A stretch of 30,242 nucleotides of DNA from a virus: IMG/VR virus record IMGVR_UViG_3300025428_000014, positions 1 to 30,242 of that record; one strand, written 5' to 3'. How positions within the stretch are numbered: the stretch's first letter is position 1; each line of letters starts with the position of its first letter. Shown here piece after piece: positions 1 to 30,242 of this stretch. The notes beneath the pieces were generated by a model. It saw only the letters and a program-made list of their open reading frames with translations, had not been told where the DNA came from and searched no databases. Position numbers and translations under genes: made by a program.

Positions 1-978
1 TGTAAATGCCGTATCCCAAGATTGGATGATGTAATCACAAGGTGGAGGCGTTTCTTTATCCCAGACCCTCCACCATTCCCGTTTTACAAGAGCACCTTCT
101 TCAGAGGTCGGATCTTGTTGATACTGGGCTTGCCATTTGGAAAGCGGTAGTTCTATCCTTAGTTTATCTAATTCCTCGTAGCTCCAAAACTCAGGCCAGA
201 GGGGTTTTTCGTTTCTTTTAATTGCTGGAAGGCTGATGATTTCCCATTCATCACCGTCTCGGTCCACCATTGCTTGGCAGATTTTTCCCGTTAGATCTCG
301 TTTAGACCAACGGGTCATCACAACTACAATAGATCCTCCAGGCTGCAAACGCTGGCGAGGACCTGAAGTGTACCACTCGTACACCTTATCAAAAACGCTA
401 GGATCCCCAGCTGCAAGTGCTGCTTCTTGCTCGGAATGAGGGTCATCAATAATGAGAAGATCAGCACCTTTACCAGTAACAGTACCGCCAACACCAATAG
501 CAAAATACTCCCCGTTAGCATTAGTACTCCAACGACCAGCAGCCTTGCTATCCGATCTAAGAGCAACATTAGGGAATACTTTGGCATATGCCTCTCCGTC
601 TACTAAGTTACGCACCTTTCGACCAAAACCAACTGCAAGTTCAGCCGTGTTAGAACATTGAATGATTTTCTTATTAGGGAATTTTCCTAAGAACCAAGCT
701 GGCAAAAGATAACTGGCAAACTCAGACTTCGTATGACGAGGTGGCATATTAATAATAAGGCGTTTAATTTTTCCACTGGCAATCTCCTCAAATTTTGTTG
801 CCATTAATGCGTGATGTTCGCCATGAATAAAATTGGGCCACATGGTTTCTACAAACGACATAAAGTCAATTTGCCCAGTTTCACGAGTTACTGCATCTTG
901 ATAAGCCAACGCCAAAGGACGTAGCTTTGCCTGATCCTCCTCAGGCAGCTGGTCAATGATGTCTAACAGCTCATCCAT
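1..978 (-). CDS. terL: Terminase large subunit, N-terminal ATPase part (partial)
   Basis: Packaging motor: the ATPase drives DNA into the prohead and the C-terminal nuclease cuts the concatemer. The frame reads 326 codons without a stop and runs off the left edge. Visible motifs are a Walker A-like PPRHTKSE (residues about 79-86), a Walker B GADLLIIDDPHS (171-182) with its acidic pair, and SWDTAFT at the very end (320-326), which is the first acidic motif of the RNase H-like nuclease domain. The rest of the nuclease domain lies outside the window. The ATG at 978 overlaps the end of the preceding HTH gene by 8 bp, so the two are translationally coupled. The small terminase lies just upstream in the same unit. 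The family assignment is firm; the packaging strategy cannot be judged. Confidence 0.96.
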   Translation of the reverse strand, partial: MDELLDIIDQLPEEDQAKLRPLALAYQDAVTRETGQIDFMSFVETMWPNFIHGEHHALMATKFEEIASGKIKRLIINMPPRHTKSEFASYLLPAWFLGKFPNKKIIQCSNTAELAVGFGRKVRNLVDGEAYAKVFPNVALRSDSKAAGRWSTNANGEYFAIGVGGTVTGKGADLLIIDDPHSEQEAALAAGDPSVFDKVYEWYTSGPRQRLQPGGSIVVVMTRWSKRDLTGKICQAMVDRDGDEWEIISLPAIKRNEKPLWPEFWSYEELDKLRIELPLSKWQAQYQQDPTSEEGALVKREWWRVWDKETPPPCDYIIQSWDTAFT

Positions 979-1207
979 TCAAATTCCTTAGTTTGATGTA
1001 CGCTGGTCTGATGCTACGAGAGTACTTCATGTTCCCTTTGCAAACCCCTATTTCAATTAGGATTTTCATTTTCCTAGCCGTACCTCCACGCCCCCGATAA
1101 CCCGTCATTCTCATCACGTCATCAATAGTCGGACCAAAGCCAAAGTCCTCCCAGAACTTTTCAATGACATGAAAGACTTCTTTTTGAGCAGGAGTCATTT
1201 GCCACAA
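971..1207 (-). CDS. LexA N-terminal-like winged HTH protein
   Basis: A 78-residue protein starting MWQMTPAQKEVFHVIEKFWEDFGFGP. It resembles the DNA-binding domain of LexA (MT..Q..v...i..f....G..PT...i...) followed by TIDDVMRMTGYRGRGG, which fits a recognition-helix region, then a short wing. There is no peptidase domain, so it is only the DNA-binding half. It overlaps terL by 8 bp and the upstream gene by 13 bp. A role as a regulator of the packaging unit, or as a DNA-binding cofactor of terminase, is inference from position. Confidence 0.7.
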   Translation of the reverse strand: MWQMTPAQKEVFHVIEKFWEDFGFGPTIDDVMRMTGYRGRGGTARKMKILIEIGVCKGNMKYSRSIRPAYIKLRNLNG

Positions 1208-1443
1208 TCCTCCATGCCAGGTTCGTAAACTTTAGAACTGGCTGCTTCACCAGTTACCCAATGGTATTGTTTCTTACGAATCCCAAACTCATTCATAGGC
1301 AAAGACTGGCAAGCTACGGCATCCCTTAATAACTTTAAGTGAGCAATCGCCCTGTCTAGTGCTGCAACTTCTATTTCAATATCGGTCATACGATCCCTGC
1401 CCATAAGAAAATCACTGTTATCAGTATCAAAATGATTAGCCAT
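1195..1443 (-). CDS. Hypothetical protein between terS and the HTH gene
   Basis: 82 residues, not recognised. The middle (about 20-42, TDIEIEVAALDRAIAHLKLL) is a likely amphipathic or coiled-coil helix; the C-terminal half contains RKKQYHWVTGEAA. It starts 22 bp downstream of the terS stop and overlaps the next gene by 13 bp, so it is co-transcribed with both terminase genes. The purine-rich AGAGAACA before the ATG is a weak ribosome site, and translation may depend on coupling. Confidence 0.65.
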   Translation of the reverse strand: MANHFDTDNSDFLMGRDRMTDIEIEVAALDRAIAHLKLLRDAVACQSLPMNEFGIRKKQYHWVTGEAASSKVYEPGMEDCGK

Positions 1444-1465
1444 TGTTCTCTATCCATATACCCCC

Positions 1466-2431
1466 CTACCCTTTTTGATTAGAAAAAGATGACGGGGGGG
1501 TTTCTAAAACCGTGTTTCTCTCTTCCCAGTTAGGATTTTGTACCCCCTCCCCCATAGGGATTAACTGGTTAGGGTTAATACTTAGCTCTTCGGAAGTACT
1601 TGATTCTAAAGGATTTGTCACCGTAACAGGTGTTAGGGTGAGATTTGTTGGTGATTGAATGTGTGAAATACTATGCAAATGATCCGCATCGAGCACGGGC
1701 AAAAAAGGGGTGGTGGCACTCGGTGGGGGGTCGGAAATGGGAAAAGAAGAGCCAGTATCCCCAGTTTCAGAGATGGAATCCTCTTGGGATTGTTCCTGAT
1801 CATCCTGACTGCCATCATCATGCACCTCACGAGAGACTACATCGACTGGGTCATTGATCTCAGCGAGCAGTTGCTCGGCTGTTCTCTTGGTCGATACCCT
1901 CAGACTATTACTGTTCTTGATCGCCAGTTGGACTGCTTCCATCAGCTTGGCCTTGAGCGTGGTGCTATCCATCGTATGCACCAGTTCCCGTCTCTCAGTG
2001 AACAATGCCACCTCAGTCATCTTGCCTACCAGCTCTAACGCCTTGAGTTGCTGGGCGGGGGGCAAGTCATCATTCAGAGCCATGCTGGAGAGTTTATGGA
2101 TTGCCATAGCCCTCAAACGAGGGGGTAATAGATATTCCTCCACCTCTTTCTGTGCTTCCAGTGCCGTTATGTATGTAGCCACATTTGGGGAGCGTGAGAG
2201 CTTACTTGCTTCTACTCCAGCAGTCTCTCTCTTGCCCTTAGTGTTATACGCTCTGCGGTAGGCTTCGCTCTTGTTCCCAGTAGCCACGACTTGTTCAGCA
2301 AATGCCTTTTGTTTCTTGGTTAGCTTGATCCCTTGCTTAGACTGGCTACCGAGAATGATGGTCTCAATCGGCACTGCTTTCATGCCTTCAGCTATCTCTT
2401 TCTTGGTTAGTCTTCTCTTGGTGTTAGGCAT
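1466..2431 (-). CDS. terS: Terminase small subunit (Terminase_2-like HTH)
   Basis: Recognises the packaging site on phage DNA and hands it to the large subunit. Residues about 35-100 carry the typical pattern KLTKKQKAFAEQVVATGNKS, then EAYRRAYNTKG and a helix with SKLSRSPNVATYI, matching the helix-turn-helix of the Terminase_2 family. The middle (about 100-170) is helical, as expected for oligomerisation. The C-terminal 130 residues are low-complexity S/T/P/D/E and look disordered, which makes the protein longer than most small terminases. I start at the ATG at 2431; a TTG at 2440 in the same frame is possible and would be only one base from an inverted repeat (2442-2457). It is the first gene of the leftward packaging unit. 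Confidence 0.88.
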   Translation of the reverse strand: MPNTKRRLTKKEIAEGMKAVPIETIILGSQSKQGIKLTKKQKAFAEQVVATGNKSEAYRRAYNTKGKRETAGVEASKLSRSPNVATYITALEAQKEVEEYLLPPRLRAMAIHKLSSMALNDDLPPAQQLKALELVGKMTEVALFTERRELVHTMDSTTLKAKLMEAVQLAIKNSNSLRVSTKRTAEQLLAEINDPVDVVSREVHDDGSQDDQEQSQEDSISETGDTGSSFPISDPPPSATTPFLPVLDADHLHSISHIQSPTNLTLTPVTVTNPLESSTSEELSINPNQLIPMGEGVQNPNWEERNTVLETPPSSFSNQKG

Positions 2432-2441
2432 AGTATTCAAT

Positions 2442-2457
2442 GGGTATATTTATACCC
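2442..2457. promoter_or_regulatory. Perfect 7-bp inverted repeat just upstream of terS
   Basis: GGGTATA-TT-TATACCC, a perfect dyad with a 2-base centre, 10 bp from the chosen terS start. The minus-strand reading TATAAATA could also serve as a -10 element. Operator for the packaging operon is inference; a 16-bp dyad immediately before a start fits a repressor site. Confidence 0.45.
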
Positions 2458-2662
2458 CCCAAGTATAGGACAGTTCTGTAAAGGACATCAATAGTCTTCT
2501 CTCCCTTACTACTATCTCTCTCTCACTGTTAAGGTGAGACCGCCTTTTAGGGTCATTCAGGCGAGCCATAGAGCCATGCTTTCCATTTTTGTGAGCCCTG
2601 ATACACAAGTAAGGGATTTTAGGCAGTCTCTTATCGCCATGAGAGCCTTATTCTATAAGGGC

Positions 2663-2676
2663 TAAAAATATTTTTA
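2663..2676. promoter_or_regulatory. 14-bp AT palindrome after a stem-loop
   Basis: TAAAAATATTTTTA is its own reverse complement and directly follows the stem-loop at 2644-2663. Stem plus T-run could end transcription; alternatively the AT block is a melting or protein-binding site in the divergent control region. Confidence 0.35.
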
Positions 2677-2720
2677 ATAAATACTATGCAAGTCAAGTAT
2701 TTATGGTTTAAGATTTAATC

Positions 2721-2739
2721 TCATTCACTAGATGAATGA
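2721..2739. promoter_or_regulatory. Perfect inverted repeat before the first rightward gene
   Basis: TCATTCA-CTAGA-TGAATGA: two perfect 7-bp arms with a 5-base centre, 29 bp upstream of the first start of the rightward cluster. It is placed like an operator near the transcription start; no promoter could be assigned with it. Confidence 0.4.
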
Positions 2740-2767
2740 ATAAACAAACCACCTACTAGGAGTAATT

Positions 2768-2986
2768 ATGAAGATAACCTACACACCAACAAACGCTGAT
2801 GAGTTGATGATCATTGGAGCAGTTCGCATGATTGCTAGAGAAAGAGATTGGAATGTAGTAAACGAACATTGGTTAGACGGAGACATCCTTGAGTTGTTAT
2901 CTGAAGTTGATATGGATTTACCTAAAGCCCTTAAGAACATTGAGCATATGGTTGCTATCAAGCGAGAATTTACCCAGTCAAACTGA
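2768..2986 (+). CDS. Small hypothetical protein, first gene of the rightward cluster
   Basis: 72 residues, family not recognised. Predicted mostly helical, acidic in the middle (HWLDGDILELLSEVDMDLP). The ATG follows a good ribosome site, CTACTAGGAG, at a spacing of 5 bases. The stop TGA (2984-2986) lies inside the CTGATGA core of the hammerhead ribozyme at 2977-3028, so the last two residues (SN) are encoded by ribozyme sequence. Confidence 0.75.
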   Translation: MKITYTPTNADELMIIGAVRMIARERDWNVVNEHWLDGDILELLSEVDMDLPKALKNIEHMVAIKREFTQSN

Positions 2987-3028
2987 TGATGGGCTAATGC
3001 CCGAAACAGTCGTAAGACTGTCTTTGAC
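2977..3028 (+). ncRNA. Hammerhead ribozyme 1 (type I topology)
   Basis: All three helices and the catalytic core can be read. Stem I is GTCAAA (2977-2982) with TTTGAC (3023-3028). The core CTGATGA is 2983-2989. Stem II is GGGC (2991-2994), loop TAAT, GCCC (2999-3002). Core GAA is 3003-3005. Stem III is ACAGTC (3006-3011), loop GTAA, GACTGT (3016-3021). C3022 completes the GUC triplet; predicted cleavage is between 3022 and 3023. Stem I is the open helix, which makes it type I. One oddity is an extra U (2990) between the core and stem II, which could lower activity. The new 5' end would lie 9 bases before the CCGCTAGGAG ribosome site of the next gene. Confidence 0.78.
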
Positions 3029-3047
3029 AAACCGCTAGGAGAAACAA

Positions 3048-3323
3048 ATGGCTAATTGGAAACAAACACTAGACATCACTGATCTTATGGAGACCTTTGA
3101 GCAGACTGAGGATGCTCTTACCTTTGCTAAGAGGGCATCTACTCGCATCCAGTTGTTCATTGAAACACACCAGTCTTGGGCAGATCGCAGTGGCATCACT
3201 GAAGACTTAGAGCAGATCGCTGAGTCTTTCTCATATGCTGATGACACCGCAGAGATTGACTACATCATGGCTGATCTGTATGACCTTGCCGACAATGCCC
3301 GAATTTGGGTTAAGACATTTTAA
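3048..3323 (+). CDS. Small acidic helical protein
   Basis: 91 residues, not recognised. Strongly acidic with helical segments (DITDLMETFEQTEDALTFAK and EDLEQIAESFSYADD). The ribosome site CCGCTAGGAG precedes the ATG by 6 bases and comes directly after ribozyme 1, so ribozyme cleavage would make this the first gene of the processed downstream RNA. Acidic proteins of this kind can be DNA mimics or inhibitors of host proteins, but there is no direct evidence of that here. Confidence 0.75.
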   Translation: MANWKQTLDITDLMETFEQTEDALTFAKRASTRIQLFIETHQSWADRSGITEDLEQIAESFSYADDTAEIDYIMADLYDLADNARIWVKTF

Positions 3324-3334
3324 GGAGATTGATT

Positions 3335-3466
3335 ATGTTTGGAGTAATTGCTTGTAGTGATCCTAAGTTCCCATACGCTATTGAAGATGAGAATGGGGAG
3401 ATCATGGCATTGTTCGCATATGAGGATGAAGCCTTGAAAGTAGCTGAGTTCTTAAATCGGTCTTGA
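3335..3466 (+). CDS. Short hypothetical protein (43 aa)
   Basis: Reads MFGVIACSDPKFPYAIEDEN and ends EALKVAEFLNRS. A TAAGGAGA ribosome site sits 6-7 bases before the ATG and the gene starts 11 bp after the preceding stop. The pattern (short beta strands, then a helix with EDEALKVAEFLN) resembles small phage proteins of one sheet and one helix. Function unknown. Confidence 0.65.
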   Translation: MFGVIACSDPKFPYAIEDENGEIMALFAYEDEALKVAEFLNRS

Positions 3467-3473
3467 GTGCTGT

Positions 3474-3517
3474 AATCCTGATGCCCTTTGGGGTATCGGG
3501 ATTGCCATTCGGTAATC
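3474..3517 (+). promoter_or_regulatory. Structured leader with two mutually exclusive hairpins
   Basis: Hairpin A (3474-3503) pairs AATCCTGATGCCC with GGGTATCGGGATT around a TTTG loop: 13 pairs, two of them G-U. Hairpin B (3500-3517) pairs GATTGCC with GGTAATC around ATTC, one G-U pair. They share bases 3500-3503, so only one can form completely. The element sits directly before the TTAACTGCTAGGAG ribosome site of the next gene, where the two ribozymes sit before theirs. The G-U pairs point to function as RNA. It lacks the GAAA core and is not a hammerhead. Confidence 0.5.
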
Positions 3518-3538
3518 ATTAACTGCTAGGAGTTCAAA

Positions 3539-3901
3539 TTGGAAACACAAACTGTAAAGAAAACAATCGACTTATCCCAGTTCTATGGCACTGAGTCGTA
3601 TCACCGCACTAACCTGTTTACCCCTAAGTTGGTTCACACTGATGGGGTTCAATACTTTGCCGATCAAGGTGGTTGCTACTGGTTCTTGGATATCGTTGCC
3701 AGTGAATACTATCCACTGTTGGCTAAAGAGCCACTGCTCTCCATCCAGTTAGCCGTTGAGGATGGTAAAGCAGATATCTGCGTGGAAGACGGAGACTGCA
3801 ACATCATAAAGCAAAAGCATATTGCCCTGACTGATTGCCCTGATGGGATGTATCGGTTCTTCCTTACGGACAATGTTCTGATGCTTACTTCGGAGTATTG
3901 A
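3539..3901 (+). CDS. DUF6876-family protein, TTG start
   Basis: 120 residues. The pattern DLSQFYGTESYHR, VHTDGVQYFADQGGCYWFLD, IVASEYYP, ALTDCPDGMYRFFLTDN and C-terminal VLMLTSEY matches what I know of the DUF6876 family, found in phages and plasmids without a known role. The start is TTG at 3539, set by AACTGCTAGGAG at a spacing of 6 bases; no ATG lies near the conserved N-terminus. The stop TGA at 3899-3901 overlaps a possible TTG of the next gene. Confidence 0.8.
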   Translation: METQTVKKTIDLSQFYGTESYHRTNLFTPKLVHTDGVQYFADQGGCYWFLDIVASEYYPLLAKEPLLSIQLAVEDGKADICVEDGDCNIIKQKHIALTDCPDGMYRFFLTDNVLMLTSEY

Positions 3902-3903
3902 TC

Positions 3904-4203
3904 ATGGCAGACTTGATTGACACGATGACAGTCAAGTCTCCCCTTTTCCTTGAGGGAAGTTGGGGGGAGCGAGACATTGGCACACACGAATCCACACTGG
4001 AGTTGTATTTCAACAAGGACAACACTGGGTTTATCGAATGGGATATTCCTGATGTTGCCTTTGAATACATTGGTCTTTGGTTCGATATCGACAAAGATGG
4101 AAAACGCTCCCTATCTGAATACGATGGGGTTATGAGTCTCAATGACCATGCAATAGCACTGCTCCGCAAAAACGGAGTGGAAGTAGGAAAGGACTTCGAA
4201 TAA
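3904..4203 (+). CDS. Hypothetical acidic protein (99 aa)
   Basis: Not recognised. Contains YFNKDNTGFIEWDIPD and WFDIDKDGKRSLSEYDGV. The segment DIDKDGKRSLSE resembles a single EF-hand-like acidic loop, but it is read here within a beta-rich protein and calcium binding is not claimed. I chose the ATG at 3904 because GGAG lies 9 bases before it; a TTG at 3898 is in frame. The stop TAA shares a base with the next ATG (TAATG). Confidence 0.75.
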   Translation: MADLIDTMTVKSPLFLEGSWGERDIGTHESTLELYFNKDNTGFIEWDIPDVAFEYIGLWFDIDKDGKRSLSEYDGVMSLNDHAIALLRKNGVEVGKDFE

Positions 4204-4319
4204 TGTTCCCCAAGCATGACTGGTTAGTAAACACCATATTGGTCGTTGCTTGGGCATACATAGCCTTTTATGTATTCCCACAAGCAATTTACCTTTTTAT
4301 CAAGACTGGAGGGTTCTAA
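4203..4319 (+). CDS. Single-pass membrane mini-protein (38 aa)
   Basis: MFPKHDWLVNTILVVAWAYI begins the protein, with one hydrophobic helix over residues about 9-33 and a short polar tail KTGGF. It overlaps both neighbours by one base in TAATG arrangements, which supports it as real despite its size. Function unknown; it may act at the inner membrane. Confidence 0.6.
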   Translation: MFPKHDWLVNTILVVAWAYIAFYVFPQAIYLFIKTGGF

Positions 4320-4483
4320 TGCACGAGCACGAGGGTTATGTATGGGATGAATACGATGCTCAAGGGATCTTCCTATGCCGAGTATGCGATTCATGCGTGG
4401 AAGAGAAGTTAAGCAAATACCGCCCTGAGATCCTTTCAGGGTATTCACAATCAGATGTATATGAGCCAATAGAGGAGCACTAG
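4319..4483 (+). CDS. Small CxxC protein (54 aa)
   Basis: Begins MHEHEGYVWDEYDAQGIFLC with a CRVCDSC cluster (cysteines at residues 20, 23 and 26) and ends YEPIEEH. The cysteines plus nearby histidines could bind a metal. A longer in-frame reading upstream would run through the preceding membrane-protein gene; the ATG at 4319 in TAATG is the likelier start, preceded by GGAGG. Family unknown. Confidence 0.68.
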   Translation: MHEHEGYVWDEYDAQGIFLCRVCDSCVEEKLSKYRPEILSGYSQSDVYEPIEEH

Positions 4484-4484
4484 C

Positions 4485-4691
4485 ATGGGAATTGAATCAA
4501 ATCTATTTACCACTGTTCAAGAGGTTTATTTTGACCTTTTGGACTTGGATAAAAACAATTATTTAAAAGGTATTAAGTTGGAGGGTTTTAACGAGTTTAC
4601 CAATATGCGTGATTTTGTAGATGAGCAAATTATGAAGTTAAATTATCTCGAAAATCATATGAAAACACTTTTCAATATTGAGGAGGAATAA
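4485..4691 (+). CDS. Hypothetical protein (68 aa)
   Basis: Helical, acidic small protein with FDLLDLDKNNYLKGIKLEGF and a C-terminal helix ending FNIEEE. The start is one base after the preceding stop, with GAGGAG upstream. The end of the gene (GAGGAGGAATAAC) forms the ribosome site of the next gene. Confidence 0.7.
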   Translation: MGIESNLFTTVQEVYFDLLDLDKNNYLKGIKLEGFNEFTNMRDFVDEQIMKLNYLENHMKTLFNIEEE

Positions 4692-4692
4692 C

Positions 4693-5265
4693 ATGGGATG
4701 GACTGGGACACAATGCTTTTTCAAAATCAGTCGCAAAGACTTTTTGATTAAAGAATTTACGCAAGAAAACGATACCCACAAATGGTGGCTAACCAATATC
4801 TCAATGCGTGGCAACACCGCATATTGCATTAGTTGGCAAGAGGAGAAAGCCACTGGGATCAAACACCATGAAGGCATGGTTATCTTGACTGAGAAACGCA
4901 GAGAAGATCCTGATTGGATTTATTACAAGAATATGGGGGAGACTGTATTGCCCTATTACTTTGATGCTCCCAAGAGCCTTATTACGACTCTTAACGCATT
5001 AGGTATGCCGTTCAATACAAGTGCTAAACAATGGCGAGAGCGATGCTTGGCAAATGCCAGTGTCAAGAAACCAAAGTTAAAGTTTGGCGATGTTGTGAAG
5101 TTTGCCCATCCGATGTCATTCTCATTCTCTACTGGGAGGGTTGAAGAGGACACCTTTACCTATGTTGAATATGGGACAAAGAGAAATGTATTCAAGACCA
5201 GTCAAGGGAATCTTTGCCGTATATCAAAGTTAGCCAATAGGGAATTTACAGTTCTATCAAACTGA
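4693..5265 (+). CDS. Hypothetical protein starting MGWTGT (190 aa)
   Basis: One of the larger proteins of this cluster. Its start MGWTGTQCFFK resembles a set of phage and plasmid hypothetical proteins with a conserved MGW-T start. The N-terminal half is mixed alpha/beta (TAYCISWQEEKATG, GMVILTEKRREDPDWIYYKNMGE). The C-terminal part (KFGDVVKFAHPMSFSFSTGR to NVFKTSQGNLCRISKL) looks like a small beta-barrel. The ATG at 4693 follows AGGAGG at an ideal spacing; an in-frame start 15 bases earlier has no such site. The stop TGA (5263-5265) lies inside the CTGATGA core of ribozyme 2, and the last residues, SN, are the same as in the gene before ribozyme 1. Confidence 0.75.
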   Translation: MGWTGTQCFFKISRKDFLIKEFTQENDTHKWWLTNISMRGNTAYCISWQEEKATGIKHHEGMVILTEKRREDPDWIYYKNMGETVLPYYFDAPKSLITTLNALGMPFNTSAKQWRERCLANASVKKPKLKFGDVVKFAHPMSFSFSTGRVEEDTFTYVEYGTKRNVFKTSQGNLCRISKLANREFTVLSN

Positions 5266-5349
5266 TGAGCCAAGAGTAATGGCGAAACAAGTAAGTATGA
5301 GACCGCAAAGTCGTATGACGAGACCGCAAATTACTTACTTGTCTTTGAT
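5256..5349 (+). ncRNA. Hammerhead ribozyme 2 (type I topology)
   Basis: A complete hammerhead. Stem I is ATCAAA (5256-5261) with TTTGAT (5344-5349). Core CTGATGA is 5262-5268. Stem II is GCC (5269-5271), loop AAGAGTAAT, GGC (5281-5283). Core GAA is 5284-5286. Stem III is ACAAGTAAGTA (5287-5297) with TACTTACTTGT (5332-5342), 11 perfect pairs. C5343 completes the GUC triplet; predicted cleavage is between 5343 and 5344. Stem III is capped by a 34-base loop holding a duplicated GAGACCGCAAA (5299-5309 and 5320-5330). The 3' product begins TTTGATT and runs straight into AACTGCTAGGAG, the ribosome site of the next gene. Confidence 0.9.
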
Positions 5350-5369
5350 TAACTGCTAGGAGAATTAAC

Positions 5370-5837
5370 ATGGGTTTAGATATGTATTTAACCGCTAAGA
5401 AATACCTTTGGTCTGATGCCGATAAGGAGTTATCTGCCAAGATCAATGAAGCCATTGGAGTTGAGCCTGACTTTGAGAAACGATTTAATGGTTCAAGTTT
5501 GGTTGCTAAAGAGATATCACTGGATGCGATGTATTGGAGAAAAGCCAATGCCATTCATGGATGGTTCGTCAATGTTGTTCAGGATGGTGAGGATAACTGC
5601 CGAGAATATGAGGTAGATCGAGAACAGTTGGTAACACTGCGTGATCTTTGCAAAGACATCCTTGAGCATCCTGATGCTGAAAGGGAAACCGACTTAGAGC
5701 CGACTGAGGGATTCTTCTTTGGTTCTTACAAAAAAGACGAATGGTATTACGAAGACCTGAAGAACACTGTTGAGGGGTTGGATAAGGTCTTGACATTACC
5801 TGACGAGTATTCATTTAGCTATCAAGCCAGTTGGTAA
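5370..5837 (+). CDS. Conserved phage hypothetical protein, MGLDMYL family
   Basis: 155 residues. It begins MGLDMYLTAKKYLW and contains MYWRKANAIHGWFV, VQDGEDNCREYEV, QLVTLRDLCKDIL and GFFFGSYKKDEWYYEDL, a combination found in many phage hypothetical proteins whose function is unknown. The fold appears mostly helical with conserved aromatics and acidic residues. The start is set by AACTGCTAGGAG 7 bases before the ATG, immediately after ribozyme 2, so this would be the first gene of the cleaved downstream RNA. Confidence 0.82.
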   Translation: MGLDMYLTAKKYLWSDADKELSAKINEAIGVEPDFEKRFNGSSLVAKEISLDAMYWRKANAIHGWFVNVVQDGEDNCREYEVDREQLVTLRDLCKDILEHPDAERETDLEPTEGFFFGSYKKDEWYYEDLKNTVEGLDKVLTLPDEYSFSYQASW

Positions 5838-5847
5838 GGAGATAACC

Positions 5848-6138
5848 ATGCAAAACATATGCGAAGACGGATATCAGGGCAATCACGATCCAGTATTAGA
5901 TGAGTTTGGATTAGATGCTTACGAGCAGATTCAAATGAATTATGAGTCTCTTGACAATGGATCAGTGGTTGTCAATTTTGATGTATGGGACACCGAGAAT
6001 GACCAAGTTGTAAAGCAAGGAGGTTATGTCATGGTGCGTAAAGACGAAGACGACAAAGTGTTTGCCGTTGTCGTTATTGATGCCAATGGCGATAAGGTTG
6101 CAGAGGTTCATTTGCCATTTAACTTTTTGGAGTGCTGA
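5848..6138 (+). CDS. Hypothetical acidic protein (96 aa)
   Basis: Very acidic, beta-rich protein (GSVVVNFDVWDTENDQ, GGYVMVRKDEDDKVFAVVVI, GDKVAEVHLPF). A ribosome site AAGGAGAT precedes the ATG. It lies 10 bp after the preceding gene. Family not recognised. Confidence 0.73.
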   Translation: MQNICEDGYQGNHDPVLDEFGLDAYEQIQMNYESLDNGSVVVNFDVWDTENDQVVKQGGYVMVRKDEDDKVFAVVVIDANGDKVAEVHLPFNFLEC

Positions 6139-6140
6139 TT

Positions 6141-6392
6141 ATGAAAGATATCAAAGATTACGACAAATATTGGAATGATGAGGCCAAGAAACTATTGCTT
6201 CACAAACGCATTGTCAATGTTCGGTATTTAACGCAACAAGAGACTGAAGACATGGGTTGGCATGAAAGGGTTGTTGCCTTTCAAACGCATGACGGATTGT
6301 GGTTTTTCCCCAGTTGTGATGATGAGGGAAACAGTGGAGGTGCATTGTTTACTTCTGATGAAAAACAAAGTTGTTTACCAGTGATGAGGTAA
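6141..6392 (+). CDS. Conserved phage hypothetical protein with DDEGN-GGALF motif
   Basis: 83 residues with LHKRIVNVRYLTQQETEDMG, a run of aromatics, then SCDDEGNSGGALFTSDEK and a PV(M/L)R end. This combination recurs in small phage proteins of unknown function. I start at the ATG at 6141, 2 bp after the preceding stop and after TTGGAG; a GTG at 6132 in frame is less likely. Confidence 0.75.
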   Translation: MKDIKDYDKYWNDEAKKLLLHKRIVNVRYLTQQETEDMGWHERVVAFQTHDGLWFFPSCDDEGNSGGALFTSDEKQSCLPVMR

Positions 6393-6394
6393 TC

Positions 6395-6580
6395 ATGCCT
6401 AAATACATTATCAGGGCTGAGACCAATGTGATGTATGAGAGGGTTATAGAAGCCACCAGTGAAGCCGATGCTTGGGAAAAGGGTAAAGCCTTGCCTGAGT
6501 GCGACTTTCACTTGGTAGGCGAATATGACCATGTTGTCTACGATGTAGAACAAACCGATGACGATGAGGATATCGAATGA
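6395..6580 (+). CDS. Small acidic hypothetical protein (61 aa)
   Basis: Begins MPKYIIRAETNVMYERVIEA and ends in an acidic tail (EQTDDDEDIE). One strand-strand-helix-strand unit is likely: YERVIEATSEADAWEKGKAL resembles the repeat of small DpnD/PcfM-like phage proteins. The start lies 2 bp after the preceding stop with GAGG upstream. It overlaps the next gene by ATGA. Confidence 0.7.
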   Translation: MPKYIIRAETNVMYERVIEATSEADAWEKGKALPECDFHLVGEYDHVVYDVEQTDDDEDIE

Positions 6581-6789
6581 AAAATGTTTACTTAGTTGAA
6601 ACCAGTGAGACTTGTTTGGTTCACAAGCAATACTCCGTATGTGCTTACACGATGGAGCAAGCCAAAGATATGGTTTTGCGTGGGGATCTATATGACTCAG
6701 GCGAGCAGATAGATCATTGGATCACCGATGATCTTGAAGTGAATGAAATAACCAATATCAAACATTCAAGAGTAGTGGAGGAAGACTGA
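6577..6789 (+). CDS. Small acidic hypothetical protein (70 aa)
   Basis: MKNVYLVETSETCLVHKQYS, then AYTMEQAKDMVLRGDLYDSGEQ: strands followed by a helix, the same general plan as the preceding and some following genes (beta-beta-alpha with A/E-rich helix). This suggests that several of these genes are diverged duplicates. It is coupled by ATGA at its start and TGATG at its end. Confidence 0.7.
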   Translation: MKNVYLVETSETCLVHKQYSVCAYTMEQAKDMVLRGDLYDSGEQIDHWITDDLEVNEITNIKHSRVVEED

Positions 6790-7007
6790 TGTTTGAAGTT
6801 CAACACTACACCCTGTGCGATGGTTGGATTAACTGTTGGTCGGAGGAGGATGAAAACGGAGTAATGATCCCCTCCATTTATAGGACATATACCGAAGCCC
6901 TAGATGCCTTGAATGAATTTCTTGAAGATGAGTTGATGGAATTTAACGCTGGCAATATTGATTCGATGTATGAATTAGACGAGTTCAGAATAATGGAGAT
7001 TTTTTAA
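6789..7007 (+). CDS. Acidic hypothetical protein with beta-alpha unit (72 aa)
   Basis: MFEVQHYTLCDGWINCWSEE, then YRTYTEALDALNEFLEDELM. Phage proteins with W-x-N-(T/C)-W followed by ..F.t..EA...l.efl.d are common and unassigned. One-base overlaps with both neighbours (TGATG and TAATG) support translational coupling. Confidence 0.72.
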   Translation: MFEVQHYTLCDGWINCWSEEDENGVMIPSIYRTYTEALDALNEFLEDELMEFNAGNIDSMYELDEFRIMEIF

Positions 7008-7192
7008 TGCCTAAGAAAACATTGGAAGAAATCGAAGCAGAAATGAATAACATGGTTTTCAATTTAACGAAGCTATGCAAGATGGAGTATTACGACTGGC
7101 GATTAGAAGACAGGATGCACTATGGTCGGCTGATGGCTATGAAGCAGAGAAGACTGGCTGAAAAACAAAATAAGGAGTTAGCAAATGCGTAA
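7007..7192 (+). CDS. Helical hypothetical protein (61 aa)
   Basis: Begins MPKKTLEEIEAEMNNMVFNL and looks wholly helical, possibly a coiled coil. Its C-terminus NKELANA is encoded by a 20-base sequence (7168-7187) that recurs exactly at 8237-8256, where it again forms the end of one gene and the ribosome site of the next. Confidence 0.7.
   Translation: MPKKTLEEIEAEMNNMVFNLTKLCKMEYYDWRLEDRMHYGRLMAMKQRRLAEKQNKELANA
7168..7187 (+). repeat. Gene-junction repeat, copy 1
   Basis: AAATAAGGAGTTAGCAAATG is identical to 8237-8256. It encodes NKELAN at the end of one gene, supplies AAGGAG as ribosome site and ends in the ATG of the next gene. Confidence 0.75.
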
Positions 7193-7352
7193 ATTTAATA
7201 GCGATTTACTAGATGAGTATTGTGATGAAGAGTTTGGTCATACAGACTGGCTGATGTCATACGATGAAGATGGCAACATGACTGTTGTGTTCTTCAAAGA
7301 GCCAAGACAGTGCTATTTGGAAGACATGGAGGAGGAGGAAGAAGATGCCTAA
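7185..7352 (+). CDS. Very acidic hypothetical protein (55 aa)
   Basis: Begins MRKFNSDLLDEYCDEEFGHT and ends in a poly-acidic stretch EDMEEEEEDA; the final codons (GGAGGAGGAAGAAG) double as the ribosome site of the next gene. It overlaps both neighbours by 8 bases. The strong negative charge is notable; function unknown. Confidence 0.68.
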   Translation: MRKFNSDLLDEYCDEEFGHTDWLMSYDEDGNMTVVFFKEPRQCYLEDMEEEEEDA

Positions 7353-7542
7353 ATATCGAGTATGCATAGCAAGGGAAGAGACTACCCTTTGTTGGATAGA
7401 TGTTAATTGCAAGACTAAAAGCAAAGCTGAAGATATTGCTTGGAAAATGTTTAACGAGGACTCTTCTATTTTGGAAAAGGGAGAGATGGTTCATGCCGAT
7501 GAATACATTGACTATGTAACGGAGGTGCATGATGGACTATAA
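7345..7542 (+). CDS. Hypothetical protein (65 aa), MPKYR start
   Basis: MPKYRVCIAREETTLCWIDV, then KTKSKAEDIAWKMFNEDS. Same strand-strand-helix plan as the gene at 6395 and a similar MPKY start, suggesting a common ancestor. I use the ATG at 7345 just after the GGAGGAGGAAGAAG ribosome site; earlier in-frame starts lie inside the preceding gene. Confidence 0.7.
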   Translation: MPKYRVCIAREETTLCWIDVNCKTKSKAEDIAWKMFNEDSSILEKGEMVHADEYIDYVTEVHDGL

Positions 7543-7708
7543 CCAGTTGAAAGACTTGGTTGGCGAGGACAATGCCATTTCAGTCTATGACTACTTTGCC
7601 GACTTTACAGTCGATAACTTGATCCAGTTGGTGCTCGATGGCTATACACCTAGCCAGTTGTTGCACCTTGCCAAGCAATTAAACCCAGTGGAGGATGACG
7701 ATGTCTAA
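7532..7708 (+). CDS. Acidic hypothetical protein (58 aa)
   Basis: MDYNQLKDLVGEDNAISVYD with a C-terminal helix SQLLHLAKQLNPVEDDDV. It starts 11 bases before the end of the previous gene behind CGGAGGTG. Mostly helical and acidic; no family recognised. Confidence 0.65.
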   Translation: MDYNQLKDLVGEDNAISVYDYFADFTVDNLIQLVLDGYTPSQLLHLAKQLNPVEDDDV

Positions 7709-7865
7709 TTGGAAACCAGTTGAATTGGTAGAAGACTATTGGATCATTATTGATGAGGATAGCCAAGAAGAGTATCAGGATGGCACTGGTCATAACATGA
7801 TGTTTATAAATAAATGGGGAGCTGAAAGAAGGATTCAACAAATAAAGGAGGAAGAAAATGCCTAA
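7701..7865 (+). CDS. Hypothetical protein (54 aa)
   Basis: MSNWKPVELVEDYWIIIDED, then a basic-acidic helix ERRIQQIKEEENA whose codons AAAGGAGGAAGAAA form the ribosome site of the next gene. It overlaps the previous gene by 8 bases and the next by 8. Family unknown. Confidence 0.65.
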   Translation: MSNWKPVELVEDYWIIIDEDSQEEYQDGTGHNMMFINKWGAERRIQQIKEEENA

Positions 7866-8091
7866 CATGAACCGCCTACACCGATTTAAGGAATTACTTT
7901 GGGAAAGGTATGACGATAGGATTCGAGACCAAGAGGATTGGTTTTACAAGGGATGGGGATGGGAAATTAACTTTGTAGAAAACAATGACCAAAGCAGTTG
8001 TGTTGCTTATCGGATTAAAGATGGCACGACTGACTGGAGCGATTACATCATCCTTGAAAAGTATGTTAAAGAATGGAGGAAAGTGGTATGA
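7858..8091 (+). CDS. Hypothetical protein (77 aa)
   Basis: Begins MPNMNRLHRFKELLWERYDD and contains several tryptophans (DWFYKGWGWEINF, DGTTDWSDYIIL). Preceded by AAGGAGG. No family recognised. It overlaps the next gene by ATGA. Confidence 0.68.
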   Translation: MPNMNRLHRFKELLWERYDDRIRDQEDWFYKGWGWEINFVENNDQSSCVAYRIKDGTTDWSDYIILEKYVKEWRKVV

Positions 8092-8267
8092 ATAAATGGG
8101 AAGTAGTGCCATTTTTTGACTATGACGATTACTACCAAGTTGGTAGAACAGTCATGGTAGATGGAAAGTATAAATTTGAATCAAAGGGTATTCGGTATAG
8201 GGAAAAGTCTAAAGCTCAGAACCATGCCAATAAACTAAATAAGGAGTTAGCAAATGAACCAAGCTGA
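8088..8267 (+). CDS. Hypothetical protein (59 aa)
   Basis: MNKWEVVPFFDYDDYYQVGR, then a basic helix EKSKAQNHANKLNKELANEP. The C-terminus uses the same NKELAN-encoding 20-mer as the gene ending at 7192. The plan resembles other short strand-strand-helix proteins of this cluster (an ARM/YKFESKG-IRYREKSKAQ strand then helix). Confidence 0.68.
   Translation: MNKWEVVPFFDYDDYYQVGRTVMVDGKYKFESKGIRYREKSKAQNHANKLNKELANEPS
8237..8256 (+). repeat. Gene-junction repeat, copy 2
   Basis: Exact second copy of the 20-mer at 7168-7187, in the same relation to the flanking genes, although those genes are not otherwise similar. Confidence 0.75.
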
Positions 8268-8421
8268 TAAAGATGCAGAAAAGTGGATGGAAATGAATCA
8301 GAGGGTGCAGTATCGCAACCTTATTAAAGCCAAAGAACTAGGCGATCTTTATTATATCGACCAACATGGCACAGTCATTGTCCATGATCCGAAAGCAGAG
8401 AATGAACCTAAAGAACTGTAA
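8254..8421 (+). CDS. Hypothetical protein (55 aa)
   Basis: MNQADKDAEKWMEMNQRVQY, then a helix NLIKAKELGDLYYIDQHGTV and acidic tail. The ribosome site AAGGAG is inside the 20-mer junction repeat. It overlaps the next gene by 20 bases. Function unknown. Confidence 0.65.
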   Translation: MNQADKDAEKWMEMNQRVQYRNLIKAKELGDLYYIDQHGTVIVHDPKAENEPKEL

Positions 8422-8683
8422 GGGGAAAGTGCCAGTCTTTGTAGGGGGTGATACTCCTTACAAACTGGTGGACTTTCCGACTAGGGAGCAGTTTGACGAG
8501 ATGTATAAGTCAAACAATAAGAATCTGCGAGATAAGTATTGGAATGTTTTGAAGATGCGTTCACAAGGGCATACACTACTGGAGACTGGTAGTGTATGTA
8601 CCTTAACTCGTGAAAGGATCAGGCAAATTGAAGCTAGATTTTTAAGGAAAGTAGTAGTTTCTTTAGAGACTGGGATGCTTTGA
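8402..8683 (+). CDS. Sigma-70 region 4-like HTH protein
   Basis: 93 residues. The C-terminal part CTLTRERIRQIEARFLRKV closely matches the signature of sigma70 region 4.2, the helix-turn-helix that reads the -35 box (compare the VTRERIRQIEAKALRKL type in primary sigma factors). It is preceded by a helix DKYWNVLKMRSQGHTLLETG in the place of the first HTH helices. There is no region 2 or 3, so it is not a complete sigma factor. A likely role is DNA binding, or binding to host RNA polymerase to redirect transcription. It is the last gene of the rightward unit and its end overlaps the oppositely directed primase gene by 50 bp. The ATG at 8402 has only a weak purine-rich site. Confidence 0.72.
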   Translation: MNLKNCKGKVPVFVGGDTPYKLVDFPTREQFDEMYKSNNKNLRDKYWNVLKMRSQGHTLLETGSVCTLTRERIRQIEARFLRKVVVSLETGML

Positions 8684-9461
8684 AATTGCCTACTCTCTTA
8701 TGATAATCGTTGAAATCCTCCCCGATTGTTGGGGAGATCCAATACGGCTTGCCTGTTTTTTTGGCAGTCATTTCTCCGACACTGTTGGGATCGTTATCGG
8801 CAATAATGATCCCGTTCCCGATGTTCCGATTTACAAACTCCATGTTGCTTGCACTAAAACAAATATAGACCGAATACGGCAGATTCATCTGTTTCATAAT
8901 ATCCCTGACGGAAAGACCAGTGGCATAACCCTCGCAAAATATTGCAGTCCCTTTTGCTCCAATAGTGAAAGTTGCTCCTTTGCTAGTCTGTCCATGCAAG
9001 AACTTCTTGTTCCCCTCGTCATCAATGAGTTGGCATCCTATCAAGGTCTTACCACTTCTCATCGGAATGACTAGGATTTCTTTATCATCTTTGACCCAAA
9101 CATTGCCATGCTCGGCAGGGAATCCCTTTTTGACAAGGTATGGATGTGGTTCAAGACTGCACTGGCTAAGAATCCACTCTGCTTTTTCCCTTGCTTTTTG
9201 TGCCAGTTGGTCTCTTTCTTGATTTGACGAGGCTATACGCTTCTTTACATCCGCTGACGAGGGCGATTTTCCTTGCGCAAACCAAGTTACAGGCTTTTCC
9301 ATCGTTGCCCAGTTGATGACCCAACCAACCTCGCCTAAGAACTTGTAACGACCATTGGAGGATCTTGGGTGGTCTTCTGTTGGAGTTGCGACCCACTTGT
9401 CGTAGATAACATTGTTTAGGATCAATCCATGATCCCTAGCGAAGTTGACAAACTCAATCAT
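8634..9461 (-). CDS. Toprim-domain primase-like protein
   Basis: 275 residues. The central Toprim domain shows the acidic catalytic pieces: FCEGYATGLS (E177), then IIIADNDPNSVGE (D222 and D224). Such phage proteins make primers, often alone or with a helicase. No zinc-binding domain is visible at the N-terminus, which instead has a short domain with DHPRSSNGRYKFLGEVGWVI, in the place where related proteins present a remnant of the DnaG zinc ribbon. The gene is coupled to the upstream helicase by ATGA, which fits a primase-helicase pair. Its 3' end overlaps the convergent HTH gene. The family is reasonably sure; priming activity is inference. Confidence 0.85.
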   Translation of the reverse strand: MIEFVNFARDHGLILNNVIYDKWVATPTEDHPRSSNGRYKFLGEVGWVINWATMEKPVTWFAQGKSPSSADVKKRIASSNQERDQLAQKAREKAEWILSQCSLEPHPYLVKKGFPAEHGNVWVKDDKEILVIPMRSGKTLIGCQLIDDEGNKKFLHGQTSKGATFTIGAKGTAIFCEGYATGLSVRDIMKQMNLPYSVYICFSASNMEFVNRNIGNGIIIADNDPNSVGEMTAKKTGKPYWISPTIGEDFNDYHKRVGNFKASQSLKKLLLSLKI

Positions 9462-10945
9462 GCTACTTTCCTCATCTTATTCTGTCTTTTTGACCATGCG
9501 ATATTGCGGTGCTGCACCCATTTTTGAGTTTCCAGTGACGGCACTCTTCTGACCTCATCTAATCCACGAGGCCATACGCCAAACTTCTCTCGATACTTGT
9601 TGCTTGCCCAATACGGGTTATAAAGTTTCTCTTGGGCGATATAGAGCAATTCTGAATAGAACTTTTGCTTCACATCCTTTTCTACTCTGCCGTTAAAGCC
9701 AAGCTCAATAAGCTCTCCCTCGACTGCTTCAATTTGCCGTCTTGGTCTGACATAGCCACATGATGCACACGAATGACTGCCTTTAATCCATAGGGCATGG
9801 CATTGTGGACATTGTTGTTCTGCCTTTTCCCCTTCTGTTGGTTCTTTCTTGGTCTTTTCAATCTTCTTATCAAGATCTTTGACCCCTTCAGCGTAGATTT
9901 CTTCCCAGTCTTCCCTAAATCGGATGTAATTTCCTGAGTGATCGAGCCATAAACCGAACTCTTTCCCCTCGTAAGAACGCATTACACGACCCAGTTGCTG
10001 AATATGAGAAGAAAGTGACTTACTAAATGGGCGAGCTGATACCCCAACCATAACATCAGGCACATCAAACCCACGAGTGAGAATATCAGTAGCAATAAGC
10101 CCATGAATATCTGTATCAGGCTTGGCGAAGTCATCGATTACCTCCTGTTTGTATTCGCCACTATCCTTGTAGGATATGCTGACGAAGTTATAACCTTTAC
10201 GAGCAAACTGCTCTACTAAATCCTGACCATGTGCGACACCAGCACAAAACACAATGGTCTTTCTTGGTCTGCCAAAAACTTCATGGCACTTCTTAATCCA
10301 TTCGGCAACAATGTCCCCAGTGATCTGCATACCACGCTTGGTAACTTCTTCAGGACTCCATTCTCCTGCCAGTTTCTTTGCCCCTTTCATGTCAATTTCT
10401 TTGGCAATAAAGACCCTCAGTGGAGCAAGCCACTTGTCGTTGACAAGGGATTCGGTAGTCGATGCACACACCACATTGGAATAGATATGACCTAGACCTT
10501 TGGTGAACGGAGTGGCGGTAAGCCCAATGACCTTGATCTTGGGATTGGTCTGAATGATCTCGGTAATCTGCTTGCGAGTGATATGACATTCATCTACGAC
10601 TAGTAGGTCGATATCAGGGAAGTTTTGCCGTCTTTCGATGGTCTGTGACGAACAGATTTGGATGCGTTGGGTGGGATCTTTTTTCCAGTGATCAGCCTGT
10701 AAAACCCCATGATTGATTGAATACTTGGTAAGGCGAAGACTGGTCTGATCAATCAACACAATCCTGTCAAGGATCATGGCAGCCCTTTTGTAATTGTCTG
10801 CCGTAGCCTTCATCAGGTAGATTGCGACTTCTGTCTTACCAAAGCCTGTTGGTGCGTAAAGGAGTTGGCATCTATGTCCGTCTTTAAATCCTTGACGGAG
10901 CTTATCTACCACCCCCATCTGATGTTCCCTCAGTACTAAATCCAT
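9458..10945 (-). CDS. SF2 DEAD/DEAH-type helicase with C-terminal zinc ribbon
   Basis: 495 residues with all main SF2 motifs: Walker A APTGFGKTEV (31-40), DECH (118-121), TATP (143-146), motif V ATDILTRGFD (285-294) and motif VI QQLGRVMRS (316-324). A four-cysteine ribbon follows (CPQC and CASC, cysteines about 389, 392, 403, 406). It is of the RecQ/UvsW/SSL2-like phage type that remodels forks, D-loops or R-loops. The gene starts 3 bp after the ParB-like gene and ends in ATGA overlap with the primase, so the three form one operon. It probably acts as replication initiation or recombination helicase; no DnaB-type helicase is in this window. Confidence 0.93.
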   Translation of the reverse strand: MDLVLREHQMGVVDKLRQGFKDGHRCQLLYAPTGFGKTEVAIYLMKATADNYKRAAMILDRIVLIDQTSLRLTKYSINHGVLQADHWKKDPTQRIQICSSQTIERRQNFPDIDLLVVDECHITRKQITEIIQTNPKIKVIGLTATPFTKGLGHIYSNVVCASTTESLVNDKWLAPLRVFIAKEIDMKGAKKLAGEWSPEEVTKRGMQITGDIVAEWIKKCHEVFGRPRKTIVFCAGVAHGQDLVEQFARKGYNFVSISYKDSGEYKQEVIDDFAKPDTDIHGLIATDILTRGFDVPDVMVGVSARPFSKSLSSHIQQLGRVMRSYEGKEFGLWLDHSGNYIRFREDWEEIYAEGVKDLDKKIEKTKKEPTEGEKAEQQCPQCHALWIKGSHSCASCGYVRPRRQIEAVEGELIELGFNGRVEKDVKQKFYSELLYIAQEKLYNPYWASNKYREKFGVWPRGLDEVRRVPSLETQKWVQHRNIAWSKRQNKMRKVA

Positions 10946-10948
10946 GAC

Positions 10949-11749
10949 TTACTTCTTCTTGGATAAAGATTTGACCTGACGGATCAATTCAGCGTTCCTT
11001 TGTTGATACATATCTCGGCTATCACGCAGAGCTTTGTTGTCAATTTCAAGGACACGAATCTGCTCACGCAAATTCACCACTGTGTCGTGGATGTCCTCAA
11101 CCTCAATCTCGGTAGCGTTCCATCGTTTGGTGGCGATGATGTCTCTTGCTTCTGTGAGTTCTTTATCTAGGATGACGATGGTGTCGGTGAGTTCTTGAAT
11201 CTTTTCTTCAACGGAGGGTTCTTCTTTTGGTTCTTCTTTGACCTCAACCTTGGGCTTTTTCAACTTCATGGTAGCTTCTTTGCCATGCTTGTTGATGTAA
11301 GTAACCTCTTCTTTGGGTGTCTCCTCCAGTGACTTACGAATACGACCTATGGTCATGCCTGACACGCCAATGTGTTTGCCAATCTGAGCGTTAGACCATT
11401 TACTCCATTCGGAGTCTTTAATCATGTCTAGAACGATTTGGCGGTTATCTTCTGATGTATGGGGTATGCCATGCTTGTTAGAGCCGTAGGCAAACAGTTT
11501 GGCATCTCTGACTGTGCCTTCCTTGACATCGCAGTCAATCGATACATTGCCTATTTGTTTGGTAGCGAAGTATCTGTGGAATCCTGCTGATAGCCAGTAG
11601 TCTGAGCCGTCAAAGAACACTGTGATGGGTGGAAACTCCACCTTCTCACGCATGAGATCTGCGTATTCTTGTACCTTATCTTGATTGAGTTGTTTGCGTA
11701 CTTGTGTGCCACCATCAATACGGATGACAGCAAGATTTAATCTTTTCAA
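10949..11749 (-). CDS. ParB/Spo0J-like protein with HTH and coiled coil, TTG start
   Basis: 266 residues. The N-terminal ParB-type domain has GTQVRKQLNQDKVQEYADLM and the motif LSAGFHRYFA (about 53-62, equivalent of the G-x-R-R/H-R box). A helix-turn-helix follows (about 115-140, WSNAQIGKHIGVSGMTIGRI), then a charged linker and a long C-terminal coiled coil (about 170-262) ending in KKK. In phages such proteins serve in replication initiation, regulation or as nucleases rather than plasmid partition. The TTG start at 11749 is fixed by AACTGCTAGGAG (11757-11768) at 7 bases. First large gene after the noncoding hub, and thus a candidate to bind it. Confidence 0.88.
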   Translation of the reverse strand: MKRLNLAVIRIDGGTQVRKQLNQDKVQEYADLMREKVEFPPITVFFDGSDYWLSAGFHRYFATKQIGNVSIDCDVKEGTVRDAKLFAYGSNKHGIPHTSEDNRQIVLDMIKDSEWSKWSNAQIGKHIGVSGMTIGRIRKSLEETPKEEVTYINKHGKEATMKLKKPKVEVKEEPKEEPSVEEKIQELTDTIVILDKELTEARDIIATKRWNATEIEVEDIHDTVVNLREQIRVLEIDNKALRDSRDMYQQRNAELIRQVKSLSKKK

Positions 11750-11794
11750 TTTATTTCTCCTAGCAGTTGGAAATTCCAGTTTAACAATATTAAA

Positions 11795-11914
11795 TTACTT
11801 ATTCAATCTTTTTTTCATTACATATTTCAATCTACATTTATAAGAACAGTAACCACGTTTCCTATGATGTAGCCAATCTACTTGCATAAAACTGATACCA
11901 CAAATACATTTCAT
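11795..11914 (-). CDS. Cys4 mini-protein (39 aa)
   Basis: MKCICGISFMQVDWLHHRKR followed by a CSYKC pair: cysteines at positions 3 and 5 and two near the end of the middle helix, so a small zinc knuckle is likely. A perfect Shine-Dalgarno, AGGAGGT, stands 3 bases before this ATG. The same frame is open further upstream to 12010, but that part crosses a strong hairpin and lacks a ribosome site, so I use the short form. Function unknown. Confidence 0.62.
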   Translation of the reverse strand: MKCICGISFMQVDWLHHRKRGYCSYKCRLKYVMKKRLNK

Positions 11915-11948
11915 ACGACCTCCTATCAGGATTGCTAGATTCAGGGCA

Positions 11949-11983
11949 CAACTATCCCCAATTAAGGGGATCAGTTGTTTTTT
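11949..11983 (+). terminator. Rightward rho-independent terminator
   Basis: CAACT-ATCCCC (11949-11959), loop AATTAA, GGGGAT, a bulged C, AGTTG (to 11977), then six T. A strong GC stem plus T-run on the plus strand. All nearby genes run leftward, so it would stop a transcript running antisense to them or one made inside the hub. On the minus strand there is no T-run after the stem. Confidence 0.7.
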
Positions 11984-12201
11984 CAGTCTTGCTGAGTTCT
12001 TATTACACAATATTGCTTCGATGTCTTTGTCGTGCCTAGGTCTGTAAATTTATCACTTCATCGGTCTATCCATGCAGGATCTCTGCATACAGGACGGTTC
12101 CCAGTCGCTATCCAAGCAATAACGGATAGGTGGGGGCATATAGCCATAGCTTCTTCTAGGGGGTCTACAGCCTTTACCGTTGCAACACCAATGAGAACGG
12201 G

Positions 12202-12309
12202 CTAGACAACGCTAGGAATAGGTATACAAAATGGCATAAATCTATACACATTAAATAAACGTGTATAAAAAATACCTAATTTGTTCATTGGAAATTGTTT
12301 CAGTTCCAA
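12202..12309 (-). CDS. Possible 35-aa ORF behind a strong ribosome site
   Basis: TTG start at 12309, 7 bases after AACTGCTAGGAG (12317-12328), the same signal that drives the DUF6876 and ParB-like genes. It would encode a short protein starting MELKQFPMNKLGIF. It runs through both inverted repeats of the hub. It ends in TAG at 12202, after which the same frame stays open for 47 codons to a TGA at 12058. The ribosome site makes translation plausible, but the peptide itself is not recognised and the reading may be accidental. Confidence 0.35.
   Translation of the reverse strand: MELKQFPMNKLGIFYTRLFNVYRFMPFCIPIPSVV
12242..12268. repeat. Inverted pair of DnaA-box-like 9-mers
   Basis: CTATACACA (12242-12250, plus) and TTATACACG (12268-12260, minus) each differ by one base from the DnaA-box consensus TTATNCACA. 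They form a perfect 7-bp inverted repeat, TATACAC/GTGTATA, with an AT-only-but-one spacer of 11 bases. It may be a DnaA site, an iteron-like element or an operator. Confidence 0.4.
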
Positions 12310-12311
12310 TG
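12286..12311. repeat. 8-bp inverted repeat over the TTG start in the hub
   Basis: CATTGGAA (12286-12293) and TTCCAATG (12304-12311), perfect, spacer of 10 bases. In leftward RNA the stem begins right after the AACTGCTAGGAG site and would sequester the TTG start at 12309, so it could control translation; as DNA it could be an operator. Confidence 0.45.
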
Positions 12312-12375
12312 TCCTACTCCTAGCAGTTGAGACTATAGATTACATGAAGTAAATTTATTTTGCAAGCACAAAAGG

Positions 12376-12405
12376 AAAGACCCCTAGGGTGAGCTAGAGG
12401 TCTTT
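12376..12405. terminator. Stem-loop in the leftward leader, attenuator or weak terminator
   Basis: AAAGACC/GGTCTTT outer stem (12376-12382 and 12399-12405) with an inner CTAG/CTAG (12384-12387 and 12394-12397) around GGTGAG. It lies about 80 bases downstream of the leftward promoter. On the minus strand it is followed by CCTTTTG, a poor T-run, so termination would be partial. Confidence 0.45.
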
Positions 12406-12488
12406 GGGGGATCGTAGGATCCAAGTCTGCATTGCACAAACATCTGCTAGGATCTAGGGCATCGGACTTGTCATGGGCTGACATACTA

Positions 12489-12519
12489 AATATAGCATAA
12501 AACTGACAAAAAATGTCAA
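12489..12519 (-). promoter_or_regulatory. Leftward sigma70-type promoter with overlapping dyad
   Basis: On the minus strand: TTGACA (12519-12514), a 19-base spacer, and TGC-TATATT (extended -10, hexamer 12494-12489). The long spacer is partly offset by the TG extension. The -35 lies in TGACA-TTTTT-TGTCA, a dyad that could bind a repressor. It would drive the hub and the ParB-helicase-primase operon. The 12-mer ACCTATTGACAT around the -35 recurs at 19578-19589. Confidence 0.6.
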
Positions 12520-12528
12520 TAGGTAGAT

Positions 12529-12816
12529 TTATTTTGTATCAATTAGGTGGTTTTCAAACAACCAACCTATTGTTTTGCGGTGAGCTTCCTCCCACATCTC
12601 AATCCTTTGGTCTTTTGAGAGTTTCGTGCCTTGGTCGAGTTCCGAGTGGCATGAATAACAGAGGGCAGCGCACCTATAGTCATGTGCCTTAATTCCCCTA
12701 CCTTTACCGTCTCGAAGCTGATTGGAATGTGCAGCCACAACTGTGCCGTCAGATCGACCACACGCCTGGCATGGCGATTGCCTAAGTAAATCAAGGAGTT
12801 TCCTATTTCTATACAT
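12529..12816 (-). CDS. HNH nuclease, YbcO/DUF1364-like
   Basis: 95 residues with the zinc-HNH layout CQACG (C16, C19), VVAAHSNQLRDGKGRGIKAH, then AALCYSCHSELDQG. The pattern of two CxxC pairs, A-H-S/L, K-x-x-D and CHxELD matches the YbcO (DUF1364) recombination nucleases of lambdoid phages. Likely a small structure-specific or nicking endonuclease for recombination. It overlaps the upstream gene by 8 bases. It is the last gene before the noncoding hub. Confidence 0.82.
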   Translation of the reverse strand: MYRNRKLLDLLRQSPCQACGRSDGTVVAAHSNQLRDGKGRGIKAHDYRCAALCYSCHSELDQGTKLSKDQRIEMWEEAHRKTIGWLFENHLIDTK

Positions 12817-13258
12817 TTAGAGTAACAAAGTTCCACTTTTTGGTAGGGACATCGTAGAATTTTTCGCCTTCTGGCACTGAATTATTGGGGATTTCTTTGA
12901 TGGGATGCTTCATTATGTCCTCAACATCGAGCCAGTAGCCCCACTTTTTGTCAAAGTGAACGATGAAGTATATCGTAGGAAAGCCGTTATCAAATAACTT
13001 TTGCTTCCTGTATGGCACATGAATAGTGGGATAAGGACATTCTGTCTCATCTTTTTTACGCCAGTCACGCAACTCAACCTCGATATAGCCTGACCTAGTG
13101 CCTTGGTTAAACACAATCAGATCAACTGCATACTTGTCTGGATTGGGTCTTGCTTCTACCATCCAGTGCTTTTTAGCGTAATCAATGACAGCTTGTCTTG
13201 AGGGAATATCACATAAATCATGGAGTTCTTGGCTAAACTTCTTTGGGTTATTCATCAA
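12809..13258 (-). CDS. Putative restriction-fold (PD-(D/E)XK-like) protein
   Basis: 149 residues. The central part KYAVDLIVFNQGTRSGYIEV followed by ELRDWRK has the order D...E-x-E/K expected of a PD-(D/E)XK core (D at about 46, E at about 60 and 62), after an N-terminal helix with KKHWMVEARPNPDKY. I do not recognise a precise family. Its neighbour is an HNH nuclease, coupled by an 8-base overlap, so a two-nuclease cassette is possible. The nuclease call is inference. Confidence 0.55.
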   Translation of the reverse strand: MMNNPKKFSQELHDLCDIPSRQAVIDYAKKHWMVEARPNPDKYAVDLIVFNQGTRSGYIEVELRDWRKKDETECPYPTIHVPYRKQKLFDNGFPTIYFIVHFDKKWGYWLDVEDIMKHPIKEIPNNSVPEGEKFYDVPTKKWNFVTLNV

Positions 13259-13448
13259 GTCTGCTATTAGGGTTCTTGGATATATTGTGGTTTAACAGGG
13301 CAGCATAAGCGTTGTAGTAGGCTTCTTTTTCCTGACGAAGCTGGTTAATAATGTAATTTAGCCTGTCTATTTCCATCTGCTGGATATGAAGTTGTTTACG
13401 CAAATAGTCATCGGCTTCTTCCCTGTCAAAGGTAGTAAAGGTTGTCAT
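13248..13448 (-). CDS. Coiled-coil protein (66 aa)
   Basis: One long helix (about 8-50) with heptads in QQMEIDRLNYIINQLRQEKE, suggesting a dimeric coiled coil. It begins at a GAGAAATGA junction and overlaps the next gene by 11 bases. No enzymatic motif; function unknown. Confidence 0.7.
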   Translation of the reverse strand: MTTFTTFDREEADDYLRKQLHIQQMEIDRLNYIINQLRQEKEAYYNAYAALLNHNISKNPNSRLDE

Positions 13449-13648
13449 TTCTCTTGTTCCTTTACATACCTATGTAAATTAAACCAATGCTGACGCATAG
13501 ACTCAGGATACATATCAATTAACCAGCCTTGAAACGCATTGGCTGGGTTTATATTCAATAGCAAGCCATCTTCATCTTTGCAATTCATTAAAACAATTAA
13601 TAGGTTTTCCAAAGAATCTTGGCTTATGTTCTTTTTATCTGACTTCAT
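13445..13648 (-). CDS. Hypothetical protein (67 aa), junction-module array
   Basis: MKSDKKNISQDSLENLLIVL, then CKDEDGLLLNINPANAFQGW and the C-terminus VKEQEK encoded by the junction sequence. Starts and ends at GAGAAATGA junctions. Family unknown. Confidence 0.68.
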   Translation of the reverse strand: MKSDKKNISQDSLENLLIVLMNCKDEDGLLLNINPANAFQGWLIDMYPESMRQHWFNLHRYVKEQEK

Positions 13649-13848
13649 TTCTCTTGTGCCTTTTTATGTTTAGATAAAGCATCTACCAAAACAATGCCTA
13701 TTTCATTGTCCCAAACTGTATTTTGACCATCACTCCAACCTTCTTGAACATAGATAACTTCTTGGTCATAGTTAATATCGTAAGTAACTCTTGACCTACT
13801 TACACGCTTTTGAGTGCATAAATCTTCACGCATTTCAATTAGGCTCAT
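13645..13848 (-). CDS. Hypothetical protein (67 aa), junction-module array
   Basis: MSLIEMREDLCTQKRVSRSR, then beta-rich DINYDQEVIYVQEGWSDGQN and a helix ending HKKAQEK. The ends are defined by the junction module. No family recognised. Confidence 0.68.
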   Translation of the reverse strand: MSLIEMREDLCTQKRVSRSRVTYDINYDQEVIYVQEGWSDGQNTVWDNEIGIVLVDALSKHKKAQEK

Positions 13849-13857
13849 TTCTCTTCC

Positions 13858-13947
13858 TTAAATAAATCTAGCAATGATATAAACAATAACCGCACCAAGT
13901 AACCACCATTTAAAACTTCCATCAAATACCCAGTTTATAAAGTTCAT
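13858..13947 (-). CDS. 29-aa membrane mini-protein, copy 1
   Basis: Reads MNFINWVFDGSFKWWLLGAV then IVYIIARFI: one membrane helix of about 17 residues after an aromatic-rich head. A second gene at 14879-14968 encodes exactly the same protein, with only three silent base differences, which argues strongly for translation. It starts at a junction module and stops 9 bases before the next start. Function unknown; small single-helix phage proteins often target the host membrane or act as holin-like or regulatory peptides. Confidence 0.7.
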   Translation of the reverse strand: MNFINWVFDGSFKWWLLGAVIVYIIARFI

Positions 13948-13963
13948 TTCTCTTGTGCCTTTC

Positions 13964-14056
13964 TTAATATTGCCAATGCAAACCTAAATTAAACCCAATA
14001 ACTAATCCAAATAACATAAACACCACCATAAAGAAAAAACAATCTTTTAAATTCAT
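13964..14056 (-). CDS. 30-aa membrane mini-protein
   Basis: MNLKDCFFFMVVFMLFGLVI followed by GFNLGLHWQY: one membrane helix. It starts at a junction module and ends with TAA 16 bases before the next start. Same plan as the 29-aa protein next door but a different sequence. Confidence 0.6.
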   Translation of the reverse strand: MNLKDCFFFMVVFMLFGLVIGFNLGLHWQY

Positions 14057-14337
14057 TTCTCTTGTGCCTTTTTTAGTATCATTAGGCAATCTTGTACGTC
14101 ATTTACTGCTTCATCATTACATGACAAACGCAATAAATCTTCAGCCCATTTGAGAGTGCCAATTAGTTTAGACTTTTCATCAGCCGTTAGTGCCTTTCTT
14201 TTACCTTCATAAAATTGAATTATTGCCTCTGCAAACATTACAGGGAAGTCTGCATCAGCACCAGCCCTAAGTAAACCTTCCGCTATACCGCCTTGATGTA
14301 AATAAATATTGTGTATTTCTTCAGTAGTTAATTTCAT
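14053..14337 (-). CDS. Helical hypothetical protein (94 aa), junction-module array
   Basis: Begins MKLTTEEIHNIYLHQGGIAE and ends in LMILKKAQEK. Entirely helical with GLLRAGADADFPVMFAEAII and DLLRLSCNDEAVNDVQDCL. The frame is open further upstream to 14415, but that extension overlaps the 24-aa gene at 14334-14408 in another frame; the ATG at 14337 in the junction module is the better start. Family not recognised. Confidence 0.7.
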   Translation of the reverse strand: MKLTTEEIHNIYLHQGGIAEGLLRAGADADFPVMFAEAIIQFYEGKRKALTADEKSKLIGTLKWAEDLLRLSCNDEAVNDVQDCLMILKKAQEK

Positions 14338-14408
14338 TTCCCTTGCGCCTTTCTTAGTAAGTACCCAAAACAAAAAGATAAAATAAACCAAACCGCTAAA
14401 GTAATCAT
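14334..14408 (-). CDS. 24-aa membrane mini-protein
   Basis: MITLAVWFILSFCFGYLLRK with tail AQGK: a single membrane helix with a basic end. It lies exactly between two junction modules: its ATG overlaps the preceding TGA, and its own TGA overlaps the next ATG. This position, and the tail AQGK mirroring KAQEK elsewhere, support it although it is very short. Confidence 0.58.
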   Translation of the reverse strand: MITLAVWFILSFCFGYLLRKAQGK

Positions 14409-14650
14409 TTCTCACTCCCGTAATTAAGCAACCAACTATTACGACCTTCGTGTTCTTCGGGTAACTGTTTAATCAATAGCTCTGCCCACTTCACACGACT
14501 AAGACCGCTTTCAATTTCTGCTTTGGTAGGCGTTAGTGTCTTTACTTTTTGTCCGTGAGCAAACCCTTCCATAAACCATGCTCTAGCACACTCCAAGTTT
14601 GTTTGATTGCTTAAATCTAAACTGTTCCATATTTCAATAGCTTTACTCAT
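14405..14650 (-). CDS. Helical hypothetical protein (81 aa), junction-module array
   Basis: MSKAIEIWNSLDLSNQTNLE, then helices with CARAWFMEGFAHGQKVKTLT, SRVKWAELLIKQLPEEHEGR, ending GSEK. Its KWAELL helix resembles KWAEDLL in the protein at 14053-14337, which suggests two diverged paralogues in this array. Starts and ends at junction modules. Confidence 0.68.
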   Translation of the reverse strand: MSKAIEIWNSLDLSNQTNLECARAWFMEGFAHGQKVKTLTPTKAEIESGLSRVKWAELLIKQLPEEHEGRNSWLLNYGSEK

Positions 14651-14862
14651 TTCTCATTTGCCTCCTCTTCGCCTACCCATCCAAAATATCCAGCAGCTTC
14701 GCCACAAGCACAGCACCTTAGCCTTGGAAACTCGCTACCCTTAACTCCGTACTCAGCTACCCACGACTTGTTACGACACCCTCCGCAGACAAGCACTTCA
14801 TTTATGGCAGTCGGGGTTTCATTCCGATGTGCTAAGAATATTACTTTAGCGTTCTCAATCAT
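14647..14862 (-). CDS. Zinc-ribbon mini-protein (71 aa)
   Basis: Two cysteine pairs, CGGC and CCAC, about 24 residues apart, between short strands (NEVLVCGGCRNKSW and EFPRLRCCACGEAAGYFGWV), typical of a single zinc ribbon. The tail ANEK is encoded by a junction module whose GAGGAGG serves as ribosome site for the next gene. Possible nucleic acid or protein binding; function unknown. Confidence 0.7.
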   Translation of the reverse strand: MIENAKVIFLAHRNETPTAINEVLVCGGCRNKSWVAEYGVKGSEFPRLRCCACGEAAGYFGWVGEEEANEK

Positions 14863-14878
14863 TTCTCACTTGCCTTTC

Positions 14879-14968
14879 TTAAATAAATCTAGCAATGATA
14901 TAAACAATAACTGCACCAAGTAACCACCATTTAAAACTGCCGTCAAATACCCAGTTTATAAAGTTCAT
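14879..14968 (-). CDS. 29-aa membrane mini-protein, copy 2
   Basis: Encodes a protein identical to that at 13858-13947. The two 90-base genes differ at three positions, all third codon positions and all silent (in the codons for Asp9, Gly10 and Ala19). The flanking bases, including the junction module on the start side and the TAA context, are also nearly identical, so a block of about 115 bp was duplicated. Confidence 0.7.
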   Translation of the reverse strand: MNFINWVFDGSFKWWLLGAVIVYIIARFI

Positions 14969-15159
14969 TTCTCTTGTGCCTTTTTCAAGTATTCTGCAAG
15001 TCTTTTGCCATAAGTCAAAGAATGTATTTCCATTTTTAACGCTTCTATTTCAGCTTTTTGCTGGCATAGCATTTCAATAGCTTGTTTAACTGCTGGTAAA
15101 TACCCAACAGAAAGCATCTTTTCAAACTCCTTTAAATCAGCTAGTTCATTTGCAGTCAT
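14965..15159 (-). CDS. Helical coiled-coil protein (64 aa), junction-module array
   Basis: MTANELADLKEFEKMLSVGY, then a coiled-coil stretch QAIEMLCQQKAEIEALKMEI and tail LKKAQEK from the junction module. First gene of the array by transcription order after the zinc-ribbon gene; its own start has AAGGATAAAAA instead of the module. Confidence 0.7.
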   Translation of the reverse strand: MTANELADLKEFEKMLSVGYLPAVKQAIEMLCQQKAEIEALKMEIHSLTYGKRLAEYLKKAQEK

Positions 15160-15332
15160 TTTTTATCCTTTGAAGAAAACTTTTGATGGCTAATTTTCTT
15201 CAAACAATTGGCACACTTCCAGCGTTTGATGCTTTTATGAGCAGTTTGTATGACCTGACCAGTGTCTGCTGGCTGATAGGATATACATGACGAGCAGTAT
15301 CTGAGCTTACCGACAGATGGGATTTCAAGCAT
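15156..15332 (-). CDS. Zinc-ribbon mini-protein (58 aa)
   Basis: MLEIPSVGKLRYCSSCISYQ and WKCANCLKKISHQ: two CxxC pairs 24 residues apart with basic residues around them, so a zinc ribbon is likely. The TGA overlaps the next ATG, and the start overlaps the preceding gene by 8 bases. Function unknown; binding to nucleic acid is plausible from the basic tail KFSSKDKK. Confidence 0.66.
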   Translation of the reverse strand: MLEIPSVGKLRYCSSCISYQPADTGQVIQTAHKSIKRWKCANCLKKISHQKFSSKDKK

Positions 15333-15528
15333 CTTTTTTAGATCTCCGTTTAATGGCTGGTAAACCTACAGTCTCCTTTGGTTCTAAGGATTCTAGTAGG
15401 GCATCGGCATACTCGACAGATGCATTACTAATCATATCAAGGGGTGCAGCTCCACCATACGCCAGTAATCCGTTCATGGCAAACAGTGAAGCCAGTAACC
15501 TTGCGTGTTCTTTATCTTGTTCGTTCAT
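15325..15528 (-). CDS. Hypothetical protein (67 aa)
   Basis: MNEQDKEHARLLASLFAMNG, then a helix and a basic C-terminus KRRSKKDA. Start at the ATG at 15528, which shares one base with the stop of the upstream gene (TGATG). No family recognised. Confidence 0.66.
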   Translation of the reverse strand: MNEQDKEHARLLASLFAMNGLLAYGGAAPLDMISNASVEYADALLESLEPKETVGLPAIKRRSKKDA

Positions 15529-15797
15529 CAATGCACCTGTTTGACCAGTTTCTTTAATCGGCTTTTAGCGTTCCTAAAGGAGCGTGTAAAGGCATATACG
15601 GCTTTCTCTTCTTCCATGCCCATTTCTACGGCAATGGTAGATAACACCATAGATACTGCTCCCAAAATAACAGTAGCCTCTACATCTGCTTTAGGAGCTA
15701 ATAAGTGAAATATCTCTAATGCTATTTCACGAGATGGATCTTTAATCTTTTCTTGCAATGCTGCTTCCATAAATTTTGGATCACCGATTTCAGCCAT
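15528..15797 (-). CDS. Hypothetical protein (89 aa) with a hydrophobic helix
   Basis: Contains a hydrophobic helix ATVILGAVSMVLSTIAV (about 42-58) between charged helices and a basic C-terminus. Peripheral membrane association or a buried helix are both possible. Overlaps the upstream gene by 8 bases. Family unknown. Confidence 0.66.
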   Translation of the reverse strand: MAEIGDPKFMEAALQEKIKDPSREIALEIFHLLAPKADVEATVILGAVSMVLSTIAVEMGMEEEKAVYAFTRSFRNAKSRLKKLVKQVH

Positions 15798-16155
15798 TTG
15801 TATTTCCTTGTTTAATTATTGTTGTGGATCCAAAGAACCTACGTTCTAGCAGATCTTTATCTTCATCACCACTGCGTTCCATTACTAAGGTCTTGGCAAA
15901 ATCTCTAAATAACTTAACGTCTTTGTATTTATCTTGAAACGTGCCACGCTGACCATGTTCATAACTTAATGGGTTAAAAGCATGAAGAATGATGTCCTGA
16001 TCCCAGTATTGATAACGACCACGCAAATACTTCATAGTCCATTTAACATCTTCTACCTTTGACATCGTGGGATCTAGCGTTAGCATAAGAAACAGCAAAC
16101 GCAAAATGATCCAGTCTTGTTTTTTAACCTTATGTAAACCGCCATATTCAATCAT
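15790..16155 (-). CDS. Hypothetical protein (121 aa)
   Basis: N-terminal helix KQDWIILRLLFLMLTLD, then KWTMKYLRGRYQYWDQDIIL and a basic-acidic middle. Resembles no family I can name. It is coupled to the RHH gene by ATGA and to the next gene by an 8-base overlap. Confidence 0.66.
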   Translation of the reverse strand: MIEYGGLHKVKKQDWIILRLLFLMLTLDPTMSKVEDVKWTMKYLRGRYQYWDQDIILHAFNPLSYEHGQRGTFQDKYKDVKLFRDFAKTLVMERSGDEDKDLLERRFFGSTTIIKQGNTNG

Positions 16156-16430
16156 CGCTTTAGCTCCTCTATGCGTTCTGACAGAACCACGCCCAAGTCT
16201 TTACCTTTAATGGCAATCATCTGGGCTTCTTCGCAGTCATAAATTACTTTGGCTGCATCTTGGATTCCTACGTTGTAGCCAGTCGTAAATGCATCTGTGC
16301 CATCAACCAACATACCGATGGCGTTACGAATCAGAACAGATGCCTTACGCTGTTTTGCCAGTTCCTTTAGCTTGTTGTGATGCTCCAAAGGGAGGTATAC
16401 CGAGTAGGGTATTAGTTTTTTTGTGTCCAT
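16152..16430 (-). CDS. Ribbon-helix-helix regulator
   Basis: 92 residues. IPYSVYLPLEHHNKLKELAK, then RKASVLIRNAIGMLVDG has the layout of an Arc/CopG ribbon-helix-helix: a short strand with alternating residues followed by two helices. The C-terminal half (IQDAAKVIYDCEEAQMIAIK) probably dimerises or senses a partner. Likely a repressor of the recombination or small-gene units; target unknown. It overlaps the upstream gene by 19 bases. Confidence 0.72.
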   Translation of the reverse strand: MDTKKLIPYSVYLPLEHHNKLKELAKQRKASVLIRNAIGMLVDGTDAFTTGYNVGIQDAAKVIYDCEEAQMIAIKGKDLGVVLSERIEELKR

Positions 16431-16834
16431 TCCGTATATTTTCTGTGTAATTTGTCTAAGAGTATTTGAGCTGAACGATTAGTTTTGAGGTCGGATCTGG
16501 ATGGGACATTGAGATAATTACGAACCCATTCAGTAGCCTCTTCCATATCTTCATCAAAGATCTGCTCTTCGGCATACAAATACTTCCAAAATTTAGGATC
16601 TCGGCAGAGTAAACCAGCGATACGAATAGCTCTATCGCCAGCAAACTCTTCTGCTTTATCCATCGGTTGCTCATCTCCGTTAACTCTGACTAAGACACAT
16701 TGATATCTCGCCCCAACGTAATCCCTGAGTAAATCTTCAGGAATCTCATCAGGATGCAGTGACAATGTAAGCACATAGCCAGTCTTATCTTGTTTGAGAG
16801 CGACTTTAACGGCTTCGAATTGTAAGGTCTTCAA
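16412..16834 (-). CDS. Conserved phage hypothetical protein, TTG start (140 aa)
   Basis: Contains LTLSLHPDEIPEDLLRDYVG, then FAGDRAIRIAGLLCRDPKFW and ending NVPSRSDLKTNRSAQILLDK. The last motif (SR-S/A-EL-x-TN) is common in a phage protein family found beside ERF or RecT recombination genes; function unknown. I start at TTG 16834 because GGAGGG lies 6-7 bases before it; the open frame continues to 16936 but only inside the preceding gene. It overlaps that gene by 29 bases. Confidence 0.7.
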   Translation of the reverse strand: MKTLQFEAVKVALKQDKTGYVLTLSLHPDEIPEDLLRDYVGARYQCVLVRVNGDEQPMDKAEEFAGDRAIRIAGLLCRDPKFWKYLYAEEQIFDEDMEEATEWVRNYLNVPSRSDLKTNRSAQILLDKLHRKYTEWTQKN

Positions 16835-17177
16835 CTCTGCCCTCCAAGTATTTAACAAGCTTCTTCCAGTCTTCAATGGTTTCCCAACGCTGAACGCAAA
16901 TACGAGCCAGCTCTTCGTTTTCCTGACGGAGCACATTGAGTTCTACTTCTTGCTTTTGGGCTACTTCTTCCCAATGCACTGGTGCTCTTTCAGCAATCAA
17001 GCGTTGAATGTTGGCCTCATGTGCAGCTTCTGCTTCCATTTGATCAAAAGATACTGGAGCTGGTTTTTTAATATGATCCATCATTTCAATTATCTGTTTA
17101 GCCTTTGATTTGGCTGGTCGACCACGTTTCTTTTTCGTAGGAATCTCTAGATTGATTTTGTAATTAGGGTTTTGCAT
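16806..17177 (-). CDS. AT-hook and coiled-coil protein (123 aa)
   Basis: The N-terminal part has KKKRGRPAKSKAKQ, an AT-hook (GRP core flanked by basic residues) that binds the minor groove of AT-rich DNA. A helical part and a coiled coil follow (QEVELNVLRQENEELARICV). I start at the ATG at 17177, 8 bases after AAGGAT and 10 bp after the previous stop; an upstream in-frame ATG at 17219 would overlap the previous gene by 32 bp. Possibly an architectural or regulatory DNA-binding protein. Confidence 0.72.
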   Translation of the reverse strand: MQNPNYKINLEIPTKKKRGRPAKSKAKQIIEMMDHIKKPAPVSFDQMEAEAAHEANIQRLIAERAPVHWEEVAQKQEVELNVLRQENEELARICVQRWETIEDWKKLVKYLEGRVEDLTIRSR

Positions 17178-17187
17178 TTTCTTATCC

Positions 17188-17439
17188 TTAGTACGGGAGT
17201 TCTTCTTCAGGTTTGACATAGGGTTCCGCTGCGGTTAGTGAGGTGTAATTCATGCCAGACTTGGAGGTATTGTTCCAACCTGACAGGGCAATCTTGACCA
17301 TTGATCCTTTGGATTTATCCATCTGTTCAATGAGAAAAGTCTTATCCAAAAAGATATCTCCACGCACATCAGGATGATTGGGAGTCTTCTTTTGATTGGG
17401 GAATAACGCCCCAGTGTTTGGTTTTTGTTCGTAAGCCAT
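17188..17439 (-). CDS. DUF736-like short protein (83 aa)
   Basis: TGALFPNQKKTPNHPDVRGD, then LSGWNNTSKSGMNYTSLTAA resembles the GALFxNxKK...HPDxxG...SGW...SKxGxxYxSL pattern of DUF736 and similar phage proteins with an OB-like sheet. Located between ERF and the AT-hook gene, it may bind single-stranded DNA in the recombination module. That role is inference. Confidence 0.68.
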   Translation of the reverse strand: MAYEQKPNTGALFPNQKKTPNHPDVRGDIFLDKTFLIEQMDKSKGSMVKIALSGWNNTSKSGMNYTSLTAAEPYVKPEEELPY

Positions 17440-17442
17440 GTA

Positions 17443-18123
17443 TTACTCCTTTGCAAATTTGTTTTTGGTTTCAGTAAACTTGCCCATCATCTCTTTAAAG
17501 AACTCAGGGTCTTTTGCTTTGACGGTATCAAAGAGAACCTTGTTCTTTTTAAATATCGTCATAACATCGGCATCGCTAGAGCATAGGTCTAGCAACATAT
17601 GGGATGAATCCCTAACCAGTGCAAGCCATTCTTCTTGGGTGCAATCAGGTTTAGCGTTGATCACAATTTGAAACTCACCTTTCTTGCCCTCAATCTTTTC
17701 AGGCATTTTGGTGAACTCAGGCTTGGGTTCAATATTCTTAGGTGGCTCTTTAGGCTCTTGTGCATCAATGTGATCATTTTCTAAAACATCCATGCAAAGC
17801 AACCAAAGGTATCTGCGAAAATAGGTATGGGTGCTGCCCAGTGACTGGATAGCCTGACCTTTGGCGTTCTCTGCATATACCAGTGGTGAAGTAAAGGTAA
17901 TCAAACCATCACCTTCTGTTTCATGCACTGTTAAATACGCAGTATCAGAGGTAAATGACACGACACCGCACAAACCAATCTTGTTAAAGATCTCGGTTAC
18001 TTGGGGAATAAAGTCACCTAGTTCAAAGTAATTGAACCCTGCAAACTTATTCTTTCCTGATTTGTTGAGAGGAGTTTTGTGAAGCAATGCTCTTGCTTCT
18101 TGTAGTTTTTTATAAACGCTCAT
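17443..18123 (-). CDS. erf: ERF-family single-strand annealing protein
   Basis: 226 residues. The core VSVYKKLQEARALL (first residues), FAGFNYFELGDFIPQVTEIF, and AIQSLGSTHTYFRRYLWLL followed by DVLENDHIDA matches the ERF superfamily (P22 Erf, LLG-x-TY-x-RRY-x-L... motif). It anneals complementary single strands during phage recombination and genome circularisation. The C-terminal 80 residues are a lysine/proline-rich linker and a small helical domain (TQEEWLALVRDSSHMLLDLC). It sits in one unit with the exonuclease at 18279, the usual annealase-exonuclease pair. Confidence 0.88.
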   Translation of the reverse strand: MSVYKKLQEARALLHKTPLNKSGKNKFAGFNYFELGDFIPQVTEIFNKIGLCGVVSFTSDTAYLTVHETEGDGLITFTSPLVYAENAKGQAIQSLGSTHTYFRRYLWLLCMDVLENDHIDAQEPKEPPKNIEPKPEFTKMPEKIEGKKGEFQIVINAKPDCTQEEWLALVRDSSHMLLDLCSSDADVMTIFKKNKVLFDTVKAKDPEFFKEMMGKFTETKNKFAKE

Positions 18124-18132
18124 GTTAGTTCC

Positions 18133-18282
18133 TTAAAAACAAGTAGTGTTGCAATTGCCGTAGTTATCGCAACAAGTGGTACAAACGACCATTTTGTTGC
18201 CATACATGACAGTTTGAGTAGTACAGGCTGCATAGGTAAATGCCGATGCAGATATAAGCCAAATGGCTATTAGGTATTTCAT
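18133..18282 (-). CDS. Exported cysteine-rich mini-protein (49 aa)
   Basis: A signal-peptide-like start MKYLIAIWLISASAFTYA is followed by a mature part of about 30 residues with seven cysteines (CTTQ, VVCTTCCDNYGNC, TTCF). Cleavage after TYA is likely, with the first cysteine next to the site, although YAAC is not a standard lipobox. Its ATG overlaps the exonuclease stop (ATGA) and it ends 9 bases before the erf start. An exported disulfide-rich peptide inside a recombination operon is unusual; it may act in the periplasm or envelope. Confidence 0.68.
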   Translation of the reverse strand: MKYLIAIWLISASAFTYAACTTQTVMYGNKMVVCTTCCDNYGNCNTTCF

Positions 18283-19154
18283 GCTTGTTCCTTTAAATAA
18301 GTTTGATACTGGTTACACCATGTAGATACTGGGCAAAAGGTTTGGCAACGAGTTCTCTCACCTTTACGATGTTCAATTTCATAGCCTTTGCCTACTGCTT
18401 CCAGTGCTTTTACTGCTTCATCTTCGCTGTCATGCAAAGACTTAGCCCTAACACCACCGACCTTACGAACAGCCCATACTGCTGGCTTTTCCCACATTTC
18501 TTCGGGGGTACAATCAGGTAAGTCTCCATCGGTTTCTAAGGCGAACTCACACGCTGAATGTGCAGAGATACGGGCTTTGATGAACTCTTCACGCTCTGCC
18601 ATAGTCCATAAAGTGATTGGTACTTCTTTGACTGGGGCTTCGGGATAGCCCTCTTTGGTTCCTACTTCTCTAGACTTCCAGTCACGCAAAATAGCCACGA
18701 TGCCTAAATCTGTTACAGGGATTTTCTTAACCTTTTCAATCAGCCAAGCGTAGCAATTGAGTTGATATTCCCACTCAATCTTCTCGTTCATCACTGCCCA
18801 AACACTGGTAGTCTTGTAGTCTTTGATAGACAAGCCACCATCGTTAGTGATCTGAAGGTCGATAGCACCGCTTAGATTCCAGCCATCTATCTCGGCATGA
18901 ATCCGTTCCTCCACAGTGTGATTGGAGTCCTTGCCATGCTCTAGGATGTTGTGAATGGCAGAGCCAAACAGTGACCAAACCATCTCAGCCACATCTTGCT
19001 CAAGCTCATCATCAAACTTCTTAGTCAAGGCAACAATCTTAGGACTGTTGATTAACTGGGTTACGGATAGATTAGCCTTACCTTTGCTATAGGTAGGGCG
19101 TTTTAAGACATTGACAAATGTCTGTGGGATATTAAATTTGTTTGTTAGCTTCAT
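18279..19154 (-). CDS. Cas4/RecB-like PD-(D/E)XK exonuclease
   Basis: 291 residues. The nuclease core is read as GAIDLQITNDGGLSIKDYKT (D about 96, D-Y-K at about 110-113), then EWEYQLNCYAWL (the Q-x-x-x-Y motif of RecB/Cas4). Near the C-terminus there are cysteines in RCQTFCPVSTWCNQY, as in Fe-S-type Cas4/AddB-like nucleases, though only three to four are seen. An upstream histidine is in SAIHNILEHG. It degrades one strand of a duplex end to feed the ERF annealase encoded next to it. Coupled to the Cys-rich gene by ATGA. Its start overlaps the upstream gene by 23 bases. Confidence 0.86.
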   Translation of the reverse strand: MKLTNKFNIPQTFVNVLKRPTYSKGKANLSVTQLINSPKIVALTKKFDDELEQDVAEMVWSLFGSAIHNILEHGKDSNHTVEERIHAEIDGWNLSGAIDLQITNDGGLSIKDYKTTSVWAVMNEKIEWEYQLNCYAWLIEKVKKIPVTDLGIVAILRDWKSREVGTKEGYPEAPVKEVPITLWTMAEREEFIKARISAHSACEFALETDGDLPDCTPEEMWEKPAVWAVRKVGGVRAKSLHDSEDEAVKALEAVGKGYEIEHRKGERTRCQTFCPVSTWCNQYQTYLKEQA

Positions 19155-19296
19155 CTGCTGCCTCGTCTAACTTTAAGTTGAAAGCCTTGATCTGTTCCTC
19201 AGTCAAGGGTCGGATTCCCAGTTCTTTATCCATAGACCGAAAGACGGCTCTGAGGATTTCATGCTGGATTGGGGAAAAAACATCATCTTTGTCCAT
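19132..19296 (-). CDS. Hypothetical helical protein (54 aa)
   Basis: MDKDDVFSPIQHEILRAVFR, then TEEQIKAFNLKLDEAADEAN. All-helical and acidic. The ATG at 19296 has TAGGA 7 bases before it; the open frame upstream crosses the preceding gene. Family unknown. Confidence 0.65.
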   Translation of the reverse strand: MDKDDVFSPIQHEILRAVFRSMDKELGIRPLTEEQIKAFNLKLDEAADEANKQI

Positions 19297-19304
19297 GATT
19301 GTTC

Positions 19305-19526
19305 CTATCTGAAAAGAAAGCTGTAGAAGGCAATAAAGACAAGCCCAGCCACACTCAAGCGAATAACCCATGCTTCTATGCGTTTGGCTCTACGGTATTG
19401 GGGAGTGGATAAAAGTGCTTCTTGAAGAAACAACATATCTGGGTCATCAATCTCTGTTCTGTTACCATTTTCTTGATAACGAGAACCGATCTTGATACCA
19501 GTCTTCGTGGTATACGGTACGTTCAT
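19305..19526 (-). CDS. C-terminally anchored membrane protein (73 aa)
   Basis: A polar N-terminal part (MNVPYTTKTGIKIGSRYQEN, DDPDMLFLQEALLST) and one C-terminal membrane helix (WVIRLSVAGLVFIAFYSFLF). First gene of the long leftward unit from 19.5 to 12.5 kb, preceded by TTAACTGCTAGGAC as ribosome region 6 bases before the ATG. Function unknown. Confidence 0.68.
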   Translation of the reverse strand: MNVPYTTKTGIKIGSRYQENGNRTEIDDPDMLFLQEALLSTPQYRRAKRIEAWVIRLSVAGLVFIAFYSFLFR

Positions 19527-19563
19527 TTGATTGTCCTAGCAGTTAATCAGTCTTTATTTTCAC

Positions 19564-19572
19564 TGATATAAT
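19564..19572 (+). promoter_or_regulatory. Rightward extended -10 promoter for the RusA gene
   Basis: TG-A-TATAAT (19564-19572) is a perfect extended -10 hexamer 41 bp before the start of the resolvase gene. At the normal distance the -35 is poor (TAATCA near 19544-19549), which is tolerated with an extended -10. Confidence 0.55.
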
Positions 19573-19577
19573 TAACC

Positions 19578-19589
19578 ATGTCAATAGGT
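19578..19589 (-). promoter_or_regulatory. Leftward -35 element repeated from 12513-12524
   Basis: The 12-mer ACCTATTGACAT (minus strand) is identical to the one around the -35 of the leftward promoter at 12489-12519. Here it stands about 55 bp before the start at 19526. The matching -10 is weak (GAAAAT at 17 bases), so either a different -10 or an activator is used. It overlaps the divergent rightward promoter region. Confidence 0.45.
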
Positions 19590-19613
19590 CGTACCAATTA
19601 AAATACATCTACT

Positions 19614-19955
19614 ATGAATACAGTAATTTTGCCCTGGCCTCCTAAAGAATTAAGCCCAAATTCCACATTACACTGGGCTAAGAAGGCTAAATTTAAGAAA
19701 AGTTATCGTCATACTTGCTGGGCGTTGACCTTAGAAGCCAAGCTCACAGCTGACGGATCAGGGAAAATCCCTATCCTGATTACCTTTTACCCCCCAGATA
19801 AACGCCATCGGGATGCAGATAACATGGTTGCCAGCATCAAAGCTGGATTGGATGGCGTAGCAGATGCCCTCAAGATAAACGATAGGCAGTTTATGCCTAC
19901 GTTTACCTTTTCAGATGAGGTTAAAGGAATGGTTAAAGTCCAGCTGACAGCCTGA
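19614..19955 (+). CDS. rusA: RusA-family Holliday junction resolvase
   Basis: 113 residues. The N-terminus LPWPPKELSPNSTLHWAKKA and the acidic motif PDKRHRDADNMVASIKAGLD with GVADALKINDRQF match RusA, including the conserved aspartates (D62, D66/D68 region, D83 and D91 by eye) that bind the catalytic metal. It cuts four-way junctions produced by recombination or replication and clears branches before packaging. It is the only rightward gene in this region, has its own promoter, and its end overlaps the giant gene by 23 bp on the opposite strand. It probably works with the ERF and exonuclease products. Confidence 0.92.
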   Translation: MNTVILPWPPKELSPNSTLHWAKKAKFKKSYRHTCWALTLEAKLTADGSGKIPILITFYPPDKRHRDADNMVASIKAGLDGVADALKINDRQFMPTFTFSDEVKGMVKVQLTA

Positions 19956-22900
19956 ACTTAATTGTCTGATCCAGAATTTCTTCTTTTTTGTTCTTATAGA
20001 AGTTAATCTGTTTGCGTTTTTCGTCTGGTGACAGCCTGTTTGCTGGCAGATCCTCAATCCTACGGATCTCAGCGTTAATATCAATCAGAGCTTTACCAGC
20101 ACCAGCCGTAAAGCCAGAAGCCTTGATTTCACCTTCATGGTCTTTAAACCATTGCTGGGCTTCTTCTTTATGACCCTTCTTGATTAAATCCTTGAATGTG
20201 CCCATAGCAGTGTCAGAACGGGTCTTCAGGTCGTAGAAGAGATCTTCCCTGCCTCGTGGTACTTCAGGAGCTACAAACGAGCCATAGAGGGGATTATTGC
20301 GTTCCTCTGGGCTTGCTTTGTGACCAGAGAATAGGTTAGATCCCCACATCGCAGCAGCAGCCACAGAACCGCCTAAACCACGCATGACGTGATCAGCTTG
20401 GATTGGGCTTAACATCCGATGCTCTTGGGAGCCTAGACCGCTGGCATAGCTAATCCACTTTCCTAATTCAGAGGTGCTGCCGTTGTATTGACGGAAGGCA
20501 GCCAAGTCTTTCATTGACTGTGGAGTGACGTTACCGCCAGTGTAGAAGTCATGGTTTAGGGCTATCTCAGCAAATGGCTTGATGGCAGTAGGCACTGGAC
20601 CCGATCCAAGTGGGCCAAGTAATGCATCCACTGCACCTTCCTTGAGAGCTTTACGCAATCTAGCATTGTCGATGGCATCTTTAGTACCCTCTTTAGTGAT
20701 CTTGTTATAGAGCATCTCAGGGATAGACTTAAAGAAATAGCTGGCAGAAGTATGCATTGGGATGAGCAAGGTATGGTCATAGCCAATTGTCTTCATCATA
20801 GAACGAGGGATAACAAAGTTACGCATCTTTGTCTGATCATCCATCTTCTTGTATTCGTCATCATCACCAATCGCAAAGGCATATAACAGGCAAGTAGAAG
20901 CCAATAGACCGCTGGCAATAGCCAATCTGGTCATTGCTTGCTGACGATCTAATCCTCTTAGACCACCGCTAATACTGGTAATTTTTTGACCTGTGAGCCT
21001 TTCTACACCACCAGCAATAGGCTCTGCCAATGCTTGGGTCAGCACATCAATCTGCTGGGCATAAGCGTTCATAAACGCAATAGTCCTGTTGAGGAATTGA
21101 GCTGTTCTACCCATGCCACGCTTGTCAAAGTCAATGACGTTAGTCGCTGCAAGAATAGCTTTACGCTGGTCTCCACCGCTTGGGAAACCGCCAGTCTCTT
21201 TCATTACACGCACATAAACGGCTCTACGCTGTGCAAAGTCTGAGGCATCAGCAATCTGGTCAAGGATGCTGGTCACTCTGGCAAAGGCTGATTTATTTAA
21301 TAAACCAATTTCTTGCTTGTATTGATGCTCTGCTGTTCTAGCACCAGAGTGATAACCGCCAATACCGTAAGACTTGAGCAACTCGACCACGTCATCCTTT
21401 TGGGTCAAGCCTTTAGCAAATGAACCAAACACACCGCCAAACAAGGCTACTGGGTTCTTCACGCCAGTCACGATGGCAGCTGTTGGAGCATCCATGAAAA
21501 GCTGTTTAATCTGGAATACGCCAGAGAAAGTAATCGATCTACGCAAGCCGTTAGCAAAATAAGCCATGATCTCGTTCATTGGGATTTGGATGTTTTCAAT
21601 ACCAATCACGGACTGAGCAATCAATGGGTCAGCAATTTGAATGTTGACCTTTCTGCCACTAATCAAAATCTTAACAATGCCACGAGCAGGATCTTCTTTA
21701 GGGAAGACTTTGAGCTTGCCGTTCTCGTTACGAGTGCCATACTCCTGGGCAATACGGTTGGCTGCATAGTTCTTAATGGCGTTACGAGTAGTCACCATGA
21801 CGTTGTGAAGCATATTGTCCACGATGTCATCGATGTCTAAATCAACCTTGCCTTCTTTAAAACGATGCTCTCTGGCTACGTTCTTGACACCTTTAGAGCT
21901 GTAGATTGGGGTATGAACGTCTGTCTGTTCATCCATAATCCGCTGCCAAGGCACATAGTCTTCGATGTCACGCAAGGTATCAGCACGTTGTTTGCTGATC
22001 ATGCGAGCTTGTTCCATCATGTCAATCATGTTCTTGTTGACAGCGTTCCAGTTATCCATCATTTTTCTAAGTTCTGGATACTGTTTGTCTAGCTTGCTAA
22101 AGTCATCAATCGCCTCATCGGACATATTGACCTTTTGCAAGGCAATACCGATGTTCTTAAAGTCTTGTTCAGCATCAGCAATCTTGTCCAAAAGCAATAG
22201 CTGACGGTCTGGTGAAGTTCTTGGATCCATCTGCTCTGTTTTAAGATCTTCTAATTCACCTTCACGCTTGAGGTATTCATCCACGATAGAACGTGAACGC
22301 TTGGCTTCAAAGTAGGCTTGGATGACGTTGGCAGCACGTTGAACGCCAATCTCTTTCTCTAACTGATGCTTCAAGGTCAGGATATTAGCCATCGAGAACT
22401 TGTCTTGTACGGCATGGAACATCTGATTGGTGTTATCAAAGACTAATTTACCCAGCATGATGACCTGAGTACCAATACGAGTAGCTTTGAGAGCTTGGTT
22501 CATAGCCACAGAAGCCACAGCACGACCTTCGCTGTCTTCTAACATACGACCATAACGGGCTGCATCGGCAGCTGTCAGACCAGCTGTGAAGTCTGTTGTC
22601 TTAATACGAGTAGCCAGCACTGCACGATCTAAGTTTCCAACCATGTTGTTGACAGCAAGGCGTGGTGACTCGACCATCTTCGCACCAATATTCTTAGCTT
22701 CTTGAGCACCGCCCAAGAACTTATCCATCACACCGTTAGAGGTATGGATAGGAGCATCATTGCGATTGTGCTTGGCTAGTAGCTCGTCAGTCTTCTCAAC
22801 GCTGTAGAGGAACTTAGTCTTATATGGTCCTGAACTAATCAGGTCTACCAACATAGTCTTATGGTCTCTAGGTGTCTCGCCTTTAATTAAATCATTGAAG

Positions 22901-25900
22901 GCTTTGTAAACTGAATGGGTATTGTTAAAACCAAACAGCTTCTTCATCGCCTCAAATACTTGACGGATGGCGTTAACATAACGACCCCAAGGAGTTCCCA
23001 TACGAGTGCCAAATAGCTTCTCAGCGTTGACAGCCCAGAACTCTGAAGGATTGATGTATTGGTACATATCCTGTGAAGGCAACAACTCCATCGCCTTTTC
23101 AAAGTTTTTCTCGCTTGGATCATTGACGTAATCCATTACCGCCATGAAATACTTTTGAGATACTTCATCAGTGTTTTTCTTGATGGCTTTCTCAAGGGCT
23201 GCTCTCCAAGATTCAACAATGGCTTGCTGGGTCTGTGGATCCATCATCTGCTCAAGTGTATGCATTAATTCATGGCGAATAGTGCCAGGATTAACAGCTC
23301 CTGATTCCTTGTATAGCCTGACGATACGCTCTAGGTTATTGAACACGCCAGCAGCTGTATAGGCTGCGTTCTGTGGAGCTTGTTTAACCGATAAGCGTAG
23401 ACCAGTCAGAATGGCTGGGGATTGTCTGTAGATGTATTGGATAACGTCTAGGACATCTTTGCTGATATTGCCTTTGTTGTATTCGTTAAGGGCACGAGCC
23501 ATAAACGCTTCAGGCGTAATCTTCTTCTCAGCAGTCATCTTCTTGTCGGCTGCCAACTCTTTGGCAAGCTGATCAAGATAAGTTAACTCACGCTGAGTAT
23601 TGATTGTGGTCTCGCCTTTGATGACTTCACGCTTGATCTTGGTAATGCCACGTCTTACACGAGCCAACTCATCTGTTTTAGCTTTGTGAATCTGGGCAAT
23701 CTGTTCCCTAAGATTCTTAGGAATTACACTTGGATTTAACTTTGGAATATGAGCGTAATTGGTTAAAGTAAATCCATCTTCATGGGCTTTACGGTCATAC
23801 TCAATAGCTTTAGCAGGGCTTAGAATACCGTTCTCTGATTCAGCACCGTTGTAATAATCAATTGCAACTGGCAAGTATTTAAAGCCTAATTCTTTTGCTG
23901 CCATGATTCGATGGTTTCCTTCATTTACATAAGGGGTGCCATCTTGGTAAACATTGATATATGGGGTGTAATGGGTTTTACCATCTTTCTCAAATGGCAA
24001 ATGGTTTTTCTCATTCATGTAATCCATTAAGGATTTCAAATCTGCAACTCTTACATTGCGTTGCTCATCATTTATACCTTGCAGTTTTGCAAGAACATCA
24101 ACTGGAACAAGCATTTTTCGAACTGGTGAGTTTGTTACGCCCTCTTTTGTTCTGAAATAAGCTGTTGCAGAACCAAATCTATATGGAACTCCAGATGATT
24201 TTCTGCCATCTTCTCTAGATAATTGACGTTTGTGCTCTAGCCAATTTCCACCTGGATTGTCTGTAATCATATAAACGGGAGGAACTTTTGGCTGATACAT
24301 TACGCTTGGAGTAACGGTTGCTTTTGGTGGAGCAAACATCTCTCTGGCTTTATCTCTAGGGCTAGAAGCAATCAGAGTGTCACCACGTTCATTCAAGATA
24401 AAATCAATCGCTTTGGCAGCCTGTTGTTCATTACCTCTGGCATACATAGTGTTGCCAGACTTATAGAAGTCACCAGTAATATCAGTCAAACCTCGGTCTA
24501 GGAAGTATGTACCGCCTTCTTTCTTAGAGCTTGGGACATTGAATTGATACTGGTTGCCATAGCTAGACTTGGTAATCCGCAATACATTATCCGCAGAAGT
24601 AATAACACCGTTTACTTCATTCATAAACCGCATAGCATCGGCAGCTGACCGCAGACGGATAGGAGCTTCACGAGCAGCCTTCTCAAAGTCATAGGTGCGT
24701 GGCATGAGAATACCCTGACCAGTAGTGCCGTCAGCTTTGGTATAGCTCATAATCTGACCGTGATTCTTTACCGTATCAGATGCAAATCCAGCCAAAATAT
24801 TGCCAGTGACCATCCAGCGTTTCTCACGCCTGACGTTAGCACCTTTATCAAACAAGTCTTTTAATGGAATGTTTTCTGCTTGCTGGGTATCTGGGTTGTA
24901 CCAGTTAATGTAATTCTCTTGGTTTAACTGATAAGTGCTGCCAATTTGTGAGAAGTTAATCGTAATGGCTTTCGCATCACCGTTAGCCAAAGCAATATGC
25001 ATCTTCCAGTCTGAGCCAGCAACAGGGTTGGCAGTTTTCTTTTTATTCTCTAAGTCAGTCACAACACCGTAGACAAAGATACCTTGGTTATTCTTAATAG
25101 AAATTGGCTGACCTACTGCATAGTTTTCCAAAATAGACTTGATGTGCTGATACTGAAGGTTTAATTGACCCTTGGCAGCATCAATACGGACTTCATCTGC
25201 ACCTTTTTCTTTCAGGTTCTCAATTTGTTTTCTACCGTATTCGGCTGCACGTTCTCTTACACCATCCATGAGCTTGTCAACTTTTTGGCGTTGTGTTCCA
25301 CCTTCCAAGTTCTCACTCACCATTTCTTGAACTTCTTGTTTGGTGTATGGCTTAACAGTACGTTTAACATCTACCTTTTCCATGTAAGCTGGTTGAGCAA
25401 ACAAGGAAGGATCTCCTCTGTCTGGAGTAATAGGCACGGATGATAGGGTTTCAGCATCAAGGTCTTCTGCTTTAGCTTCGAGCTTGTTGGTTCCCATGCT
25501 GTTCTCACGTTCAACTAAATCGTTGTAACGATCAATCAGATCTTTATAAATCTCTTCCTGTTCTTTGATTGGCAGGATAGGAATGTAGCCAGTCAGTCTA
25601 CGGATGTCATCTTCTTTAGCATCGGTTGGGTCTTCTATAAGATCTACAACCTTTTTACCGCCAATAGCTTCGTGAACCTCTGGGTTGTCACGCAAGTATT
25701 CTTGTGCAATCTGACCACCGTAGTCATTCATAAAGTCCACAGCACCTTCGGCTGTAACGGCAGACTTACGGGAAGCTGTCGTATTGGCGTTCAAGGAAGC
25801 CATCTTCTTGAGCAATACCGCAGCTGGCCTCATCTCCGCTGGGATGTCAGCCATCATCTGTGAGTAGGCTGGAGCTACAACCTGACCAGTACGATGCACA

Positions 25901-28900
25901 CGACCAAGCATCTGCATATGGGTATCAATGTTCTTTTCAGGCTGAACAATGATCATGTGACGTTTGCGTTGATCTTTAAAGCTAGAAGATGCGTGTAATG
26001 ACAAGCCAGTAGAACCAGCTTGGTTCAGGATAATGACATCGGCTGTGCCATTGTTAAATGCACGAACAGCACCAACACGCTGCTTAATATTGGCAGAACG
26101 AGAAGTGAGAATTGGTGTGCCACTCTCATAGTTAAGGGTCACTGTACGACCAGTAATCTCTTCTGTCTTGTACCCAGCTTTACGCAACTCATTGTGCATA
26201 TAGTCAATTGGGGAGATTGGAGCTGCACCAAAACCAGCATTTTCAATAAATGTCTTAATCTGGTTATAGGCTGCCAAACGCTCTGGACCAAGATCCTGAT
26301 CGGTCATACGGTATTGCTGTACGCCATTTGGTCCTTTGATCTTGAGCATCCGCTGCTTTTCTAAGTAACGCAGATACAGATCTTTAAAGGTCAAATTGAC
26401 TGGATCACCTACGTTGATGCCCATTTCATCGGCATAACTCTGTAAGAATGAACCCATCGTATTGGAAACGGTCATTACGACCTTCTCGCCATTCTTGAGG
26501 CTTTCCACAGCGTGTTTGATTGAGTCCTGGGCTTTTAATGACAAAAGCATCTGGTCAATCAAGTTGTGCATGATGGCACCAAAATTTGCACTCTGGATCT
26601 GGGTCTTCTCACCTTCGATACTTGCTCTACCGCCAGACTTGTCAAACTCCTTTTGCATCTCTTTGACAACGGCTTCTTTAGAACGGGAGAAAGCCAAGAT
26701 GTCACGCATCGAGGTAGCCATGTTCTCAGCTGTCTGCTTATCGACCTTTGTCTCTTGGGTCTGATAGCTCACACCAGCAAAGGTTCTTTCCCTGCGGATA
26801 TATTGACCGACTTTGGTCAGCATATTGGCAACAATCTGTTGCATTGGAATACCGCCTAGCTTGATGGCATCGGCTAATTCATTGATGTTATCAACCGCTA
26901 ACTTCATGTCTGTGCTGGAATACAAGTCCATCACATCAGGGCGTTTAGCGTAGGTAGCTGACGAGAAGAACGTACCAAAGGCGTTATCTACCAAGTCACG
27001 GACAAAGGCTGCACGACCAGTGGCTAGGCTCTTGCCTTCTTTCTGGGATTCTCTTTGTTCTTTGCTACGGGCTTGGGTTTCACCAGCACCGCCAGCGTTA
27101 TGACTTTCGTCAAAAATCATGTAGTTGCCAAGACCAAACGATTTAATAAAGCGTTGGCGTTCTGTTTCGTTTTTCTTAACAGCTTGCAACTGGCTATAGG
27201 TAGTAAAGATTACCTTGTAATCGCCAAGGCTTTCTTTCTCTTGCATACCCTTCATCATCTCGTCTAATGCTTTGCCAGTCTTAGGAGCTTTGAGGGTAAG
27301 GTTGTTTTCTGTTACTTCGCCATTAACAGTGCGGAGCAAGGTATAAGGAATAGATTCACTAGAGTTAGTGATAAAGATGCGTGGTTTGGCTGTATCTAGT
27401 CCTAACTCTTTGGTCATACCGATATCATCCAAGTCACGGATCATGTCGGAGTAAAGGTTTGGCTTCTCTGTAACAAAGATAGGTACTTTGTCATTCTCGA
27501 TGGCGTACTTGATCATCGCAGCAACAACACGACCTTTACCAATACCAGTCTGGTCTCCAATAATGAAGCCTTTGCCAGCTTCAGCATTACGGATAGCCAA
27601 AACCAAGGCATCAATTTGTTCAGCGGAGAACTTCTCACGCAGGGTCTCTGGATCCATGTGCAGGGCTTCTGCTACATATTCATCCACATCACCGACTTCA
27701 CGCTCTACTGCTGATATTGAATTGTCGATGGATTCAGCCATTGCTTTAGGAACCAATGTTCCAACGGATGCAGCTTGCGAGTGAGGCTGGTAAGCAACTT
27801 GATGCCCAGTCTCTGTCTCTTGTCCTCTACGGTCTTTTAATCCAGACTCGACTCGTGTACCTGAGACAACGCTAGGTCCACCCACTGGGCTAGGCTCGTT
27901 TCCTGCAACGCCTTTTCTGCCACTGGGTTGCTGCTCTCCACCTTCGCTGGGAACGGGTCCTCGATTGATGCCACGTTCAGGTTCGTTAGCAAGTCCAGGT
28001 TGTCCTGCACTAACACCTGCCCCAGTTGGTTCGGGTTGTCCACGTTTGCTAGACTCATTCTCAGACACGCCTCGTCTGCCGCCTTCTGTGGGTCGCTCTC
28101 CTTCAGCACCAGCTTCACGACCTTGTCCGCTAGGGCGTTCACCCACTGGTTCTGGTTTAGGCTCCCCTGCGGTACGCTCACTGACGTTAGTTCTGGTGGG
28201 GCTGACATTTTCTCTGGAAACCACGCTAGGTTCATTTAACTTCTCCTTGAGTTCTTCGTATGAGGTAATTTGCTGTGGGAGTTCCGAAGCTGGTAAGGCT
28301 CTTTGTGACTGACCTTTTCCATCAATAACAATGACATCTACAGGGTAAGAAGCTCCCTGTTTACTGTACATATCCCCAGCTACGGAGAAATGGTCAACTA
28401 CGTTGTAATCTTTGTAGAGGTTGTAATAAAACTCTCGTTTTGCTTTTTGACGATAACCTTCACGCCTTGCATCTTCACCTTCAGCACGGACACCGCCTAG
28501 GATCAATACGGCTCTGCCATTAGCTGGCATATCATTTAAAGCTTTGTATGAAATAGCATGATCTATTTCTCTAGTGGTTTTTCCATAAACATGAAATTCT
28601 TCGCCAATAGAACCAAAAGGAGGGTTGGCAATGACTACATCGACAGGATTTATGGATTTAAGAACTGCATTTTCATTAGATACTTTTGCACCTGGAAGCA
28701 CCTTTTTGAGCATTTCATAACGGCTAGTATTGAGTTCGTTCACCGTAACATTGTTAGGGTTAGAAGCTATCAACAACATTCCGTTACCGCCAGTAGGCTC
28801 GTAAACCGTTGTTTTATCAGTAATTCCTGCTAGTTGCGATGCAACATAAGCCAATGGAGCTGGGGTGGAATAAGCCTGTTCTCTAACACTGGTAGAACTT

Positions 28901-30242
28901 CTGACAGCCAAATTAGGCTGACGGTTGTATAGATTTACCAAGCCATCATAGATTTCGCTTGGCTTTCTGTTCTTATGGGCAATGTTCTGGGCAGCCAATA
29001 CGACACCCACTTCCACAGCCTCATCAGCTTGTTTGGCAGCCATCGTGCCAGCTTCAATCTTTTGACCAGTCAAATCGGCAATGAATCTACGGGCTTCGTT
29101 GATATCTTTAAAGCCTAGACCACCCATGAAATGCTTAGAAATAGCTTGTGCAATATGGAACTTGCCATCTTCTGTATTGAGGTCAAGAGTACCTTTTGGC
29201 TCTTTAGCTTCTTCTAACTCATCCAAAGATTCAACTTCAACCACTTCCTTCTTGGTGCTTGCTTCTGGATAGTTACCAGACATTGCAATATAAGCACCTT
29301 GAAGATGGTTAAGGTTGATTTTTTCAGCAACGTCTTTACCAAACTTCTCAAGAATCATGTCCCTGACAAATTTGGCAGCCTGTTTGAACTTGTGATAGCC
29401 CATTCGGAACGCAGCATCCATTAACCTAGTAAGGATAGGCATCAAGCGTTGCTCATCCTCTGGCATCATATTCATACGGGTAGGCTTAGTAGCCAGCCAT
29501 GCTAGGTCATTTAAAGCATCTTCTAAGTCTTTTTTGGCTTTAGCTTCTGGGGATTCTGGAGCTACAGTAGGGGCTGATACAGGAGTAGGGCTTAAATACT
29601 CTTTAAGTTTTGCCATATCCTGAGAATCAGAAAATGCAGTAAACGAACCTCCATGAGGTATACCAAATGCTGTAGCTTCTGGAGCTATAAATACTTTGCC
29701 ATTTTTTTGGTTAATTAAACCAGCTTGCTCTAATTTCTTTAATAAAGGTTTGGCTGCTTCTGTATATTGCATACCATTGCCAGCTTTAAGAATCTGAGCA
29801 GCATCAGCAATATCTTCAAGTGTTATAGATTTTTTTACTTCTTCAGTTGCTTTTGCTTTCTTTGCAGCTTGACGTTCTTGGTTTATTTGAGCTTGAGTTT
29901 TTTCCTCAGTTTCTGGTGCAACTTCTTCAGCTGCTGCTTCAGTTTCTGCAACAGGCTTTTCTTTAGTGGGAACTTCGGCAGTTTCTTCGCTGGGCTTTTC
30001 TTCACTGACGGCTTGCTCAAGGTAGGGCTTGGCTTTTTCATGTTCGGAGTTCGCATAATCAATCGCTTTCTGTTTTGATTCTTCGGTATTACCAAAATTT
30101 CTAGCCGTTACAAGCTGGTTAGAATCTTTATCAACTAAAACGGCAGTCCAGCCGTTATCGTTCTTGACAACACGATACTCAGTGTTCTCGCCCATATCCA
30201 ATGGAGCAATTGCTTCAGCTGGTTTTTTAACTGGTTTAAGTG
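19933..30242 (-). CDS. Giant polyvalent protein: methyltransferase, SBNO-type helicase, ParB-like, zincin, LPD38-like (5' end missing)
   Basis: More than 3,430 codons without a stop; the frame stays open to the right edge (linker KPVKKPAEAIAP), so the start lies outside. Residues are counted from the TTG codon at 30201. Order of parts: acidic linker (60-120); N6-adenine methyltransferase with VYEPTGGNGMLL (466-477) and NPPF (526-529); G/P/E/R-rich linker (about 665-800); SF2 helicase of strawberry-notch type with GDQTGIGKGR (882-891), DESH (1031-1034), SSAT (1080-1083), NQAGSTGLSL and GRVHRTGQ (about 1433-1440); ParB-like EGNHRIMAAKELG (2094-2106); zinc peptidase motif HELMH (2310-2314); a long helical C-terminus with a hydrophobic helix near 3092-3112 followed by GDDDEYKKMDDQTKMRNF, typical of LPD38. 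MTase plus SBNO helicase is the DarB arrangement of phage P1, an antirestriction protein packaged in the head. Virion location here is inference. Confidence 0.88.
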   Translation of the reverse strand, partial: LKPVKKPAEAIAPLDMGENTEYRVVKNDNGWTAVLVDKDSNQLVTARNFGNTEESKQKAIDYANSEHEKAKPYLEQAVSEEKPSEETAEVPTKEKPVAETEAAAEEVAPETEEKTQAQINQERQAAKKAKATEEVKKSITLEDIADAAQILKAGNGMQYTEAAKPLLKKLEQAGLINQKNGKVFIAPEATAFGIPHGGSFTAFSDSQDMAKLKEYLSPTPVSAPTVAPESPEAKAKKDLEDALNDLAWLATKPTRMNMMPEDEQRLMPILTRLMDAAFRMGYHKFKQAAKFVRDMILEKFGKDVAEKINLNHLQGAYIAMSGNYPEASTKKEVVEVESLDELEEAKEPKGTLDLNTEDGKFHIAQAISKHFMGGLGFKDINEARRFIADLTGQKIEAGTMAAKQADEAVEVGVVLAAQNIAHKNRKPSEIYDGLVNLYNRQPNLAVRSSTSVREQAYSTPAPLAYVASQLAGITDKTTVYEPTGGNGMLLIASNPNNVTVNELNTSRYEMLKKVLPGAKVSNENAVLKSINPVDVVIANPPFGSIGEEFHVYGKTTREIDHAISYKALNDMPANGRAVLILGGVRAEGEDARREGYRQKAKREFYYNLYKDYNVVDHFSVAGDMYSKQGASYPVDVIVIDGKGQSQRALPASELPQQITSYEELKEKLNEPSVVSRENVSPTRTNVSERTAGEPKPEPVGERPSGQGREAGAEGERPTEGGRRGVSENESSKRGQPEPTGAGVSAGQPGLANEPERGINRGPVPSEGGEQQPSGRKGVAGNEPSPVGGPSVVSGTRVESGLKDRRGQETETGHQVAYQPHSQAASVGTLVPKAMAESIDNSISAVEREVGDVDEYVAEALHMDPETLREKFSAEQIDALVLAIRNAEAGKGFIIGDQTGIGKGRVVAAMIKYAIENDKVPIFVTEKPNLYSDMIRDLDDIGMTKELGLDTAKPRIFITNSSESIPYTLLRTVNGEVTENNLTLKAPKTGKALDEMMKGMQEKESLGDYKVIFTTYSQLQAVKKNETERQRFIKSFGLGNYMIFDESHNAGGAGETQARSKEQRESQKEGKSLATGRAAFVRDLVDNAFGTFFSSATYAKRPDVMDLYSSTDMKLAVDNINELADAIKLGGIPMQQIVANMLTKVGQYIRRERTFAGVSYQTQETKVDKQTAENMATSMRDILAFSRSKEAVVKEMQKEFDKSGGRASIEGEKTQIQSANFGAIMHNLIDQMLLSLKAQDSIKHAVESLKNGEKVVMTVSNTMGSFLQSYADEMGINVGDPVNLTFKDLYLRYLEKQRMLKIKGPNGVQQYRMTDQDLGPERLAAYNQIKTFIENAGFGAAPISPIDYMHNELRKAGYKTEEITGRTVTLNYESGTPILTSRSANIKQRVGAVRAFNNGTADVIILNQAGSTGLSLHASSSFKDQRKRHMIIVQPEKNIDTHMQMLGRVHRTGQVVAPAYSQMMADIPAEMRPAAVLLKKMASLNANTTASRKSAVTAEGAVDFMNDYGGQIAQEYLRDNPEVHEAIGGKKVVDLIEDPTDAKEDDIRRLTGYIPILPIKEQEEIYKDLIDRYNDLVERENSMGTNKLEAKAEDLDAETLSSVPITPDRGDPSLFAQPAYMEKVDVKRTVKPYTKQEVQEMVSENLEGGTQRQKVDKLMDGVRERAAEYGRKQIENLKEKGADEVRIDAAKGQLNLQYQHIKSILENYAVGQPISIKNNQGIFVYGVVTDLENKKKTANPVAGSDWKMHIALANGDAKAITINFSQIGSTYQLNQENYINWYNPDTQQAENIPLKDLFDKGANVRREKRWMVTGNILAGFASDTVKNHGQIMSYTKADGTTGQGILMPRTYDFEKAAREAPIRLRSAADAMRFMNEVNGVITSADNVLRITKSSYGNQYQFNVPSSKKEGGTYFLDRGLTDITGDFYKSGNTMYARGNEQQAAKAIDFILNERGDTLIASSPRDKAREMFAPPKATVTPSVMYQPKVPPVYMITDNPGGNWLEHKRQLSREDGRKSSGVPYRFGSATAYFRTKEGVTNSPVRKMLVPVDVLAKLQGINDEQRNVRVADLKSLMDYMNEKNHLPFEKDGKTHYTPYINVYQDGTPYVNEGNHRIMAAKELGFKYLPVAIDYYNGAESENGILSPAKAIEYDRKAHEDGFTLTNYAHIPKLNPSVIPKNLREQIAQIHKAKTDELARVRRGITKIKREVIKGETTINTQRELTYLDQLAKELAADKKMTAEKKITPEAFMARALNEYNKGNISKDVLDVIQYIYRQSPAILTGLRLSVKQAPQNAAYTAAGVFNNLERIVRLYKESGAVNPGTIRHELMHTLEQMMDPQTQQAIVESWRAALEKAIKKNTDEVSQKYFMAVMDYVNDPSEKNFEKAMELLPSQDMYQYINPSEFWAVNAEKLFGTRMGTPWGRYVNAIRQVFEAMKKLFGFNNTHSVYKAFNDLIKGETPRDHKTMLVDLISSGPYKTKFLYSVEKTDELLAKHNRNDAPIHTSNGVMDKFLGGAQEAKNIGAKMVESPRLAVNNMVGNLDRAVLATRIKTTDFTAGLTAADAARYGRMLEDSEGRAVASVAMNQALKATRIGTQVIMLGKLVFDNTNQMFHAVQDKFSMANILTLKHQLEKEIGVQRAANVIQAYFEAKRSRSIVDEYLKREGELEDLKTEQMDPRTSPDRQLLLLDKIADAEQDFKNIGIALQKVNMSDEAIDDFSKLDKQYPELRKMMDNWNAVNKNMIDMMEQARMISKQRADTLRDIEDYVPWQRIMDEQTDVHTPIYSSKGVKNVAREHRFKEGKVDLDIDDIVDNMLHNVMVTTRNAIKNYAANRIAQEYGTRNENGKLKVFPKEDPARGIVKILISGRKVNIQIADPLIAQSVIGIENIQIPMNEIMAYFANGLRRSITFSGVFQIKQLFMDAPTAAIVTGVKNPVALFGGVFGSFAKGLTQKDDVVELLKSYGIGGYHSGARTAEHQYKQEIGLLNKSAFARVTSILDQIADASDFAQRRAVYVRVMKETGGFPSGGDQRKAILAATNVIDFDKRGMGRTAQFLNRTIAFMNAYAQQIDVLTQALAEPIAGGVERLTGQKITSISGGLRGLDRQQAMTRLAIASGLLASTCLLYAFAIGDDDEYKKMDDQTKMRNFVIPRSMMKTIGYDHTLLIPMHTSASYFFKSIPEMLYNKITKEGTKDAIDNARLRKALKEGAVDALLGPLGSGPVPTAIKPFAEIALNHDFYTGGNVTPQSMKDLAAFRQYNGSTSELGKWISYASGLGSQEHRMLSPIQADHVMRGLGGSVAAAAMWGSNLFSGHKASPEERNNPLYGSFVAPEVPRGREDLFYDLKTRSDTAMGTFKDLIKKGHKEEAQQWFKDHEGEIKASGFTAGAGKALIDINAEIRRIEDLPANRLSPDEKRKQINFYKNKKEEILDQTIKFRLSAGL

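Follow-up and report, generated by a model that had tools for sequence, protein, structure and literature searches.

In phage T7, RNase III sites cut the polycistronic early mRNA between genes and leave hairpin-ended mRNAs. For hammerhead ribozymes, Perreault et al. (2011) described clusters that flank genes in prophages and phages and proposed processing to single-gene mRNAs (PMC3088659). Such tandem phage and prophage hammerheads cleave in vitro, a triple arrangement was cleaved in E. coli, and the HHphage ribozyme of haloviruses HF1 and HF2 precedes an early helicase gene by 13 nt (PMC3088659). In synthetic insulators of the RiboJ type, a hammerhead is placed upstream of the RBS (PMC6993053). 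The roles of prokaryotic hammerheads were described as an open question in a 2017 review (PMC6155905).

We analyzed a 30,242-nt stretch of viral DNA (IMG/VR record IMGVR_UViG_3300025428_000014, positions 1 to 30,242; hereafter, the window). A first-pass annotation had reported a hammerhead at 5256-5349 and had presented its embedding in an operon as unusual. Clustered gene-flanking hammerheads and the proposal that they process mRNA were already published in 2011 (PMC3088659), and the arrangement that marks those clusters, more than one coding-strand hammerhead flanking phage genes or short gene blocks, is found here too, with two in the window. Judged from its sequence and that of its relatives, hammerhead 5256-5349 probably (probability about 0.78) cleaves itself and so serves to cut the RNA of a phage early operon between cistrons. 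The minus strand of the window also has one uninterrupted open frame at 19933-30201, 3422 aa long; in the related contig G001 it reaches 3948 aa. The parts of the locus are as follows:

5256-5349, plus strand: complete type I hammerhead ribozyme no. 1 (sequence, fold, model R1, relatives)
5249-5255, plus strand: outer extension of stem I, 5' strand CAGUU (5249-5253) and internal loop CU (5254-5255), from the MFE and centroid structures of 5245-5360
5256-5261/5344-5349, plus strand: stem I, 6 bp, A-U rich
5262-5268, plus strand: core CUGAUGA (sequence)
5269-5272/5280-5283, plus strand: stem II, 4 bp if A-U is counted
5284-5286, plus strand: GAA core box (sequence)
5287-5297/5332-5342, plus strand: stem III, 11 bp including A15.1-U16.1
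5298-5331, plus strand: 34-nt insert that closes stem III; a small hairpin lies between two GAGACCGCAAA repeats that face each other
5341-5343, plus strand: GUC triplet, H17 = C5343, predicted cut 5343/5344
4693-5265, plus strand: upstream gene encoding a 190-aa protein with a DUF6927 C-terminal domain; its UGA stop codon (5263-5265) falls within the hammerhead core
5344-5369, plus strand: 26-nt leader left by the predicted cut, GCTAGGAG ribosome site 5355-5362
5370-5837, plus strand: downstream gene, 155 aa, PHROG 7971, function not known

Every part of the complete type I hammerhead described in the first-pass annotation is where it had been placed. The catalytic core, C3UGANGA9 ... G12AA(A15.1), is intact (5262-5268, 5284-5287), the A15.1-U16.1 pair is A5287-U5342, and H17 is C5343, not G. 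The 11-bp stem III and the GUC at 5341-5343 are present in the sequence; stem II, which had been given as GCC/GGC, keeps its position but has a length of 4 bp once the A-U pair is counted. The hammerhead fold is the MFE structure of RNA 5245-5360 and has type I topology: the end of stem I is open, while loops close stems II and III. In both the MFE and centroid structures of this RNA, and again with 12/14-nt flanks, CAGUU 5249-5253 pairs with AACUG 5351-5355 and lengthens stem I, and a stem I internal loop CU/U is visible in the fold. With flanks extended to 30/40 nt, stem I loses to an alternative fold, which makes it the weak point of the structure. Across 299 relatives, the mean probability of stem I is 0.46, compared with 0.80 for stem II and 0.91 for stem III.

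The three helices around the core are kept by covariation among relatives. In an unambiguous alignment of ten short relatives, 16 of 16 pairs are always paired, all 160 pair cells are standard, and double changes occur in 11 of the 16 pairs (43 doubly changed cells). The covariation score of this alignment was reached by none of 500 shuffles, and slid pairings also fell far below it. Because the ten relatives were chosen by a descriptor that demands pairing, the unbiased evidence comes from sites fetched by the 3' part and from reversed controls. An IMG/VR scan with the 3' part of the hammerhead only (TGTCTTTGAYWAACYGCTAGGAG) returned 22 stretches; all sites except one at a contig edge have an intact core and stems II and III that differ yet remain paired. 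The descriptor found at least 353 copies in IMG/VR (at least 264 distinct, in at least 198 loci) and none in a 1.73 Mb reversed control; in another set it found 81 copies in real sequence and none in 0.79 Mb of reversed phage sequence, which upholds the earlier view that chance agreement is unlikely. The wider IMG/VR patterns omitted the ribosome site, and counts from them are lower bounds. The core, the topology, the compensatory changes in three stems and the conservation across many phages all support assignment to type I.

A covariance model built from the ten short relatives (R1) matches hammerhead 5256-5349 with 42.6 bits (E 2.4e-8) and gives 98 matches in 52 loci, both window copies included. 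The first-pass annotation had proposed scoring with Rfam Hammerhead_1 and had named the lack of a hit as a refutation: at the gathering threshold, Rfam matches neither window copy, while the family-specific model matches clearly. At E up to 10, Rfam gives no usable match in the window. RF00008 reaches 14.1 bits on 5256-5349 with its stems misplaced, and the gathering score of RF00163 Hammerhead_1 (34 bits), which the window copies do not reach, tests the coverage of the Rfam model rather than hammerhead identity. Two RF00163 matches passed gathering among ten ribozyme-rich loci. Rfam misses both window copies because its models leave this subfamily uncovered, and Rfam-based annotation overlooks nearly all copies of these phage hammerheads.

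The missing Rfam gathering match would fit a chance resemblance or a non-functional relic. We consider this extremely improbable in view of the zero counts in reversed controls, the covariation, the placement at junctions and the distribution of the motif: a looser two-gap pattern found 8 stretches in 257 Gb of prokaryote genomes, none of them a full hammerhead, versus more than 100 in viral contigs. A strict pattern gave no match in prokaryote genomes, and four of the genomes with the 8 stretches were negative with R1 in the part of the candidates that was scored; this route yielded no host. Neither a BLASTN search with the region nor tblastn searches with the two flanking proteins gave a match among 50,697 named phages, and the first 49-50 kb of HTVC027P, DSL-LC04, 023Pt_psg01 and MW202426, picked by terminase/helicase similarity, contain no hammerhead. 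The window virus infects freshwater bacteria, and a Betaproteobacteria-1 RNA match on a related phage contig (L010 3371-3489; Rfam, 100 bits) hints at a betaproteobacterial host.

The core is conserved in IMG/VR phage contigs, with at least 305 distinct intact copies versus four otherwise perfect copies that carry one core substitution, all U4 to C, and one unrelated match. Of the 305 distinct copies among the matches listed, 291 have C and 14 have A at H17. The intact cores, together with the free drift of the paired stems, argue for selection on catalysis. The U4 to C hammerheads (CCGANGA; L032 4766, L033 5960, L167 2649 on the minus strand, and L208 7286) are perhaps slow or tolerated variants. 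This pattern also bears on the possibility that hammerheads are recombination or cassette boundaries, conserved for early-gene shuffling, with catalysis incidental or lost. One upstream gene with its hammerhead does precede different genes (L004, L011, L013), and the same gene can have different junction elements before it, but the stems diverge compensatorily while the core does not, and homology boundaries would keep sequence, not structure; we regard this explanation as unlikely.

R1 finds 1-3 hammerheads per contig in 12 whole related contigs, and among the matches listed for whole related and other phage contigs there are 1-14, some contigs having 14 copies over 39.8 kb, 11 over 18.8 kb or 9 inside a 4.3-kb span. 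In the uncultured phage contigs G013 (L278+L279), G014 (L280) and G015 (L281), which have 14, 11 and 9 hammerheads, nearly all lie at gene junctions. In the window itself, a search for CTGATGA-N-GAAA returned two matches, the second of which is a hammerhead overlooked by the first-pass annotation:

2977-3028, plus strand: second type I hammerhead (model R1, 59.7 bits, E 3.4e-13)
2977-2982/3023-3028, plus strand: stem I
2983-2989, plus strand: core, with an extra U (2990) after A9
2991-2994/2999-3002, plus strand: stem II
3003-3005, plus strand: GAA
3006-3011/3016-3021, plus strand: stem III, H17 = C3022, predicted cut 3022/3023
2768-2986, plus strand: upstream gene, 72 aa, stop UGA 2984-2986 inside the core
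3048-3323, plus strand: downstream gene, 91 aa, with a 25-nt leader 3023-3047 and GCTAGGAG 3034-3041

The layout is the same as in hammerhead no. 1: the core UGA is the stop of the preceding gene, and the GCTAGGAG ribosome site follows the cut. Among distinct copies read with one extra base between A9 and stem II, this base is U in all but two; because the same insertion recurs, A9+U looks like a maintained variant.

The position of the hammerheads relative to genes is highly regular. At hammerhead no. 1, the stop codon of the upstream gene lies inside the core (UGA 5263-5265), as first described, but the start of the predicted 3' product, which had been put 7 bases before the ribosome site, is actually 14 nt before AGGAG (5358-5362) and 26 nt before the downstream ATG. 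Of the 293 distinct copies listed whose flanks were long enough, 204 (70%) combine an upstream ORF ending at -20 to +3 of C3 with a start codon 15-45 nt past the cut, compared with 2.4% of random same-strand positions. In the window's family, the core UGA is the stop in 24 of 53 distinct contexts, the remaining stops lying mostly 3-13 nt before C3. Measured from the cut, the ribosome site begins 10-16 nt downstream and the start codon 22-30 nt downstream, most often 25-28. Many junctions of the hammerhead-bearing operon have no ribozyme, which is a point against the cutting-site reading.

The leader, GCTAGGAG, appears from its distribution in the sequence to be the standard 5' leader throughout the phage; at window positions 17917 and 18477 (minus strand) it follows promoter-like sequences without a ribozyme. 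Because the AACTGCTAGGAG leader is also used after promoter-like sequences, cutting would recreate the leader of a primary transcript. Hammerheads at L087, L095 and L113 precede A-rich leaders without a Shine-Dalgarno sequence, as in Bacteroidota. The lack of Shine-Dalgarno sequences in these phages indicates that hammerhead use is wider than one phage group and suggests that unrelated hosts share the device.

Splitting of the polycistronic early mRNA into units is the best-supported reading of the junction placement, the intact cores and the fixed leader length. The sequences show structure, covariation, core conservation and position; in-cell cleavage, its consequences for decay and translation, and a link to termination are inferred. 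During synthesis of the polycistronic RNA, the ribozyme would fold at the boundary of two genes and cut 5' of UUUGAU. The upstream product would carry a 2',3'-cyclic phosphate, with stems II and III near its 3' end, and the downstream product a 5'-OH and a uniform 26-nt leader, with the ribosome site about 14 nt from the new end. Hammerhead 2977-3028 would act likewise further upstream, and because this second ribozyme would cut too, separate units would result from the operon. Because the upstream stop sits in the catalytic core, a ribosome terminating there should cover the core and stem I, and the RNA could then cut itself only in the gaps between ribosomes, when none is terminating. If this is true, some phages rely on self-processing RNA instead of host nucleases to run their early gene expression.

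It is nearly an even bet that the ribozyme cuts but that the selected benefit is mRNA stability, rather than translation insulation or operon splitting: the 5'-OH would escape 5'-phosphate-dependent decay, and stems II and III would cap the 3' end. Decay through RNase E and RppH is the general background of the 5'-OH argument, and T7 RNase III sites leave hairpins likewise. The upstream product always keeps stems II and III, and several relatives have an 11-bp stem III with a structured insert; however, stem III is just 5-6 bp in many copies, and a fixed leader length and ribosome-site spacing would be unneeded for stability alone. The two explanations are not exclusive, and splitting would probably bring with it a change in stability through the 5'-OH and through the hairpins that the upstream product retains.

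The predicted ends, 5'-OH and 2',3'-cyclic phosphate, would also suit ligation (e.g., by RtcB) of the RNA between two hammerheads to circular or rearranged mRNA, and in several phages two hammerheads closely flank one gene (e.g., L003 223-274 and 609-658). But Perreault et al. detected no splicing or circularization of tandem hammerheads when they looked for such products (PMC3088659), which makes ligation very unlikely here. Given such constant positions and leader lengths and so many copies, the role of the hammerheads can be tested directly: 5'-OH ends are expected 25-30 nt upstream of many phage start codons.

The loop of stem III in hammerhead 5256-5349 is a structured 34-nt insert, a point absent from the earlier description. 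Facing GAGWCCGCAAA repeats around a covarying mini-hairpin occur at window 5298-5331 and at L005, L015 and L023; because the insert is present in hammerheads at different junctions, it seems mobile as a module. At L035 and L038, a 6-bp GNRA hairpin lies at the insert site. We rejected a riboswitch or aptazyme reading of the insert: only the repeats speak for it, and a plain GNRA hairpin can take its place.

A further RNA element occurs at the same kind of junction:

3471-3519, plus strand: element X, structured RNA of no known class (model R2, 31.3 bits, E 3e-4)

Element X is built of two neighbouring helices, P1, in which one U is bulged, and P2; it is represented by 47 distinct copies, with the conserved frame UGAUACCU...GGAUURUCA...GAURRUCAU (loci: window 3471-3519; L006, L013, L023, L025, L045-L049, L077, L081, L093, L102, L282-L304). 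In 11 aligned copies, 18 of 18 pairs hold, 10 with double changes, and no Rfam family matches the element. An alternative pairing joins a 5' strand (UGAUA) to the 5' strand of P2; it too shows compensatory changes, so element X may be bistable. It is placed directly after stop codons and before the same leader as hammerheads. At homologous junctions (upstream of the window genes at 3539, 5370 and 3048), some relatives have a hammerhead and others have element X, and about 17 of 40 loci fetched by element X alone also carry a hammerhead. Element X could represent a ribozyme not described before, a site of the RNase III type, or a regulator. Tentatively, and with low confidence, we suggest that at least two RNA elements, hammerheads and X, serve interchangeably to punctuate the early operons of these phages, in which case X would be a further class of self-cleaving ribozyme or something that does an equivalent job, for example a processing site. 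Earlier self-cleaving motifs were discovered via association with the same kind of phage ORFs (PMC6155905).

The ribozyme class, its topology and the idea of operon splitting were already known. In the open-access literature, we found no description of the stop-hammerhead-RBS module; as far as this literature and the present searches show, what is new is this tight module and its scale, together with two structural variants (the recurrent A9+U and the stem III insert) and the exchange of hammerheads for element X. Like the T7 RNase III sites, the module would cut between genes and leave hairpin ends, but T7 relies on a host protein enzyme, whereas catalysis here is predicted to be by RNA. With RF00163 Hammerhead_1, the window copies share the type I topology and core, while scoring below gathering. 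As in RiboJ, the predicted cut falls just upstream of the RBS and would give a standard leader; RiboJ, however, is engineered and has a hairpin added after the cut, whereas the hammerheads described here are natural and intercistronic and have no such hairpin. The clusters of Perreault et al. are alike in ribozyme class, in having several coding-strand copies around small phage genes and in the proposed splitting of transcripts. The phages described here differ from them in the stop-ribozyme-RBS module with its fixed leader, in having up to 14 copies per contig, and in the recurrent extra U after A9, the 11-bp stem III with its repeat-bearing insert, and the interchangeable second RNA element.
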